A stretch of DNA of 64,000 bases from Pirellulales bacterium (GTDB lineage: Bacteria; Planctomycetota; Planctomycetia; Pirellulales; Thermoguttaceae). Below, piece after piece: positions 1 to 64,000 of this stretch. Position 1 is the stretch's first letter, and each line of letters opens with the position of its first letter. The notes under the pieces were generated by a model that saw nothing but the letters and a program-made list of their open reading frames with translations, did not search any database and was not told the origin of the DNA. The position numbers and the translations under genes are program-made. The stretch spans positions 62,001 to 126,000 of the forward strand of contig JAFGRD010000118.1 of assembly GCA_016935315.1 (NCBI GenBank), given 5' to 3'.

Positions 1-2
1 TG

Positions 3-1676
3 ACGATCTCCGTGCGCGACGAGATCATGCTCAAGAGCGCGCTGAATCTGATCCTGGAACCGCTTCAACTGACCTACGTCGTCAAGGACGAGGTGCTGAA
101 GGTCACCAGCGAACAGCAGCGCGAAGGAGAGACGCATCGATTCGTTTACAGCGTGGCCGATCTGGTCACGCCGATTCCCAACTTCGTGCCCAGCCCGAAC
201 ATGGGTCTGGCCGGTGCGTACCACAACGCCATGAGCAACGTCGGTTACGGCATGGGAGCGTCCTTTGGCGCGTCGGCGGCGCCGTTGGCGGTCATGGCCA
301 GCAGGGACGGCAACCCGGGCGCCGCGATGATCAACCCCGCGCTGCTGGCCCAGGTGTCGGGCCCCGCGTCCCGCGGCGGCGGCAGCATGCCCATGGGATT
401 CGGTCCCGGGGGGCTTGGCGGCGGTTCCCAGGCGGATTTCGACAGCCTCATCGACCTGATCACCTCGACCATTCAACCGGACACGTGGGACGACGTGGGA
501 GGTCCCGGTTCGATTGCTCCTTTCGAGACCAACTTGAGTCTGGTCGTCAGCCAGACCCAGGACGTCCACGAGGAAATCGTCGACCTGCTGGAGCAGTTGC
601 GGCGGCTGCAAGACCTGCAGGTGACCATCGAGGTCCGCTTCATCACGCTCAACGACAACTTTTTCGAGCGGATCGGCGTCGACTTCGATTTCGACATCGA
701 CGACGACATCGACCGTCCGCTGATGGTCTTTGGCCGCAAGGTGGTCGACGACACGGGCGCCGACGACTCCGATCCGACCACCGGCCAGGAGGCCACGCGC
801 AACACGCTCGACGTGGATCACGACCGGAGCGTCACCGTGGGCATGCAGGCCCCCGGCGTGTTCTCGGCCGACCTGGACATCCCCTTCACGCAGAACAGCT
901 ACGGCTTGGCCGTGCCGCAGTTCGGCGGATTCGACGCTTCGGCGGGCGCCTCGCTCGGGTTCGCCATCCTCAGCGACATCGAGGCCTTTTTCTTCATCAA
1001 CGCCGCCTCGGGCGACCGGCGCAGCAACGTGCTGCAAGCCCCCAAGGTGACGTTGTTCAACGGCCAGCAGGCTTACGTCTCCGACACCTCGCAAAGCCCG
1101 TTCGTCGTGAGCGTGATCCCCGTGGTGGGCGACTTCGCCGCGGCCCAACAGCCGGTGATCGTGATCCTGTCCGAAGGGACCTTCATGACCGTGCAGGCCG
1201 TGGTCTCCAACGATCGGCGGTTCGTGCGTCTGACGGTCGTGCCCTTCTTCAGCAAGATCGGAGAGGTGAACACCTTCCAGTTCACCGGCTCGCAAACCAC
1301 GACCACCGACACCTCGACCGAGGGCGTGGTGGACCCGGACAACGCCAATCCGGATTCACCGAACAACAGCAGCAGCAACGTCACGCAGAGCCGGCAGGGA
1401 ACCACCGTGCAGTTGCCGACGTTCTCCTACGTGACGGTCACGACCACCGTGAGCGTCCCGGACGGCGGCACCGTGTTGCTCGGCGGCATCAAGCGGCTCA
1501 GCGAGGGCCGAAATGAGTTCGGCGTGCCGATTCTCAAGAACATTCCCTACGTCAACCGGCTGTTCAAAAACGTCGGTATCGGCCGGGAAACGCAAAGCCT
1601 GATGATGATGGTCACGCCGCGGATCATCATCCAGGAGGAAGAAGAAGACCGGCTCGGCATCCTGTCGCCGCCGTAG
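3..1676 (+). CDS. gspD: Type II secretion secretin (GspD-like), 5' truncated
   Basis: Outer-membrane secretin that forms the exit channel of a type II secretion or type IV pilus-like system. The frame is open to the window edge, so the gene starts upstream; the GTG at 12 is internal to an STN-like N-domain (residues reading SVRDEIMLKSALNLIL). A Gly/Met-rich linker follows at about 250-440, then a second N-domain with the VTIEVRFI strand near 610-650. The C-terminal secretin gate holds the VPDGGTVLLGG signature around 1456-1490 and ends in NVGIGRETQSLMMMVTPRII. The gsp operon on the opposite strand 5 kb away is the likely partner machinery. The family call is secure; GspD rather than PilQ is inferred from those neighbours. 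Confidence 0.9.
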   Translation, partial: TISVRDEIMLKSALNLILEPLQLTYVVKDEVLKVTSEQQREGETHRFVYSVADLVTPIPNFVPSPNMGLAGAYHNAMSNVGYGMGASFGASAAPLAVMASRDGNPGAAMINPALLAQVSGPASRGGGSMPMGFGPGGLGGGSQADFDSLIDLITSTIQPDTWDDVGGPGSIAPFETNLSLVVSQTQDVHEEIVDLLEQLRRLQDLQVTIEVRFITLNDNFFERIGVDFDFDIDDDIDRPLMVFGRKVVDDTGADDSDPTTGQEATRNTLDVDHDRSVTVGMQAPGVFSADLDIPFTQNSYGLAVPQFGGFDASAGASLGFAILSDIEAFFFINAASGDRRSNVLQAPKVTLFNGQQAYVSDTSQSPFVVSVIPVVGDFAAAQQPVIVILSEGTFMTVQAVVSNDRRFVRLTVVPFFSKIGEVNTFQFTGSQTTTTDTSTEGVVDPDNANPDSPNNSSSNVTQSRQGTTVQLPTFSYVTVTTTVSVPDGGTVLLGGIKRLSEGRNEFGVPILKNIPYVNRLFKNVGIGRETQSLMMMVTPRIIIQEEEEDRLGILSPP

Positions 1677-1769
1677 ATTTTCGTCTCGTCTCAGATCTCC
1701 TCAACGTGAACTGCCCTCCCGTGGCCGTCGCCGGCTTGCCCCCCGAGCCGGCGATGGCCGTTTCTTGGG

Positions 1770-1812
1770 ATCCGTTAAGGAGGGCGGCCCTGATCCTTCG
1801 CAACGCCAATAG
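1770..1812. repeat. Degenerate half-copy of the dispersed palindromic element (copy K)
   Basis: The arm GGCCCTGATCCTTCGCAACG matches the left arm of the ~100-bp dispersed element (compare copy E, 29413-29512) with several substitutions. It abuts the stop codon of the sigma-factor gene. The other arm cannot be aligned convincingly. Confidence 0.4.
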
Positions 1813-1814
1813 CA

Positions 1815-2393
1815 CTAGGCCGGAGCCAATGCCTCCAACTCCTTGGCCAGGCGGTTTCTGGCCACGTGCAGCCGGCGCTTGATCGTTCCCACCGGGGACT
1901 CGAACCTCTCGCTCATTTCGACCAGCGAACGGCCCTGAAAGTAGAACGCTACGAGCGTGTCTCGATCCAATGCCCGCAGCCGATTCAGTCCCACCCGGAC
2001 TTGCTGCCGCCGTTCCTGGGCGAGCATCGCGCCCAGGGGAGTCTCATGCTCGGCGCAGGGGGCTTCAAACGTCTCCGCCTCGGCCGTCATCCACGGGGCG
2101 CGCCGCACCGCCCGATTGATCGCCATCCGGGCGGCAATCGACCGCAGCCATCCGCCGAAGCAGCGGGGATCTCGCAACTGGTCGAGCTTCCGCAGGGCCT
2201 GGAGGAACACTTCCTGGCACAGCTCCTGGGCCTCGGCGTGATTGGGCAGTCGCCGGAAGACCGTGGCGTACACCGAGCGCTCATAGCAGGTAACCAGCCG
2301 GCCGAAAGCCTGCTTGTCGCCGGCTTGGGCGGCGCGCACCAGTGGCGTTGTCTCTGCTTGCTCTCGAGTTGCCTCGGGCTGTTGGAGTTGCAT
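1815..2393 (-). CDS. RNA polymerase sigma-70 family factor (ECF type)
   Basis: About 192 residues, the usual ECF length. Region 2 is visible as the stretch with ELCQEVFLQALRKLDQL and FGGWLRSIAARMAINRAVRR. Region 4 is visible as LVEMSERFESPVGTIKRRLH, the helix-turn-helix that reads the -35 element. The start is set at 2393 because GGGAGG lies 7 bases upstream; the longer frame to 2528 is low-complexity Arg-rich and has no ribosome site. No anti-sigma factor with a recognisable zinc or membrane domain is adjacent. The small minus-strand frame just upstream could be a partner but shows no anti-sigma signature. Its regulon is unknown. Confidence 0.9.
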   Translation of the reverse strand: MQLQQPEATREQAETTPLVRAAQAGDKQAFGRLVTCYERSVYATVFRRLPNHAEAQELCQEVFLQALRKLDQLRDPRCFGGWLRSIAARMAINRAVRRAPWMTAEAETFEAPCAEHETPLGAMLAQERRQQVRVGLNRLRALDRDTLVAFYFQGRSLVEMSERFESPVGTIKRRLHVARNRLAKELEALAPA

Positions 2394-2552
2394 CGTTCTA
2401 CCTCCCATCAATGGGCGCCTCACGGATCGGGCAGCACCATGGCGAAGCGGGGAAGGCCTTGGCAGCAAGGAAGGAGCCAACCTTCGGCTGCCTGCGCGGC
2501 CGCGGGGTCCGCCTGCGTCGTGGAGCAAACTCGATTCCGGGCGTACTCAGCC

Positions 2553-2858
2553 TCAGAAATCTATTGCGTTTGCTCCGGACCCCGGCTTCACCCGGTACCA
2601 CGAGCGGCGCGTCCGCAACGTGCTAAGGCAACCACGCCTCAGCACGCAGCCCGCGCCGGCTTCGGCCGGTCGCAAATGGCGCATCAGCGCCATCTGCCAA
2701 CAGACCAAGGCATGGCCGGCAAGCCACATCAGAAGTGACCGCGCAAAATCGGAGGCGCGCAATCCACGCGTCACGACATCGACCACGACCATACCGATGG
2801 GGCGTACGCGAACCACGGTGGAAATCGTGTCGGTGATCGTAGCAATCAAGTGACGCAT
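2553..2858 (-). CDS. Possible small hypothetical protein upstream of the ECF sigma gene
   Basis: A 101-residue frame starting MRHLIATITDTISTVVRVRP, with AAGG seven bases before the ATG at 2858. The first 60 residues are moderately hydrophobic (SLLMWLAGHALVCWQ may be a membrane segment); the C-terminal 40 are Arg/Cys-rich and look like read-through of non-coding GC-rich DNA. I do not recognise it. It is same-strand with and 160 bp upstream of the sigma gene. It may be non-coding. Confidence 0.25.
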   Translation of the reverse strand: MRHLIATITDTISTVVRVRPIGMVVVDVVTRGLRASDFARSLLMWLAGHALVCWQMALMRHLRPAEAGAGCVLRRGCLSTLRTRRSWYRVKPGSGANAIDF

Positions 2859-3272
2859 GGCTGCACCTTTCAAGAAAGGGGTGCGCGGTTACAGTGGAGA
2901 AAGAGAACGTTGCCTGGGCAAAAGCCCATTTTCCTCCATCGGAAAATCTGGCCTATTCCTCCTTGAAGTTTCCCACGAAAGACAGTCCGTGTCAAGGGAC
3001 ACAAAACGCCCCCCGAACGACGTGACAGACATGCCGTGGCTCGGGAAGGTTCGCCAAAAAATGCCGGGATGCCCCGAATTCCTCCCCGAGGGCCCACCGG
3101 ATCCCGTGCCGAGCCGTCACCGCTGCCGCCGCCCCCCCCGGATTGCCGCAGCACGCCCCCATCCCTTGAACGACTCGTCAACGCCCGTCAGACTGTCGCG
3201 AGGCCGCTTTGTTGCCTGCCACCACGCTGGCTTGAAAGGGCTGCCATTGTCGCAAGTCTTCTGGGTCGGCTG
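2859..3272. other. Intergenic stretch without a supported gene
   Basis: Contains C-rich runs and no reading frame with credible composition or a Shine-Dalgarno site. It separates the 3' end of the 3273-4196 gene from the small hypothetical frame. Confidence 0.5.
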
Positions 3273-4196
3273 CTAATCCCGCCCGGCCGTGCCGCCACGG
3301 CTGGCCACTTGGGGCGAAGAGGCAGTTTCGCGGTCGGCTGACGCGGTTGTTTTTTGGGCGATGTCGGCCGCCAGCTCGGCCAGTTCCAGCCGCGCTTCGG
3401 GCGCCACGTGGGAGAGCTTGGACGCCAGCCGCTGCACGCCGCGGGAGTTCACCTCGGCAGTACGCGAGAGACTCCCCAGAAAAGCGACCGTTTGCACGAA
3501 GTTCAGATCGGCCGTTTTGCCCACCAGCGGGTGAAACGTCTTGGTCAACAGCTCGGCGCCGCCATGGTCCACACTGATGAAGGTGTCCAGCCGCGTGGTG
3601 ATGTAGTAGCGGCCGTTGGGCTCCCGAACATAGCCGCTTCTGAGCACCATCAGGCAACGGCCCTTGATGGGACGGGCGAACAGCGGCCCGTCATAACTGC
3701 CTTCGGCGTAGATGACGTGTGTATCGTGACTGCCGTAAAGGAATTCGACCGTCGCCAGCGTGCCCGCCGATTCGGCCACCCGATACTTGCCGGCCCGAAC
3801 CTGCCGCAATTGCAGGCTGCTGACCTTCAGCACTTCCCAGATGTTGACGACGACGTCCGGGTTTCGGACCAGGAACAGATAGAGATGCGGATCGCAATCG
3901 ATCACTCGGACGGGCAGCCGACGAAAAACGGCGATGTCCGACAATACGGAACGGACCTTGGCCCTGGCCTGTGGGTCGAGCTTCTCAATCGGGATCGATT
4001 GGATGGCGCTCTGACGCGCAGCCTGGCTCGTGGTGGCCTGGAGCACGTTGGCAGACGGCGCGCCGCTGGTGTCGGCCGAGAGCGGCGGGCCCGATCCGAA
4101 CACGGGCCAAAGGACGACCGCGGTGACGGCGAGTCGCACTGTGTGGGACCATCGCGCAGTATGGACCGGTGGCAATCCGAGTTGCAGCGCTACCAT
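3273..4196 (-). CDS. Secreted hypothetical protein
   Basis: 307 residues with an N-terminal hydrophobic segment (VRLAVTAVVLWPVFGSGPPLSA) that looks like a signal peptide or anchor, so the product is probably periplasmic. The middle has a conserved-looking core (DCDPHLYLFLVRNPDVVVNIWEV, then a segment rich in beta-strand residues with YVREPNGRYYITTRLDTFISVD). I do not recognise a named domain, but such proteins of unknown function are common in planctomycetes. The C-terminus is Ala/Ser/Thr-rich. AAGGGG lies just before the ATG. The gene is transcribed divergently from the HEAT-repeat gene. Confidence 0.75.
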   Translation of the reverse strand: MVALQLGLPPVHTARWSHTVRLAVTAVVLWPVFGSGPPLSADTSGAPSANVLQATTSQAARQSAIQSIPIEKLDPQARAKVRSVLSDIAVFRRLPVRVIDCDPHLYLFLVRNPDVVVNIWEVLKVSSLQLRQVRAGKYRVAESAGTLATVEFLYGSHDTHVIYAEGSYDGPLFARPIKGRCLMVLRSGYVREPNGRYYITTRLDTFISVDHGGAELLTKTFHPLVGKTADLNFVQTVAFLGSLSRTAEVNSRGVQRLASKLSHVAPEARLELAELAADIAQKTTASADRETASSPQVASRGGTAGRD

Positions 4197-4590
4197 ATTC
4201 CCCCCTTAGGCCGAGCCCCCCAAACGCCCTTCGTGACCTCGCGCGAGACGTCGGGCGTCCCGGCGTGGCCGATTGCGTCGGCACCCTTGATTATTCGGCT
4301 TCCGTGGCGAGTTCCGGTCAGTCAAATTCTCCGGTCTGGCCACAACCGTGCGGCCCTGTGAAGGCGGGAAACACAGGGCCTTTGGGTAGGCTTCGGGAGT
4401 GGGTTCGGAAGTCGGGCCGGCGGGGCAAGGCGAAGCGGCGCCCCGATGTTTCGGGCCTGGGGCCTCGCTGCGCTCGGCCACCGTCCGCAGGTCCGATCGG
4501 CACGAAGCAGTGGCCAGACCCGCACGACTGCTCTTGTGATCAGCCGGCCATTCGCGGACAATGCCGCCCCCACCCGGAGACCGGCAATTC
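4197..4590. other. Divergent intergenic region with a strong hairpin
   Basis: Between divergently oriented genes. Its one clear structure is a perfect 9-bp inverted repeat, GGCCCTGTG at 4352-4360 and CACAGGGCC at 4372-4380, with an 11-base loop and a short TTT on the + side. It could be a terminator of an unseen short transcript or an mRNA leader structure. No coding frame is credible here. Confidence 0.4.
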
Positions 4591-5916
4591 ATGAAGAGTC
4601 CCAAAGCAATCGCGATCACGCTGACCATGGCGACCTGTCTGTTGGCCCTGACGGTCGGATTGCGCACGCACTGGGCACGTCTGGTGGCCGAGCATCTGGC
4701 CGGCCAGTTCGACACGGTGCCCGACGACCGTGCCGCCGTCCTGCTGGGGCAGATCGCCGCGCTGGGCGAACCGGGGATTTCGGCCCTGGTCGAAGCGTTG
4801 GACTGCGATCGGGAAAGCGTGGCGTTGGCCGGCAAACGGGTCTTGATGGAGCAGTTTGACCACTGGCGCACGCTGACGCCGAAGGAGCGTTCCCGGAGGC
4901 TGGCTGCGCTGGCCGCCGCGCTGGCAGACCAGGCGCCGGCGTTCGGCCCGACCGCTCGCACCGATGCCGCCGAACTGACCAAGCGAATCCTGTCTTCGGC
5001 GCTCGACCCCGACGCGGTCGAGCGGAGTCGGGTGAACACATGCTGCGCTAAGGTGCTGCGAATCGCCGGCTTGGGCGGCAGTCCGGGGGGCCGGCCCGGG
5101 TCGGCCGTGCCCCGGCCGTTGCAGGCTGAGCCGAGCGACGACGCGCCGCGGCGGCTGTTGGAGGTCGACGAGTCGAAGCACGGCGATCGGCTGCTGGCAG
5201 ACGCGGACCCGTTGCCCGGCGGAGGATTGCCGGTCGAACCGGCATCCTTGCGCCCCGGAACGCTACCGCCGGCCGTTCAGGCACCCGGCATGGCAGATGC
5301 GCGTGCTCGGCTTCCGGCCCCGGTCGTCAACTCGCCCTCCGCCGAGCCGTGGAACCCGATGCGGCAGCCGCGTCCGCTGTGGGTCGATCTGGAACGCCTC
5401 GGTGCGATGCCCGACGACTCCTCGTTGCCCGGCGGCGACGCGAAGCTGCCAGCAGGCTCGACCGGCTTGCCGCCGCCCGCGACGGTGCAGGAAGCTCCGC
5501 CGGCGGAGCCGGGGAGCGGTTTGCGGGAAGTCGACACGGTCGAGCTGATGCGTCGCTTGCGTTCCGAGAACCGGCCAACGGCGTTTCAGTCGGAGGTCGA
5601 ACTGGTCCACCGGGGTTTCCAGGCGGTCGATCTCGAGCTGGCCCGGCAGTTGTTCGATCCCGATCCCGAGGTCCGCAAGCGGCTGGTCCAGATGTTGCCC
5701 CGGCTTCAGAGCGTCAATCCGGTGCCTTGGCTGCTGCAGCTCGGCCAGGACGCAGACTCGGAAGTCCGTCTGGCGGCGATCGGCCTGATGGCCACCACCG
5801 GCGACCCGCAGCTCCTGCAGCAGATCGAGCAAATGGCCAGACGAGATCCCGACCCGCGAATCCAGCGTCAAGCCAGCCGCATCACGGACCAGTCGAGCGG
5901 GCAGAGGTACCATTGA
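4591..5916 (+). CDS. Membrane-anchored HEAT-repeat protein
   Basis: About 441 residues. The start is placed at the ATG at 4591 (MKSPKAIAITLTMATCLLAL), which begins an N-terminal signal-anchor; the 10 codons before it are Pro-rich. Helical repeats follow (residues about 30-130: LLGQIAALGEPGISALVEAL), then a Pro/Gly-rich linker, then two HEAT repeats at the C-terminus (VRKRLVQMLPRLQSVNP and EVRLAAIGLMATTGDPQLLQ). HEAT repeats usually mediate protein-protein contacts; no catalytic motif is seen. The TGA stop lies inside the terminus of dispersed element copy A, so the C-terminus may have been set by that insertion. Confidence 0.8.
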   Translation: MKSPKAIAITLTMATCLLALTVGLRTHWARLVAEHLAGQFDTVPDDRAAVLLGQIAALGEPGISALVEALDCDRESVALAGKRVLMEQFDHWRTLTPKERSRRLAALAAALADQAPAFGPTARTDAAELTKRILSSALDPDAVERSRVNTCCAKVLRIAGLGGSPGGRPGSAVPRPLQAEPSDDAPRRLLEVDESKHGDRLLADADPLPGGGLPVEPASLRPGTLPPAVQAPGMADARARLPAPVVNSPSAEPWNPMRQPRPLWVDLERLGAMPDDSSLPGGDAKLPAGSTGLPPPATVQEAPPAEPGSGLREVDTVELMRRLRSENRPTAFQSEVELVHRGFQAVDLELARQLFDPDPEVRKRLVQMLPRLQSVNPVPWLLQLGQDADSEVRLAAIGLMATTGDPQLLQQIEQMARRDPDPRIQRQASRITDQSSGQRYH

Positions 5917-6014
5917 TGTTTGCATTGTGAATGATCCAGGCCGACCAACGGGAGGCCGGACAAGTCGGGCTCCCGTTGGTCGGCCTTGTGCATTGAGTGT
6001 GCAAGCGTCAATAG
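5912..6014. repeat. Dispersed quasi-palindromic element, copy A
   Basis: A ~100-bp element with a left terminus ATTGATGTTTGCA and right terminus that reads ATTGACGCTTGCA on the other strand. The central arms GGCCGACCAACGGGAG face each other around a ~15-base loop. It overlaps the last codon and stop of the HEAT-repeat gene. Confidence 0.85.
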
Positions 6015-6080
6015 CCTCTTGCGCGACGTCATCGGTGCACCGTGCGCCGATGTCGGCAGGTGCTGTCCAGATCGTCGACA

Positions 6081-6118
6081 ACAAAAGCCGCGGCCCCCGG
6101 CAAGGACTGCCGGGGGCC
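6081..6118 (-). terminator. Rho-independent terminator of the cold-shock gene
   Basis: Perfect 11-bp stem GGCCCCCGGCA (6092-6102) / TGCCGGGGGCC (6108-6118), loop of 5. On the minus strand it is followed by GCGGCTTTTGTT. It starts 35 bases past the stop codon at 6153. Confidence 0.8.
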
Positions 6119-6152
6119 GGTCTTTGTTGGCTTTGCGAAGCCGGTGGATCGT

Positions 6153-6353
6153 CTAGGCGGGCCTGACGTTCTCGGCTCGAGGCCCTTTGGGCCCTCTGCC
6201 TTCCTCATACTCCACGGTCTGCCCTTCGTGGAGCGATTCGATTTCCACGCCGTCGTCCAGCGCGGAATGGTGGAAGAAGAACTCTCCTCGCTCGCCCTGA
6301 ATGAAGCCGTAGCCCTTGTCCGGGATCAGCTTCTTGATCGTACCTTGCGGCAT
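6153..6353 (-). CDS. cspA: Cold-shock domain protein
   Basis: 66 residues, the usual single-domain CspA length. RNP1 is KGYGFIQ (residues 13-19) and RNP2 is FFFHHSAL (25-32), the aromatic face that binds single-stranded RNA/DNA; RNP2 has FHH where enterobacterial CspA has VHF. The start MPQGTIKKL at 6353 is the family start. The gene is monocistronic: its own terminator lies just downstream and a strong extended -10 promoter lies 240 bases upstream, giving a long 5' leader as in many cold-shock mRNAs. Confidence 0.95.
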   Translation of the reverse strand: MPQGTIKKLIPDKGYGFIQGERGEFFFHHSALDDGVEIESLHEGQTVEYEEGRGPKGPRAENVRPA

Positions 6354-6592
6354 ATCTGCCACTCCTGAAAAAACGAAAACCTGAAACACACTTGGCCGCT
6401 TACCTTCGTCCACAATTCCCCCTCCGATGAATGAAGGAATCGGCCGAACGCGAGAGGGGAAGAAATCAACCGCAATCGGAAACAGGCACCTTCATGGAGG
6501 ACACCGCAACACGAAACGCAGTGTGACCAGAATGAGAGCACCCGGAAGGAGCTGGGAGCTCACATCTTCTTCGCCACCCTTACAGGCTTGGC
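6354..6592 (-). other. Long 5' untranslated leader of the cold-shock gene
   Basis: About 230 bases between the predicted transcription start and the csp ATG with no credible frame. Cold-shock mRNAs commonly carry long structured leaders that act as thermosensors. A role here is inferred from length and position only. The rest of the gap, to 6910, shows nothing recognisable. Confidence 0.45.
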
Positions 6593-6603
6593 ATTATACC
6601 ATC
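6593..6603 (-). promoter_or_regulatory. Extended -10 promoter for the cold-shock gene
   Basis: On the minus strand the sequence reads TGATGGTATAAT, a perfect TATAAT (6598-6593) preceded by the TGN extension. No good -35 hexamer is seen at 16-18 bases, as expected for extended -10 promoters. Confidence 0.6.
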
Positions 6604-6910
6604 ATACGCGGGGAAGGGAACCACCAACCTCTGTCCACGCGAGAAATTCCCGACATCCGGTTTCACGGCGCCGGCCGCGGTTGAGCACCGTCTTGGCCCG
6701 AATGCAGAGACCAGCGACACGGCACTGCACGCTTATGGGTGGTGCGGTTATCGCCCTGCCGATTCCTGCCCGGAACCTGCCGGGGAAAATGGCGTACCAG
6801 GCGACATTTCAGCCAAACGGTAGTAGAAATTGCGAGACTTCGGGCTGGGGCCTGCGTGTCGCAGCAAGCTGCATTCGCGACAATCCAGCTACTGCGTGTT
6901 GCCAGTTCGG

Positions 6911-7972
6911 CTACCCCCCGGAGAAACCAGAGAAAAGCGAGGGGCCTCTCGGCCGGGCGGCGGCCTCGCCTTGCGTTGTTCCCTGGCCAAGGCTGTCGCC
7001 CAGCTTGACCCGGAAGCGTTGGCCTTCGATTTCCACGACGACGAAGCGGGGCTCAATCTGCACGATGCTGCCGGTGACCTCGCCAATCTCGAAGGGATCC
7101 CCTTCAAAAAGCTTCAGTTTCTCGCCCGTCGTGCGAACGTTCAGCCACACCTCCGGCTTGCCGCTGGTTTCCAGGGTCGCGGTGACGTAGGTGTGTTTGG
7201 TGGTGTCGAACCCGGGCGGCCGGGGTTCGGGAGGGGGATCGTTTCGCGGCGCGACGGGCGGCGGGGGTGGCCGATAAGGCACGAAACCGGCAAACAGACC
7301 ACCGGTGTCCAAATAGCGATCCTGTCTCCCGTCCACTGCTTCCTCCAGCTTCCGCCTGACGACGGTGCGAAGATAGTCCTCCTTCTTGGGAAGATCCAAT
7401 CGCTTCGCCGGCTCGGCAGACAGCATTTTTGCGGTGACTTCCGGCAGGGAGAGGGCTTCAATCGTGATCACCAGCGAGAGTTCCTCGGAGTTTTCCAGCG
7501 GCTGGGCCGTCAGGCGCACGATCTTGTGCAACAGGTCGGCCGAGTAGAACCCGTAGAGAAACTCGGTCAGTTCGCTCAGCGTGCCGCGCGCCAGCACAGT
7601 GAACCGGAGCTTGCGGTAGATGCCGCGCCGCGACTGTTCTTCCGCCGGGTCGACCTTGGCGTCGTGCAGCTTCGCCCGGGAGATTGCCAGTTCTCGAAGC
7701 CACTTCAGATAGAGCGAGCGGGCCAGCTCGCGATCGGTCGGCAGTGCGCGGCGTTCGAATTCGGCCAAGTGATCGGACGCCTTGGCGGCATATTTTGCGT
7801 CCATCTTCTTCTCGTCTACCTCGGAAGCAAGTGCATCGCGCTGCTGGCGGAGCTGGCCGAGCGAGCCGCTGCTGCCACCGCTGCCGCCCGGCAGAAGGAA
7901 ATACACCACCGACGCCAAGAGCAGCCCGCCGGTGGCACCCACCAAGATCTTCTCACGCTTCTGCAGAGCCAT
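6911..7972 (-). CDS. gspM: T2SS inner-membrane platform protein (GspM/PilO-like)
   Basis: 353 residues. A short cytoplasmic N-terminus is followed by one membrane helix (ILVGATGGLLLASVVYFLL, about 9-27), a periplasmic coiled coil (about 40-90), and a ferredoxin-like PilO/GspM-type domain (RKLRFTVLARGTLSELTEFLYGFYSA). A Pro-rich linker and a C-terminal beta domain (VTGSIVQIEPRFVVVEIEGQRFRV) resembling GspC/PilP come last, so it may combine PilO-like and PilP-like parts. The start ATG at 7972 overlaps the gspL TGA by one base (TGATG) with GGAGG upstream, so it is translationally coupled. Confidence 0.75.
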   Translation of the reverse strand: MALQKREKILVGATGGLLLASVVYFLLPGGSGGSSGSLGQLRQQRDALASEVDEKKMDAKYAAKASDHLAEFERRALPTDRELARSLYLKWLRELAISRAKLHDAKVDPAEEQSRRGIYRKLRFTVLARGTLSELTEFLYGFYSADLLHKIVRLTAQPLENSEELSLVITIEALSLPEVTAKMLSAEPAKRLDLPKKEDYLRTVVRRKLEEAVDGRQDRYLDTGGLFAGFVPYRPPPPPVAPRNDPPPEPRPPGFDTTKHTYVTATLETSGKPEVWLNVRTTGEKLKLFEGDPFEIGEVTGSIVQIEPRFVVVEIEGQRFRVKLGDSLGQGTTQGEAAARPRGPSLFSGFSGG

Positions 7973-9423
7973 CACTTGTCCTCCGCGGTGACGAACACCG
8001 ATGATCGAAACGACCAGGAATAGTGCTCCCGAATGGATTCCTCGCTGCTGCCGGTGCCGACCACGTCGTGCAGTTCGTCGCGGAGATCTTCTTCCAGGGC
8101 GTCGATCGTCAAGGCCGAGTCGACCAATCCCTCCAGCTCCATTCTTCCGCCGGGGGTGGCGGCAATCAGCGTCAACTTGGTCAGCATGGCCTCCTTGGCC
8201 GGCCGGAACTTTTCCGAGATCTCGCGAATTTCATCGAGCCAGACCACGTCGGTGGTGGACCACTTGTCGAGCTCCTCCACGGCTGCCCGGGCCTTGTCTG
8301 CCCGTGCAATCAGTTTGTCGTAATCTTTGGACTGCTGCGCCAGTTCCTGGATGTCGGTCTCCAACCGGTTTCGTTGCCAGTGGCGGTATCCGAAGAACGC
8401 CGCCACCAGCACGACGACCAGAGCGGCGACGGAGAGGTACCGTGCGTAGTGCTTGGGCGGCTCCGGAGGACGGCGGGGATGCAGGAAGTCGATCGCGTGG
8501 CCGGTCTTCTCCAACTCGGCCAAGGCCATGCCCAACAGGGGCGCGAACCGCCCCGGGTTCTCGGGCAGCGCCCGCCGCAACTCGCGGCCGCACTTCAACC
8601 CGGTGAACGGATCGTACAATTCGGTGGCCGTCTTGAGGTGCTCTTCGATCAGCTCGGCCAGCGCGGTGTGCTGCTCGCCGCGACCGCAAAGCACGATGGA
8701 TTCGACGGGGCGCCCGCCCATCTGGTTCTGTGCCGCGGCAATCGTGCGGCGGATTTCCGCCAGCAACGCCCCGGCCTGGTCGGCCCCCGCCAGCGGGTCT
8801 TTGGTCAGCCTCGCCGTGCGGAGAAAGACGACCTTCTGATCGACCAACACGGTCAGATCGGCTTCGTCGGAAAGCAGATCGACCAGGAGGCTGGGCCGCG
8901 CAGGCCCCACGGCCGCCCGGCGCCCCAGCAGCGACGCGGCGGCACAAGGTCGCAGCACGAGCCGCCGCGGCTTCAGACCGGCCGTTTGGCAAGTCTGCTC
9001 GATCTGGCTGACCAGTTCCGGACCGATGGCCGCGGCCAAGACGGTCTGCGGTCCTCCGGTCGCATCGCCGATCGGCACGAAATCCAGCAGCCAATCCTCG
9101 TTGAGTTCATTGAATTCCCGCATCGCCTGAAAGCGAACCAGATTGGGCAACTCCTCTTCGGGAGCGGGAGGGAGTGAAAGCTGGCGCAACTCGATGTTGC
9201 TGCGCCCCACGGCCACCAGCGTATCGACACGGCCGACCCCGCGGGCGGCCAGGGCGGCGGCAATCCGAGTGCCGACGTCAACCTCCGCCGTTTCCTCGCC
9301 CGACTGTCGGGGAGACAACTCCACCGAAAAGGCCTGCTCGATCATGGCCGTCTCGCCGCGCGAGGCGGCTACCACGAGGCGAGCTTCGCTGCTGTCCCAT
9401 TCCAGTGCCAGGAGTTGCGACAT
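7972..9423 (-). CDS. gspL: T2SS assembly protein, PilM-PilN fusion type (GspL-like)
   Basis: 483 residues. The N-terminal ~300 residues form an actin-like PilM/GspL cytoplasmic domain (LLALEWDSSEARLVVA start; VILCGRGEQHTALAELI). A membrane helix follows near 325-345 (LSVAALVVVLVAAFFGY), then a periplasmic PilN-like coiled-coil and ferredoxin domain. In type IV pili these are two proteins; a single polypeptide is the T2SS GspL arrangement. It couples the GspE ATPase to the inner-membrane platform. The start MSQLLALEWD fits the PilM family start. It is separated from gspK by 214 bp that contain dispersed element copy B, so it may be expressed separately from gspE-K. Confidence 0.85.
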   Translation of the reverse strand: MSQLLALEWDSSEARLVVAASRGETAMIEQAFSVELSPRQSGEETAEVDVGTRIAAALAARGVGRVDTLVAVGRSNIELRQLSLPPAPEEELPNLVRFQAMREFNELNEDWLLDFVPIGDATGGPQTVLAAAIGPELVSQIEQTCQTAGLKPRRLVLRPCAAASLLGRRAAVGPARPSLLVDLLSDEADLTVLVDQKVVFLRTARLTKDPLAGADQAGALLAEIRRTIAAAQNQMGGRPVESIVLCGRGEQHTALAELIEEHLKTATELYDPFTGLKCGRELRRALPENPGRFAPLLGMALAELEKTGHAIDFLHPRRPPEPPKHYARYLSVAALVVVLVAAFFGYRHWQRNRLETDIQELAQQSKDYDKLIARADKARAAVEELDKWSTTDVVWLDEIREISEKFRPAKEAMLTKLTLIAATPGGRMELEGLVDSALTIDALEEDLRDELHDVVGTGSSEESIREHYSWSFRSSVFVTAEDK

Positions 9424-9551
9424 GATTTTTCTCCGCGCCGGTCAAAACGCCCGGGCCACCCCCCACGTAACAAATGCCGCCGTGTGGGAAGGCCATGTTT
9501 CCAGTATAATCGGTCTGAATTGTTCGTGCATTGCCGTGTCCGGAACCTTTT

Positions 9552-9625
9552 TATCGGTGCCCGCACTGCTGATCATCAGGGCCGACCGACGGGAGGCCGG
9601 ACAGAGCGGGCTCCCGCGGACTGGT
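9552..9625. repeat. Dispersed quasi-palindromic element, copy B (partial)
   Basis: The left arm is complete (TATCGGTGCCCGCAC, then GGCCGACCGACGGGAG) with the loop and inner right arm GCTCCCG. The outer right arm has decayed. It lies 13 bp beyond the 3' end of gspK and upstream of gspL. Confidence 0.7.
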
Positions 9626-9637
9626 CTGGGGGTGAAA

Positions 9638-11272
9638 TCACTGCCAATCGGGGGCCTCGATGCCAAGGGTCTCCAGGGAATAGCCGCGGCCCAGGTGGCT
9701 CAGGTCGCGATACGACAACAGTTGGGTGGGGACCTTGGTGGCGTCGAAGACGGCCTCGATCCGTACCGAGGCGCCGCCTCGATCATAGTAACCGATAATC
9801 TGAGCCCGATATACGTGGCCGCCGCCGGTAACAAACGGCACCAGGGCTTTCATCTCTTCGAGCGTCACGATCCCGTCGCAAAGGATCCACGTTTCGTGGC
9901 GCTGGTACGGCTCCCGGTCGGCCGGATTCGGCACGCGCTCGGAAAGGACCCGGCTGAGCACCTCGTCGGAGAGCCCCGGGATGCCCGCCATCACGGTTCG
10001 CGGCGCTTGGTTGATGTTGATGCGGCCGCGGATCACCTCCGAAGTGACCACGGCAACGTGGTCCATCAGCACCGGCAGGTAGACGTTCATCAGACCGGGC
10101 ATGTCGGGAAACGGTGTTTTCAGGACTACCTCGGTCTCGTCCTGGAGCGTCACCTGCACGTTCTTCCCGATCAGATCGATCACCTGGTCGATGCGGCGAC
10201 CGGCCTGTTGCGTCAGGTCGAGTTCGACGGTCCCCTCGACCGTATTGTCCGACTCTCCTGTGGCGTCGCTCCCCAGGCGGTAGGCGACGATAAACGTGGC
10301 GTACTCGGCGCCGATGGCGGCCTCCAACTGGCTGTAGAGTTCCTCCATGTCGTCCTGGTTGAGATCGATCTTGGCTTCGCCGTCGGGATTGAGGTTGCGC
10401 TCGGCGCTGGAGAGCGTCAGATAGCTGGCCCAGCCGCCGTTCATCGATCCGTCCGAATTATCCACGCCGTCGATGCTCTGGGCGCCGGTCTCGTTGGCGT
10501 CCAGGAATCCGTTGCGGTTGACGTCAGCGCCGAAAAGCAGCCAAGGGGTCACGCCTCGGACCAGCAACAGCTCCTCGACGGTTTCCAGGGGCCCGTTTTT
10601 CGGTTCGTAGGGTGACGAGAGCGTTGAGTAGAAGTCGACCTCGGCGCCGAATTCGCGAATGTCGTCGTCTTCGTCGATCCAATCGAGGATGGCATCGGCA
10701 ATCTCCTCGGTCATGCCCGGCAGCCCCATGAGAATCTGGCGCCCGCCGTTCTCGGTCGCCTGGTCGGCCGTCAACAGGGTATTGAGATTCAGCCGAGTCG
10801 ATTCGTCTTCCAGGCCGAAACGGATTCCATCGGCAACGCCGTCGACCAGTTGCGGAGCCACGATCGTGAACCGCCCGGGATCCAGCCCCACCTCGTCGTC
10901 CACCACTGCCACGCCACGGAACCAGGCCTCGTTGTCGTACCAGCCGCCGTTTTCGTCTTGGACCTCTTCGTCGTTGATGACGAACATCCGGGCCATTTCC
11001 AGCCCCGACTCCGCAAGGCATCGGGCCTGGGCCCGCCGCGCCGACAGACGCGACGCTCTCCGCTCGACCAGCATCAGCTTCGAGAACGTGAAGCAGGCCA
11101 GCGTCAGCATGGCGATCACGACCAGCACGAGCACCAGGACCATGCCGGTCCGCTTGGTGCATGGAGATCCGCGCGCCGTTCGTTCGCGTCTTGAGCTTCG
11201 CGGGCGAGCAAGGCCGCGAGCGGCTGCCAGCCGGCAAGCGAAGCCTTCTTGAATTGTCTGGTGGATCGCCAT
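9638..11272 (-). CDS. gspK: T2SS minor pseudopilin GspK
   Basis: About 544 residues, longer than typical GspK (~330). The type III signal region reads KRTGMVLVLVLVVIAML, where the hydrophobic helix follows Gly and the usual Glu5 is absent, as in GspK. The large periplasmic domain contains acidic, helix-hairpin-helix-like segments (QILMGLPGMTEEIADAILDW and VMAGIPGLSDEVLSRVLSER), the SAM-like repeats of GspK. The start at 11272 overlaps the gspJ stop as TGATG with GGAGGAGG upstream; the longer frame to 11686 is antisense read-through of the gspJ Gly-rich region. GspK caps the pseudopilus tip with GspI and GspJ. Confidence 0.9.
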   Translation of the reverse strand: MAIHQTIQEGFACRLAAARGLARPRSSRRERTARGSPCTKRTGMVLVLVLVVIAMLTLACFTFSKLMLVERRASRLSARRAQARCLAESGLEMARMFVINDEEVQDENGGWYDNEAWFRGVAVVDDEVGLDPGRFTIVAPQLVDGVADGIRFGLEDESTRLNLNTLLTADQATENGGRQILMGLPGMTEEIADAILDWIDEDDDIREFGAEVDFYSTLSSPYEPKNGPLETVEELLLVRGVTPWLLFGADVNRNGFLDANETGAQSIDGVDNSDGSMNGGWASYLTLSSAERNLNPDGEAKIDLNQDDMEELYSQLEAAIGAEYATFIVAYRLGSDATGESDNTVEGTVELDLTQQAGRRIDQVIDLIGKNVQVTLQDETEVVLKTPFPDMPGLMNVYLPVLMDHVAVVTSEVIRGRININQAPRTVMAGIPGLSDEVLSRVLSERVPNPADREPYQRHETWILCDGIVTLEEMKALVPFVTGGGHVYRAQIIGYYDRGGASVRIEAVFDATKVPTQLLSYRDLSHLGRGYSLETLGIEAPDWQ

Positions 11273-12486
11273 CACCGGCCTCCTCCGCTGGTGCGGCCAC
11301 CGCCACCCCCACCGGTCGATCCGCCACCCCCGCCGGTTGCCCCGCCGCCCCCGCCGGTCGATCCGCCGCCCCCGCCGGTTGCCCCGCCGCCCCCGCCGGT
11401 CGATCCGCCGGACGACGTGTCCATCGCTCCCGCGCCCTGGGACGTGTCCTCGCCTGCCGACGGTTCTTCCGCCGTATCCAGCGTGTCGGCCGCTTCCAGC
11501 GTGGTCGGCTGCGCTGCCGGCAGATGGACCAGCAGCCGGTAGACAAGCATCTCTTGCTCCGCGGCCGTTTGCGATGCGGTCGCCGTTCGCCACGAGGCCG
11601 CGGTAGTGTTGCGGCGACGTCCGGGTATGACGCCGAGGGCCACGTCGACCGCCACCGGCAGCCCTTGCCGGTCGGTCGAATCCCACTCTTCAACCCACTC
11701 CGTGCCGTCGTAATAGAGGAACTCGATGGTCGCGATTTCCGGGGCGATCGGATTCAGGTCATCTTCGGTTTCCGTATAGTCTCCGATCTCGAGCGCGTAG
11801 GCGGCGGTGGCGCGGTGCTGCTCGCGTCGGACCAGGCCGACCGGGGTTTGCGATACGCCCGATGCATAGCCCAAGCCGCTCTGGAGATCCTCGAGCACGT
11901 AGTAGGTTACCGTCTTGACGTCGCTGACCAGGTTGTCCACCGACTCGTTGCCGTCGGTCGAGAGCATCGCCTCGTATTCGTCGACCCGCGGCAGCCGGCT
12001 GGTATCGACCTGGAGTTGATAATGGTTGCCGTAGATGCCCGGGATCAGCGGCAACTCGGACGAGTCGGTCAAGTTGCTGGTCCGATCCGTGTCCGAGCCG
12101 TCCGATCCGCCGAGGCTTCCCGCGTCGAAATCCGCTCCGCCATCCATGCCTCCCAACTCGCCTCCCGATTCGCCTCCCGATTCGCCACCCGCGTCCAGTG
12201 CGCCCAGCGCGTCGGTGGCGACGCTCATGTCCATGGTAGAGCCTTCCACGTCGCTCGGGTTGTAGAGCACGGCGCTGCGCAAATCGTCGGCAATCCGGTT
12301 GAGCAAGGCCCGGGCGAGTTGGGCCTCTTCCACCTGGGTACGGCCCGAGTCGAACAATCGCAGGTGGACGTCGATGGCAACGGTTACGGCGACCACCACC
12401 AGCGAGACCAACGAGAGGGCCAACATCACCTCGAACAGCGTGAAGCCCGAGCGGCGAACCGGAACTGGCGCGAGTCGCTTACTCAT
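11272..12486 (-). CDS. gspJ: T2SS minor pseudopilin GspJ with Gly-rich C-terminal tail
   Basis: 404 residues, about twice the usual GspJ. The prepilin signal is SGFTLFEVMLALSLVSLVVV with Glu at +5 after the Gly-Phe cleavage site. The central pseudopilin domain is conventional (ALLNRIADDLRSAV, then a beta domain with YYVLEDLQSG). The last ~50 residues are Gly5-Ser/Thr or Gly5-Ala/Thr blocks encoded by a minisatellite (11297-11409), and an acidic Gly-Ser-Asp region lies around residues 85-130. Its start overlaps the end of gspI by 8 bp. Confidence 0.9.
   Translation of the reverse strand: MSKRLAPVPVRRSGFTLFEVMLALSLVSLVVVAVTVAIDVHLRLFDSGRTQVEEAQLARALLNRIADDLRSAVLYNPSDVEGSTMDMSVATDALGALDAGGESGGESGGELGGMDGGADFDAGSLGGSDGSDTDRTSNLTDSSELPLIPGIYGNHYQLQVDTSRLPRVDEYEAMLSTDGNESVDNLVSDVKTVTYYVLEDLQSGLGYASGVSQTPVGLVRREQHRATAAYALEIGDYTETEDDLNPIAPEIATIEFLYYDGTEWVEEWDSTDRQGLPVAVDVALGVIPGRRRNTTAASWRTATASQTAAEQEMLVYRLLVHLPAAQPTTLEAADTLDTAEEPSAGEDTSQGAGAMDTSSGGSTGGGGGATGGGGGSTGGGGGATGGGGGSTGGGGGGRTSGGGR
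11297..11409. repeat. 42-bp minisatellite encoding the GspJ Gly-rich tail
   Basis: About 2.7 units of a 42-bp repeat encoding, on the minus strand, GGGGGSTGGGGGAT. Units are almost identical, with a few A/G differences in the outermost copy. Confidence 0.8.
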
Positions 12487-13012
12487 CGGAACCTCCGGTA
12501 TCCTCCGAGCCGGAACTCTCTTCGGTCCACTCCGCCGACAGCTCGAGCCCCGGATCGGGCATCCAGCGGACCAGCGAAAACTCGATCGGGCGTTTGTTCA
12601 GCGGGAGATCCTGGGCCACGGTCACACAAACCGCCACGATTCCTTCCACGTCGGTATAGTCCACGGTGATCGAGTAGAGCCACGCCACCTCGCCGTCGCC
12701 CAAGGGGCTGTTGATCTGGTTTTCGTCGACGGGGTTTTCCAGCGGCGTGGCCGGCACCGAATCGGCCATCGTGATACCGGAGGTAATCTCGGCCATCTTG
12801 CTCTCGCAGAGCAGTTGGGCTTGCGTGGTGTCGCGAGCGATCTGTGCGTTGCGGAGACCCAAACGCCCCACTTCCCCCAGGACAGCAATTGCCCCGGTCA
12901 AGATCGCCAGAGAGAGAATCACTTCCAGCAGGGAGAATCCCCGGGCGGCCGTGCCGCGGCGATGCGTCCTCGGGGACCGTACGGCGGGTGTTGCGGGGTC
13001 GGCGCCGTTCAT
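12479..13012 (-). CDS. gspI: T2SS minor pseudopilin GspI
   Basis: 177 residues. Prepilin signal RGFSLLEVILSLAILTGAIAVL with Glu5; the following helix and LLCESKMAEI segment match the GspI family, which initiates pseudopilus assembly with GspJ and GspK. The start at 13012 overlaps the gspH stop as ATGA, which decides it against the longer frame to 13168. The C-terminus is Ser/Glu/Asp-rich. Confidence 0.9.
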   Translation of the reverse strand: MNGADPATPAVRSPRTHRRGTAARGFSLLEVILSLAILTGAIAVLGEVGRLGLRNAQIARDTTQAQLLCESKMAEITSGITMADSVPATPLENPVDENQINSPLGDGEVAWLYSITVDYTDVEGIVAVCVTVAQDLPLNKRPIEFSLVRWMPDPGLELSAEWTEESSGSEDTGGSDE

Positions 13013-13638
13013 CGCAGTTGCGCCTCGTCGCTGTAGACCTCGCCCACCTTGACCACGCCGGTCAGCCCGCGCAGCGTCAGCTCGATGCAGCGGTCGCGGT
13101 TGTTTCTCAGGACCAGCCGGGCGTTCGAGGTCGTCCCGTCGGGATAGAACAGGATCGGCTCGGACCAACTGGCGTCGGAGGGAAAGACCGGCCCCGTCTC
13201 CGTCTCGAACGACGTGGCGCGCGTGTCGAATGTCGTCTCGCTGCCGACGAACGTCACGTTCTCGGGCAACTTGCCCTTGCTGACCTCGGAATCCGTGGTG
13301 GTCTGTTGGCTGTCGAAGGTGTCACCGTAGCTTTGCCCGAGCATCCCGTCGGCGGGCGTCTCCGCCGCGGCTCGGCTCTCGACGCGATATTGACCGCCTT
13401 CGATCTCATAGCGAAAGACGTAGACCAGCCCGGAATTGAGGGCCTCGACCCGGGCTTCCCCCCATTCGGCACGGACCTGGTCGGCCGCCTTGCGAAGCCG
13501 CTGATTGGCAAAGGGTTTGTCCAGCATCGGCCAGGCGAGCGAAGCAATGACCACCAGCAGGCACAACGTCAACAGGACCTCCACCAGCGTGAAGCCCTGT
13601 CGGCGTCCAGACGCGCAGTGGAAGCGGCAGCCGGTCAC
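13009..13638 (-). CDS. gspH: T2SS minor pseudopilin GspH
   Basis: 209 residues. Prepilin signal QGFTLVEVLLTLCLLVVIASL with Glu5; the long N-terminal helix continues into KAADQVRAEWGEARVEALNSG, the GspH/FimT pattern. A beta-rich globular domain follows. It lies 6 bp after gspG and overlaps gspI by 4 bp, so it is translationally coupled within the pseudopilin operon. Confidence 0.85.
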   Translation of the reverse strand: MTGCRFHCASGRRQGFTLVEVLLTLCLLVVIASLAWPMLDKPFANQRLRKAADQVRAEWGEARVEALNSGLVYVFRYEIEGGQYRVESRAAAETPADGMLGQSYGDTFDSQQTTTDSEVSKGKLPENVTFVGSETTFDTRATSFETETGPVFPSDASWSEPILFYPDGTTSNARLVLRNNRDRCIELTLRGLTGVVKVGEVYSDEAQLR

Positions 13639-13644
13639 GGGCGT

Positions 13645-14088
13645 TTACTCCTGCTCCCAATTACCGACGTCGTCGTCGGTGCCGTCAATCCCGTCGGGAC
13701 CGAACGACCACAGGTCGTATGAGTTGGGATTGTTTCGGCCGGGCTGCTCGTACTGGTACGGATTGTCCCAGGGGTCCAACGGCACGTTCTTCTCCAGGTA
13801 CGGGTCCGGTCCCCATTTGTCCGGATTCGGCAGATCGCCGGGTGGGTTACGCAGCGATTCGAGTCCCTGCTCGGTCGTTGGGTATGCGCCGACGTCGAAT
13901 TCGTACATTTTCAACGGCGACTCGAACAGGCCGATCTGCGCTTTGGCCGCGTTCAGGTTGGCCTTCTTCCGCGCCGAGCTGTAGCCGCCCACTACCAGCG
14001 AAGCCAGGATTACCAGGATCACCAGCACCAGCAGCACTTCGATCAGCGTAAAACCACCCCGACGGCGGCGGGAACGAGACATTCTCAT
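13645..14088 (-). CDS. gspG: T2SS major pseudopilin GspG
   Basis: 147 residues, the standard length. Prepilin signal GGFTLIEVLLVLVILVILA with Glu5. The family hallmarks are YPTTEQGLESL, then DPWDNPYQY, then a C-terminal calcium loop ending GIDGTDDDVGNW. The start ATG at 14088 has AGGAG seven bases upstream; the frame continuing to 14133 lacks a site. This is the main subunit of the pseudopilus that pushes substrates through the secretin. Confidence 0.95.
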   Translation of the reverse strand: MRMSRSRRRRGGFTLIEVLLVLVILVILASLVVGGYSSARKKANLNAAKAQIGLFESPLKMYEFDVGAYPTTEQGLESLRNPPGDLPNPDKWGPDPYLEKNVPLDPWDNPYQYEQPGRNNPNSYDLWSFGPDGIDGTDDDVGNWEQE

Positions 14089-14154
14089 GGAAGATCTCCT
14101 ATAGGAAACGGCCATCAACAAGTTCGTTTTCACGTCGCGATCCGAAACACGTTC

Positions 14155-15357
14155 TCAGAACGTCGAGTGCATCCTCAGCAGCGGTAGCAGCAGGGCCACC
14201 ACCACGACCAGCACAGCGCTGGCCAGCATCGCCAGCAACACCGGCTCGATCATCCGCACGGCCAGGTCGAGCCGGCGCCAGGTGCGGCGCTCCAAGCCGT
14301 CGGCGATGTCCAACAACACATTCTCCAGATTATTCGATTGCTCGGCCACGGCGATCATCTCGATGACCGTCGGCGGAAATCTCTTGCTCTCGGCCAGCGG
14401 TTCGGCCAGCGTCTGGCCGGCCGAAATGTTCTCCGTGGCTTCGTGAATGGCCGCGGCCAGTTCGCTGTTGGCGCTGGCGTCGCTGGAGATCTCCAGCGCG
14501 CGAAGGATCGGCACCCCGTTGCGCAACAAGGTCCCCAGCACGCGGCAAAAACGCGAGACCGCCAGGTTGAGGAAGACGACGCCCACCACCGGCAGCCGCA
14601 GCTTCATCCGATCCGACCAGTCTCGCCCCCGGCGAGATCTCAGCCAGTGTCGCACGTACCAGCCCCCGGCCAGGATCGTCCCCAGGACCAGCCAGCCCCA
14701 GCGCCAGAGCTCTCCGCTGGTCCACAGCAGCCAGTCGGTCAAGAACGGCAATTCGCCCCGCTCGCGCAGCCTGACGAAGAGATCCTCGAACTTCGGCACA
14801 AAGAAGACGATCAGCACGGTCACCACGGTGCAGCCCACGCCGGCCAGCACGGCCGGATAAACGACCGCGCCGATCGTGCGACGTTTGAGGTCCTCTTGGG
14901 CCTCGGTGAATTCGGCCACGCGGGAAAGGGCCTCTTCGAGGAAGCCGCCCTCGCCGCCGGCGCGGATCATGCTGACGGCCATCTCGCTGAAGACGCGGTC
15001 GAACCGCCCCATGGCTTCCGCCAGCGTGGCCCCGTCTTCGACCTGGCGGTGGATTTGCCCCAACACATGGGAGAGCCTGGCGTGGGACGACTGGCGTTGG
15101 AGCACTTCCAACGCCCGCAGCAGCGGCACACCGCTGTGCAGCAGGTCGGCCATCTGGCCGTAGGTCGTGGCCATCACTTGGGCCGGCACCCGGCCGACTC
15201 GCTCGTTCTGCATCACCGGCGAATCGAGCCGCACTTCGAGCGGGAACAGGGCCTGATGCGCCAACGCCGCCATCACTTCGTGCTGGCCGTCGGCGGTCAA
15301 GGTGCCGGAGACTTTGGCTCCGGCGTTGTCACGGGCAACGTAGCTGAACTCGGGCAT
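14155..15357 (-). CDS. gspF: T2SS inner-membrane platform protein GspF
   Basis: 400 residues with two tandem GspF domains (first around 65-185 with LLHSGVPLLRALEVL, second around 265-385 with LLRNGVPILRALEIS) and three membrane segments (AVLAGVGCTVVTVLIVFF; a Trp-rich segment near 220; the C-terminal LLAMLASAVLVVVVALLLP). The start MPEFSYVARD is the family start. It forms the platform to which the GspE ATPase docks. Confidence 0.95.
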   Translation of the reverse strand: MPEFSYVARDNAGAKVSGTLTADGQHEVMAALAHQALFPLEVRLDSPVMQNERVGRVPAQVMATTYGQMADLLHSGVPLLRALEVLQRQSSHARLSHVLGQIHRQVEDGATLAEAMGRFDRVFSEMAVSMIRAGGEGGFLEEALSRVAEFTEAQEDLKRRTIGAVVYPAVLAGVGCTVVTVLIVFFVPKFEDLFVRLRERGELPFLTDWLLWTSGELWRWGWLVLGTILAGGWYVRHWLRSRRGRDWSDRMKLRLPVVGVVFLNLAVSRFCRVLGTLLRNGVPILRALEISSDASANSELAAAIHEATENISAGQTLAEPLAESKRFPPTVIEMIAVAEQSNNLENVLLDIADGLERRTWRRLDLAVRMIEPVLLAMLASAVLVVVVALLLPLLRMHSTF

Positions 15358-15447
15358 AGTAGGCGATGAGGCGAGAGGAAGAGTGGATGATTCCCGGCGG
15401 CCCGGCAGTCCGGCGCGCCGCCGCAATGGTCATGCATCGTCCCTCGC

Positions 15448-17163
15448 TCATCGTTTCTGCTTGGTCATTTCCACCGTGTTTCCCTTCGTCACGCGAACCA
15501 CCTCCTCGACCGTGGTTCGACCCGATAGGACTTTGCGCCAGCCGTCCAGCCGGAGCGTACGCATCCCTTCTGCAATGGCGGCCTCTTCGATGGCCCAACT
15601 GCTGGCCCGATCATGGGCAAGCTGGCGGATCCGTTCGGTGGTGACCAGCAACTCGAACAGCCCCACGCGGCCGACGTAGCCCACCTGCCAACACTCCCGA
15701 CAGCCCACCGCCCGGTAGATCGTGGCGCCCTCCTCCAGGTCTTGCAGGGGGAAGTCGTCGGGCAACTCGTCGGGCGCCGGATGATAAGCTTCCTTGCAGC
15801 GGGGGCACAGAGTGCGGACCAGACGCTGGGCCATCACCGCCTCGACGGTGCTGGAGACCAGGAAGGGTTCCACGCCCATGTCGACCAGTCGCGTATACGC
15901 GCCGGACGCATCGTTGGTGTGCAGCGTGCTGAAGACGAGGTGACCGGTCAACGACGCCTGAATGGCGTTCTCGGCCGTCTCCAGGTCGCGGACTTCACCG
16001 ATCAGCACGATGTCCGGGTCGTGCCGCAAGATGGCCCGAAGCGAGTTGGCAAACGTCAGCCCGATTTTCGGATGCACCTGGATCTGGCTGATCCCTTCCA
16101 GTTGATACTCGACCGGATCCTCGGTCGTGATGATCTTGGTCGAACCGCTGCGGATTTCCAGCAGGGAGCTGTATAGCGTCGTCGATTTTCCCGAGCCGGT
16201 CGGGCCGGTCACCAGGACGATCCCATGGGGCAAGCGGATCAGTTCCAGAAAGATCTGGTAAAGGTCGTCCTCCATGCCCAGACTCGACAGCGAGAACTCC
16301 ATACCGCCCTTATCCAACAGACGCAGCACCAACCCCTCGCCGTGGATCATCGGAATCACCGAAACACGCACGTCCACCTCGCGGCCGGCCACTCGCAATT
16401 CGATCCGGCCGTCCTGCGGCAAACGGCGCTCCGCGATATTCAGCCGCGACATGATCTTCAAGCGGCTGATGATGGCGGCCCGGAAACGGTTGATTTCCGG
16501 GGGAACCGGCTGGGGGTGCAACACGCCGTCGATCCGATATCGGACGTACAGACCGGAAGCCTGCGACTCGATGTGCACGTCGCTGGCACGCGTCTCGATC
16601 GCTTCCAGGAGGATCTCGTTGACCAGCCGCACCACCGACGGCTCTTGAGCCATTTCCGAGAGCTCGGAACCGTCGGTTTCGATGTCCTCGAGCAGTTCCA
16701 CGCGGGAATCGTCCGACTGGGCCAAGAGGCCCTCGATCGTCTCGCTGCCCACGCCCAAGTGGGTCTTGATGAGCTTGTCGATTTCCGCCCGACCGGCCAG
16801 CACGGGCACGACCGTCGACCGGGTGGTCACGCTCAACTCGTCCAGCGGATAGAGGTTGAATGGATCGTTGGTGGCAACGACCAGCGTCCCGTTGTTGCGG
16901 CTGATCGGAAAGAGCATTTCACGATGGATGAACTTCTGTGGAAAGCCCTTCAACAGCGAGAGATCGATTTCGACTTCTCCCAGGTCGACGTACTCCAGGC
17001 CGACCTCTTCCCCCAACGCCTTCAGCGCCGCCTCTTCGCTGATGAAGCCCAACTGGACGGCGGCCTGATCCAACCGCGTCCCGTCGGACTGGGCCTTGCG
17101 CGACAGCTCTAGCTGTCGCTTGTCCAGTAGTCTCTTTCGCAATAAGATTTCGCCTGCTTCCAT
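15448..17163 (-). CDS. gspE: T2SS assembly ATPase GspE
   Basis: 571 residues. An N-terminal MshEN domain (1-150) precedes the ATPase core. Walker A is GPTGSGKSTTL near residue 320; the Asp box and Walker B (DPDIVLIGEVRD) and the His box (VFSTLHTNDA) follow. A C-terminal zinc module is intact (CPRCKEAYH with GCRECWQVG, four Cys). It powers pseudopilus extension from the cytoplasm. It is the first gene of the E-F-G-H-I-J-K run, with 90 bp to gspF. Confidence 0.95.
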   Translation of the reverse strand: MEAGEILLRKRLLDKRQLELSRKAQSDGTRLDQAAVQLGFISEEAALKALGEEVGLEYVDLGEVEIDLSLLKGFPQKFIHREMLFPISRNNGTLVVATNDPFNLYPLDELSVTTRSTVVPVLAGRAEIDKLIKTHLGVGSETIEGLLAQSDDSRVELLEDIETDGSELSEMAQEPSVVRLVNEILLEAIETRASDVHIESQASGLYVRYRIDGVLHPQPVPPEINRFRAAIISRLKIMSRLNIAERRLPQDGRIELRVAGREVDVRVSVIPMIHGEGLVLRLLDKGGMEFSLSSLGMEDDLYQIFLELIRLPHGIVLVTGPTGSGKSTTLYSSLLEIRSGSTKIITTEDPVEYQLEGISQIQVHPKIGLTFANSLRAILRHDPDIVLIGEVRDLETAENAIQASLTGHLVFSTLHTNDASGAYTRLVDMGVEPFLVSSTVEAVMAQRLVRTLCPRCKEAYHPAPDELPDDFPLQDLEEGATIYRAVGCRECWQVGYVGRVGLFELLVTTERIRQLAHDRASSWAIEEAAIAEGMRTLRLDGWRKVLSGRTTVEEVVRVTKGNTVEMTKQKR

Positions 17164-17289
17164 CGCCCGTTCCGTCCAGGTCGTGGGTGAGAGGGGTCGC
17201 TGATGTCTAAGAGAGAAGGAGACGCAGCCGGAGACCCTATATCCAACTTAAAAGAGTGTCTACTTCCCGTCTAGAGGTAAATCGCTCGT

Positions 17290-17349
17290 GATACCGTGAA
17301 TATTGGGTACACCCCGGGCCGATCTCCTACCGGCCCGGGGTGCGGTATC
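17290..17349 (-). terminator. Strong hairpin after the Gly-rich Spy-like gene
   Basis: Perfect 12-bp inverted repeat CACCCCGGGCCG (17310-17321) / CGGCCCGGGGTG (17331-17342), flanked by outer GATACCG/CGGTATC arms. It lies between the 3' end of the 17435-18274 gene and gspE on the same strand. There is no clear U-tract, so it may be an attenuating or RNA-stabilising structure rather than a classical terminator. Confidence 0.5.
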
Positions 17350-17434
17350 CATGTGCCCAACTGTTGCACAACCTCTGTGGCATGGTCTCTGGCTCAGGAG
17401 ATGGACACCTCAACCAGCCACAGGAGGGGATTGG

Positions 17435-18274
17435 CTACTGACCGCCGCCACCAGGCCCACGAGCCCCTCGTCCACCGGCTCCGCGCTCTCCGGCTCCGCG
17501 TCCACCGGCTCCGCGCCCTCCGGCAGCTCCAGGCCCTCCGGGACCTCGCCGCATGAGATCCTGCATCGAGATCTCGAATTCCTCGCCCACCAATTCCTGC
17601 CATTTGGCCTTCTGATCGGAGGTCAACACGGTCTCGACGGCCTTCTTCATCGTCTCCTTTTGCAGCTCGCTGACCTTCTTCCTGCGCTCTTCCATTTGCG
17701 CCATCCGCTGCTCTCGGGTCATTTCCTGGCCCCCTTCAGGACGGCCGCCCAAGGCCTGCATTTTCTCGCGCAACTCGGTGTTCAACGCACTCAGCTTCGC
17801 CCCTTGATCCTCGGTAATGCCAAGTTTCTCAATGACGTCCTGTTCGCCGAGCGCCCGAAAACCCATCACTTGTCGCCGGAGCTGCTCCAGACGGGCAACC
17901 TGCTTTGCCGAGAGGATTTTCGCAACCGCGTCCTCGCGCTCTTTGCGGAGTTTCTCGAATGCCTCTTGGCGCTGCTCGTCCGACAGATCCCGCATCTGGG
18001 CGAACCGCTCACGCATCCCTTCCCGACGCTGCTGGGCCTGTTCCTCGAGTTGCTGCTTTTGCTGTTCCGTGACCTTCAATTCCTGTTGGACCTTCTCGAT
18101 GTTCAGCAGGTCCACGGCGTTGATGCGCATGGATCCCATTCCGGGGCCACCGCCGCGGGGACCTTGACCTCGCCCCCCTCTGCCGCCTGGTTGCTGTGCC
18201 TCGGCGGTGGCGGCCAACGCTGCCGCAGTCAAAACCACCATCGCCATGAACCACCTACTCCTCACTCGGGTCAT
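17435..18274 (-). CDS. Secreted Gly-rich, coiled-coil protein (Spy/CpxP-like)
   Basis: 279 residues. A signal peptide (RWFMAMVVLTAAALAATAEA) is followed by a Gly/Arg-rich segment, then a long helical region rich in Glu/Gln/Arg (VTEQQKQQLEEQAQQRREG; LTSDQKAKWQELVGEEFE). The recurring L-T-x-x-Q-like turns resemble the Spy/CpxP periplasmic chaperone fold. The tail is Gly-Arg-Ala-rich (GAGGRGAGERGAGG). GGGAG precedes the ATG at 18274. Function is unknown; an envelope-stress chaperone role is inference from fold resemblance only. It is divergent from another Gly-rich secreted gene. Confidence 0.75.
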   Translation of the reverse strand: MTRVRSRWFMAMVVLTAAALAATAEAQQPGGRGGRGQGPRGGGPGMGSMRINAVDLLNIEKVQQELKVTEQQKQQLEEQAQQRREGMRERFAQMRDLSDEQRQEAFEKLRKEREDAVAKILSAKQVARLEQLRRQVMGFRALGEQDVIEKLGITEDQGAKLSALNTELREKMQALGGRPEGGQEMTREQRMAQMEERRKKVSELQKETMKKAVETVLTSDQKAKWQELVGEEFEISMQDLMRRGPGGPGAAGGRGAGGRGAGERGAGGRGARGPGGGGQ

Positions 18275-18505
18275 CTCGCGCTCCCTTGTCTGAAATGGAA
18301 CGGTTACTACTGCCTCGCCGGGCGGCATAACGTCCGCCCGGCCTTCCTAAGATTCAAACACCGAACAAGGAACCGGGTTCCGCGGCATGCCGGGCAAAAG
18401 CGTGCTGCCAGTATCGAGATCACCCCCTGCGGGGCGGGCAACGAAACTCTTTCGTTTCTGCGGGGTTAGTATTGCTAGCCGACACTTCCGCGCACGGCAC
18501 CCAGC

Positions 18506-18603
18506 GATGTTTGCACCGCCAATGATCGAGGCCCACCAACGGGAGGTTGCAGGAACCGGGCTCCTGCCGGCCGTCCTCGCCCGTTGAGGGTACGAACGTC
18601 ATA
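18506..18603. repeat. Dispersed quasi-palindromic element, copy C (diverged)
   Basis: Recognisable left terminus GATGTTTGCA and arm GAGGCCCACCAACGGGAGG; the right arm is diverged (GGCTCCTGCCGGCC). It is the only copy lying between two divergent genes rather than at a 3' end. The remaining intergenic DNA from 18275 to 18505 shows no feature. Confidence 0.7.
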
Positions 18604-18616
18604 ATAGTCGCCCGAT

Positions 18617-18646
18617 TTGAGATGTTCCCCCAGACTTGGTTAGAAT
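18617..18646 (+). promoter_or_regulatory. Sigma-70-type promoter for the EF-hand gene
   Basis: TTGAGA (18617-18622), 18-base spacer, TAGAAT (18641-18646), about 65 bases before the ATG at 18713. Confidence 0.5.
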
Positions 18647-18712
18647 GGGGTTGTTAACGGAAGATCCAACTCACATAAAGCCGGAAGGTGTCCTTCTCGG
18701 AGGAACGGATCC

Positions 18713-20062
18713 ATGCGGAAGAATTGGAAGGTGTTGGCGACAACCGCCGCGTTGACCATGGCGGTTGGGGTGGTCGCCGTGGCTCCGGTCTTCGGACAAG
18801 GCCCTCGCGGCGGCCGCGGAGGCCGCGGCGGCGGTGAGTCTCGTGGCCCGGGAGGCCCCGGCGGTGAGTTTCGTGGCCCGGGAGGCCCCGGCGGCGAGTT
18901 TCGCGGCCCGGGAGGCCCCGGCGGTGAGTTTCGTGGCCCGGGAGGCCCCGGCGGTGAGTTTCGCGGTCCGGGAGGCCCCGGCGGTGAGTTTCGCGGAGGA
19001 GGTCCTCCGGGGCGCGGTTTTCGAGGAGAGGGTGGAGACGATCGCAGCCGCGTGGAACGGTACGAGAGTTTCCTCAGCAGCCTCGACACGAACCACAACG
19101 GTCAGATCGATCCTGACGAGGCCGAAGGGCCACGCCAGTTCTTCGTTACCCGATTGGCCGAAAGGGCGGGCGTCGAGGCGAAGTTCCCGCTCTCGATCAG
19201 TCGCCTGAGAGAGGGCCTGCAGAAGCAGAATGAAGGCGAGGGCTCCAACTCCGGAGACGACTCGGGCAAGTCGGGCGATTCCAGCAAGAAGGGCGAAGAC
19301 AACGCGTTGGTTCCCGGCTTCGGCATTGCCATCGAGTTGGTGCCGGTCCTGAAATTCGGCGAAGCCCCGCCCGACGGTTCGAAATCCACGCGGGGCGCGT
19401 CCGCTCGCTCCGGTGGCCCGCCCTCTGCCTCTTCCGGCGAAAAACCGGATGAGAGGATCCGCCGCTGGGCCGAGACCATGATCTCGCAGAACGACCGCAA
19501 TCACAATGGCCGGCTGGAGCGTGATGAGTGGGGGGAAGTGCGAGACGCGGAAAGGGCCGACCTGAACCACGACGGCGTGATTACGGCCGACGAGTTGGCC
19601 GTCCGGCTCAATGAATACAGCCGCTCGCGGTCTGGCAATCGCGGTTCGGACTCAGACCGTCCCCCCGGATCGGACCGTGCGGGGCCCGACTCCGGCGACT
19701 CCAGCAAGCGCAAGTCGTATCGGTTCCTCTCGCCGATTGAACGACTGCCCGCGGGGCTTCCCGACTGGTTCGCCCGAAAGGACACCAACGGCGACGGCCA
19801 GGTGGCCATGGCCGAATACGAGACGTTCTGGACGGACTCCAGGGCCGCCGAGTTCGGCCGCTACGACCTGAACAACGACGGCATGATCATCCCGGACGAG
19901 TGCCTGGCGGCCGCGGAGTCGAGCGCGGGGCCCACCGAGACGGCGATGGCCCCCAGGCCGCAAGGCCCCGGGAGGCCTGACGGCGGCCCGAAGCCTGACG
20001 ACGACGGTGCCAAGCCCGAAGGCGGCGGAAGGCGAGTCTGGGCCGGTTTCGGCGACGAATAG
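18713..20062 (+). CDS. Secreted EF-hand protein with 10-residue Gly-Pro repeat
   Basis: 449 residues. A signal peptide (VLATTAALTMAVGVVAVAPVFG) is followed by Gly-Arg-rich sequence and five perfect RGPGGPGGEF repeats (residues 44-93). Five EF-hand calcium loops follow: DTNHNGQIDPDE, DRNHNGRLERDE, DLNHDGVITADE, DTNGDGQVAMAE and DLNNDGMIIPDE, all with acidic positions 1, 3, 5 and 12. It is probably a calcium-binding extracellular or periplasmic protein; the ligand or partner is unknown. GGAGGA lies just before the ATG. The Gly-Pro repeats are not a continuous collagen G-X-Y array because an Arg interrupts every third triplet. Confidence 0.85.
   Translation: MRKNWKVLATTAALTMAVGVVAVAPVFGQGPRGGRGGRGGGESRGPGGPGGEFRGPGGPGGEFRGPGGPGGEFRGPGGPGGEFRGPGGPGGEFRGGGPPGRGFRGEGGDDRSRVERYESFLSSLDTNHNGQIDPDEAEGPRQFFVTRLAERAGVEAKFPLSISRLREGLQKQNEGEGSNSGDDSGKSGDSSKKGEDNALVPGFGIAIELVPVLKFGEAPPDGSKSTRGASARSGGPPSASSGEKPDERIRRWAETMISQNDRNHNGRLERDEWGEVRDAERADLNHDGVITADELAVRLNEYSRSRSGNRGSDSDRPPGSDRAGPDSGDSSKRKSYRFLSPIERLPAGLPDWFARKDTNGDGQVAMAEYETFWTDSRAAEFGRYDLNNDGMIIPDECLAAAESSAGPTETAMAPRPQGPGRPDGGPKPDDDGAKPEGGGRRVWAGFGDE
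18842..18991. repeat. 30-bp minisatellite, 5 units, within the EF-hand gene
   Basis: Five tandem in-frame 30-bp units encoding RGPGGPGGEF. Units differ only at third positions (CGT/CGC, GGT/GGC, CCC/TCC), which indicates recent expansion. Confidence 0.9.
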
Positions 20063-20186
20063 CCTGCCGGGGCGGAAGAATGTTGGCACACTACGCCAAG
20101 AAGACCTGGCAGGGGACAGTCCCGTTTCGCTGGGTGAAACTTGGGGCAGTCCCCCCCGAAGCTGTGCATTCGTCTTGCGTTTCCGC

Positions 20187-20666
20187 TTAGCGCCGCCACA
20201 GCTCTTCCACCCGATCGCGGAGCTGCTCGATCTCGTGGCGCAGGCGATCGATCTCCCCGTGCAGCTCGCCAATCATCTTGTGCACCTGCTCGGCGGGAGG
20301 CTGCTGCCTCTCGACCTCCTGCTCGATTCGCCCGGCTTCGCGGTGCAGGTTGTCGGCCAGTTCGGGGACTCCGGCCTCGTGCAATCGATCGGCCGCGTGG
20401 TGCATCAGCTCGGCCGCCTCCCGCAGCAATCGGGCGCGATGATCGGGGTCGTGGAGGCGCTGCTCTTGTTCGTGGTCACCTTGCGGGCGATGCTCGCGAT
20501 GGGCGTCCATCTCGTCGGCCTCGCGGAACAACCGCTCGGACTCTTGCTGCAGATGGCGCGCCTTGTCGCGAAGCTGCTCGGGTTCCGGACCCTGCGTTTG
20601 GGCTACGGTGGCCACGAGTCCGACAACGGCCAAGGCACAGACTAACGCGACGGAGAATGTTCTCAT
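20187..20666 (-). CDS. Small secreted coiled-coil protein
   Basis: 159 residues. The start at 20666 is fixed by GGAGGT eight bases upstream and by the signal peptide it opens (FSVALVCALAVVGLVATVAQTQ). The mature part is almost entirely charged helix rich in His, Glu, Arg and Gln (LRDKARHLQQESERLF; IGELHGEIDRLRHEIEQLR) with heptad spacing, so an extended coiled coil in the periplasm is likely. It is His-rich in the middle (EHRPQGDHEQEQRLHDPDHR). No family is recognised. It lies downstream of the LptF/G permease on the same strand. Confidence 0.75.
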   Translation of the reverse strand: MRTFSVALVCALAVVGLVATVAQTQGPEPEQLRDKARHLQQESERLFREADEMDAHREHRPQGDHEQEQRLHDPDHRARLLREAAELMHHAADRLHEAGVPELADNLHREAGRIEQEVERQQPPAEQVHKMIGELHGEIDRLRHEIEQLRDRVEELWRR

Positions 20667-20791
20667 CGTTCGGGACCTCCAGGCTGACATAGCGAGAGTA
20701 GGGGTAGCGGATCTCGGGAGACCCATGCGGGCCGAGACCGCTGAACCGTAGTTTTTTTCCGAGTCGGCGTCAAGCGGAATCGGCGTCCCCC

Positions 20792-20837
20792 CGGTGGACC
20801 CGGTGGACCCGGTGGACCCGGTGGACCCGGTGGACCC
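20792..20837. repeat. 9-bp tandem repeat (CGGTGGACC)x5 downstream of the permease gene
   Basis: About five perfect 9-bp units end exactly at the stop codon of the LptF/G-like gene. The array is non-coding in the adopted annotation; on the minus strand it lies between that stop and the coiled-coil gene. Confidence 0.85.
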
Positions 20838-21973
20838 TATTGCCACATCGACTCGGCCAATCCCACGGCCGGCGGCACGAACAGAATCAGCGGGGCCCAG
20901 GCTGCCAAGGCAGGGTCCAGCAGATAGATGGACCCGAGGTGCTGGAACCCGATGACCACCATCAGGAATACGGCCACCACGCCCACACACATGCCGATCG
21001 CCACGAACACGTTGCGGTTTTCTCGCGAGACGACCAGCGGCAGGCCCAGAAACAGCAACGTCATGTCCAGTAGCGGGTTGACGATTCGCGTGTGGATCGC
21101 CACACGGACGTCCGCCCCGAAATCCAGGCTCGGGTTGCGCAGGCTCGAGATCAACGCGGCGGTGGAGGAGAACTGCCGAAACGCGCGGCCGCCGGTCAAC
21201 TGCTCGAAATCCACTTCACTCGCCACGAAGCACTGTCCGGGCTTCAGCCAATCCGGGGCGTCGCATGGCGTGATCACGACCGGCCGCTCACTCAATCGCA
21301 GCGAGGGTCGCGCGTCGAGGTTGCCGGGCTCCTGGACATTCTCCAGCAGGTAGCCGCCCGGCCGGTCGCCCTGCGGCGGCCTGTAAAACGCATTCTCGGC
21401 CACAAGCTGCTTGCCATATGGAGACAGGGCCGGAGGCAGCAGGAAATTCGGGGCTTCGATCCGCTTCTGATCGGCGTAGGTCATTCCGCCGCGAATCAGC
21501 ACGTCGGTCTGGTGATCGTATTTCGGCTGCAATTCCTGGCCCACATCGCCCACCAAATCCTGAGGCCGCCGGGCCAGCTCGTGGCGCAGTCGCGGAATGA
21601 TCAGCTCGCGGCTGGCCGTGGCCACCAGACTGACGACAATCGCCGCGACGATCACCGGCACCACCACGCGGATCCGGGAAATGCCCGCCGAAAGCAACGC
21701 CGTCATCTCGTTGTGGCGCTGGATCCATGAGACGGTGAACATGGCCGACACCAGCGCCAGCAAACCGGCCGTGCGATCGAAGAACAGGATCGCCTGGTAG
21801 CTGTAGTGCGAGCCCATCAAGGCCAGCAGGCCTCCTGCCTTGTCGGCGCAGCGCAGGAACTCCTCCAGGTTGGTGAAGGCGTCGAAGACGATGTACAGCC
21901 CCGTCAGACTCAAATAGCAGATCACGAACGTCTGCAGGAACTGGCGGAGCAGGTAGCGGTCGATGATCGTCAT
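20837..21973 (-). CDS. LptF/LptG family permease
   Basis: 378 residues. The YjgP/YjgQ topology is clear: N-terminal IIDRYLLRQFLQTFVICYLSL, membrane helices near 15-40, 60-85 and 100-120, a ~170-residue periplasmic beta-jellyroll-like domain, then three C-terminal helices (LLDMTLLFLGLPLVVSRENR; IGMCVGVVAVFLMVVIGF; WAPLILFVPPAVGLAES). It is the transmembrane partner of LptB in lipopolysaccharide transport from inner to outer membrane. Only one of the F/G pair is in the window; which one it is cannot be decided here. Confidence 0.9.
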   Translation of the reverse strand: MTIIDRYLLRQFLQTFVICYLSLTGLYIVFDAFTNLEEFLRCADKAGGLLALMGSHYSYQAILFFDRTAGLLALVSAMFTVSWIQRHNEMTALLSAGISRIRVVVPVIVAAIVVSLVATASRELIIPRLRHELARRPQDLVGDVGQELQPKYDHQTDVLIRGGMTYADQKRIEAPNFLLPPALSPYGKQLVAENAFYRPPQGDRPGGYLLENVQEPGNLDARPSLRLSERPVVITPCDAPDWLKPGQCFVASEVDFEQLTGGRAFRQFSSTAALISSLRNPSLDFGADVRVAIHTRIVNPLLDMTLLFLGLPLVVSRENRNVFVAIGMCVGVVAVFLMVVIGFQHLGSIYLLDPALAAWAPLILFVPPAVGLAESMWQ

Positions 21974-22497
21974 TCAAAGTACCTTGCCGACGGCAGCCGG
22001 AACCGCCTCCCCCTTCCTACGGCAGCCGTGGTGGAGTTGTTCCGTACGGGACCTCGGCGGTCCCGGCCGTTTGGCCCGGTCGAGGCGAACCACCTCCTCC
22101 CCGACTTCTCCAGCTTTGACGTCGCGGGCGCACCGGCCGATCCGGGCCCCCAGCCCCCCGCTGCCCAAATTACCCATAGCCCCCGGGGCCACCGGAGAAG
22201 ATGCCGCCCGGCGGTCGCACGCCCGCCGGCTCAAACTGCTCTTCGGTCGATCCAAGATGACTATCGAGCGGACATGGCTGCAGGGATCGAACGCGGCAGC
22301 TTAGGGCAAGTGGCGACCTCAAGTCAAGGCGTTTCGGCGTTTCGCGGCGGCAGCGCGCCGCGTCGGACTGCTGCGCGGGGGCGACTGGCGGCTTGTTGCC
22401 CGGCCAGGTCTGCCTTACGATAGGCAGGTTCGTGTGGCACAGGGGGCCCGACATGGAGTAGATATTGGGTAGACATGGAGTAGACGTGGGGTAGAAC
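21974..22497. other. Intergenic region ending in a 22-bp direct repeat
   Basis: No credible gene is visible. At 22450-22493 two adjacent 22-bp units beginning GACATGGAGTAGA abut the start of the DUF362 gene; the second unit ends in GGGGTA, which doubles as its ribosome site. Confidence 0.5.
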
Positions 22498-23289
22498 GTG
22501 AACGGCGTTGCTGAAATCGAGTTCGTTTCGTATCGGGAGTCCGTGCCGGAGGTGCTGGATGCCGTCGGAGCCCGAGAGGCCCTCCAGCAGCAGGTGGCCG
22601 TGCTGATCAAGCCGAACCTCGTGAACGCGTCGCCTTTTCCGATCACCACGGCGCCCGAGTGCGTCGAGAGCGTGATCCAGTACGTGCGGTCTTGCTCGAA
22701 CGCCGTGGTGGTCGTCGGCGAGGGGTGCGGCGACGCGAAGCTCGACACCGACGAGGTGTTCGACCGACTGGGCTACCGGGAGTTGGCCCGGCGCAGCGAC
22801 GTGGAGTTGGTCGACCTGAACCATGCTCCGCTGCGGAAACTCGAAAACGGCGACTGCCCGGTCTTTCGTGAAATGTACCTGCCGGAGATCGCGCTGACGC
22901 ACTACCTGATCTCCGTGCCGGTGTTGAAAGCTCATTCGCTCTCGGAAATCACGGGCACGTTGAAGAACATGATGGGGCTGGCACCTCCGAAGCACTATTC
23001 GGGAAGATACGGAAGCTGGAAGAAGGCCGTCTTCCATAATCGGATGCACCAGTCGATCCTCGACCTGAACACCTATCGCATGCCTGATCTATCGCTGATG
23101 GACGCCACCGTTGGGATGGCGGACTTCCACCTCGGCGGCGCGCGCTGCAATCCCCCGGTCAATCGGCTGATTGCCGGTTTCGATCCGGTGGAGGTGGACC
23201 GCAGAAGCGCCGAGCTGCTGGGGTATGACTGGCAGCGTATCGGGCACCTAACGTCTTGTGGGGGGCTTGACTCTCGCCAAAAAGCTTGA
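22498..23289 (+). CDS. DUF362 domain protein
   Basis: 263 residues, GTG start with GGGG six bases upstream. The DUF362 pattern is seen in VAVLIKPNLVNASPFPITTAPE near residue 35, VVVVGEGCGDAK near 75 and LISVPVLKAHSLSEITGTLKNMMGL near 140. The family is of unknown biochemical role, sometimes associated with iron-sulfur proteins, but no ferredoxin cysteine motif is present here. The C-terminus ends soon after the ELLGYDW helix, as in single-domain members. Confidence 0.85.
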   Translation: MNGVAEIEFVSYRESVPEVLDAVGAREALQQQVAVLIKPNLVNASPFPITTAPECVESVIQYVRSCSNAVVVVGEGCGDAKLDTDEVFDRLGYRELARRSDVELVDLNHAPLRKLENGDCPVFREMYLPEIALTHYLISVPVLKAHSLSEITGTLKNMMGLAPPKHYSGRYGSWKKAVFHNRMHQSILDLNTYRMPDLSLMDATVGMADFHLGGARCNPPVNRLIAGFDPVEVDRRSAELLGYDWQRIGHLTSCGGLDSRQKA

Positions 23290-23366
23290 TTCTCTGCCGG
23301 CGGAAGCGTAGAATCATCTTTGGTCAGCACTGCCCGATCGACTAATCGCCACGAGAGGCCGGTCCG

Positions 23367-23435
23367 TTGAAAATCCTCTTTATCTGTGTCATCCTGGTGC
23401 TGCTGTTCTTGATCCGTGGCGGATGCAGCACGTGA
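23367..23435 (+). CDS. Putative 22-residue hydrophobic micropeptide
   Basis: TTG start with GAGAGG eight bases upstream, then KILFICVILVLLFLIRGG and Cys-Ser-Thr before TGA. It is one perfect membrane helix with a positive residue at each end. It sits between the DUF362 gene and the large glycosidase gene, 81 bases before the latter. It is too short for homology-based recognition; it could be a small membrane protein, a leader peptide or chance. Confidence 0.4.
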   Translation: MKILFICVILVLLFLIRGGCST

Positions 23436-23516
23436 GGCTAGTCGCAAGGGCTCGGTTCGAGTCCGCCGCGCAGTCCCACCTCGCCTCGTTCCCCCCTGCC
23501 CGGCCAGTACGATTCG

Positions 23517-26500
23517 ATGATTCGACACCTGTTGTGGGCTCTTTTGCTGCTGGCGGAATTGGTGCGGACCTGTTCCGCCGAGGGCCGCTTACCGGAAGAC
23601 TCAATCCGCAGCGCGGGCCCAGCCGTTGGCGATGCAGAGGCTTCGTCCCACGACCGGGGCGGATACTTGTTTGCGCACATGATGCGCGACGACTACGGCC
23701 GGCTTTACTATTCCGTCAGCAGGGACGCCTTGCACTGGACGCTGCTCGGCGGCGGCAAGCGGATCCACGAAGCCTATCGAGGCCATCCCGACGTCTGCCG
23801 GGGCCACGACGGCCGCTACTACATGACGGGCGGATCCGCGGCCATCGTCCTCTGGGTCTCCGACGATCTGGTCACGTGGTCGAAGCTACTCGAACTGGAG
23901 CCCGACCTGCGGCAGACGGCCGACTTCCAACCCAGGGAGAAGACCTACGGGGCGCCGAAGATCTATTACGACGAGAGCGTTGGCCAGCACCTGATTACCT
24001 GGCATACTTCGCAGAATGAGAAGCGGCGCGAGCAGCCCGAACACTACTGGGCCGGACAGCGCACGCTCTACGTCCTTTCGCGGGACCTGAAGACGTTCAC
24101 CCAGCCGAAGCGGCTGTTCCCGTTCGACATGGCCACCATCGACGTCATCGTCCGAAAGGACCACGGACAGTACTACGCGATCCTCAAGGACGAGCGGTAT
24201 CCGTCGTTCGACTGGCCCACGGGAAAGAGCATCCGGATTTCCCGTGGCGAGAGTCTCACCGGCCCTTGGACTGAGCCCTCGCCGCGGATCACGCCCAACT
24301 TCCGCGAAGCGCCCACGCTCATCCCGCGACCGGACGGCAAGGGCTGGTATCTCTATTGCGAGCAGTATCCGGGCGTGCAGTACAGCCTGTGCACGGCCCC
24401 CCGCGTCGAAGGTCCATGGCACGACGTCTACATCAAGGACTACCACGTTCCCGCCGGTTCCCGGCACGGCTGCATGATTCGCGTCACGCAGAAGCAGTAT
24501 GACGGCATCGTGGCCGCGGCAACCCCGGTCACAATGGTTCGTGACCCCAAGACGCCGCAAGCCCTCTTTGCCTGCCAAGAGATTCAAGAAGCACTGGAGG
24601 CGAGGGGCCATCGCGTGAGACAACTCGACTCGGCACGCCTCGACCAGGCGCACTTCGACCAGGCGCACTTCGACCAGGCACACCTCGACCAGGCACACCT
24701 CGACCAGGCGCACCTCGACCAGGCGCACTTCGACCAGGCGCACTTCGACCAGGCACACCTCGACCAGGCACACCTCGACCAGGCACACCTCGGCCAGGCA
24801 CACCTCGGCCAAGACGGCGACGGCGCGTGGATCGTCCTGGGCTCGCGCTCCGACGCGGCTCTCGGCGAAAAAATGAAACGGCAAGGTATCAGGCTGCCCG
24901 GCACGCTGAGGCCCGAGGGCTACAGCCTGCGGACCACAAGAAACAACGGCCGATCGACGTATTGGGTCGTTGGCGCGGACGCCGCCGGCGCGATGTACGG
25001 GGGCCTGGAGCTGGCCGAACGGGTCCGCATTGCCGGTCTGGCGGGCATCGGACACGCGGACCACAACGCCTACATGGCCATGCGGGGAACGAAATTCAAC
25101 TGCCCGCTCGATGTCCGCACGCCCAGCTACACCGACGTTTGCGACGCCGCCCAGCACAACATCGCCGAGATGTGGAGCTTCGATTTCTGGAAAGAGTACG
25201 TCGACCAGTTGGCGCGTTGCCGCTACAACTACGTCTCGCTTTGGAGCCTCCATCCATTCCCGTCGCTGGTCAAGGTGCCCGACTATCCGAACGTGGCCCT
25301 GGACAACGTACAGCGGTCCACGGTTCGCTGGAAGGAGTATTACTCGCTCAACGGCATAGGCTTCGATAGTCCCGAGATCCTGGGCAACGTCGAGATTCTC
25401 AAGAGGATGACCATCGACGAGAAGATCGCCTTCTGGCGCCGGGTGATGCGCTATGGCAAGGACCGCAACGTCGATTTCTATTTCGTCACGTGGAACATCT
25501 TCGTAAACGGAACCGGAGGTCAGTACGGAATCACCGACGACATCGGCAACCCCACGACCGTCGACTACTTTCGCAAGAGCATCAGGCAGATGTTCCTCAC
25601 GTACCCGGATCTGGCGGGTATCGGCCTGACGACCGGCGAGAACATGGAGGGCGCCAGCCTCCAGCAGAAGGAAGACTGGGCGTTTCAGACGTACGGCCAA
25701 GGCGTGCTCGACGCCGCGGCCGAGCAGCCGGGGCGCAAGATCACCCTGATCCACCGCCAGCACCAGACCGGCACCAGAGACATCGCCCGCACGTTCGCGC
25801 CGCTGGTCGCACACAAGGATATCGAGTTTCTCTTCAGCTTCAAGTACGCCAAGGCCCACGTCTACAGTGCCACGACTCAGCCCTACCACCGGGCGTTCGT
25901 CCAGGACATCGGTGAGCTGAAGACGATCTGGACGCTGCGCAACGACGACGTGTATCACTTCCGTTGGGGCGCGCCGGATTTTGTGCGCGAGTTCATCCAG
26001 AACATCCCCCGTGAAGCCTCGCGGGGCTACTACCTGGGCTCGGACCAGTATATTTGGGGCCGCGAATTCCTCAGCACCGAACCGGAGACGCCGCGTCAGA
26101 TCGAAGTGGCCAAACACTGGTACCACTGGATGATCTGGGGCCGGCTGGGCTACGACCCCACACTGGCGAACGAGCGATTCATCGCCGTCTTGCAGCAACG
26201 CTATCCGAACGTCTCGGGCAAGGATCTGTTCGCGGCCTGGCAGGAAGCCTCGATGGTCTTTCCGACAACCACCGGATTCCACTGGGGGGCGTTGGATTTC
26301 CAGTGGTACATCGAGGCCTGTAAAAGCTCGCCCGGGCCGGCACAAACGCCGACCGGCTTCCACGACGTGAACCGCTTCATCACACTGCCGCCGCACCCAA
26401 GCAGCGGGAACATATCGATCCCCGACTTCGTCGATCTGGTCGTCGCCGGCAAGCAGCCCTCCGGAACCACGCCGCTGGAAGTCTCGCAGAAGCTCCACCG

Positions 26501-27281
26501 GCACGCGGAGAAGGCGTTGGAGCTGGTCGACGGTCTTTCCCACGGTGGCGACAAGGAGCTGCGGCTGACATTGAGCGATATTCGCGCCATGGGGCTATTG
26601 GGCAAGTACTACGCGCACAAAATCCGCGGCGCGACCGAGCTGGCGCTGTTCCGCAAGACCAGGCTCCCGGCCCACGGCAATACGGCCGTCGCGGAGCTCA
26701 CCGAAGCAGCGGACTGTTGGCGGCGATACGTATCGACGGCCCTGGCGCAATACGAGAACCCCCTGTGGACGAATCGAGTCGGCTACTGCGATTGGCGCGA
26801 GCTGACCGGCCAGGTCCTGCACGACGTCGAGATCGCCGGCGGCACACCCCGGCTTTCCTCCATGGCGCCCACGCCGGGCGGCACGATCCTGGAGGCCGAA
26901 GCAGCGACGTTCCAGGGGCTCGCCAAGGCGTCGCACGGCGGCGAATTCACGGGAACCGGATACCTCGATCCCACACCAGACGCCCCACGGCCCCGGATCC
27001 ATTGGACCTTCGATGCGCCCCAGACGGGAACGTATCTGCTGGAGTTGCGCTACGCACTGGCCGGGCAGGGGCAGCACCGATGCGGCGTGACCGTCAACGG
27101 CAACCGTGCGGGGAAAATTGTCTGTTGGCTCACGGGCGGCAGATCCACTTGGGCCTGGGACCAGCGGCCGGTCGTGCTGGAAGAAGGGCCGAATGCCATC
27201 GAGCTCACCCCGGAAGGCCCCGTAGCGATCGACCACCTCAACGTGCTTTTCGGAGGTGCGACTGCGTCAGCATCGCAGTAG
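23517..27281 (+). CDS. Large secreted multidomain glycosidase-like protein with pentapeptide-repeat insert
   Basis: 1254 residues with a signal peptide (HLLWALLLLAELVRTCSA). Residues ~45-325 look like a GH43-type five-bladed propeller (DRGGYLFAHMMRDDYGRLYYSVS; GHPDVCRGHDGRYYMTGG). Residues ~335-500 look like the alpha/beta N-domain that precedes GH20/GH67-type barrels (ALFACQEIQEALEARGHRVR; WIVLGSRSDAAL). An 11-unit pentapeptide array is inserted at 375-429. A probable (beta/alpha)8 barrel follows to ~960 (NIAEMWSFDFWKEYVDQLAR; IGLTTGENMEG), then a helical region and a C-terminal CBM35/CBM6-like jellyroll (EAEAATFQG to YLLELRYALAGQG). An alpha-glucuronidase-like activity is inference; the substrate is unknown. 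Confidence 0.75.
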   Translation: MIRHLLWALLLLAELVRTCSAEGRLPEDSIRSAGPAVGDAEASSHDRGGYLFAHMMRDDYGRLYYSVSRDALHWTLLGGGKRIHEAYRGHPDVCRGHDGRYYMTGGSAAIVLWVSDDLVTWSKLLELEPDLRQTADFQPREKTYGAPKIYYDESVGQHLITWHTSQNEKRREQPEHYWAGQRTLYVLSRDLKTFTQPKRLFPFDMATIDVIVRKDHGQYYAILKDERYPSFDWPTGKSIRISRGESLTGPWTEPSPRITPNFREAPTLIPRPDGKGWYLYCEQYPGVQYSLCTAPRVEGPWHDVYIKDYHVPAGSRHGCMIRVTQKQYDGIVAAATPVTMVRDPKTPQALFACQEIQEALEARGHRVRQLDSARLDQAHFDQAHFDQAHLDQAHLDQAHLDQAHFDQAHFDQAHLDQAHLDQAHLGQAHLGQDGDGAWIVLGSRSDAALGEKMKRQGIRLPGTLRPEGYSLRTTRNNGRSTYWVVGADAAGAMYGGLELAERVRIAGLAGIGHADHNAYMAMRGTKFNCPLDVRTPSYTDVCDAAQHNIAEMWSFDFWKEYVDQLARCRYNYVSLWSLHPFPSLVKVPDYPNVALDNVQRSTVRWKEYYSLNGIGFDSPEILGNVEILKRMTIDEKIAFWRRVMRYGKDRNVDFYFVTWNIFVNGTGGQYGITDDIGNPTTVDYFRKSIRQMFLTYPDLAGIGLTTGENMEGASLQQKEDWAFQTYGQGVLDAAAEQPGRKITLIHRQHQTGTRDIARTFAPLVAHKDIEFLFSFKYAKAHVYSATTQPYHRAFVQDIGELKTIWTLRNDDVYHFRWGAPDFVREFIQNIPREASRGYYLGSDQYIWGREFLSTEPETPRQIEVAKHWYHWMIWGRLGYDPTLANERFIAVLQQRYPNVSGKDLFAAWQEASMVFPTTTGFHWGALDFQWYIEACKSSPGPAQTPTGFHDVNRFITLPPHPSSGNISIPDFVDLVVAGKQPSGTTPLEVSQKLHRHAEKALELVDGLSHGGDKELRLTLSDIRAMGLLGKYYAHKIRGATELALFRKTRLPAHGNTAVAELTEAADCWRRYVSTALAQYENPLWTNRVGYCDWRELTGQVLHDVEIAGGTPRLSSMAPTPGGTILEAEAATFQGLAKASHGGEFTGTGYLDPTPDAPRPRIHWTFDAPQTGTYLLELRYALAGQGQHRCGVTVNGNRAGKIVCWLTGGRSTWAWDQRPVVLEEGPNAIELTPEGPVAIDHLNVLFGGATASASQ
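24639..24815. repeat. 15-bp minisatellite encoding (L/F)DQAH pentapeptides
   Basis: Eleven in-frame 15-bp units plus a partial twelfth, of type YTCGACCAGGCRCAC, near-identical at DNA level. Read in register AH(L/F)DQ they fit the pentapeptide-repeat (A-x-L/F-x-x) rule. Confidence 0.95.
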
Positions 27282-27350
27282 CAGCTTTCGAGGTCTGCAA
27301 AGAGGCTGGCCGAAGCCGCGTCGCCGGCGGCCACCAGGAAGAGGCCCTAT

Positions 27351-27452
27351 TATTGATGCTTGCATGGCGAATGATCGAGGCCGTCCAACGGGAGGCCGGA
27401 ACAATCGGGCTCCCGTTGGTCGCCCTCGCACATTGACTGTGCAAACGTCATT
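27351..27452. repeat. Dispersed quasi-palindromic element, copy D
   Basis: Complete copy: left terminus TATTGATGCTTGCA, arms CCAACGGGAGGCCGGAA and TCGGGCTCCCGTTGG, right terminus TGTGCAAACGTCATTA. It lies 70 bp after the glycosidase gene stop and upstream of the csrA 3' end. Confidence 0.9.
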
Positions 27453-27601
27453 AAAGAACCCGAACCGGCCCCGTGGCAGTCCAGGAGAGAGAATCCCGGG
27501 CTAGGCGGTGTGCGGAAGAGGCGAGAGCGGGACGGACGACAGCGACCGAGGGGGAGGCTTCGATCTACGGTGTCTGTCCGAGGGAGGAGGAAAGAACCTG
27601 T

Positions 27602-27829
27602 TCAGGCGTCGCCACCGGCACCGGCAGCGTCGGCTTTGCTGGCCGCTTTGTCTCCTCCGGCCAATTCGTTGCGGTGGATCGCATCGAAGACCTCGCGCCG
27701 GTGGACCGGCACTTCCTTCGGGGCCTCAACCCCCAGACGAACCTTGTCTCCTCGGATCTCCACGACGACGATCGTAATGTCATCATTGATGACAATACTC
27801 TCGTTCTTCTTACGCGATAGCACTAACAT
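27602..27829 (-). CDS. csrA: Translational regulator CsrA, copy 1
   Basis: 75 residues. [14 protein letters not shown] start, [23 protein letters not shown] core; the RNA-contact residues Leu4, Arg6 and the VHR arginine are all present. The C-terminus is an Ala/Gly/Lys extension beyond the usual ~61 residues. It binds GGA motifs in mRNA leaders and controls flagellin synthesis in many motile bacteria. No fliW antagonist gene is adjacent. Confidence 0.95.
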
Positions 27830-27923
27830 CGTACGTTCCTTCGCTCCTTTGGCAGAGCCCCGACTGCCGGCGCCCCATGATCAGGAAGTCACTCCATGTG
27901 CGCGCAGGCGCCGTCATTAATCT

Positions 27924-27951
27924 ACAATACGCCTGAATCGCACGAAGTCAA
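27924..27951 (-). promoter_or_regulatory. Possible sigma-70 promoter for csrA copy 1
   Basis: On the minus strand TTGACT (27951-27946), 16-base spacer, TATTGT (27929-27924), about 95 bases upstream of the ATG. Confidence 0.4.
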
Positions 27952-28115
27952 GCAAATCCCCGGGCTTGACAAACGCATTTACCGGCGTTTCTTCCCATAC
28001 GGGGACGATGGGGGCCTGTTCCGGCACGTGCCCTCGTCGAATCGTGTCACTGGACTCCTGCATCACCTGCCCTCAATGAACGCAAGCCTCAGCTATATAG
28101 GACCTTAGGGTTAGG

Positions 28116-28367
28116 TCATGTGTCCCATGCGCATTCTGGCAATTCTGGCACAGCCGCTTTGCTATATTCCAGGCTGGCGATCTCGTAAGCACGCAAAACA
28201 CCTCGGTTGCCGCCCCAGGCAGCGATTTGGATCACCGTGCCAAACCCGACTTGAGGGTCGTCCAATCGCACCTTTTTCACGCGCGATATCTGTTCCGAAC
28301 TGAATTCGCACTCGATACCCGATTTTATTCGTCGTCCACTCTGCAAGATACGGCCCACACTGACCAT
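28116..28367 (-). CDS. Possible small hypothetical protein
   Basis: 83 residues starting MVSVGRILQSGRRIKSGIEC with a strong GGGGGA ribosome site seven bases upstream. Composition is balanced (few Arg/Pro/Gly runs) and the local DNA is less GC-rich than its neighbours, which favours a real gene or foreign origin. The pattern of Arg-rich start plus beta-like segments (VGFGTVIQIAAWGGNRGVLRA) loosely recalls PilZ domains, but no RxxxR and D/NxSxxG pair is clear. I do not recognise it. Confidence 0.35.
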   Translation of the reverse strand: MVSVGRILQSGRRIKSGIECEFSSEQISRVKKVRLDDPQVGFGTVIQIAAWGGNRGVLRAYEIASLEYSKAAVPELPECAWDT

Positions 28368-28497
28368 GCGCAGTCCCCCTATAGTGACCAGTCGCCCGCG
28401 ATGCGACCATCGGCAGAGTGCATGATTGCCGTCGGCGCCTTGCAGCCTATAATTGCCTTCCCGTAATTCGCTTGGCCGACACCGCCGGAGCAGCACC

Positions 28498-29307
28498 GTG
28501 CAATACGCCGACACGCATGTCCATCTCGACCAGCAGGAATTTGCCGCCGATCGCGAGACGGTGATCCAGCGGAGCCGAAAGGCCGGCGTCGAAATCATGG
28601 TGTGTGCCGGCACTTCGGCCGACTCGAGCCGTGCGGCGCTATCCCTGGCTCAAGCACACACGGTGATCTACGCGGCCGTCGGCATCCAGCCGAACCACTG
28701 CGCCGAAGCCGGCCCGGGTGACTGGGATCGCATTGTCGAAATGGCCGAACAACCGAAGGTGGTGGCCTTGGGCGAAACGGGTTTGGACCGGCACTGGGAT
28801 TTCGCACCGCTGGAGCTTCAGTGCGTCTATCTGGACCGACACCTTCGACTGGCACAACGAAGCAATTTGCCCGTGATCCTCCATTGCCGCGAGGCGGCCG
28901 CTGAGTTGCTGCCGTTGCTCCGCGAGGCCGCTTCCCGAGGGCCGTTGCGGGGTGTGTTGCACGCCTTCAGCGGCAACGCGGGCATGGCGGCGGAATGTTT
29001 GGAATTGGGGCTTTACGTGAGCTTTGCGGGCCCGGTCACATACACGAACAGAAAATTCCGGCCGTTGCGAGAGGTGGCCCAGACCATTCCCGACGATCGC
29101 CTCTTGATAGAAACGGACAGCCCCTATCTGGTCCCGCACCCACTGCGCGGCCAGCAGAAGCGGAACGAACCCGCGTACGTAGCCTGCATCGCCGAGTGCC
29201 TGGCGGAGTTGCGCGGCACAAGCGTTCAGAGGCTGTCGGCCCAGACCATGGAGAATGCCCGGCAGTTGTTTCGCCTTGGGGGGGACGTCGATTTGGGTGG
29301 CTTCTGA
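28498..29307 (+). CDS. tatD: TatD family metal-dependent DNase
   Basis: 269 residues from a GTG start (GGAG seven bases upstream). The TIM-barrel metal ligands are all present: H7xH9 (THVHLD), E93 (GETGLD), H129 (ILHCREA), H155 (LHAFSG) and D207 (IETDSPYL). These enzymes are Mg-dependent 3'-5' exonucleases or deoxyribonucleases acting on cytoplasmic DNA. It converges with mqnD; element copy E lies between the two. Confidence 0.95.
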   Translation: MQYADTHVHLDQQEFAADRETVIQRSRKAGVEIMVCAGTSADSSRAALSLAQAHTVIYAAVGIQPNHCAEAGPGDWDRIVEMAEQPKVVALGETGLDRHWDFAPLELQCVYLDRHLRLAQRSNLPVILHCREAAAELLPLLREAASRGPLRGVLHAFSGNAGMAAECLELGLYVSFAGPVTYTNRKFRPLREVAQTIPDDRLLIETDSPYLVPHPLRGQQKRNEPAYVACIAECLAELRGTSVQRLSAQTMENARQLFRLGGDVDLGGF

Positions 29308-29412
29308 TCGGGAAAGGACCAGGAAGCTCAAAGGCATCTTCCGTCAGCGCGTGATGAAAGCGCAAGGCCGCTGCGCGTCCTTGCACTTTCATGTATGCCC
29401 AACTTGTTCTTC

Positions 29413-29512
29413 ATTGACGTTTGCACAGTCAATGCGCGAGGGCGACCAACGGGACCCCGATTGTTCCGGCCTCCCGTTGGTTGGCCTTGATCATTCGCAA
29501 TGCAAACATCAA
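29413..29512. repeat. Dispersed quasi-palindromic element, copy E (inverted orientation)
   Basis: Complete, opposite orientation to copy D: ATTGACGTTTGCACAGTC at left, arms GGGCGACCAACGGGA and GGCCTCCCGTTGGTTGGCC, right end TTGCAAACATCAA class. It sits between the convergent tatD and mqnD genes, 14 bp from the mqnD stop. Confidence 0.9.
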
Positions 29513-29526
29513 GAACGAGTCGCAAG

Positions 29527-30393
29527 TCATTCGCTCTCGACAAACTCGGGCACGACGAGCTTGGGGATCACACCGGCGGCGTGTCCTCGGGCAAGGAGTT
29601 GGGAGACCGCTTCGCGGCCACGGGGGCCGAAATCGAGTGTCCAGTCGTTGACGTACATCTCCACGAACTGGTCGGCCTTGGCCCGATCGAGGTCTCGGCC
29701 GAACTGCAATGCGTAACTGAGCGCCTCCTCGCGATGCTCCAGCCCGTAGCGGATGCTCTCCAGCAGCAGCCGGTGTACGTCGCGGATCGTCTCGGGCCCC
29801 AAATCCTTGCGGACGGCGTTGGCGCCCAGCGGAAGCGGAAGGCCGGTCTGCTCGAACCACCATTGCCCCGTGTCGAGGATCAGGGCGAGGTTCTGCCGGG
29901 CATAGGTGAGCTGGCCTTCGTGAATAATCAACCCGGCGTCGATCGGCTGGCTTTCATGGCGTCCGGAGGCCACGGCATCGAGGATCTGATCGAACGGGAC
30001 GACCACGTGCCGGAAATCGACTCCCAGGCACATCCGCAGCGCCAGATAGGCAGTGGTCAACGTCCCGGGCACGGCGATGGAGGCCTGTTTCAGCGCGTCG
30101 ACCGGGCCGGGCCGCCGGGCAACGACCATCGGGCCGTACCGATCGCCCATGCTGGCACCGCAACGGCACAGCAAGTACCGATCGGTGAGATGGGCATAGG
30201 CGTGGAGGCTGACGGCCGTTAGCTCCAGCTCGCCGGCAAACGCCCGCCGATTGAGCGTTTCGATGTCGACCAGCTCATGCTGGAAGCGATAGTTGCCCGT
30301 CGGTATCTTCCCGCCGGCCAGGGCATAGAACATGAAGGCGTCGTCGGGATCGGGGCTGTGGCCGACGCGAATGAGCAGGTCGGAATGGTTCAC
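29527..30393 (-). CDS. mqnD: 1,4-dihydroxy-6-naphthoate synthase (menaquinone, futalosine pathway)
   Basis: 288 residues from a GTG start with AAGGAG upstream. The hallmark VGHSPDPDDAFMFYAL near the N-terminus and the periplasmic-binding-protein fold (VVVPFDQILDAV; IIHEGQLTYARQNL) identify the MqnA/MqnD family. The HSPDPDD start favours MqnD, which converts cyclic de-hypoxanthine futalosine to dihydroxynaphthoate. No other mqn gene is in the window. The longer frame is low-complexity sequence through element copy F. Confidence 0.85.
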   Translation of the reverse strand: MNHSDLLIRVGHSPDPDDAFMFYALAGGKIPTGNYRFQHELVDIETLNRRAFAGELELTAVSLHAYAHLTDRYLLCRCGASMGDRYGPMVVARRPGPVDALKQASIAVPGTLTTAYLALRMCLGVDFRHVVVPFDQILDAVASGRHESQPIDAGLIIHEGQLTYARQNLALILDTGQWWFEQTGLPLPLGANAVRKDLGPETIRDVHRLLLESIRYGLEHREEALSYALQFGRDLDRAKADQFVEMYVNDWTLDFGPRGREAVSQLLARGHAAGVIPKLVVPEFVESE

Positions 30394-30405
30394 GCGTTCT
30401 CCTTG

Positions 30406-30470
30406 GGGGAGGCAGGAAAAAACCGGGCTGCCGTGGTTGCCCTCGCGCATTGGCTGCGCAGGAGTCAATA
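30406..30470. repeat. Dispersed quasi-palindromic element, copy F (right half only)
   Basis: Only the loop and right arm remain (AACCGGGCTGCCGTGGTTGC, CCTCGCGCATTGGCTGCGCA, end GTCAATA). It lies in the 115 bp between the mqnD start and the fliS stop; the missing half is where the mqnD ribosome site lies. Confidence 0.7.
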
Positions 30471-30508
30471 CTAGTGAACCAGAAAGGGCGAGTCTCGGCA
30501 AGGAGGGC

Positions 30509-31042
30509 TCAAGCCTCCAGCGAGAAGCTGGTGGTCGTCGAGGCGATATCGACGTGCCCGGTGGGTGGATGGTCGGTCGAAGGCAGTGCGGGCGGCAGCG
30601 CCGCGGCAGCGCTGGCCGGCTGCCGGGGCGCCGGGGCCGCAGCCTCTCCGCCGGCCGGTTCCTGCGCGGCGGCAAGCTGTTCGCAGACCCGGCACCACGT
30701 CTCCCGCTCTATCTTCAAGATCCGCAACGCGTCGTCCAACTTGGTTTCATTCCGCTCGTAGTTGGCCTCCATGAGGCTGCGGAAGATGAACACGTAGACG
30801 GAGGCCACCTTCTTGACCAGATCGGGAGCCACTTCGCTATTGAGGCTGGCGAGCATCTCGCCGACGACCTCCTGGGCGCGGATCAACTCCTCGCAGGCCC
30901 CCTCGCCCTCGCCGGCGTGCCACCTTTGCCGGGCGCGCTCGGCGGAGCGGATGGCTGCTTCGATCAGCATCAACTGGAGTTTCTGCGGGGTGGCGGTCAT
31001 CACTTCCGTGGCAAGGTAGCTCTCTCTCGCCGAACATTCCAT
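30509..31042 (-). CDS. fliS: Flagellin export chaperone FliS
   Basis: 177 residues. The four-helix FliS core is in residues 1-125 (SYLATEVMTATPQKLQLMLIE; AQEVVGEMLASLN; VYVFIFRSLMEANYERNE). A ~50-residue Ala/Pro-rich tail extends beyond the usual ~130. The start at 31042 is set by AAAGGAG. It binds the flagellin C-terminus before secretion. It lies 117 bp downstream of fliD on the same strand, the common fliD-fliS arrangement. Confidence 0.9.
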   Translation of the reverse strand: MECSARESYLATEVMTATPQKLQLMLIEAAIRSAERARQRWHAGEGEGACEELIRAQEVVGEMLASLNSEVAPDLVKKVASVYVFIFRSLMEANYERNETKLDDALRILKIERETWCRVCEQLAAAQEPAGGEAAAPAPRQPASAAAALPPALPSTDHPPTGHVDIASTTTSFSLEA

Positions 31043-31159
31043 CTGCGGCTCCTTTCCGTGGAGACGGGAGACTTGTCTGGTGAACTGGATTCTTGCAGAA
31101 TGGCGAGTCAAGGGCATTCTGCCAAGAGACAGTAGTCAAGGGACGGCCGGGGCGGCCTG

Positions 31160-34100
31160 CTACGACGACGTGCTGCTCGACGAAGACATCGGCTGAATCG
31201 CATCCAGCGCCGACAGGCCGGCTTGCAGCTCCGCGATCGCCAGCTCCATGCGATAGAACTGAAGGAACAATTGGTTTTGCTGCGCCGTCAGACGCTCGTT
31301 CATGTACTCGATCCTCGCGGCGTTGCGATCGATCTTGTCTCGAAGCACTTTGTATCGATTGGCAAGCAGCGAGACGTCCTGGCCCGACATCTGCTCGATC
31401 AAATCGGCAAACTTGTCGGAAACGCCGAACTCTTCGGTGCTGAAGAACTGCTTGACCGCTTCCGGATCGGCGGCATAGCGTGCCTTGAGCTTGGACTCGT
31501 CCACCTGCAAAGTCCCGTCGTTCTTCAGGACAATTCCCACCTCTGCCAGCGACTGGATCGAGCCGACACCGAGGAACCGGCCGCTGATCAGTTGCGAGAG
31601 TTCCGTGTCCAACCGCAGCGCCGCCGAATCGCCCGTGAGGACCGAGCGGGTATCCGTTTCCACGTCGTACGCCGTCACTTCGGAGAGCTTCGCGCGGAAC
31701 CGGTTGTAGTTTTCGACCATGGCCTTCACGTTGGCCACCAGGTCGGTGTCGCTGCGGGCAATGGTTACGGTTACCGGCTGGCTGGAGGCCTGTTGGACCT
31801 GAAGCGTTACACCCGGCAAGACGCCGCGAAACGTGTTCGACGACGAGGAGACCAACACGCCGGCGGCCGCGTTCTCGGCGCTGCCGAAGACGAGCTTCGC
31901 GTCGCGGGCGGCCACCGTTTCCTCCATCGAGAAGCCGAGTTGCGACGTGTCGACGACCAACTGGCCGGCCTTGCCAGCCTGATTGCTGATCAGCGACAAT
32001 CGAAACGGCCTGCTCGACCCGTCGAGGAAGGTCGTTGCGGTGACGCCGGCGTTCAGCTCGTTGATGGCCTGGCGCAGGTCTTCCAGCGTGCGGACGCCGC
32101 TGCTGGGGCGCCCGTTGACCACCTGAAACGGCTGGCCGTTGATCAGGGCTTCCCGCGTCGCGTTCAGCAGGTGCAAATCGCTTGCGGTCGTGCTGTTTCC
32201 TTCGAAGATGCGCAGGGTCCGCTCGCCGCCGGCGACGTCTTTGATGAGGATGCCGTCTTCGGTCACGTTGATCTCGGCCTCGACCCCCACGTCGAGCTGA
32301 TTGATCGCATCGATCAGCTCGCCGACCGTCTGGATATTCTCGGCAGCCAGGTCGAGTCGAGCATATCGGCCGGAGCTATCGAGTATCGAAAACGTGCCCC
32401 GAGCAACCCCCGAGCCGTGGTTCAACTCGTCCAGCTTCGTCTCCAGTGCGATCTGCTGGGTGTCGTCGTCCAGCTCGATCACCCGGGTCATCGAGCCGTC
32501 AATCACCTGCACGAACTTGTCGTCGATCACGGCCTCGGTGGAGTGCTGGAACAGGTTCAAATCCTGGGCCGTGGTCGAATCACCCTCGAGAATCACCAGG
32601 CCTCCCGGGCCGTTGCCATAGTCCACCAGTCGGATACCGTCGCCCGTTTCGTTGATTTCGGCATAGACCTGCAACGGGAGCCGGCGGATGGCCTCGATCA
32701 CGTCGCCGATGGTCTGGATCTCGTCATCGCGCAGATCGATTTCCGCCTGACGGTTGGTGGAATCCTGGATCAGGAAGCTCCCACGGGCGACGCCGGCCCC
32801 GCCGTTAAGATCGTCGAGCCCGGTGTTCAGGGCCATCACCTGCAAGTGCAGATCGCCGCTGTTTTTTGCGGCCACGTCGTCGTCGACAGCCAGCCCCAGC
32901 TTCTGGGCCGTGTTGGTCGTGTCGGCGCTGGCGACGATCAGATTGGCGGCTTGGCCGCCGGTCGTGTCGACCAGTTGGATGCCGTTGCGGGCCTGGTTGA
33001 CCTTGGCGACAATGCCCACATCGGCACGATTGATGCGATCGATCACGTCCTCGAGCGTTTCGGCGCCCGCTAGGTTGACGGTGTCGGAAACCCCGTTGCG
33101 GTCGCTTAGCTCCAAGGCACCCAGTTGCCCGAATCCCTGGCCGCCGTTAAGGCTGGAAATCAGCACCGTCTTGGCCCCGCCCAACAGCCGCCGGCCGGTG
33201 ATCACGCCGTCGACCGCCTCACGGCCGTCGAGCCCCAGGTCTTCGAGGGCCCGCACGTGGTCCCAACTGGCGGGCCTGATCAATTGGAAGGTGCCGTCGC
33301 CCTCGGTCATGTCGGTGATCACGAGCCGGTCGCCGTCGGAGGCAATCTCCGCCTTGAGCTTCCCCGGCGCGGTGGCGTTGATCACGTTCAGGACGTCGCC
33401 CAGGGTGGACTCCTTCGGGGCCGCCGTGCTCTCGGATTCCAGCTTCGAGAAGTCGATCGTGCCGCTGGTGCCGTCGCGGAGCTTGTAGGTGATTTCGGCG
33501 AAGACGGTGTCGAGCCGCACGCCGCTGCCGTCGTTCAGCAGATCGAGGTCCAGGCCCTCGAACAGACGGACCATGTCCTTGCCGTCGGCGACGCCGGCGG
33601 AAACATCGATGCCCGCCAGCCCCAACGAAGCGGCCGTGGTTCCGCCATTGACCTCTTGCACCCTGAGGTTCGACGTGGTTTGACCCGTGTTGTCGATCAG
33701 GCGAATCTGGTCCCCGTGGGCGACGGCCGTCACGTCGATCGTCCGCTCGGCGTTGATCGCTTCGAGCACGTCGTCGACCGTCTCGACCGTGGTGAGATCG
33801 ATTTCGGCCCGAGCGCCGCTGCGATCCGTAATGCGAATCCGTCCGCGGACCACGCCGTTGCCGGCGTCGAACAGGTCCAACGAGGCGCCGTCCTCCACGT
33901 CACGGCCGAATCGGAAAGTGAGCTTGCCGCCGCCGAGGGGATTCGTGTCGCTCTCGAATCCCGAGCTGAGCAATTGCTGGCTCTGGACTGTTTGCAGCGG
34001 TGTGAACTGGTAGGCCCCCATCGGGGGCTGGCCGCCCGCGACCACCGACGCCGAAAGCACCGACGGATTGCTGCTGGTTACCGCCCGCTTGTCGTAAAGG

Positions 34101-34306
34101 TCCTCCTTGCCGAGATTGTCGGTCACGTACCGCACGGTCAGCAGCAAGGCCGAGAGTTCGGTGACGGCGAGCTGCTCGGTCTGAAGATTCTCGGTCCGCT
34201 CCAGCAGCAGGTCCCGGGGTTTTGCCGCCAGCGCCATCAAGGCGTCGACCGTGTCGCCGATCGGCACGCCGGTAATGATCCCGATGTTCGATTGGATTCG
34301 TCCCAT
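31160..34306 (-). CDS. fliD: Flagellar filament cap FliD, oversized
   Basis: 1048 residues, twice the usual length. The N-terminus (SNIGIITGVPIGDTVDALM) and C-terminus (MSGQDVSLLANRYKVLRDKI; ARIEYMNERLTAQQNQLFLQF) are standard FliD. The middle contains at least six copies of the flagellar hook IN module, each reading like GVVRGRIRITDRSGARAEID then VETVDDVLEAIN, and ending in ADLxL/AxxLGL. These duplicated domains probably enlarge the cap to match the giant flagellin. The start MGRIQSN is chosen over a longer frame whose first 22 codons lack a site. Confidence 0.95.
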   Translation of the reverse strand: MGRIQSNIGIITGVPIGDTVDALMALAAKPRDLLLERTENLQTEQLAVTELSALLLTVRYVTDNLGKEDLYDKRAVTSSNPSVLSASVVAGGQPPMGAYQFTPLQTVQSQQLLSSGFESDTNPLGGGKLTFRFGRDVEDGASLDLFDAGNGVVRGRIRITDRSGARAEIDLTTVETVDDVLEAINAERTIDVTAVAHGDQIRLIDNTGQTTSNLRVQEVNGGTTAASLGLAGIDVSAGVADGKDMVRLFEGLDLDLLNDGSGVRLDTVFAEITYKLRDGTSGTIDFSKLESESTAAPKESTLGDVLNVINATAPGKLKAEIASDGDRLVITDMTEGDGTFQLIRPASWDHVRALEDLGLDGREAVDGVITGRRLLGGAKTVLISSLNGGQGFGQLGALELSDRNGVSDTVNLAGAETLEDVIDRINRADVGIVAKVNQARNGIQLVDTTGGQAANLIVASADTTNTAQKLGLAVDDDVAAKNSGDLHLQVMALNTGLDDLNGGAGVARGSFLIQDSTNRQAEIDLRDDEIQTIGDVIEAIRRLPLQVYAEINETGDGIRLVDYGNGPGGLVILEGDSTTAQDLNLFQHSTEAVIDDKFVQVIDGSMTRVIELDDDTQQIALETKLDELNHGSGVARGTFSILDSSGRYARLDLAAENIQTVGELIDAINQLDVGVEAEINVTEDGILIKDVAGGERTLRIFEGNSTTASDLHLLNATREALINGQPFQVVNGRPSSGVRTLEDLRQAINELNAGVTATTFLDGSSRPFRLSLISNQAGKAGQLVVDTSQLGFSMEETVAARDAKLVFGSAENAAAGVLVSSSSNTFRGVLPGVTLQVQQASSQPVTVTIARSDTDLVANVKAMVENYNRFRAKLSEVTAYDVETDTRSVLTGDSAALRLDTELSQLISGRFLGVGSIQSLAEVGIVLKNDGTLQVDESKLKARYAADPEAVKQFFSTEEFGVSDKFADLIEQMSGQDVSLLANRYKVLRDKIDRNAARIEYMNERLTAQQNQLFLQFYRMELAIAELQAGLSALDAIQPMSSSSSTSS

Positions 34307-34484
34307 GGTTGCCCGGGCGCGCAAGCAGAGCGGAAAGGGTACTCCCTGACTTCGACTGGGATCGACCGGCAATTCGGGAAAGGTTTAGCTATTCTCTGCA
34401 TTGCGCCAGTTGCATCCCGAATTAGGGGGGGCCTCTGGCGAATAGTGCGGATTTGGCTGTCGTGCCGGTTCGGCCGAGACTCTA

Positions 34485-35690
34485 TCACTCCGGCACGCGC
34501 CCCAAGCCCGCACATGGCCGTAGTTGGCCTCCTTCGAGCATCAGCACCGTCTCGCAACGGATGCCGCGCTGCCGAATCTCTTCGAGGATGTCTCCGGCTC
34601 GCCAGCGAGTCGTGATGACGATGACATCGGCCGGGTTCCGCACGAGGTAGTCGGGCGAACGGATTTCCTGGGCCGTTGCAGGCACATAGCGTCCCACCTT
34701 GTGGCAATCCGAGTCGACCACCAAGGGAAACTCGTCGGCCGCCAGCCGAAAGGCATTCAGAAACGCGGCGCCCTTGCCCGTCCCGCCCCAGAATGCAATC
34801 GTTCTGCCCTCGGCGCGCAACCGCCGAAGCTCGCCGCGCACCTCGACCAATTGCCGGTCGATCCGCTGCCGAAAGGCCTCGGCCGCATGGCGCAGCGTCT
34901 GGATTCGCCCGATCTTCCGCGCCTGCACTACCGCCACGACCACCTCGTCGCCATAGCAGGGGCGAAGCTCCAGGACCTCGAATCCGGTGGACTCGAACAT
35001 CACTCGAAAGCTAAAGTCGGTGAAGTTCGACACATGTTCGTACAGGAAGTCGACTACGCGTGCCCCTTCGACGGCCTTCTCGATCCGCGGCACTTCGGCC
35101 AGCAGCACGGGAAACAGCTCGTAGAGGTTGCACCAGTACGCGATCGCGGCGACGAAACCGCGCGGATCGGCCAGATGTTCGATCACATGTCGGCAGAGGA
35201 GGAAGTCGGGGCGACCGGCCAACAGGTCGCGTTCGGGATGGAAGTAGTCCTGCTGAACCTCGAATCCCTTGGCCCGGGCGTTGTTTGCCTCGATTCCCGG
35301 TTCGAAGCCGATGCACCGACACGCCGGCCCCTTTTCCCTTAGGAGTTCCAGGAACCGGCCGTCTCCACAGCCGATGTCCACCAGCGTCTTGCCCAACGCG
35401 TCGTACTTCGTCAGCAGCAAATCCACCAGGCCTTCCAGGTGGCCCAGCCACCGGGAACCTCCGTTGTACATGAGGTTGGAATCATCGGCATAGGGTATTT
35501 TGTAGTAGTCGAACTGCGTATTGAAGATATGGCCGCAATAGGCACAGACACGGAAGTCGATCGGAAAGCGAAGCGCACGCTGAGCGGCCTCGGCCGATCG
35601 CGGCAGATTCAGCGCAGCCAGCGGCTGCGGATCGGGCTCGTACAGCGGATAGAGGATCCGCCCACCGCACGCCAGGCAGCAGTCGCGCAT
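34485..35690 (-). CDS. Class I SAM C-methyltransferase-like protein (sugar methyltransferase type)
   Basis: 401 residues. N-terminal zinc-binding domain (Cys5, Cys8, Cys49, Cys52), then a Rossmann methyltransferase with motif I VDIGCGDGRFLEL (104-116) and LLCRHVIEHLADP, then a C-terminal Rossmann-like domain (TIAFWGGTGKGAAFLNAF; VVDSDCHKVGRYVP). This three-part architecture matches deoxysugar C-methyltransferases such as TylC3/NovU. It lies between fliD and the TPR-sulfotransferase/flagellin pair. Modification of a surface or flagellin sugar is therefore a reasonable inference, but no NDP-sugar synthesis genes are here. Confidence 0.8.
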   Translation of the reverse strand: MRDCCLACGGRILYPLYEPDPQPLAALNLPRSAEAAQRALRFPIDFRVCAYCGHIFNTQFDYYKIPYADDSNLMYNGGSRWLGHLEGLVDLLLTKYDALGKTLVDIGCGDGRFLELLREKGPACRCIGFEPGIEANNARAKGFEVQQDYFHPERDLLAGRPDFLLCRHVIEHLADPRGFVAAIAYWCNLYELFPVLLAEVPRIEKAVEGARVVDFLYEHVSNFTDFSFRVMFESTGFEVLELRPCYGDEVVVAVVQARKIGRIQTLRHAAEAFRQRIDRQLVEVRGELRRLRAEGRTIAFWGGTGKGAAFLNAFRLAADEFPLVVDSDCHKVGRYVPATAQEIRSPDYLVRNPADVIVITTRWRAGDILEEIRQRGIRCETVLMLEGGQLRPCAGLGRVPE

Positions 35691-36139
35691 GGTCTTCTCT
35701 CGGCCGGTTGCACCCGCACTTAGCCCCGGAGGGCCGCCCCGTGCTTACTTCGACGCGTCGGATGCGTGGTGCCGACGGATCCCGGGCGTGCCGGGAACGG
35801 TGCGGTGCATCCTCGCAGCGCCGGTGCGCATACCGGTAGCGCGAAGCGGACCTCTCGTGTGAAGACGAATCGGCTGGCAGGCCAAGGTACGTTTAGCAGT
35901 TCTCGCCAGAATCCCCCAGATTTCCCGGATCTCTCAAATCCGCTGAATTCTCTTGAGGGAGGCAAGTAGTGGCACCGCCCCCCCACTCACGAGGTCAAAT
36001 GTGCAAGTCCTGGTATCACCTGACCGACAATAGAGACGTGCAGCCGTCTCTCATCTAGGTTTCCGGCCGCGCCGTCCGTTGGGCGGCCATCCAGTGTCGG
36101 TCGGAACGCCCCCACAGACGCTCCGAGAAAGGATTTCGC
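35691..36139. other. Divergent intergenic region
   Basis: Lies between the methyltransferase and TPR-sulfotransferase starts. Apart from the AAAGGA ribosome site before 36140 I see no promoter consensus, repeat or frame worth naming. Confidence 0.4.
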
Positions 36140-38071
36140 ATGTCCACCGTGTCTGACACACTGAAGCTTGCCTTGCGGCACCACGAAATCGGCCAACTTC
36201 AGCAGGCGGAGGAGTTGTATCGGGAGGCGCTGCGAATCGATCCGCAACATCCCCACGGCCTCCACCTCCTTGGAGTGGCATGTCACCAACAGGGAAAGAA
36301 CCAGGAGGCCGTCGGGTATTTCGATCTGGCGATCCCCTTGGCGGAACCGACGGCGGAGATCTACAACAACCGTGCGGCGGCCCGCCTGTCGGCCGGCCAG
36401 ATCGACGAGGCCATCGAGGATTGTCGCCGGGCGCTGGAGATCAACCCGCACTATTTCCTGGCGCACAACAACCTGGCACATGCGCTGAATGAGTTGGAAC
36501 GATACGAGGAGGCCGAGCAGAGCTGTCGGCGGGCAATGGACCTGGAAAGGGAGTCCGCCGCCGTCCATTTGAACTTAGGTAGGGCACTGAAGGGCCAAGG
36601 AAAGCTCGCGGAGGCCTTCGAAAGCTATCAACAAGCGGCCGTCTTGGATCCCGGCAAGGCCGAGACCTTCAACAACCTGGGGAACATCTACCGGCAGGAC
36701 GACAAGCTCGACGAGGCCGTGGCCGCCTACGAGGAGGCTTTGCGCATCAAGCCCGACTACGTCGAGGCGATCAACAACCTCGGCCGGGCGCTGAACCGGC
36801 AAGAAAAGAACGATGAGGCCTTGGCGTGCTTCCACCGCGCGTTGGAGCTGAAACCCGACTTCGTCCCCGTGCTTGCCAGCCTGGCCGGCTACCACGAGAA
36901 GGCGAACCAGCTCGAAGAGGCCCTCGACTACATTGACCGCGGCCGGAAGATCGCCCCAGAGCACCCCCGGCTGAATATCGTGCAAGCCAAGTGCGAGGGA
37001 CGGCGGGGAGACTTCGCCGGCGCCGTCGCGCGGATTGAGCGGGTCGTCGCCGCGGCGGGGGATCGGCTGGCGGAAGAGACGCGAGCCGAGGCGTACTTTC
37101 AGTTGGGGCGATTCTACGATCGCATGGAAGAAGCGGACAAGGCGTTTCATTGGTTCCAGGAGGGAAATCGACTGGCCGACGCCAAGGCGACGCGGCTCGG
37201 AGTCGACCGAGAGACAATCCACAGCGAGGACCGCATCGCCGCCGAGTTGTTTCACCCGGCCTGGATCGAGTCCTGGACGCCGGCACCTCCGTATCCTCGC
37301 GAAGAGACCCCCGTCTTCATGACGGGATTCCCCAGGTCGGGCACGACCTTGATCGACCAGATTCTCGACACGCACCCCAAATTGCAGACCATGGAGGAGC
37401 GTCCCACGATCGGTGAGCTCAAGAGGGAAATCCTCTCCTACGGCAGCCCCTCCGCCTGGACGCTGGCCAGTCTGATGCCCGAGCATTTCGATCATCTGAG
37501 GGCTGTCTACTTCCGCACCGTCAACCGCTTCCTACAGCACCAGCCGGGACTGCTGTTGATCGACCGAAACCCCTTCATGGCCCGAGACGCGGCGCTTGCC
37601 CATCGCATCTTTCCCGACACGCGGTTCATTTTTGTCGTGCGACACCCCTGCGACGTGTGCCTGAGCTGTCTGATGCAGAACTTCGGAATGCACTCGGGCA
37701 CGGTCAACTTCTTCACACTGGAGAACACGGCCGCCTTCTACGACGAAGTGATGCGTCTGTGGCAGCACTACGTGCGTGTGCTGCCGATCGACTATCACAT
37801 GATTCGCTACGAGGACCTGCTCGATGACTTCGAAGGCGAGACACGCCGACTGCTCGACTATCTGGGCGTTGGCTGGGATGAATCGGTCTACCGTCACACG
37901 GAACACGCCAAGACGCGAAACGTCCGCACGGCCAGCTACCACCAGGTGGTCGAGCCGCTCTATCGGCGTGCCCGATATCGTTGGCAGCGCTACGCCAAGC
38001 AACTCGCGCCGGTCATGGACGTGCTCCGGCCATACATCGAGTACTACGGCTACGACGGTGTAGACGGATAG
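36140..38071 (+). CDS. TPR-sulfotransferase fusion protein
   Basis: 643 residues. Residues 1-~350 are about nine tetratricopeptide repeats (for example AEELYREALRIDPQHPHGLH and AVAAYEEALRIKPDYVEAIN). Residues ~385-630 are a PAPS-dependent sulfotransferase: the 5'-phosphosulfate loop TGFPRSGTTLIDQ near 394 and the 3'-phosphate motif FVVRHPCDVCLSC near 495. Such fusions resemble tyrosyl-protein sulfotransferases and use the TPR part to hold a protein substrate. Its place between fliD and the giant flagellin makes flagellin a candidate substrate. No signal peptide, so a cytoplasmic reaction. Confidence 0.9.
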   Translation: MSTVSDTLKLALRHHEIGQLQQAEELYREALRIDPQHPHGLHLLGVACHQQGKNQEAVGYFDLAIPLAEPTAEIYNNRAAARLSAGQIDEAIEDCRRALEINPHYFLAHNNLAHALNELERYEEAEQSCRRAMDLERESAAVHLNLGRALKGQGKLAEAFESYQQAAVLDPGKAETFNNLGNIYRQDDKLDEAVAAYEEALRIKPDYVEAINNLGRALNRQEKNDEALACFHRALELKPDFVPVLASLAGYHEKANQLEEALDYIDRGRKIAPEHPRLNIVQAKCEGRRGDFAGAVARIERVVAAAGDRLAEETRAEAYFQLGRFYDRMEEADKAFHWFQEGNRLADAKATRLGVDRETIHSEDRIAAELFHPAWIESWTPAPPYPREETPVFMTGFPRSGTTLIDQILDTHPKLQTMEERPTIGELKREILSYGSPSAWTLASLMPEHFDHLRAVYFRTVNRFLQHQPGLLLIDRNPFMARDAALAHRIFPDTRFIFVVRHPCDVCLSCLMQNFGMHSGTVNFFTLENTAAFYDEVMRLWQHYVRVLPIDYHMIRYEDLLDDFEGETRRLLDYLGVGWDESVYRHTEHAKTRNVRTASYHQVVEPLYRRARYRWQRYAKQLAPVMDVLRPYIEYYGYDGVDG

Positions 38072-38111
38072 CTCGACGACGACCGAACTTCTGCGGCGTG
38101 GCCCACCAAGG

Positions 38112-38145
38112 CAACGGTCCGCCCGGAAGACCGGACGGACCGTTG
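38112..38145. terminator. Bidirectional terminator hairpin between convergent genes
   Basis: Ten-bp perfect inverted repeat CAACGGTCCG (38112-38121) / CGGACCGTTG (38136-38145) with an internal TCCG/CGGA extension. It lies between the sulfotransferase stop and the flagellin stop. U-tracts are poor. Confidence 0.55.
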
Positions 38146-38173
38146 AGTCTCATTCGCTGGCTCCGAGTTACGT

Positions 38174-41100
38174 TTACCGCAACAGGGCCAGGACGTTTTG
38201 CGGGTTGCTGTTGGCCATCGACAACACCGAAACACCGGACTGCACCAGGATTTGTGCCCGGGTCAGGGCCGCACTCTCGGCCGCGAAGTCGGCGTCGCGG
38301 ATCGAGCTTTCCGCCGCGGTGAGGTTCTCCAGGGTGTCCTTCAACGAAGCGATGTTACTGTCGAGGGTCGTCTTCTGGAACGCCCCCAACCGGCCTCGAA
38401 GCGTGGTCACCTGGGTAATTACCTCATCGACCACGGAGGCCGCCCCGCCGACGTCGGTCCCCAGGTCCTTGGTGCCGCCGGACCGCAGCTCGTAGAGCCG
38501 GCCCGAGATGCCCCCCAGCTTGGCCGTGCTGACACTAGAGATTCCCAGTCGGGCCTGCTGGTTGGAGACCACATCGGGTCCCAACTGGAACTGGGCGCCA
38601 CCGCCGGTGATCTGGAAGTTCATTGTCGTGCCGGCGGCCACTCCCGAGTCGAGAGTGAAGCTCAGGTCGAGCACGGAGGTGTTCATCGAGACGTTCAACC
38701 CGTCGCTGATCGCCTGGATGCCGTTCAGCCGCACGTTGACGTCGCTGCCCGTGTCGCGGTCGGTGGTATTGCCGTCGGGATCGATCGTCTGGAGGGTACC
38801 GTCGAGCACTTTGACCGAGATGAACTCCTTCGAGCCGTAGTTGACCGACTTGAACGTCAGCCCGGTGGTGCCGATGACGTCGCCCTCGTCGTAGGCCCCC
38901 GACATGGCCACGGCCCCGTCGGCCGTCCCCGCATCGACCCGCCCACCGGTCAGCTTGCCGGTGTCGGTCGAATAGAGCGTGCCGGCACCGGTGCCCACGG
39001 CCGCGAGTCGGAACAGGCCATACTCCGTCGGGTTGTTGGCGGCCGTGTAGTTGGTCAGCACGTCGCTGAGCGTGCTGGTGCCGCTCTGGATGTAGATGTT
39101 CAGCTCTTTCGTGCTCGCGTTGTAGCTGACCCTTTCGTCGGCCGTACCGGCGGCGATATCCGGGTCGTCACGGAACACGATGCTGACATTGTCGTACGCC
39201 GCGCCGCCGGTGAGAGCAGTGACGGTCAACTGGGCATTTTCACCGCCGCGGTTGTTGGTGGTGCCGCCGGCATAGCCGTCCTGCTTGGTCACCCCGGCCT
39301 GCGTGAACGCGGTGCTACCGGTCTGCATCAGGCCGGAGCCATCGCTGGTGCCCACGTGGGATCCGGAGACATCCAGAGCTTGCAGCGTGGCAGAGTTGTT
39401 GATCGCCGTGACCACGTCGGCCGCCGTGCTGGTAATATTGCCGTTGGCGTCGGTGGCCAGGTTTACGTTGATCGCCGTATACTCATTCCCGCCGTCGGTC
39501 GTGGCGCTGGTGTTCTTGGTCAGCGCGCCACCGCCGGCCCCACCACCGAACACGCTGAAGGTGAACGAGTCACCCAAAGCGGCCGTGAGGTCGGTAACCA
39601 GCGTGGTCGCCGTCACGGCACCGCCGTCGTAGTTGCGGTAGATCTTGATGGTCTTGGCCTCGCGATCCCAGGCAATGCTGTTGTCGGTGGCGTCCTGCTC
39701 GAGCGAGATGGTGATCCCGTCGTATGCGGTGCCCTGCGTCTTTGACACGACCTTGATCGACGCATCGGCATTGGTGCCCTGCAAGATGGCCGTGGCATAG
39801 CCCCCCGTCTCGGCGTTTTGCGTGAAGTCCAGGCTCAGGGCCTGGCTGGTGCCGAGCGTCCGGAAGGTAATCGGTAGATCGGCCGCCGCGGCCGTGCTGA
39901 GCAGTTGGATCCGGTTGTTGGGTTCGGAAGTACCACCAGTGTTCTCGTTGCCGTAGAAGGCCGCATGGGTCACCAGCGTCACCGTGTCGGCCGACGTACC
40001 GGTGGCCGTCACGTTGGCGGCGACCGTCACATCGGTGTTGATCGCCGCTCGCACGTCCGTGATGCTCGCCAGCACGGCTCCGCCGTCCCGACCCCCCGCG
40101 CCCGTGGCACCGGTGAGGGCACTGGTTCCGCTCGCGGCGTAGGTAGTGGCCGTGTTCGTAGCTGTGGCCGTAAACAACTGTGCCAGCTTTGACCCGATCA
40201 GGCTCGCCGCGGCTCCTGCCGTGGCACCGACCTTGACCGTAAGCGTAAGGACGTTCGTATCATAGTCGTAGACCGCATTGGAGGCCGTAGGGGCCCCCGC
40301 GGTCAATACGTTTTCCTGCAAGGTCATGTTGTCGAACTGGGCGCCGCTGATCTGCGGCGTGATAACGAGGTCCGATCCCGACTGACTTGTTACAGCCACA
40401 CCCGCCGCGGCCGTCCAACTGAGCGTCTTGGCGGTGACCGTGATCTTGTTCACGTCACCCGTGCCGTCCCACGACGCAGTCGCAGCAGTGACGGGAGCCG
40501 TGGCCGCGGTGGTGGTCGTCGCGTACTCGATAGCGATGTTGCCCCCTTCGCGACCGACCGTATCGGCAGCGATCGTGATTACGCCGGTCGAGCCCGCCGT
40601 GGTCAGTTGGACCTCGCCGGTGCCGTCTGCCTGGGCGATATTGTAGTCGACCACGGCCTGCACACCCAGCGCGTCGGAGACCAGGTTGATGGCGGCCGCC
40701 ATCTCGCTGATCGTGCTGTTGGCGGCGAAGCTGAACGCCTCGAATCCCTTCGAGCCGCCGATCTCCAAGACCACGTCGTCGCTGATCGAACTGGATGTGT
40801 AGGCCAGTTCGGCCTGCTCGGCCTGGGCCACCACGTCCACGGTCACGTTGATCTGGGTCTGCGTGCCGAAGTTGGCCTGTTGGATCTCGAGGTTGGAGAC
40901 CTTCGTCGGATCGACGCTGGAAGTGACGAAGTCCAGGTTGCCGTCCAGAAGCCGCTTGCCCTGGAAGGACGTCACCTGGGCGATTCGGTCGATGGCTTCC
41001 AGCGACGAATCGACCTGCAACTGGTTGGCCGAGATCTGCTCCTCACTCATGGCGCCCGTGTTGGCCGCCTCGGAGACCAGACCGCGAATGTCGTTCAACA

Positions 41101-41359
41101 ACGAGCTGACCTGTCCCAGCGCGCTATCGGCGGTGGCGATCATTTGGTTGGCACGCTCACTGTTGGTAATGGCCCGCTCCACGCTGATCATGTCACTGCG
41201 GAGCACTTCGCTGGCGATCAAACCGGCCGGATCGTCTTTACCAACGTTGATCCGCAAACCGGTGCTCAGACGCGTGAGGGCCGTCTGCAAGTCCGCGTTC
41301 GACCGCGCAAGGGATTTCTGGGCGTTAAGTGAGCTGACGTTTGTGTTGATTCGTGTCAT
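38174..41359 (-). CDS. fliC: Giant flagellin
   Basis: About 1061 residues (typical 270-500). The conserved D0/D1 N-terminus (TRINTNVSSLNAQKSLARSN; LSTGLRINVGKDDPAGLIASE) and C-terminus (ESSIRDADFAAESAALTRAQ; ending MANSNPQNVLALLR) are intact. About 800 residues of Ala/Thr/Gly/Asp-rich surface domain lie between. ATG at 41359 follows AGGAGGGG; a GTG at 41368 is possible but lies too close to that site. Only one flagellin gene is in the window. A sigma-28-like promoter lies 250 bp upstream. It converges with the TPR-sulfotransferase. Confidence 0.95.
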   Translation of the reverse strand: MTRINTNVSSLNAQKSLARSNADLQTALTRLSTGLRINVGKDDPAGLIASEVLRSDMISVERAITNSERANQMIATADSALGQVSSLLNDIRGLVSEAANTGAMSEEQISANQLQVDSSLEAIDRIAQVTSFQGKRLLDGNLDFVTSSVDPTKVSNLEIQQANFGTQTQINVTVDVVAQAEQAELAYTSSSISDDVVLEIGGSKGFEAFSFAANSTISEMAAAINLVSDALGVQAVVDYNIAQADGTGEVQLTTAGSTGVITIAADTVGREGGNIAIEYATTTTAATAPVTAATASWDGTGDVNKITVTAKTLSWTAAAGVAVTSQSGSDLVITPQISGAQFDNMTLQENVLTAGAPTASNAVYDYDTNVLTLTVKVGATAGAAASLIGSKLAQLFTATATNTATTYAASGTSALTGATGAGGRDGGAVLASITDVRAAINTDVTVAANVTATGTSADTVTLVTHAAFYGNENTGGTSEPNNRIQLLSTAAAADLPITFRTLGTSQALSLDFTQNAETGGYATAILQGTNADASIKVVSKTQGTAYDGITISLEQDATDNSIAWDREAKTIKIYRNYDGGAVTATTLVTDLTAALGDSFTFSVFGGGAGGGALTKNTSATTDGGNEYTAINVNLATDANGNITSTAADVVTAINNSATLQALDVSGSHVGTSDGSGLMQTGSTAFTQAGVTKQDGYAGGTTNNRGGENAQLTVTALTGGAAYDNVSIVFRDDPDIAAGTADERVSYNASTKELNIYIQSGTSTLSDVLTNYTAANNPTEYGLFRLAAVGTGAGTLYSTDTGKLTGGRVDAGTADGAVAMSGAYDEGDVIGTTGLTFKSVNYGSKEFISVKVLDGTLQTIDPDGNTTDRDTGSDVNVRLNGIQAISDGLNVSMNTSVLDLSFTLDSGVAAGTTMNFQITGGGAQFQLGPDVVSNQQARLGISSVSTAKLGGISGRLYELRSGGTKDLGTDVGGAASVVDEVITQVTTLRGRLGAFQKTTLDSNIASLKDTLENLTAAESSIRDADFAAESAALTRAQILVQSGVSVLSMANSNPQNVLALLR

Positions 41360-41605
41360 TTCAGACACCCCTCCTTTTCAAGGATTACGTCCAAGCTTCA
41401 CCGGATTGCGGGGAGATCACGATTCCGGACCAGCTTCACTACGGGCCGCGTGCGAAACCTCTTGGCAGAGGACGACCCTGTAGTCGGATGTTTGTCTCCA
41501 GTTTCACGACGAACCAAGGCGCTGTCCGGAATCTTGGCCGACATGGTTATGCCGACCAACCGCGCTGCCTATCCCGCGCGGTGCTCGCCTGGCAGCGACC
41601 TACAT
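41360..41605 (-). promoter_or_regulatory. Long flagellin mRNA leader with several GGA motifs
   Basis: About 245 bases from the predicted start to the ATG. On the minus strand it contains at least five GGA triplets. One is inside the ribosome site, which itself sits in a short hairpin TCCTT-GAA-AAGGA (41384-41372). This is the arrangement expected for CsrA control; binding is inferred. Confidence 0.45.
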
Positions 41606-41611
41606 GGAGCA

Positions 41612-41639
41612 ATATCGGCTCGATAAGATACGCACTTTA
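41612..41639 (-). promoter_or_regulatory. Sigma-28 (FliA)-type promoter of the flagellin gene
   Basis: On the minus strand: TAAAG (-35, from 41639), 16-base spacer after TAAA, GCCGATAT (-10, 41619-41612). The consensus is TAAA-N15-GCCGATAA, so there is one extra spacer base and one -10 mismatch. Confidence 0.65.
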
Positions 41640-41710
41640 GGTAATCTGCGGCCGAACCGTTTCTTTTTTTCCATGCTCCTTAGAATCCTTCTCGGCACAA
41701 GCACCCGCTT

Positions 41711-41757
41711 AGGAAAGAAAAAGGGCCCCGCAAACACGGGGTACTTCCTGCGAGGCC
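41711..41757 (-). terminator. Rho-independent terminator downstream of csrA copy 2
   Basis: On the minus strand GGCCTCGCA (41757-41749), a 16-base loop, then TGCGGGGCC (41732-41724), followed by CTTTTTCTTTCC. It separates csrA from the flagellin transcript. Confidence 0.7.
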
Positions 41758-41800
41758 GGAATAATCGGAACGACCGATACGGTCGACTGCCTTTGCCCTG

Positions 41801-41906
41801 ATTAGGCAGCTCTGCCCGGTCAATGCGCGACGGCGACCACCGGGGGGTCTGATGCTCCCGGCCTCCGCTGGGTCGGCCTTGATCATCCGCCATGCCGACA
41901 TCAATA
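41801..41906. repeat. Dispersed quasi-palindromic element, copy G
   Basis: Inverted orientation, diverged right part: GTCAATGCGCGACGGCGACC at left, GGGTCGGCCTTGATCATCC at right, end GACATCAAT. Its terminus supplies the TGA stop of csrA copy 2. Confidence 0.8.
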
Positions 41907-42155
41907 GCCCCCCGGGGCCTTCTCCGATTCAGCAGCGTTTGGACACGGATGCCCTTCGGTCTGCTTCGCCTCCAGACCAGCCGCCTGACGGTTCTCTCGT
42001 TGGATCGCGTCGTAGACCTCTCTGCGGTGAACGGGGATTTCGCCTGGGGCGTCGATGCCCAGCCGGACTTTGTCTCCACGAATATCGACGATGGTCACGA
42101 CGACGTTGTCGCCGATCACGATGCTTTCATCGCGTTGTCTGGACAAGACAAGCAT
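41901..42155 (-). CDS. csrA: Translational regulator CsrA, copy 2
   Basis: 84 residues. [20 protein letters not shown] start and [23 protein letters not shown] core keep the RNA-binding residues. The C-terminal ~25 residues are an extension unlike that of copy 1. It lies immediately upstream of the flagellin gene on the same strand, the classical position for flagellin-specific CsrA control. The stop codon is formed by the edge of element copy G, so the tail may be altered by that insertion. Confidence 0.95.
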
Positions 42156-42722
42156 CGATGGCTCCTTCCTTGGTCATGTCGGCAAAGCGGCCGAATCCTA
42201 CGCGCTTCGTCTGTACGTTGTTCGTTCGCTTCCCCGTGCATACCGGACTGCCCAATCGCCGATGGCCGCCACCCTGCCGTCTCCAGCGACCTTCCAGTAG
42301 ATGACCACGGATCATGGAAACGCACATAGAGTCTATCGGTTCAGGCAATTACGGCGGGCCAGCAAAAATAATTAGTGCGGGCTATTTGGCGAACGCGGCG
42401 ATGCAGGGCGAACTAGGGAGCCGCACAGACCGTGCCGTCACCTCTCACGCGCACTCCGACAACAGGCAGTAGCCGATGCGAATCGGTGCAGTCACCCCAT
42501 CAGTCCCGTGCGCGGAAGTTGGCGACTGCACTGCAACCGGTCGGTGATCTCAGCGCAACGGATCGGCGATTTCGGCGCCACCGATCGGCAACAGTCGCGC
42601 GTTGCGGGTCGCGAGAGCACGAACGGTTGCCTGCATCGTTTCCCGCGCAACCGGCGCAAGTCCTTTCGGGCACAACGGTTCGTCGTGGAACGAGAGGCGC
42701 TGGACCGCTCGTCATGTTCATC
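42156..42722. other. Divergent regulatory region between csrA copy 2 and the flgF operon
   Basis: No gene supported. Contains the 22-bp direct repeat array (42535-42600) and, at its right, the sigma-54 promoter. AT-rich patch AAAAATAATTAG near 42365. Confidence 0.5.
42535..42600 (+). promoter_or_regulatory. Array of three 22-bp direct repeats, probable enhancer-binding sites
   Basis: Units 42535-42556, 42557-42578 and 42579-42600 share the core GGATCGGCGAT (variants GGTCGGTGAT, CGATCGGCAAC) with exact 22-bp spacing, i.e. the same helix face. A weaker fourth unit may precede. They lie 124-190 bp upstream of the -24 element, where sigma-54 activators bind. Confidence 0.55.
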
Positions 42723-42738
42723 TGGCACGCCGATTGCT
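42723..42738 (+). promoter_or_regulatory. Sigma-54 promoter of the flagellar rod/hook operon
   Basis: TGGCACGCCGATTGCT matches the sigma-54 consensus TGGCAC-N5-TTGCT at every conserved base. GG and GC are exactly 10 bp apart. It lies 76 bases before the flgF ATG. A 6-bp hairpin GCGCAC/GTGCGC (42757-42773) lies in the leader. Confidence 0.8.
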
Positions 42739-42813
42739 AATTGCAGCCCGCCGACGGCGCACCCGAGGTGCGCGGGCAACAGGGGAGCGTCCCCAGACAT
42801 ACCCGAGGCGACC

Positions 42814-43572
42814 ATGCCCTACGGCTTCTACGTATCGGCTGAAGGTGCCCACGCTCAGAATACGCGGCTGGACGTGATCGCCAACAATCTGGCGAACATC
42901 GACACGGTGGGGTTCAAGCGTCAGTTGGCGCTGTTTCAGGCAAGACACGCCGAGGCAATCGAGGAAGGCCTGGTAGCCCCCGGCACCGGCGGGATCGACG
43001 ACATCGGCGGGGGCGTGATGGTCGAGGAGACGAAGACCGACTATTCGATCGCGCCCTGGAAACATACCAAAATTCCCACGGACGTGGCCATTCGAGGCGA
43101 TGAGGGATTCTTCGTGGTCCAGAAAGACGACGAGGAATTCCTCACCCGGGCCGGCAATTTCCAGATCACCGTGGACGGCCGTCTCACAACACCCGAAGGC
43201 TATTCCGTGCTCAACAGCACCGGCGCACCCATCGTGGTCAATCCGTTCGATCCGGTGCTGGAGATCGACCACTACGGAAACGTCCGGCAGACGGGGCTCG
43301 TCCAGGAATTGGCGCTGGTCAAGCCGGAGTCACTCGACGAGTTGGTTCGAATGGGCGAGAACCTGTTCAAGCCGCTTTCCGATCCCCAGCCGCTTCCGCC
43401 GAACGAACGGGGAGTTGCCTCCGGCTACTTGGAGACGTCGGGAGTGCGCGCGACCTGGGAAATGACGGAGATGGTCAAGGCGGCCCGCATGTTGGAGGCC
43501 AACGTGAACCTGATGAAGACACAAGATGAGATGCTCGGCGGGCTGGTCAACCGTGTGATGCGCACCCGGTAG
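42814..43572 (+). CDS. flgF: Flagellar proximal rod protein FlgF
   Basis: 252 residues. N-terminal rod motif LDVIANNLANIDTVGFKR and C-terminal VRATWEMTEMVKAARMLEAN are the FlgF/FlgG family ends. The central hook-like domain has IRGDEGFFVVQ and LTRAGNFQI. The start at 42814 follows GAGG; the frame further upstream is leader sequence containing the sigma-54 promoter. First gene of the operon. Assigned FlgF because a closer FlgG follows. Confidence 0.9.
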   Translation: MPYGFYVSAEGAHAQNTRLDVIANNLANIDTVGFKRQLALFQARHAEAIEEGLVAPGTGGIDDIGGGVMVEETKTDYSIAPWKHTKIPTDVAIRGDEGFFVVQKDDEEFLTRAGNFQITVDGRLTTPEGYSVLNSTGAPIVVNPFDPVLEIDHYGNVRQTGLVQELALVKPESLDELVRMGENLFKPLSDPQPLPPNERGVASGYLETSGVRATWEMTEMVKAARMLEANVNLMKTQDEMLGGLVNRVMRTR

Positions 43573-43620
43573 TGAGTCCTTTTACGAGTCCTCAACAGCA
43601 ACCTCAACCCGAAGACAGTC

Positions 43621-44424
43621 ATGAGTATTCAAGCACTCTATTCGGCTGCCACCGGCATGTCGGCCATGGAAACCAAGTTGGACGTGGTGGCCAACAACCT
43701 GGCCAACATGCAGACGACCGGCTTTAAGAAGGGCCGCGCCAACTTCGAGGACCTGATCTACCGGCACGAGCGGTTGCCGGGGGCCGAAGACTCCGCCGGG
43801 CAATACACGCCCACCGGGATCTCGATCGGCCTTGGTACCCGCGTCTCCAGCATCCAGGGCGATTTCGAGCAGGGCCCGTTTCTGCTTACCGGCGAGCAAC
43901 TCGACGTGGCCATTCAGGGAGCGGGGTTCTTCCAGGTGGCGGACCCCAACGGAGACATCTACTACACGCGTGCGGGCAACTTCTCGCTGAATGCCAACGG
44001 CGACATCGTCATGGGCTCGGCGGGCATCGGCCGGTTGCTCGAGCCTCCGATCACCCTCCCCACCGATGCAACCGATATTTCGATCAGCCCCGAAGGCGTG
44101 GTGTCGGTCAGGGTACCCGGCGACACGTCACTGAGCCAGGTCGGTCAGATCGAGCTGGCCCATTTCGTCAACCCGGAAGGGCTTTTGAGGCTGGGAGAGA
44201 ACTTGTTTTCCGAGACGGACGCCTCGGGCTCGGCCTTGCTGGCCAATCCCGGCCAGGACGGTCTCGGAACGCTCCAACAAAACGCATTGGAATCCTCCAA
44301 CGTCGATCCGGTCGAGGAGCTGATCGGGCTAATCACCACCCAGCGAGCGTTCGAGCTCAACTCGAAAGCCATCCAGGTCGGCGACGAGATGCTGCAACTG
44401 GTCGCCAATTTGAAGAGGTTCTAG
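43621..44424 (+). CDS. flgG: Flagellar distal rod protein FlgG
   Basis: 267 residues, close to the E. coli length of 260. MSIQALYSAATGMSAMETKL, then DVVANNLANMQTTGFKKGRA with the FEDLIY segment, and the C-terminal VDPVEELIGLITTQRAFELNSKAIQ are diagnostic. It forms the distal rod outside the inner membrane and is exported through the flagellar type III apparatus without a cleaved signal. 48 bp after flgF. Confidence 0.95.
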   Translation: MSIQALYSAATGMSAMETKLDVVANNLANMQTTGFKKGRANFEDLIYRHERLPGAEDSAGQYTPTGISIGLGTRVSSIQGDFEQGPFLLTGEQLDVAIQGAGFFQVADPNGDIYYTRAGNFSLNANGDIVMGSAGIGRLLEPPITLPTDATDISISPEGVVSVRVPGDTSLSQVGQIELAHFVNPEGLLRLGENLFSETDASGSALLANPGQDGLGTLQQNALESSNVDPVEELIGLITTQRAFELNSKAIQVGDEMLQLVANLKRF

Positions 44425-44510
44425 TCGTCGCGCCACGGTCGTAGGCCCGGTCTCGAAAGGAATCGGGCCGTCTCGGAACCCGCAACCTTCCAGTCGTCGG
44501 GACAACCTCC

Positions 44511-45623
44511 ATGCAACGTTGGCAACGGTGGAAACACGACGGGACCGGCGTCTTCCCGTCCACGAGGTGTCTGGTGCTCGCGGCCGTGGTTTTCGGAATT
44601 GCCGCCGCCGGGTCGCGAACCATGCCGGCGGCCGAATTCCGATTGCGCCCCCAATATCAGAGCGACGGAACGCTGGTCACGCTGGGCGACGTGGCCGAGA
44701 TCTTCGCTACCGATCGGCAAGAGGCCGAGGCCTTGGCCGCCGTCGAGCTGTTTACACCTCCGACCACGTCGCGGGAACGTCTCGTCCGGTTGCGCGAGAT
44801 TCAGGACTTGTTGTTGCTGCGCGGCGTGAACCTGGCAGAGCATCGGTTTTCCGGATCCAGCCAGGTGACGATTCTCGGCGGCAGTCCCCCGGCGCCAAAG
44901 GAGCCCCAGGAGCGAACCTTGACGCCTTCGGTGGCAAGAAGGACCGACAGTCTCGTGGGCGAGGCCATCGTGCAATACCTCCAGCACAGCGTCTCGGCGA
45001 CCCAGTCCTGGAAGGTCGACGTGGCGTTGAATGCGGACCAGGCCAGGTTGGTTTCCCAGTCGGGCCAGGTGGTGTCGATTGCCGGCGGCGCGCCGCCCTG
45101 GACGGGCTTGCAGCGGTTCACCCTCACCGTCGAAACGTCCCGCGGACCGACCCAACTGCTTCTGCAGGCCCACGTCTCGTTGCCGTTGGCGGTGGTCGTG
45201 ACGGTCAGGCCGCTGATGCGTGGTACGCTGCTGCGCGCCGCCGACGTCGAATTGAAGCGGGAATCGCGACAAGACACCGATAGCACCCTGTTCTACTCGA
45301 TTGACGAGGTCGTCGGAAAAGAGATCACTCAGTCGATCCCCAAGGGGCAAGTCTTGCGGCCGCGCATGCTTCGCGCGCCGCTGCTGGTCCGTCGTGGCGA
45401 CGTGGTAACCGTATGTGCCCGCTGCAACGGCATCCTGGTGCGCACGACGGCTCGGGCGCGCGACGACGGAAGTCTCGGCGAGTTGATCGCGGTCGAGTCG
45501 CTGCAAGACCGTCAGAGGTATTACGCACGGGTCAGCAAGATCCGCGAAGTGGAGGTTCTTGCCCGCCCCGTTCAAGCCGGACAGGACGAAGTCCGCCGAC
45601 CGTCCGACGCCATGTGGCGATAG
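44511..45623 (+). CDS. flgA: P-ring assembly chaperone FlgA
   Basis: 370 residues, longer than usual (~220) because of an N-terminal extension. Signal-anchor VLAAVVFGIAAAGS near residue 22. The C-terminal SAF-like domain is characteristic: PLMRGTLLRAADVELKR, IDEVVGKEITQSIPKGQVL, then VVTVCARCNGILVRTTARARDDGSLGE. It acts in the periplasm to help FlgI polymerise around the rod. 86 bp after flgG. Confidence 0.9.
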   Translation: MQRWQRWKHDGTGVFPSTRCLVLAAVVFGIAAAGSRTMPAAEFRLRPQYQSDGTLVTLGDVAEIFATDRQEAEALAAVELFTPPTTSRERLVRLREIQDLLLLRGVNLAEHRFSGSSQVTILGGSPPAPKEPQERTLTPSVARRTDSLVGEAIVQYLQHSVSATQSWKVDVALNADQARLVSQSGQVVSIAGGAPPWTGLQRFTLTVETSRGPTQLLLQAHVSLPLAVVVTVRPLMRGTLLRAADVELKRESRQDTDSTLFYSIDEVVGKEITQSIPKGQVLRPRMLRAPLLVRRGDVVTVCARCNGILVRTTARARDDGSLGELIAVESLQDRQRYYARVSKIREVEVLARPVQAGQDEVRRPSDAMWR

Positions 45624-45659
45624 TCGGCGTGCATGGAAATGCGAAAGGAAGAAAACGTG

Positions 45660-46343
45660 ATGATCCTACGTTGGGGACGAATCCGCTGCGTGCTGCTGGT
45701 CTGCCTGGCCTGGTCTTCGGCGGCCGCCACGCAGAGTTGGGCCCAAAACTCCAGCCTGCTGAGCCGCTCCACGCAGCGCCGGCCGCTGACGTTGCAGGAT
45801 TACTCGTGGACCTATCAGGCTGCGCTCGAACCCAACAAGTTCGAGGCAAACGACCTGATCACCATCCTGGTCAAGACCAGATCGACGGTCATCAGCGAAG
45901 CGGAGACCGATCGCAAGAAGAAGGCCCACGCGACGGCTATCTTGAAGGACTGGGTCCTCTTAAAGGGGCTCACGAAGATCGTGCCCGACCCTCAGAGCGC
46001 GGGAGATCCCACGGTGGCTGCGTCGCTGGACAACAAGATGAAGTCGGAAGGCGGGTTCGAGTCTCTCGACTCGATCTCGTTCACGATCGCGTGCCGAGTG
46101 ATCGAGATTCGCCCCAACGGGAATCTGATCCTGGAAGGCCGCCGCACGATCGAGAACAACAACGAGATGTGGAACCAGGCGCTGACCGGCGAGGTCCGTC
46201 CGGAGGACGTGCAGCCGAACAACACGGTGCTGAGCGAGAACGTGGCCGACCTGCGGATCCGCAAATGGGAGGCCGGCAGCGTCCGTGACAGCTACCGCCG
46301 CGGCTGGTTCCTCCGCTGGTTGGACATGTATCAGCCTTGGTGA
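45660..46343 (+). CDS. flgH: Flagellar L-ring protein FlgH
   Basis: About 227 residues. The FlgH core is seen in FEANDLITILVKTRSTVISEAET, ACRVIEIRPNGNLILEGRRTIE and LSENVADLRI. The ATG at 45660 (or the GTG three bases before) follows AGGAAG. The leader (CVLLVCLAWSSAAATQSWAQ) looks like a signal-peptidase I site, not a lipobox: no Cys is preceded by L-A/S-G/A, although enterobacterial FlgH is a lipoprotein. It forms the outer-membrane L ring. Confidence 0.9.
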   Translation: MILRWGRIRCVLLVCLAWSSAAATQSWAQNSSLLSRSTQRRPLTLQDYSWTYQAALEPNKFEANDLITILVKTRSTVISEAETDRKKKAHATAILKDWVLLKGLTKIVPDPQSAGDPTVAASLDNKMKSEGGFESLDSISFTIACRVIEIRPNGNLILEGRRTIENNNEMWNQALTGEVRPEDVQPNNTVLSENVADLRIRKWEAGSVRDSYRRGWFLRWLDMYQPW

Positions 46344-46407
46344 ACAGTCTCTCGGCGAAAACCTTTTGTCGACAACGTCAATGCGGTGAAACAGAGGACA
46401 CCCGACC

Positions 46408-47472
46408 ATGAAGTCCCACCGGATCCACCTGCTGCTGGTGCCTGCCATCATCTTCACGTCGTGGGCCTTCACGGCGCCGGCCCCGGCACAAACCGTGCTG
46501 AAGAGCATTTGTCGCGTGAAGGGGCAGGAAGAGAACACGCTGCAAGGGCTGGGAATCGTGGTCGGGCTGAAAGGCACCGGCGACGGCGGGGACTTCCTTC
46601 CCACGATCAACAGCCTCGCCAAAATCATGACCGTGATGGGCGAGCCGCCCAGCTCTGGCGGACTTGCCGAACTGAAGGACGCCAAGAACGTGGCTCTGGT
46701 AGCCGTCACGGCGACCGTGCCGGCCGCCGGGGCACGCCAGGGCGATAAGATCGACTGCATGGTCAGCTCGATCGGGCCCGCGAAGGATCTGACCGGCGGG
46801 CGGCTCTTCCTCACGCCGCTGGTCGGTCCCGACCGCCATGACCCGACCGTGTACGCCTTCGCCGACGGCCTCCTCTCGATAGAAGACTCCACCGTCCCCA
46901 CCACGGGACGCGTCCACGCCGGTTGCCGGCTCGAAGCCGATTTCTTCAACCCCTTCGTCAAGGACGGCAGGATCACCCTGGTGCTCGACGCCAATCACGC
47001 CGACTTCGAGGTTGCCCAGAGCGTTGCCGAAGAAATCAACAAGAGCCTGGGATTCGGCACCGGCAGCCAGGATCTGGCCAAAGCGATCGACCAGTGCAAC
47101 ATCATCGTGGCCATTCCCAGTGAATACCGCGAATCTCACGTCATGTTCGTCTCCATGGTCCTCGGCACCCCGATCCGCGAACCACAGCCCGGCGCCCGCG
47201 TAGTGATCAACGAGCGGACGGGAAGCATCGTGATCAGCGGCGAGGTCGAAATCGGAGCGGTGGTGGTTACGCACAAGAACATCGTCATCGAGACGGGCGC
47301 CCCGGCCGGCGGCGGCTTCGTTCCCCTGGACCCCGGACAAACCTCCAAACCCAAGCTCGATGCGCTGGTCAAAGCCCTCAACGCCGTTCACGTTTCGACC
47401 GGAGATATCGTCGACATCATCAAGGGCCTGGATCGCAACGGCAAACTCCACGCCCAGTTGATTTTCGAGTAA
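46408..47472 (+). CDS. flgI: Flagellar P-ring protein FlgI
   Basis: 354 residues. Signal peptide to about residue 28, then the FlgI signature: SICRVKGQEENTLQGLGIVVGLKGTGD in the N-terminal part, VAVTATVPAAGARQGDKIDC in the middle and DALVKALNAVHVSTGDIVDIIK at the C-terminus. Forms the periplasmic ring around the rod in the peptidoglycan layer. It sits between its partner flgH (64 bp) and flgJ (29 bp). Confidence 0.95.
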   Translation: MKSHRIHLLLVPAIIFTSWAFTAPAPAQTVLKSICRVKGQEENTLQGLGIVVGLKGTGDGGDFLPTINSLAKIMTVMGEPPSSGGLAELKDAKNVALVAVTATVPAAGARQGDKIDCMVSSIGPAKDLTGGRLFLTPLVGPDRHDPTVYAFADGLLSIEDSTVPTTGRVHAGCRLEADFFNPFVKDGRITLVLDANHADFEVAQSVAEEINKSLGFGTGSQDLAKAIDQCNIIVAIPSEYRESHVMFVSMVLGTPIREPQPGARVVINERTGSIVISGEVEIGAVVVTHKNIVIETGAPAGGGFVPLDPGQTSKPKLDALVKALNAVHVSTGDIVDIIKGLDRNGKLHAQLIFE

Positions 47473-47501
47473 AGGCAGGCCGACCTGCCGGGAGAGTCTC
47501 G

Positions 47502-47822
47502 ATGAACGTCAACCTCGCAAGCCTCGCCACGACCGACGCCCTGCAGGGCCCTTTGCAGCCGGCGAAACCGGCTCCGCCCGGGAACGAAAATGACGCCGAA
47601 TTGCGCGACACCTTCAACTCGTTCGTGGGCGAGTCCCTGTTCGGACAGTTGCTCAAGGCGATGCGCAAGACGGTCGGCAAGTCGGCCTACTTCCACGGCG
47701 GCCAGGCCGAAGAGGTCTTTCAGCAACAGCTCGACCAAGTCCTCGCGGAGAAGCTCACGGAAGTCAGCGGCGAAAAGTTCAGCGAGCCGATGTTCGCGCT
47801 GTTCCAGCAGACCCGCATCTGA
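47502..47822 (+). CDS. flgJ: Rod-binding protein, FlgJ N-domain only
   Basis: 106 residues corresponding to the N-terminal rod-binding half of FlgJ (FNSFVGESLFGQLLKAMRKT; AEEVFQQQLDQVLAEKL). The muramidase half of enterobacterial FlgJ is absent, as in many other phyla, so peptidoglycan opening must come from another enzyme. 29 bp after flgI. Confidence 0.85.
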   Translation: MNVNLASLATTDALQGPLQPAKPAPPGNENDAELRDTFNSFVGESLFGQLLKAMRKTVGKSAYFHGGQAEEVFQQQLDQVLAEKLTEVSGEKFSEPMFALFQQTRI

Positions 47823-47968
47823 CCTGCAATTCCGCTAGCACGCTCCCACAGCCGACACCCGGCCGAACCCAAGGGAACGCGGAAACCCGCGTTGGACCCG
47901 CAGAAGAACACCTCCCCCCACATGGAGCCCGGTCCTTGATCGCCCCCCCAGTCAAAGAAGGCAAGTCG

Positions 47969-48454
47969 ATGGAAGCTTCTCTGGAATCCGAAGTGGCCAA
48001 GCTGTTGACCGATTTGTCAGTCGTCCAGGACGAGTTGCTGGAAATGCTGACGGAGAAGGGCCGGTTGCTGGCGGCGGTCGATCTCGCCGGCCTGAACGCC
48101 ATCGCTCCCCAAGAGCAGGCACTGATCAACTCTTTGCAGGATTGCCTGCAGCGCCGCCAGGACTTGCTCGACCGGGCCAGCCGCCAGGGGCTTCCTTCGG
48201 TGAGCATTCGGGCGCTTGCCCAGGCGCTTCCTCAGGCCCAGCGCGGCCCGCTGCACGAGCAGGTCAAGCTGGCCGGCTCCCGCGCCCGACTCCTGAAGCA
48301 CCATAGCCTGACCAATTGGGTGGTAATCCAACGCACACTGATACACCTTTCCCAGATGTTAGAGATTATCGCGACTGGCGGCCGTTTGCAGCCGACATAT
48401 GGAGAGGGTAAACCGGTCCATGCGAGCGGCGCTCTCGTAGACCGGGAAGCCTAG
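47969..48454 (+). CDS. flgN: FlgN-like flagellar export chaperone
   Basis: 161 residues, all-helical: VAKLLTDLSVVQDELLEMLTEKG and LNAIAPQEQALINSLQDCLQRR give the FlgN coiled-coil pattern. The C-terminal helix NWVVIQRTLIHLSQMLEIIA resembles the FlgK/FlgL-binding part. Its position just before flgK and flgL, its clients, supports the call. The ATG at 47969 (AAGG upstream) is preferred to the TTG at 47936. No flgM gene is seen next to it. Confidence 0.75.
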   Translation: MEASLESEVAKLLTDLSVVQDELLEMLTEKGRLLAAVDLAGLNAIAPQEQALINSLQDCLQRRQDLLDRASRQGLPSVSIRALAQALPQAQRGPLHEQVKLAGSRARLLKHHSLTNWVVIQRTLIHLSQMLEIIATGGRLQPTYGEGKPVHASGALVDREA

Positions 48455-48493
48455 GGGATATAGGGGGGTTCGCGAAAACGCGAAGCATAGATC

Positions 48494-50203
48494 ATGTCTC
48501 TGTTCAGCTCCATCCGGATGGCGGCCAACACGCTGCGGGCGATGGACATCTCCCTGCAGGTGACTGGCCAGAATATCGCCAACGCCAACACGCCGGGCTA
48601 CATTCGCGAGGACGTGATCCTCGCGCCGTCTCCCACGCAGCGCGTCGGCGGTCTGCTGCTGGGCACGGGCGTCGACGTCGAGGCCGTGGTTCAGAAGATC
48701 GACCATTTCCTCGAAGAGCGCCTCCGCGGATCCGTCAGCGACCGGATGGACGCCGAAACTCAGGAGAGCAGCTACCAGCAGTTGGAGGGAGTGATCGGAG
48801 AGCTCAGCGACACCGACTTGAGCACTGCGCTGAATACGTTCTTCTCCGGCATCGCCGAAATCCTCAACCAGCCCGAAAGCGTCTCGGTCCGCAACCTCGC
48901 GGTTCTGCAGGGCGGCACGTTGACCGACGGCATCAACCGGATGGCCGAGCGGGTGTCGACCATTCGCGCCGACACCAATGATCGCATTATCGACATGGCC
49001 GATAGCATCAATCGCCTGGTGGAGCAGATTCGGGAGCTCAACGTCCGGATCGCCAACACGGAAGGGGGCGACGTGTCGAGGAGCGACGCGGTCGGGCTGC
49101 GGGACCAACGGCTCCAGGCGATGGAAGATCTGGCCAAGCTGATCGATATTCGGGTGCGGGAACAGCCCAGTGGGGCGGTGGTCGTCTATTCCGGCAGCGA
49201 TTTCCTGGTTTTCGAGGGAATCGCCCGCGAGGTCGAGGTCGTGCTCGACAGCGATCGAGGCCTTTCCGTGGCCGACATCCACATGGTCAACACCGACGCC
49301 CCGATCGATCCGGCCGCCGGTGAGCTCCGGGGTCTGCTCGACTCCCGCGACAACATCATGGGCGATTTCCTCGACCAGCTCGACGAGTTCGCCCGAACCT
49401 TGGCGTTCGAGTTCAACAAGATCTATTCCTCGGGCCAGGGCCTGAATGGATACGGGGCGCTGACCAGCGAGTTTGCCGTCGACGATATCAACGAGCCGCT
49501 GAACGACGCCGGGCTGCAATTCACGCCGGTCAACGGGTCGTTCCAGGTGCTGGTCCACAACAGGCAGACCGGCGAGACCCAAACGACCGACATCTTCGTC
49601 GACCTGAACGGCCTGGGCAACGACATCACGCTGGACGGCACGACCGGCCCCTCGCTGACGGCCATGCTGGACGACATCGACGGGATTTCGGCCAGCACCA
49701 ACAGCGGCAAGCTGACGATCACCAGCGACTCCCCCGACCACGAATTCACGTTTGCCAACGACACCAGCGGCCTGTTGGCGGCGCTGGGTTTGAACACGTT
49801 CTTCAGCGGCTACAATGCCGCCAGCCTGGGCGTCAACGCCGTGCTTCAGCACGACCCCGCCACCTTCGCCGCCAGCAACGCGGGGATCGGGGCCGACACC
49901 GGCAACGCCATTGAGCTTGCCGTCTTCCTCGACCACCCCATTCAGTCCCAGAACAACGAGACCTTGGCCGTGATGTACGACCGCATGATCGGCGAGACTA
50001 CCCAGGCGGCCTCGATCACGCGGGCCGTGGCCGACGGCGCCCGCGTCTTTGAAGACACGCTGCGCGGGCAGAAGCTGGCCGTCAGCGGCGTGAGCCTCGA
50101 CGAGGAAGCCGTGCGGATGATCTCGTATCAGCGGTCTTACCAGGCGTCCGCGCGGTACATCGCCACGCTCAACGAGCTGTTCGGCGTCCTGGTCAGCATA
50201 TAG
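48494..50203 (+). CDS. flgK: Hook-filament junction protein FlgK
   Basis: 569 residues, normal length. The N-terminus (MDISLQVTGQNIANANTPGY) and C-terminus (VSGVSLDEEAVRMISYQRSY, then ASARYIATLNELFGVLVSI) are canonical. Between them are FlgK helices (IIDMADSINRLVEQIRELNV; VGLRDQRLQAMEDLAKLIDI). It is the first of the two junction proteins, exported with the help of FlgN. 39 bp after flgN. Confidence 0.95.
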   Translation: MSLFSSIRMAANTLRAMDISLQVTGQNIANANTPGYIREDVILAPSPTQRVGGLLLGTGVDVEAVVQKIDHFLEERLRGSVSDRMDAETQESSYQQLEGVIGELSDTDLSTALNTFFSGIAEILNQPESVSVRNLAVLQGGTLTDGINRMAERVSTIRADTNDRIIDMADSINRLVEQIRELNVRIANTEGGDVSRSDAVGLRDQRLQAMEDLAKLIDIRVREQPSGAVVVYSGSDFLVFEGIAREVEVVLDSDRGLSVADIHMVNTDAPIDPAAGELRGLLDSRDNIMGDFLDQLDEFARTLAFEFNKIYSSGQGLNGYGALTSEFAVDDINEPLNDAGLQFTPVNGSFQVLVHNRQTGETQTTDIFVDLNGLGNDITLDGTTGPSLTAMLDDIDGISASTNSGKLTITSDSPDHEFTFANDTSGLLAALGLNTFFSGYNAASLGVNAVLQHDPATFAASNAGIGADTGNAIELAVFLDHPIQSQNNETLAVMYDRMIGETTQAASITRAVADGARVFEDTLRGQKLAVSGVSLDEEAVRMISYQRSYQASARYIATLNELFGVLVSI

Positions 50204-50271
50204 GGACTCGTAAGAGCATCGTGTGGGGCATTCCGGCAGATGACTGCACTTTCTGAAGCAACGGTACTTAC

Positions 50272-50371
50272 TGGTATTTGCATTGTGAATGATCAAGGCC
50301 GACCAACGGGAGGCCGGAAGAGTCGGGTTCCCATTGGTCGCCCTCGCGCATTGAGTGTGCAAGCATCAACA
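50272..50371. repeat. Dispersed quasi-palindromic element, copy H
   Basis: Complete copy in D orientation: TTTGCATTGTGAATGATC, arms GGCCGACCAACGGGAGG and GGTTCCCATTGGTCG, right end GTGTGCAAGCATCAAC. It sits inside the flagellar operon between flgK and flgL. Confidence 0.9.
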
Positions 50372-50403
50372 GGCCCACAAACCACCAGCAGTGATCGGTA
50401 GCC

Positions 50404-53400
50404 ATGGGTTCGGTCATCGGCATCCCCACCACGCGCGTTAGCGACTTGTTCGTCCGCCAGCGGCTGCTCAGCCAGGTCCAGCGCGACCAGCTCGACATGT
50501 TCAGCCTGCAGATGCAGTTGAGCACGGGGCACCGTTTCCAGGTTCCCAGCGAAGACGCCGACGCCGCCCAGCGGGTCATCGGCCTGCAGCGTCTGCTGGA
50601 GCGCAAAGAGCAGGTGCAGACCAACCTGACCACCAATCAGTCGTACCTTTCCGCAACCGACACGGCCTTGTCCACAATCTCCGACAGCATGGCCGAGGTT
50701 CGTGCCGTGGCCCTGGGCGTACTGGGGACGATTGCTTCCGACACCCAACGCGAGGCCGCCGCGCAGCAAGTGCGAGAGACGATGCGGCAACTGGTCGATG
50801 CCGGCAACCAGCAGTTCCGCGGCCGGTACCTGTTCACCGGCACCAACACGATGATCCAGCCGTTCGGTGCGACGGAAAGCGGCGCCGTGGAATACTCCGG
50901 CAACGAGGGGCGACTCTCCAGCTACTCCGACATCGACCTGTTGTTCGATACGAACCTGCACGGCGTCGAAGTCTTTGGAGCCCTTTCGGACGCCGTGCTG
51001 GGCACCGTAAACCTCGATCCGGCTCTGACCTTCGACACGCGCCTGTGCGATCTCAACGGCGGCCAGGGCATCGCCTCCGGAAGCATCGCCGTCTCCAACG
51101 GCACCCATACCAGCACGATCGATCTCACCTCGGCCGAGACAATCGGCGATGTCGCCGCGATCATCCACGCCCATCCGCCCGCCGGAACGACGCTCGACGT
51201 GCAGGTCACCGCTACCGGACTGGTCATCCAACTGAACGGGGCGCCGGGCGACCTGCTGACGATCAAGGAAGTGGGCGGGGGGACCACGGCCCACGACTTG
51301 GGAATCCTCACCACCACCGGCGTCGGCGCGCCGGTCGTCGGCGAAGACCTGGACCCCATCCTTCGCGGGACCACCCGGCTGAACAGTGTCTTGGGAACGC
51401 GCGCCACGGCCCTGGTCCCCTCGGCCGGCAACGACAACGACCTGATCTTCGAAGCCCCCGAGGTCGGGACCTCGTTCGACGGCATCGAGATCGATTTTCT
51501 CGACGACGGCTCCGTGGTCGCCGCCGGCAACGAGGTGGCTACCTACGACGACGCCACGCGCACGTTGACCGTAACCGTCCTGACGGGCAAGACCCAGGCA
51601 CGGCACGTGGTGGCCGCCGTGCAGACAGCCTTCGACGCGGGCACCGTCCCGATTACCGCCCGACTCAATCCCCTGGATGATCGCTATGGCGGAATCGGCC
51701 CCATTGAAGTCCCGGCGCCCGGCGTGCCGGCCGGCACCACCGGTGGCGGCAGCGGAACCCGCTTTGACCAGGACATGGGGCTGCAGATCGTCAACGGAAA
51801 TCGGACCCACGTGATCGACTTCGCCAACGCCGAGACGATCGAAGACGTGCTCAACGCGCTGAACATGTCCGACGCCGGCGTGCTGGCCCAGATCAACGAA
51901 AACGCCACGGGAATCGACATCCGCAGCCGGCTCAGCGGGGCGGATTTCATGATCGGCGAAAACGGCGGCGCCACGGCCACCCAGTTGGGTCTGCGCACCT
52001 TCGCCGCCAGCTCCCGGCTGGAAGACTTCAACTACGGCGACCCCGACACGGGTGTCGGCGGCATTGCCGCACAACCAGGCACCGACTTCACGATCGGCGC
52101 GGCCGACGGCACGACGCTGGAGATCGACGTCAGCACCGCGGTCACCGTCCAGGACGTTTTGGACACGATCAACAACGCCGTCGATCCCAACACCGGATTG
52201 ACGCAGACGGTCGTCACAGCCCAGTTGGCTGCCTTCGGCAACGGCATTGAACTGCTCGATACGTCCGGCGCCGTGGGACCACTCACGGTCCACCGGGAAC
52301 CGCCCTCGCTGGCGGCCATCCGCCTGGGACTGGTGCCCGAAGGTCAAGAAGACAACTCCGCGGCCGCGCCTCCGCAAGCCGCCACCGCGACCATCGTCTC
52401 GGCGGCGGTGCGCAGCAACCTGGTGTTTACGGCCAATCATCCGGGCACGGAATACAACGGGGTACGGGTCGTTTTCGAGGACGGCGGCTCGCCGGGCGTG
52501 AACTTCGACCAGGACGCCGGCACGCTCACCTTCGGAATTACCGCCGGGGTGACCACGGCCGCCGATATCATCGACACGCTGAATGGCAGTTGGGCCTCCG
52601 CCCACTTCAGCGCCACGCTCGACCCCACCGACGCCACCAACGACGGCAACGGCAACGTGGCCGACGCGGGACCGCTTCCCTTCGCCGGCGGCGCGCCCGG
52701 CACTTCGGCCGCCGCGGCGGTAGCCTTTCCCGGAACCGACAACGACGTGATCCTCACCGCCGCAACCGGCGGCGACGGCACGCCCTGGAACGGCACCAAC
52801 GTCGTCTTCAGCGGCGTTCCCGGCGGCCCTATCGGCTTCGCCTCCGTGCCCGGCACGTTGACGATCACCTACGACTCTGCCGGCACCACGGCCCAACAGG
52901 TCGTGGCCAACCTGATGGCCGACGTGGGGTTTACGGCCAATTTCACGATCAGCCTCGATCCGGCCGATCCCGCGCCCAACGACGGCAGCGGCCCGGTCGA
53001 CCCGACCGACGGCTACGCGGCACCCATGGCCGGCGGCACGGAGACCCTGGTCGGCGCCGACACCAATCCCCTGGAGGTCAAGGGTCTGTTTACGGCCCTG
53101 TTGCGGCTGGAGGTGGCGCTGCAGACGGACGACCCGCTGGAGGCCCAACGCGCCATCGCCCTGTTGGACGAGCACACGCTGAATATGAACTTCGCCCGGG
53201 CCGAACTCGGCGCCCGCCAACAGGGCCTCGACATCATGCAACAGCGGCTGGAAACCGAAGAGATCGATCTGAAGACGGCCGTCTCCGAAGACTTCGATGC
53301 CGATCTGGTCCAGGCGATCTCCGACTTCACGGGCCGGCAGGTCGCCTTCGAGGCCGCGCTGCGGGCCACCGCCGAGATCTTCCAGATGACGCTGCTGAAC

Positions 53401-53409
53401 TTCCTTTGA
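50404..53409 (+). CDS. flgL: Hook-filament junction protein FlgL, oversized
   Basis: 1001 residues, about three times the usual length. N-terminus (LDMFSLQMQLSTGHRFQVPSE; GRYLFTGTNT) and C-terminus (NFARAELGARQQGLDIMQQR; ISDFTGRQVAFEAALRATAE) are standard. The ~700-residue insert carries hook-IN-like modules (NGTHTSTIDLTSAETIGDVA; DVLNALNMSDAGVLAQINEN) and two or three Asp/Gly/Asn-rich repeats (LDPTDATNDGNGNVADAG; LDPADPAPNDGSGPVDPTDG). It is presumably surface-exposed at the filament base. Element copy H separates it from flgK. Confidence 0.9.
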   Translation: MGSVIGIPTTRVSDLFVRQRLLSQVQRDQLDMFSLQMQLSTGHRFQVPSEDADAAQRVIGLQRLLERKEQVQTNLTTNQSYLSATDTALSTISDSMAEVRAVALGVLGTIASDTQREAAAQQVRETMRQLVDAGNQQFRGRYLFTGTNTMIQPFGATESGAVEYSGNEGRLSSYSDIDLLFDTNLHGVEVFGALSDAVLGTVNLDPALTFDTRLCDLNGGQGIASGSIAVSNGTHTSTIDLTSAETIGDVAAIIHAHPPAGTTLDVQVTATGLVIQLNGAPGDLLTIKEVGGGTTAHDLGILTTTGVGAPVVGEDLDPILRGTTRLNSVLGTRATALVPSAGNDNDLIFEAPEVGTSFDGIEIDFLDDGSVVAAGNEVATYDDATRTLTVTVLTGKTQARHVVAAVQTAFDAGTVPITARLNPLDDRYGGIGPIEVPAPGVPAGTTGGGSGTRFDQDMGLQIVNGNRTHVIDFANAETIEDVLNALNMSDAGVLAQINENATGIDIRSRLSGADFMIGENGGATATQLGLRTFAASSRLEDFNYGDPDTGVGGIAAQPGTDFTIGAADGTTLEIDVSTAVTVQDVLDTINNAVDPNTGLTQTVVTAQLAAFGNGIELLDTSGAVGPLTVHREPPSLAAIRLGLVPEGQEDNSAAAPPQAATATIVSAAVRSNLVFTANHPGTEYNGVRVVFEDGGSPGVNFDQDAGTLTFGITAGVTTAADIIDTLNGSWASAHFSATLDPTDATNDGNGNVADAGPLPFAGGAPGTSAAAAVAFPGTDNDVILTAATGGDGTPWNGTNVVFSGVPGGPIGFASVPGTLTITYDSAGTTAQQVVANLMADVGFTANFTISLDPADPAPNDGSGPVDPTDGYAAPMAGGTETLVGADTNPLEVKGLFTALLRLEVALQTDDPLEAQRAIALLDEHTLNMNFARAELGARQQGLDIMQQRLETEEIDLKTAVSEDFDADLVQAISDFTGRQVAFEAALRATAEIFQMTLLNFL

Positions 53410-53419
53410 TGCGGCGCTC

Positions 53420-53522
53420 TATCGACGTCTGCGCAGTCGATGCGCGAGGACGACCAACGGGAGCCCGATTTTTCCGGTCCCCCGTTGGTCGGCCTGGATC
53501 GTTTTCGATGCAGACATCAACA
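53420..53522. repeat. Dispersed quasi-palindromic element, copy I (inverted orientation)
   Basis: Complete: TATCGACGTCTGCGCAGTCG, arms CGACCAACGGGAGCCCGA and CCCCCGTTGGTCGGCC, right end ATGCAGACATCAACA. It starts 10 bp after the flgL stop and faces the convergent ceramidase-like gene. Confidence 0.9.
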
Positions 53523-53589
53523 AGTCGGTCGGCGGGCGCCGAGAAGCAACCCTTCTTTCCTTGCCTCTCACTTGGCCGCGCGGCGAACG

Positions 53590-54966
53590 TCATTTCACCT
53601 GCTCAACCAGCCGGCCAACCGTGCCGGCGATCCGCTCTTCAATGTCGGGCGTCCAACGGTCGGTGGGCAGGCCGTAAACGTGAAACGCCCCGGCCTCGTA
53701 GCCGCCTTCCTCCCAGACCCGCCGCGACGGGATGTAGGCCATCACGTCGTTCGCGTAGCCGGTAACCCAGGTCGTGGCGCCGTAGGTTTGCTTGAAACGG
53801 AGCGAATAGTCGACCACGACTTCACCGCCGAGACTGATCCAGAGTTGGTCCTCGCCGAGCCGCCATGCCTGAACCGGATAGTGATGACCGCTCGCCAAGG
53901 ACTTCCCCTCGGCCAATTGCCGCAGCAGGCGCCGGGCGCGGCGCTGCTGGTAGACGTCCTTGTCCAGAGCGGCCTCGAGCTCCGGCTTGTCGAGCGTCTT
54001 TTCGTAAGGCAGCTCGATTAGCTCACCAGCCGTCCGCAGCCGCGGAGCCACCGGCCGAAGCGGCGTTCGCAGCGTTGCCTCCACCGCCGCGGCCAGCATG
54101 TCGCCGTATCGCTGACAGAGCCGCACCTCGCGCCGCGGCAGCGGGTTCTGATCGGCGCCGCAGCCGGCATGGAACATCGCCACCGCGCCCGGATGGCTCC
54201 GCTCCAGGGCGATTTGGGCGAATCCGGCGTAATCGCCCGACCACTCGTACTCGCTCAGCGTGGTGCAATGACACGCATAGCTGAACAACACGGCCCGCAG
54301 CTCCCCTTGCGGCGAGCGGACCGCCAGCACGGGCACGTCGTGATCGACGGGGCCGGTCAACTCGGCGCTGCGAGCGAGCAACTCGTCGACCTGGGCCTGG
54401 GGATTGTTGCGGCGGTTGACGCCGAAGTTCGTGCTCCCCTTGCCCGTCCGGAGCACCGCGGGGGTGAGCTGCGACAGGGCGTCGGCCACCGTGGCGACGA
54501 CCGTCTTCTCCAGGCGGCGGGAATAGGCCTCGATCAGGGCGACCTGGCCCTCGTCGAGCGGGTAGATGTCGTACAAGGCGTCGCGGAGCACCGGACCGCT
54601 GTGGGTGTGGGAAGCCGTGAGCATGATCTGGTGGCGATCCAGCCCGCACTGCGATTTCAGCTCCGCACAGACGGCCTCGTACATCGGCTGCGAAAACCCC
54701 AACAGGTCGCTGGTCACCACCACGGCCCGTTGGCCGTCGGGTGTTTGCAGAACCAGGACCTTCAGCCAAAGGTCGTGCAGGGTGCCCTCCGCCGGCCGGT
54801 CGCGCGCGCCGTAGCCGGCCAGCCAGAGCGGCTGCTCGGGCGTGATCTTTGCCTTGGCGATACCGGCCAGCCAGGTCGGCTCGGCAGCGGCCGGCGGCGC
54901 GCCGGGCGCCGCGGCCACGACGGTTCCCACGATCCAGATACCCAGCAACAGTCGTGCATGTCGCAT
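53590..54966 (-). CDS. Secreted neutral/alkaline ceramidase-like hydrolase
   Basis: 458 residues. Signal peptide (RLLLGIWIVGTVVAAAPGAP), then the ceramidase N-domain pattern: AGIAKAKITPEQPLWLAGYG, VVTSDLLGF, LTASHTHSGP with the zinc-binding His pair, FSYACHCTTL and MFHAGCGADQNPLP. The separate C-terminal domain of true ceramidases is missing, as in many planctomycete homologues, so an amidase or lipid hydrolase of unknown substrate is the safer call. The start at 54966 follows AGGAGGA; the longer frame is non-coding. Confidence 0.85.
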   Translation of the reverse strand: MRHARLLLGIWIVGTVVAAAPGAPPAAAEPTWLAGIAKAKITPEQPLWLAGYGARDRPAEGTLHDLWLKVLVLQTPDGQRAVVVTSDLLGFSQPMYEAVCAELKSQCGLDRHQIMLTASHTHSGPVLRDALYDIYPLDEGQVALIEAYSRRLEKTVVATVADALSQLTPAVLRTGKGSTNFGVNRRNNPQAQVDELLARSAELTGPVDHDVPVLAVRSPQGELRAVLFSYACHCTTLSEYEWSGDYAGFAQIALERSHPGAVAMFHAGCGADQNPLPRREVRLCQRYGDMLAAAVEATLRTPLRPVAPRLRTAGELIELPYEKTLDKPELEAALDKDVYQQRRARRLLRQLAEGKSLASGHHYPVQAWRLGEDQLWISLGGEVVVDYSLRFKQTYGATTWVTGYANDVMAYIPSRRVWEEGGYEAGAFHVYGLPTDRWTPDIEERIAGTVGRLVEQVK

Positions 54967-55069
54967 GCGATCATCCTCCTGAAAAGCCCTGGTTGTCGGT
55001 GACATACTCCCGCAGGAGTCGTATTCCCCGGGGAGCACCTGCGCGGGGGCAAGCCCCGCGGCTGGCGGT

Positions 55070-57103
55070 CTACGGCGTAGTGTTGCTCGTCCATAGGGGA
55101 TACCACCGGCCCAACTCGGCCAGCTCGGCCTTTGCCCGTTCGCCGGCGTTCTGGAACATCACTTGTCGCGGCGCCGCCAAGGCCGCAAGCTGCTTGATGT
55201 CGAAGGCCTCCAACAGGCCGAAGCAGAACAGCTCGGGCTTCTGGCTGACGGTCCAGTTCTGTTCGAGCACTTCCTTGAGGCTTCCCAGCGAGCCGTACAG
55301 CTTCACTTGGCCAATGGCCTTCTCTTCCAGGCCGACGGCGACCAGTGCAAACAGGCTCGACCGCGGCCCCACGGCCACCAACGTGACCGGCTTGTCGCCG
55401 TCTTGCCCGGCGGCCCAACGGGCGGCGGCGGCCACCTGGCTGGCCTGGATTCCCAGCGGGCGGTCGCCTACTCCGGCCACCAGCACGGCGTACAGCCAGT
55501 CGCCCTGCGCGATGTGCGACTCGCCGAAATAGAAGGGATCGACGGCAATCACGCGGTTGCCCGCGACCAACAGCCGCTGGGCCTCTTCCGCCAGACTCCC
55601 CCGCCCGTCGTCGGCCACCAGGATGACGGTGCCTTTCGACTCGCTGCGAGAGAGCTCGACCGCCGGCACGGTCCAGGCGTCGCCCATTTTCAGCCGCCAG
55701 AACCGGGCCGCGATGCCCGGCAGCTCCTCACGCCCGGCCTCGACCGCCGCCACCTGGTAGTCCTTCGCCCGCACAATCTCTCGCAAGGCGGCGCGGCGCT
55801 CGGTCCGCCACTTCACCGCAGCGGCCTTATCCTTGGGAAGCGCCGGCTCGCGAGGCAGTTGCTGGCCGAGGGCCAGGGCCAAGGTATGGAAGTCGTGGTT
55901 CGGCTCGGGCAGCTCGACGTGGAGCTGCTCCTGGCTCTTCACCTCGTCGTCCGACGGGATCTCCTTGGCGTCGAACCGGGCGTCGCCGGCGAAGAAGAAG
56001 TCGCCCAGCATGCGATACAGCGCCTGGCGATTGTCCAGCTCGAAGTTGTGTGTACCAGGATCGTCGTTGACGTGTGTGCGCAGCGCGTCGGGCTTGTCGA
56101 ACAGCTCGAACATGGGCCGGGCCGCCTTGACCAGCGGTCCCATCGCATAGCCCGACTCGAAACAGCAATCGTCCTTCGAGTTGTACGTCAGCAGCGTCGG
56201 CCGCGGCGCCATCATGGCCGTCAAGTGCGTGTAATCGACCAGCGTGGCCAGGTCGTTGGGCGTCTGCTCCGAGTCGCCCAGGTCTTTCAGGTGCCAAACG
56301 CGGGTACGAAAACTCGAGTAGCCGGCCACCGGATTGGCCAGCCTGACGCGCGTGTCGAGCGAGCTGAGCGTGATCGTCTGCCAGCCGCCGCCGGAGAGCC
56401 CGGTGACCGCCACACGCTCGGGATCCGTATGCTCCAGACTCAGCAGGACGTCGAGCCCCCGCTTCATGCAGAGGTAGAACGGCGCCAGGCCGCTGGCGCC
56501 GCAGAGGTCGAGCTGATTCATGCGGGCATGGGAGAAGCCCTCGGTGCGGAGCTGCCCCATGCCCAGCCAGCCGAGGTTCAAGGCGAGCATCCCGCGTTTG
56601 GCCTGGTTGATGCAGCGGATCTGCTTCGGCGGATACTGCTTGCCCAACGGCGTGTGCCCGTTGACGTTGAGGATCGCCGGCACCTTGCCCGAAAGCTCTT
56701 CGGGCTGGTAGAGCAGCGCGGGGATCCACATACCGGGCAGGGCCTCGTAGCGAAGCTTCTTGATCCGGTAGCCGGGCCCGCCGTCGATGGTGTCGAGCCA
56801 CTCGACCCTGGTCGGGGCGTCGCGCCATGCGGCCGCTGCGCCGCGATAGACGATCTTCTCCAACACGGCCGCACGCAGCCGCTGGGCCTCGGCCGCCCAG
56901 CGCTCGGCCGATTCGACCCTGGGCACGTCGGGCACGCGGGCTTCGCAGTATCGCTGCACTTCGGCCATCGGCAGCACGGGTCCGACGATTTCGTGTTTCA
57001 GCAGCTTCTCGATCTCGACAGGGTCGTCGGCCCGAAGCAGCCCGGCATACAGGGCACACATGGCGAAACAACCGGGGACGAGCAACAAGAGTCGGCGTGT
57101 CAT
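55070..57103 (-). CDS. Secreted tandem alpha/beta-hydrolase (acetyl-xylan-esterase-like)
   Basis: 677 residues from the ATG at 57103 (GGAG seven bases upstream), opening a signal peptide (LLLLVPGCFAMCALYAGLLRA). The first hydrolase lobe has the nucleophile elbow GLSGGGWQT and an acid/His region (NSKDDCCFESG; DDPGTHNFELDNRQ). The second lobe has a degenerate elbow (AVGPRSSLFALVA) and is probably not catalytic. Such two-lobe proteins in planctomycetes are usually annotated acetyl xylan esterases; the substrate is not shown by sequence. It is upstream of the ceramidase-like gene on the same strand. Confidence 0.8.
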   Translation of the reverse strand: MTRRLLLLVPGCFAMCALYAGLLRADDPVEIEKLLKHEIVGPVLPMAEVQRYCEARVPDVPRVESAERWAAEAQRLRAAVLEKIVYRGAAAAWRDAPTRVEWLDTIDGGPGYRIKKLRYEALPGMWIPALLYQPEELSGKVPAILNVNGHTPLGKQYPPKQIRCINQAKRGMLALNLGWLGMGQLRTEGFSHARMNQLDLCGASGLAPFYLCMKRGLDVLLSLEHTDPERVAVTGLSGGGWQTITLSSLDTRVRLANPVAGYSSFRTRVWHLKDLGDSEQTPNDLATLVDYTHLTAMMAPRPTLLTYNSKDDCCFESGYAMGPLVKAARPMFELFDKPDALRTHVNDDPGTHNFELDNRQALYRMLGDFFFAGDARFDAKEIPSDDEVKSQEQLHVELPEPNHDFHTLALALGQQLPREPALPKDKAAAVKWRTERRAALREIVRAKDYQVAAVEAGREELPGIAARFWRLKMGDAWTVPAVELSRSESKGTVILVADDGRGSLAEEAQRLLVAGNRVIAVDPFYFGESHIAQGDWLYAVLVAGVGDRPLGIQASQVAAAARWAAGQDGDKPVTLVAVGPRSSLFALVAVGLEEKAIGQVKLYGSLGSLKEVLEQNWTVSQKPELFCFGLLEAFDIKQLAALAAPRQVMFQNAGERAKAELAELGRWYPLWTSNTTP

Positions 57104-57272
57104 GGTCAGGCTCCGCGGGCAAAGGCAATCGGATGGGTCGGTCCAGGGCAGCAGTCTGCCAGGGGCATTATGCGTCGGTTGCCCGCCCGTCGCAACCATT
57201 TGGCATTTGGCCGCGGCAGCTTGACTTGCACCACCGGTCGTGCTAGGACCACCGGTAGAAAGGAGGGTGACC

Positions 57273-58247
57273 ATGAAAACTACCCGAGAATGGTGTGCGC
57301 CGAGGGGGGTCTCGGCAAGATCGTGTCTGGGGGCGCTGGCGGCCGGGGGTATGGCCCTGGCCCTGGTCGTGTGCTCCGGAGGCGGGCTGCAACTGGGCGC
57401 GGCCGAAGACGAAACTGGAGCCGCCGCGGGGCAGGCCGGCCCCGATTCGACAGTAGTTGTCGAAGGTTGCCTGATCGCCTTGGCGGACCAACGGGTCGTT
57501 GCCGCCGGGGTCGAGGGTCGGTTGGTGGAGCTTGCGGCCCGCGAAGGCGCGATCGTGAAAAAAGGCGATCCGTTGGCCCGGCTCGACGACGAACAGGCTC
57601 GCCTGGGTCTAGAGATGGCACATCTGCAACTCGATGCCGTCAAGGCCGAACGTTACGGCTTGCAGGAGGCCGAGTTGAAACTGGCACGGGCGGAGCAGCA
57701 ACTGGCCAGGATGCGGGCGATGGGTGAGAAGGGTCTGGCCACGGAGCGGGAACGCGACACGGCAGAGGCCGAACACCAAGCGGCGCGCTTCCGTGTGGCC
57801 AGCATCAAACACCAACTCGAGGTGGCCCTGAGAATGCGGGAGATCGAGGTCAAGGCCGCCGAGAGCGCGCTGCAACGGCACACGATCGACGCCGTTTGCG
57901 ACGGCACCGTGATCGAAACGCACCATCGCGTCGGCGAATGGGTCAGACCCGGAGATCCGATCTGCCGGATCATCCGCCTGGACCGCCTGCGGGTCGAAGG
58001 CACGATCGACGTCCGCAAGTGCGATCCGGCAGAAATCGAGGGCCGAGACGTCCTCATCGACATCAGGCGGGTCTGGGGAGAGTTCGAGCGCGTTCCCGGA
58101 AAACTCGCGTTCGTCTCGCCGCTGGTGGGCGAGCAGGGAACGCCGGGACATTGTCGATTCTACGCCGAGTTTGAGAATCCCAGGCAGAACGACCGCTGGG
58201 TCTTGCGGCCGGGATTGTCGGCGACGGTGACGATTCAGAGACCCTGA
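57273..58247 (+). CDS. HlyD/RND-type periplasmic adaptor protein
   Basis: 324 residues. AGGAGGG lies 7 bases before the ATG at 57273. Signal-anchor region (ARSCLGALAAGGMALALVVC), then a split biotinyl-lipoyl domain: first half VVAAGVEGRLVELAAREGAIVKKGD and second half IDAVCDGTVIETHHRVGEWVRPGDP. An alpha-hairpin coiled coil (LELARAEQQLARMRAMGEKG; ATERERDTAEAEHQAARF) separates the halves, and a beta-barrel domain follows. It normally bridges an inner-membrane pump and an outer-membrane channel; neither partner is adjacent. Confidence 0.85.
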   Translation: MKTTREWCAPRGVSARSCLGALAAGGMALALVVCSGGGLQLGAAEDETGAAAGQAGPDSTVVVEGCLIALADQRVVAAGVEGRLVELAAREGAIVKKGDPLARLDDEQARLGLEMAHLQLDAVKAERYGLQEAELKLARAEQQLARMRAMGEKGLATERERDTAEAEHQAARFRVASIKHQLEVALRMREIEVKAAESALQRHTIDAVCDGTVIETHHRVGEWVRPGDPICRIIRLDRLRVEGTIDVRKCDPAEIEGRDVLIDIRRVWGEFERVPGKLAFVSPLVGEQGTPGHCRFYAEFENPRQNDRWVLRPGLSATVTIQRP

Positions 58248-58257
58248 GCCCGGCCCG

Positions 58258-58677
58258 TCAGTCGCCGGCGGGATCAATCAGCTCCATCACCCAGCCGGGC
58301 GGGCGAATCGGCTTGCCCGTCGCGTCGGTGATCGCGTGGATCGTATGGCCGCAACAGACGGGCCGGCCCGTCTCGGCGTGTTCCACGGTGACGTCGAAGC
58401 GCATGCTCGCCTTGCCGGCCATCGACAGCACGGAGGTCATCTGCAGTTGGTCGTCGTACCGGGCCATGCCGAGATACTTGACGTAGGCCTCGACCAGCGG
58501 CAGCATCACACCCCGGCGTTCCCACTCGGCATAGGGCGTGCCCGTCGCCCGGCACAACTCGGTCCGGCCGCGCTCGAACCACTCCAGCGCGCGGGAGTGG
58601 TAGTACGTGCCCATCTGGTCTGTCTCGCTGTAGCGGATGCGCAAGACGTGCGTGTGTTTCAGCAGTGAGGTTCTCAT
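58258..58677 (-). CDS. Acyl-CoA thioesterase, YbgC/FadM hotdog family
   Basis: 139 residues. The family core is RIRYSETDQMGTYYHSRALEWFERGRTELCR, with the catalytic Asp in the ETDQMG loop. The later beta strands (QMTSVLSMAGKASMRFDVTV; GRPVCCGHTIHAITD) complete the hotdog fold. It cleaves short or aromatic acyl-CoA thioesters in the cytoplasm. The start MRTSLLKHTH at 58677 is chosen because the frame to 58854 is translated dispersed element (copy J). Converges with the HlyD-like gene with a 10-bp gap. Confidence 0.9.
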   Translation of the reverse strand: MRTSLLKHTHVLRIRYSETDQMGTYYHSRALEWFERGRTELCRATGTPYAEWERRGVMLPLVEAYVKYLGMARYDDQLQMTSVLSMAGKASMRFDVTVEHAETGRPVCCGHTIHAITDATGKPIRPPGWVMELIDPAGD

Positions 58678-58753
58678 TGCGGAATCAGGTGTTGTGTTTT
58701 CTGGTGCCGGGGCCTGTTGTCGGGCTGTTCTGGAAGTCTGCATTGGAAATGAT

Positions 58754-58855
58754 GATTGATGTTGGCGCTGTGAATGACCCAGGCCGGCCAACGGGAGGCC
58801 GGAAAAATCGGGCTTCCGTTGATCGCCCTTGCGCACGGACTGTGCCAACGTCAAT
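58754..58855. repeat. Dispersed quasi-palindromic element, copy J
   Basis: Complete copy in D orientation: ATTGATGTTGGCGCTGTG, arms GGCCGGCCAACGGGAGG and GGGCTTCCGTTGATCG, right end TGCCAACGTCAATG. Its right terminus provides the TGA stop of the glycosyltransferase gene. Confidence 0.9.
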
Positions 58856-59591
58856 GAAACCGAAACACGTTACGGACCCCGAGCCGGAGGATAATTCCCA
58901 GTGCCGCCAGGGCCTCCTTCGAGTCGATCTTCGAGGCCCCCCGCCGGCGGTCGATGAAGACGATCGGGACCTCGCCGAATCGGGCGCCCAGGCGTTTCAG
59001 GTGCCAGAGGATCTCTTCCTGGAACGAATAGCCGCGACTGCGGACGGCGTCGAAATCGAGCTGCGTCAGAAGCCCGGTCCGATAGCAGCGGAACGCGCCG
59101 CTGCAATCCTTGGGCTTCAGCCCCAACAGCCAACGGGCGTAGAGATTCACGCCGCGGCTCATGAAATGGCGTTTCAGCGACCAGCCCTCCACGCCGCCGC
59201 CAGGCACGTAGCGCGAGCCGATCATCACGTCGACCGGCGGGCCACCGGGCGGATCCATGCCGGCCAGCAGCGCGGGTAGATAGCGGGGCTGGTGACTGAA
59301 GTCGGCGTCCATGTTCAACACGTACCGATAGCCCTTTTCGATGGCGTATCGCATGCCGGCGATGGTGGCCGTCCCCAGTCCCAGCTTCCACTCGCGGTGC
59401 AGGCAGCGGACCCGCGGGTCTTCGGCCACCTTCCGGTCGCACCAATCACCCGTGCCGTCGGGCGAATTGTCGTCGATGACCAGCAGGTCGGCCTCGGGCA
59501 CGTTCTGGAAGATCTCGTCGACCAACGAGGGCAGGTTCTCCATCTCGTTGTAAGTGGCCACGGTCACCAGCGTCTTGTCGGCGTTGGACAT
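58851..59591 (-). CDS. GT2 glycosyltransferase, polyprenyl-phosphate mannosyltransferase type
   Basis: 246 residues, the size of single-domain dolichyl/polyprenyl-phosphate mannose synthases. Motifs: VATYNEMENLPSLVDEI, VIDDNSPDGTGDW (39-50), the metal-binding DAD (95-97, NMDADFSHQP), MIGSRYVPGG and the acceptor region FRCYRTGLL with SFQEEILWHLKR. It transfers a sugar from GDP- or UDP-sugar to a lipid carrier at the inner membrane; no C-terminal membrane segments. The start at 59591 opens the family start. The stop is in element copy J. Confidence 0.9.
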   Translation of the reverse strand: MSNADKTLVTVATYNEMENLPSLVDEIFQNVPEADLLVIDDNSPDGTGDWCDRKVAEDPRVRCLHREWKLGLGTATIAGMRYAIEKGYRYVLNMDADFSHQPRYLPALLAGMDPPGGPPVDVMIGSRYVPGGGVEGWSLKRHFMSRGVNLYARWLLGLKPKDCSGAFRCYRTGLLTQLDFDAVRSRGYSFQEEILWHLKRLGARFGEVPIVFIDRRRGASKIDSKEALAALGIILRLGVRNVFRFH

Positions 59592-59870
59592 CGGTTGGGA
59601 TTCCCTTCGGTTGCGCCGGCCGGAGACCTGCGCGGGCAGGGAGGCTTGCACGGATCTAGCGGAGATTGTAGCAGAACGCCGGTCGCGGACGAAGCCTGTT
59701 GCGCCGCGGCAAGCCCGGCGGCTCGCTAACCCGTGCCGGCGTAGCTGCGGCAACGGGTCGCGAACCTGTACGGCCGTTTTCGGGTCTCTACCGGAGTTGA
59801 CGAAGCCCTGCTATAATACGTCGTTTGCCGCCGACCGGCCTCGGACAGCCGTTCCTGCCCACCTTCGCCC

Positions 59871-61217
59871 ATGATTCGCCCCGCACGACCGCAGCCTCTG
59901 GTTTCCGTTGCGCAGCCGGCGACGCTACAGCCACCGACTGCCTACGGCTGGCCGTTCTGGATGGCTTACGCTGCCAACACGCTGATCATGGTGGCCGTTT
60001 CGTTGCTGTACCGCTACGCCGATTTCGTGACCCTGCTGGGTGGCACGGAACTTCATTTGGGATGGATCGTGGGCGTCGGTATGGTCGGCAGCCTGGCCAT
60101 GCGGCTGGCGCTGGGGGCGAGCATCGACCACTACGGGCCGCGAGCCGTCTGGCTCGGTTCGCTGACCCTGTTTGCCGCAAGCTGTTTCGCCCACTTGGCG
60201 GTCGGCACGTGCAACGGCCCGGCCATCTACCTGTTGCGCATCGCCTGGTGCTGTGCCGTGGCCGGCATCTTCGGCGCGACGATGACCTTCGTCTCAGCCC
60301 GGGCGTCGGTAGAACGCATGGCCGAAATGATCGGCATGCTGGGAACGTCGGGCTTTCTGGGTATGGTACTGGGCACCCAGTTGGGTGATTTACTGCTGGG
60401 CACCGAAACGATCTCGTGGTGGCAAACCCGATGGATGTTTGTCGTGGCCGGGCTGCTGGCCTGCGGGGCGATGCTGTTCGTCTGGCTGGCCACCCGGCAG
60501 CTCGGCCGGCCCGTGTGGCAGCCGCGCCCGCCGCTGGTCCGCTTGCTTCGGCGCCACCTTTCCGCCCGCATCCTGCTGGTGGGGATCGCTATGGGGATCG
60601 GGCTGAGCTTGCCGGGCACGTTCCTGCGGACCTACTCGGCCGAGCTCGACATTCCGCGCATGGGTCTGTTCTTCGGCGTGTACGCCCCCACGGCCGTGGT
60701 CACCCGAATCCTCACGCGGCGGTTGCCTGAGCGGTTCGGCACCACGCCGATGATCCTTCTGGGGATCGGCGGATTGGCGGCCAGCCAGCTGTTGTTGCTG
60801 GCGGTCCGGAGCGAGTGGCAGTTGGTCGTGCCGGGAATCAGCTACGGGTTCTCCCACGCGGTGCTGTTCCCGTCGGTGGTCGCCGCCGGCAGCAGCGCGT
60901 TTCCCCTGCAGCATCGCGGCCTGGCGACGACGCTGATGCTGGGCACCTGGGACGCCGGGCAACTGGTCGGGGCGCCGATGGCGGGGGCCATCGTGCATTA
61001 TAGCGGGCTGATCGGACTGCCTTCGTATCCGACCATGTTCGTCACGATGGCATGCCTGATGGGCGCCATCGGCGTCGGCTACGCCTTGACCGGCCGCCGC
61101 CGGTCGCCCCTAACGGCTACTTGCCCGCCAGCCCCCGATAGTAGTCGATCGATCGCCGCAGACCTTCCTCAAAGTCTACCAGTGGCTCATAGCCCAACAG
61201 CTTGCGGGCCTGAGTGA
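59871..61217 (+). CDS. Major facilitator superfamily transporter
   Basis: 448 residues with about 12 membrane segments. The MFS loop 2-3 motif appears as MRLALGASIDHYGPR (residues ~75-90) and its counterpart in the second half as VVTRILTRRLPERFG. The substrate cannot be told. The last ~35 residues (after YALTGRRRS) are low-complexity, encoded antisense to the 3' end of the epimerase gene over 101 bp; the natural stop may have been lost. No obvious ribosome site at the ATG. Confidence 0.85.
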   Translation: MIRPARPQPLVSVAQPATLQPPTAYGWPFWMAYAANTLIMVAVSLLYRYADFVTLLGGTELHLGWIVGVGMVGSLAMRLALGASIDHYGPRAVWLGSLTLFAASCFAHLAVGTCNGPAIYLLRIAWCCAVAGIFGATMTFVSARASVERMAEMIGMLGTSGFLGMVLGTQLGDLLLGTETISWWQTRWMFVVAGLLACGAMLFVWLATRQLGRPVWQPRPPLVRLLRRHLSARILLVGIAMGIGLSLPGTFLRTYSAELDIPRMGLFFGVYAPTAVVTRILTRRLPERFGTTPMILLGIGGLAASQLLLLAVRSEWQLVVPGISYGFSHAVLFPSVVAAGSSAFPLQHRGLATTLMLGTWDAGQLVGAPMAGAIVHYSGLIGLPSYPTMFVTMACLMGAIGVGYALTGRRRSPLTATCPPAPDSSRSIAADLPQSLPVAHSPTACGPE

Positions 61218-62058
61218 TGTCGGCCAGGCTCTCGCGGACGTCGCCGACGCGCGGCTCGGTGTGGGTGGGCCTGATGTCGGTGCCCAGCAGCTCGTTGAGC
61301 AACTCGATCAGCTTCAGCAGATCGGTGGTTTTGCCGTTGGCGGCATTGAACATCCGCCCGGCCACGCCGTTGGCGTCGGCCGCCAGCAGATTGGCGTGGA
61401 CCACGTTGGCCACGAACGTGAAGTCTCGCGACTGGCCTCCGTCGCCGTGAACGACCGGTTGGCGACCTTCGAGCATGGCCGTAATAAACAGCGGGATCAC
61501 GGCCGAATAGGGGCTGTCGGGGTCCTGCCGCGGCCCGAAGACGTTGAAGTAGCGGATGCAGACGGTCTCGAAGCCATACGTGGCGGTGAATGCCTGGCAG
61601 TAGTGTTCGCCGGCCAGCTTCGCCGCCCCATAGGGCGACAGCGGGGCCGGCAGGTCGGTCTCTCGCTTGCTGCTGGTGGGCTGATTACCGTAGGCGCTGC
61701 TGGAGCCCGCATACACCAGCCGCCGCACACCGGCACGGCGCGCCGCGTCCAACAAGGTCAGGGTCCCGGTCACGCAGGCGGCATTGGTGTCCAGCGGCCG
61801 CTTCACGCTGCGCGGCACCGAGGCCAGCGCGGCCTCGTGGAAGACGCAATCGACCCCCTCGACCACCGCCGCCACGGCCTCCGCGTCGACCAGATCGCCC
61901 TCGACGAACTCGATCCGGTCGCGGAAGCTGTCCATGTTCGAGAGGTGTCCCGTGCTGAGGTTGTCGAACACCCGAACCTTGTCGCCCCGCTCGACCAACG
62001 TCTCGGCAATGTGCGAGCCGATGAACCCCGCTCCGCCGGTTACCAGAAATGTGCGCAT
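61117..62058 (-). CDS. NAD-dependent nucleotide-sugar epimerase
   Basis: 313 residues of extended-SDR type. The NAD-binding GGAGFIG lies at 8-14, the catalytic Ser in VYAGSSSAYG (115-124) and YxxxK at 143-147. Substrate-side motifs are VPRSVKRPLDTN and YFNVFGPRQDP. It resembles UDP-GlcNAc/UDP-glucose 4-epimerases (WbpP/GalE class) in length and motifs. Likely supplies sugars for surface glycans, in line with the nearby polyprenyl-phosphate glycosyltransferase. Its 3' end overlaps the MFS gene by 101 bp. Confidence 0.9.
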   Translation of the reverse strand: MRTFLVTGGAGFIGSHIAETLVERGDKVRVFDNLSTGHLSNMDSFRDRIEFVEGDLVDAEAVAAVVEGVDCVFHEAALASVPRSVKRPLDTNAACVTGTLTLLDAARRAGVRRLVYAGSSSAYGNQPTSSKRETDLPAPLSPYGAAKLAGEHYCQAFTATYGFETVCIRYFNVFGPRQDPDSPYSAVIPLFITAMLEGRQPVVHGDGGQSRDFTFVANVVHANLLAADANGVAGRMFNAANGKTTDLLKLIELLNELLGTDIRPTHTEPRVGDVRESLADITQARKLLGYEPLVDFEEGLRRSIDYYRGLAGK

Positions 62059-62164
62059 CGAGAGCCTCTTGTGATCGGTTCAGACGCCACGGGAGGCGTC
62101 AAACTCATCAAATCTAGCATATCGCCGCATGGCCGCAACCACGCGGGGGACCAGGGTCCACGAT

Positions 62165-63451
62165 TCAGCGAAAATGGTTGAATAGATCGTGCTCGGGCCA
62201 GGTCTTCACCTCGCCGGCCGCCCTCCAAAGGGCCTGATCGAGTTGGCCGCAGAAATCGTCGCCGTGCCGCGGGCGGCGGTTGAAGACGGCCGCCCACACC
62301 AGGCCGTGATGGGTGCGGACCAGCAGCGAGCTGGTGCCGGGCAGCGACCCCGTGTGCCACCAGTTGGCCGAACCGCCGACCGGACGGATCGACCACCCCA
62401 GCCCGTAATAGGCCGGCTCGCCTTCCGAAACCGGCGCCGCCGGCCGTGATGCGATCCACCGGATAGTACGGGGCTTCAGCAGCCCGGGCGTGCCGTCGCC
62501 GGCCAGCCGCGTGGCGAACCGGACCAGATCGACGGCCGAGGCGATCCAGCCGCCGTGGGCGTCCATGGCTTCGAGGTAGAACCCGCCGTAGGGAACGGTG
62601 ACGCGCTGCTTCTGCTCCGGAAAGACCGACGCGACTGGCTGCGCGCCGGCAGGCGGATAGTAGCAGACCTCTGCCGCGGCGGCCTGCTCGCGGCGCGTTC
62701 GCCCCAGTCGCATGCGCGTGATGCCCATCGGGCGCAGCACCAACGCCTGCACCGATTCCTCGTAGGCTTCGCCCGTAACTTCCTCAATCACGCGGCCCAG
62801 AAGACAGTAGCCGAAATTCGAGTAGGCGTAGCGGGTCCCCGGCGGAAAGTCCAACGGGCGGCCCCACATAAAACGGACAATCGTCGGGGCTTCCAGCGGC
62901 GCGCCGTGCGCCTCGGTCATTACCGGCGGACCGAACATCGGGTCGAAGCTCTTGCCGCGGTCAAACCCGCCGGTGTGGTGCAACAACTGGCGAACCGTGA
63001 TCTCGCAGAACCGCGGATCGACCTGCCGGCCCGCCTGCGGTCTCAGCGATGCCAGCAGGTCCACCACCTTGGCGTCCAGGTCCAGACGGCCCCGCTCGAC
63101 CAGCACCAGCACGGCCGCCGCGGTGATCGGCTTCGAGACGCTGGCGATGCGGAACAGGGCGTCGGGCTGAACCGGTCGGCAGCCCTCGACGTCGGCCAGG
63201 CCGTAGCCCCGAGCAAGCAGCAGCCGCCCGTCCTTGGCCACGGCCACCGCCCCGCCGGGGATCTCGTGCTTTCGCATCAGCTCCGTGATGATCCGGTCGA
63301 AGGAGGCCAATTCGGGTACGGCCGGGCCGGTCCTCGGCAACGCGACCGGTTCCGACTCCGCCGCGGATTGGCCGGGCACGAGCAACACGGCGGTCAGCGC
63401 CGCCAGGACCACCGGCGCGCGCGTGGACAGCGCGGAAAAGGGGCGTTTCAT
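62165..63451 (-). CDS. Secreted serine hydrolase of the class C beta-lactamase / DD-peptidase fold
   Basis: 428 residues. Signal peptide APVVLAALTAVLLVPGQSAA. Catalytic motifs: SVSK (104-107, nucleophile Ser), YSN (210-212) and HTG in NWWHTGSLPG near the C-terminus. The substrate could be a peptide, ester or beta-lactam; resistance should not be assumed. The start at 63451 overlaps the upstream ThDP-enzyme stop as ATGA; a second ATG two codons earlier is possible. Confidence 0.9.
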   Translation of the reverse strand: MKRPFSALSTRAPVVLAALTAVLLVPGQSAAESEPVALPRTGPAVPELASFDRIITELMRKHEIPGGAVAVAKDGRLLLARGYGLADVEGCRPVQPDALFRIASVSKPITAAAVLVLVERGRLDLDAKVVDLLASLRPQAGRQVDPRFCEITVRQLLHHTGGFDRGKSFDPMFGPPVMTEAHGAPLEAPTIVRFMWGRPLDFPPGTRYAYSNFGYCLLGRVIEEVTGEAYEESVQALVLRPMGITRMRLGRTRREQAAAAEVCYYPPAGAQPVASVFPEQKQRVTVPYGGFYLEAMDAHGGWIASAVDLVRFATRLAGDGTPGLLKPRTIRWIASRPAAPVSEGEPAYYGLGWSIRPVGGSANWWHTGSLPGTSSLLVRTHHGLVWAAVFNRRPRHGDDFCGQLDQALWRAAGEVKTWPEHDLFNHFR

Positions 63452-64000
63452 TGGCATGTTGTCCGGGCGTCTCCGACGGCGACTTCGATCAGTTGCGGCA
63501 CGTCGCCGGAAAGCGACTCGCTGACCCGCTGGCTGAGCTGGTCCGGCTCGCTGACGCGGCAAGCGGCCACACCCAGCGCCTGGGCAAGGCCCACGTAGTC
63601 GATCGCCGGCGAGACGATGTCCAGCCCCTCGAACCGCCCCTGGCCGGCCGCCGGGAGCTTCAGCACGCGGGCGCAATCCTTGAGGATCTTGTACTCGGTG
63701 TTGTTGCAGAGGACAAACGTCACCGGCAGCCGGTAGTGCGCGGCGGTCCAGAGGCCTTGAATGCCATACATGGCCGAGCCGTCGCCGATCAGGGCCAGCA
63801 CGGGCCGCTCGGGCCAGGCCAACTGCACGCCGATCGCACAGTTCAGCCCCCAACCCAACGCCCAACCCCGTTGGGCGAAATAGCCGGTGGTGTTTTTCAG
63901 CGCCCCGCGGCGCTCGAAATAGCAGCCCATCGTCGTGGTGGGGGCTTCTTCCACCACGGCCACGTCGTCGGGCAGGACGCGCGCGAGGCTCTCCATCACG
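63448..64000 (-). CDS. Thiamine-diphosphate-dependent decarboxylase-like enzyme, C-terminal part
   Basis: 183 residues visible; the frame continues past the right edge, so the N-terminal Pyr and middle domains are missing. The ThDP-binding motif is complete: GDGSAMYGIQGLWTAAHYRLPVT, then VLCNN, i.e. GDG followed by NN after ~27 residues. The pattern is closest to benzoylformate decarboxylase / acetolactate-synthase-like enzymes; the substrate is not determined. Translationally coupled (ATGA) to the secreted serine hydrolase, an unusual pairing. Confidence 0.85.
   Translation of the reverse strand, partial: VMESLARVLPDDVAVVEEAPTTTMGCYFERRGALKNTTGYFAQRGWALGWGLNCAIGVQLAWPERPVLALIGDGSAMYGIQGLWTAAHYRLPVTFVLCNNTEYKILKDCARVLKLPAAGQGRFEGLDIVSPAIDYVGLAQALGVAACRVSEPDQLSQRVSESLSGDVPQLIEVAVGDARTTCQ

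Follow-up and report, generated by a model that had tools for sequence, protein, structure and literature searches.

Kinase-activator pairs, such as FlrBC of Vibrio, FleSR of Pseudomonas, and FlgSR of Campylobacter, switch on the sigma-54-dependent rod and hook genes (PMC7064773). NtrC-family activators of sigma-54 flagellar promoters are also represented by FlbD of Caulobacter crescentus, whose site (ftr) is CCCGGCA-N5-TGCCGGG, and by DVU1063 of Desulfovibrio, whose site is GGCA-N4-TGCC (PMC3333781). The activity of FlbD is governed by FliX instead of a kinase (PMC3096577). For the Planctomycetia, sigma-54 control of the flagellar basal-body genes has already been predicted from promoter scans (PMC12316311). 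A candidate activator, its putative binding motif, and the geometry of the sites are added to these predictions here. In a literature search, the scope of which does not include a 2004 study of Pirellula enhancer-binding proteins, no paper naming the activator or the motif is found.

In this study, the control region of the flgF-K operon is analyzed in a 64-kb stretch of genomic DNA, which is referred to as the window, and in related genomes. Judged from sequence comparisons, this region very probably consists of a sigma-54 promoter and phased dyads that are recognized by a kinase-coupled activator encoded next to flgB, with the flgB operon and a small gene as co-targets.

Operon and putative sigma-54 promoter

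The operon is encoded on the plus strand and begins with flgF (42814-43572), which is followed by flgG (43621-44424) and by flgA, flgH, flgI, the gene for a rod-binding protein of the FlgJ type, flgN, and flgK (44511-50203). The best match of FlgF is TIGR02490 with 160.1 bits, which is just below the cut-off of 178.5 bits, and FlgG matches TIGR02488 with 343.5 bits. The Pfam matches of the remaining proteins bear out the gene content flgF-G-A-H-I-(rod-binding)-flgN-flgK that had been read from the DNA beforehand. The divergent neighbor of the operon is csrA (41901-42155, minus strand), and the dyad pair described below is located 0.4 kb upstream of it.

Two very long flagellins of 1063 and 1001 residues, encoded at 38174-41368 (minus strand) and 50404-53409 (plus strand), flank the csrA/flgF-K region. 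The window also contains nine copies of an interspersed repeat, AAGGCCGACCAACGGGAGGCCGG, with at most three mismatches, whereas none is expected from shuffling. These copies are located at 5937, 5965 (minus strand), 9578, 27377, 29466 (minus strand), 41858 (minus strand), 50295, 53474 (minus strand), and 58780, such that one copy lies directly past csrA and another lies between flgK and a flagellin gene. The exact form of AAGGCCGACCAACGGGAGGCCGG is absent from the scanned collection of genome contigs and corresponds to no Rfam family, and an Rfam search of the window gives no match.

The putative sigma-54 (-24/-12) promoter of flgF, TGGCACGCCGATTGCT, is located at 42723-42738 on the plus strand, with the exact GG-N10-GC spacing, and the ATG codon of flgF at 42814 is 76 bp downstream of it. 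A match to the sigma-54 consensus is no proof by itself, because TGGCAYN5TTGCW occurs 15 times in the whole 7.1-Mb genome, as compared to 11 times for the reversed control pattern. The position of this site is conserved in relatives. A search of 147 other genomes detects FlgF orthologues in 76 (E below 1e-30). The upstream DNA could be read at 68 loci, one of which is that of the window, and at 56 of these a sigma-54 site (score of at least 9.5 out of 12, with GG and GC invariant) lies no more than 160 bp from the start codon of flgF. The loci without a near site include all seven that were read from genera g9, g10, and g43, where FlgF is 40-45% identical. Genus g39 is also among the exceptions, and the enhancer motif is located further upstream there. 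The rpoN gene, the presence of which had been suggested as a check, is present in the genome as a single copy (PF04552, E 4.7e-62, G000:C87). The first-pass annotation, which assigned the control region of the flgF-K operon to the sigma-54 type, largely holds at the level of sequence, and neither a lack of rpoN nor a lack of conservation in relatives, each of which would have refuted it, is observed. Several of the 15 consensus sites of this genome (L006, L013, and L014) are located 5' of genes that are plausible for sigma-54 control and that are read by eye as those for an ammonium transporter, groEL, and a small heat-shock protein.

Predicted enhancer dyads

Three direct repeats with a spacing of 22 bp had been noticed upstream of the promoter. 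This spacing is confirmed, because a score of 26 matched positions is obtained for the three 17-mers starting at 42540, 42562, and 42584, a value that is not attained in any of 500 dinucleotide shuffles. However, the repeats do not represent three equal sites, because two of them score well and the rest are degenerate. The distal dyad ATCGGCGATTTCGGCGC (42562-42578, plus strand) has its center at -152 from the sigma-54 site and scores 14.5 bits with a matrix excluding the window, and the proximal dyad ATCGGCAACAGTCGCGC (42584-42600, plus strand) has its center at -130, 22 bp from that of the distal dyad, and scores 16.6 bits with the same matrix. When a matrix built only from the other families is used, the scores are 13.7 and 15.9 bits respectively. 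The degenerate third repeat GTCGGTGATCTCAGCGC (42540-42556, plus strand), located 22 bp upstream of the distal dyad, is visible by identity but scores less than 7 bits, and its functional role is doubtful. A fainter fourth repeat GTTGGCGACTGCACTGC (42518-42534, plus strand) is seen by eye in the same 22-bp register, likewise at less than 7 bits, and has probably decayed or arisen by chance. The repeat core originally proposed, GGATCGGCGAT, is misplaced, with the conserved dyad unit lying approximately 3 bp to the right of it.

A de novo search of the 300 bp preceding each sigma-54 site yields the motif ATCGGCAAGTTCTGCC with a log-likelihood of 312, as compared to 76 to 86 in shuffled sets. This motif is a 15-bp dyad, CGGCA-N5-TGCSG, the conserved unit of which can also be written as CGGCR-N5-YGCSN. 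With the matrix excluding the window, at least two dyads scoring 7 bits or higher are found within 300 bp in 50 of the 56 promoters. The spacing of the dyads has its mode at 22 bp, with 37 neighboring pairs 20-23 bp apart, and their positions concentrate at -160 to -120. The usual geometry in the order is two dyads approximately 22 bp apart that are centered, relative to the sigma-54 site, near -153 and -131. When the region from -180 to -100 is searched with a matrix derived from other families, a site is found in all 25 promoters of the same family (two sites in 19), as compared to one of the 25 control windows and about 0.9 on shuffling. When the direction is reversed, 23 of 30 promoters have a site and 15 have two, with at most one in the control. 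The repeats are kept in the relatives with a fixed geometry, and the predicted promoter and paired dyads are conserved across the whole order. The enhancer proposed by the first-pass annotation is regarded as real and conserved, because the dyads are found de novo across the order and the sites in the window score well with a matrix to which they did not contribute.

A strict double-dyad scan of the genome of the window gives no excess over the control, because the sites of this genome diverge from the rigid pattern. The strict double-site pattern combined with the sigma-54 pattern matches five genomes over the class, all of which belong to the same order, and has no control match, but it is too strict for judging the range of the arrangement.

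Candidate activator and histidine kinase

The genome encodes 16 full sigma-54 activators. The C-termini of all of them were profiled over 15 genomes, and that of the best candidate over 148 genomes. Only the activator encoded at G000:C30:50141 is present in the flagellate genomes bearing the motif and missing from the sampled non-flagellates. In the 148 genomes, the activator and flgF are found together in 64, flgF alone in 13, the activator alone in seven, and neither in 64 (Fisher 1e-20, a statistic that ignores phylogeny and is applied to genomes many of which are incomplete). Twelve of the 13 genomes with flgF alone belong to genera g9, g10, and g43. At the seven loci read from these genera, the sigma-54 site near flgF is missing in every case and no dyad reaching 12 bits is present at six of them, and flagellar control appears to be rewired there. 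These loci (L108-L114) keep flgF in the absence of the activator, and one of them, L112, retains a strong dyad.

The activator consists of a receiver domain (Response_reg, 111 bits), a Sigma54_activat domain with the GAFTGA motif, and a Fis-type helix-turn-helix (HTH_8). The gene immediately before it encodes a histidine kinase with HisKA and HATPase domains, in which no sensor domain is recognized. This kinase gene adjoins the activator gene at 20 of the 20 loci examined, and flgB is found downstream of the activator gene at 18 of them. In the genome of the window, the next operon downstream is flgB-flgC-fliE-fliF-fliG. A gene for a flagellar AAA+ activator, for which a search had been recommended, therefore exists and co-occurs with the sites. 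The earlier expectation of an activator similar to FlrC or FleQ is correct as far as FlrC/FleR is concerned, because the receiver is coupled to a kinase. It is not correct for FleQ, which has a degenerate receiver without a partner kinase, whereas the receiver analyzed here is well recognized and the kinase gene is adjacent. The two-component activator encoded beside flgB is likely the flagellar switch of this lineage, with a link between activator and motif that is correlative. In another order of the class, an orthologue of the DNA-binding end of the activator, with a nearly identical recognition helix, is encoded beside flgB in several genomes. No convincing dyad pair is found 3' of the activator gene in this second order.

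Other predicted targets

In the genome of the window, two dyads of 19.1 and 18.8 bits, which are 24 bp apart, and the sigma-54-like site TGGCGCGCCGCTTGCA are located between the activator gene and flgB. The same arrangement of dyads and sigma-54 site precedes flgB in relatives. A pattern search for a dyad and a sigma-54 site led to a small gene at G000:C91:8811-9302 (L237:1501-1992), the dyads of which score 13.1 and 18.4 bits and lie, relative to a sigma-54-like site, exactly at -153 and -131. This arrangement is common to many relatives. In this genome, the -24 element preceding flgB and that preceding the small gene read GC in place of AC. The 164-residue protein encoded by the small gene represents a family found in 41 genomes, all 41 of which have the activator. 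The copy in the genome of the window has no Pfam match. Its structural model shows five helices after a disordered start, with a mean pLDDT of 74.6, and has no match among the solved folds in the PDB. This protein is a candidate for a new flagellar protein, as suggested by its predicted regulation and its distribution.

Discussion

The mechanism proposed for the flgF-K control region is modeled on NtrC-family activators with respect to phosphorylation, binding, and activation, and is fitted to the sites with their spacing and conservation, and to the co-occurrence, the gene order, and the domains described above. The sigma-54 polymerase would wait at 42723-42738 as a closed complex. The histidine kinase encoded by the adjacent gene would phosphorylate the receiver-AAA+-Fis activator, and the activator, as a dimer or oligomer, would bind to the two CGGCA-N5-TGCSG dyads 130-152 bp upstream. 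A distance of 22 bp corresponds to two helical turns and would place both dyads on one face of the helix. The activator would then oligomerize and loop the DNA to the polymerase, and its GAFTGA loop and ATP hydrolysis would open the promoter, such that transcription would start near 42748. The same activator would also drive flgB-flgC-fliE-fliF-fliG and the small gene through sites of this type.

The circuit thus outlined resembles FlrBC, FleSR, and FlgSR in that a HisKA-HATPase kinase is combined with an activator consisting of a receiver, a GAFTGA-bearing AAA+ domain, and a Fis-type helix-turn-helix, and in that the pair is linked to and co-occurs with flagellar genes. It differs from these systems in that its genes are located directly upstream of flgB and in that its predicted targets include fliF and fliG, whereas the MS-ring genes precede kinase action in the polar-flagellate systems. 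The logic of the checkpoint, at which the kinase of those systems senses the MS ring and the export apparatus, may therefore differ here, because fliF itself is among the predicted targets. The dyad CGGCA-N5-TGCSG matches the FlbD site, which suggests that an order-wide flagellar two-component sigma-54 circuit of the FlrBC/FleSR/FlgSR kind operates with FlbD-type sites. Unlike in the FlbD system, the receiver of the activator described here is canonical, a histidine kinase is co-encoded, and the two sites are held in a fixed 22-bp phase at -131 and -153. The activator scores 335.9 bits against the NCBIfam FlbD equivalog, the cut-off of which is 750 bits, and the FlbD model is not its best overall match. 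It is not to be classed as FlbD, because this cut-off is missed and because FlbD is under the control of FliX, whereas a kinase is co-encoded here.

Several other explanations are to be weighed against the flgB-linked activator acting at the dyads. Points against this activator acting there are that the window's own dyads fall short of the family consensus in strength, that the -24 elements of flgB and the small gene deviate as described above, and that the strict double-dyad scan shows no excess. The repeats might reflect chance or a structural repeat in GC-rich DNA, and the promoter might be one of many chance matches, as the near-equal frequencies of the sigma-54 consensus and its reversed control in the genome would allow. 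This explanation is refuted by the conservation of both elements across the order at a fixed spacing, and by their near absence from the genera without the activator, and has hardly any probability left. Alternatively, the divergent csrA might be the main gene served by the dyads, or the dyads might repress transcription instead of activating it. The orientation of csrA is compatible with this possibility, FlbD of Caulobacter is both an activator and a repressor (PMC3930126), and csrA has been reported to be under sigma-54 control in Pirellula (PMC12316311). However, csrA is rejected as the target of the dyads, because no convincing sigma-54 site facing it is found upstream of csrA. Moreover, few of the scanned relatives have a csrA-like gene beside flgF, whereas the dyads remain with flgF. 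A role of the dyads mainly in csrA expression or repression is thus very unlikely, though less so than a chance origin.

An explanation that retains somewhat more weight, but is still improbable, is that the dyads bind another activator or a regulator unrelated to sigma-54, and that the flgB-linked activator acts elsewhere. An example is L054, which has the best FlbD-like helix-turn-helix. The C-terminus of L054 scores 36.5 bits with the FlbD model, slightly above the 31.8 to 34.1 bits of the flgB-linked candidate, and the NCBIfam scores of the helix-turn-helix do not decide which activator is to be assigned. However, L054 orthologues are also present in non-flagellate relatives, whereas the flgB-linked candidate alone tracks flgF, and its neighbor flgB bears strong dyads. 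The flgB-linked, kinase-coupled activator is therefore preferred.

A wider generalization is offered as a tentative possibility. A CGGCA-N5-TGCCG dyad code, together with an NtrC-family activator, might be common to the Alphaproteobacteria, Desulfovibrio, and this order, where it would also control the MS-ring operon and a new flagellar protein. If so, the shared dyad code would represent an ancient or repeatedly re-evolved pairing of activator and site. For the order itself, a concrete activator and a DNA code are proposed for flagellar control, for which the literature found gave genome-wide promoter predictions only. The conserved site matrix provides a means of finding genes of the flagellar regulon, uncharacterized ones included. 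If the lineage belongs to the Planctomycetota, probably to the Pirellulales, its cells alternate between swimming and sessile forms, and the circuit is therefore a candidate for the switch between these forms.
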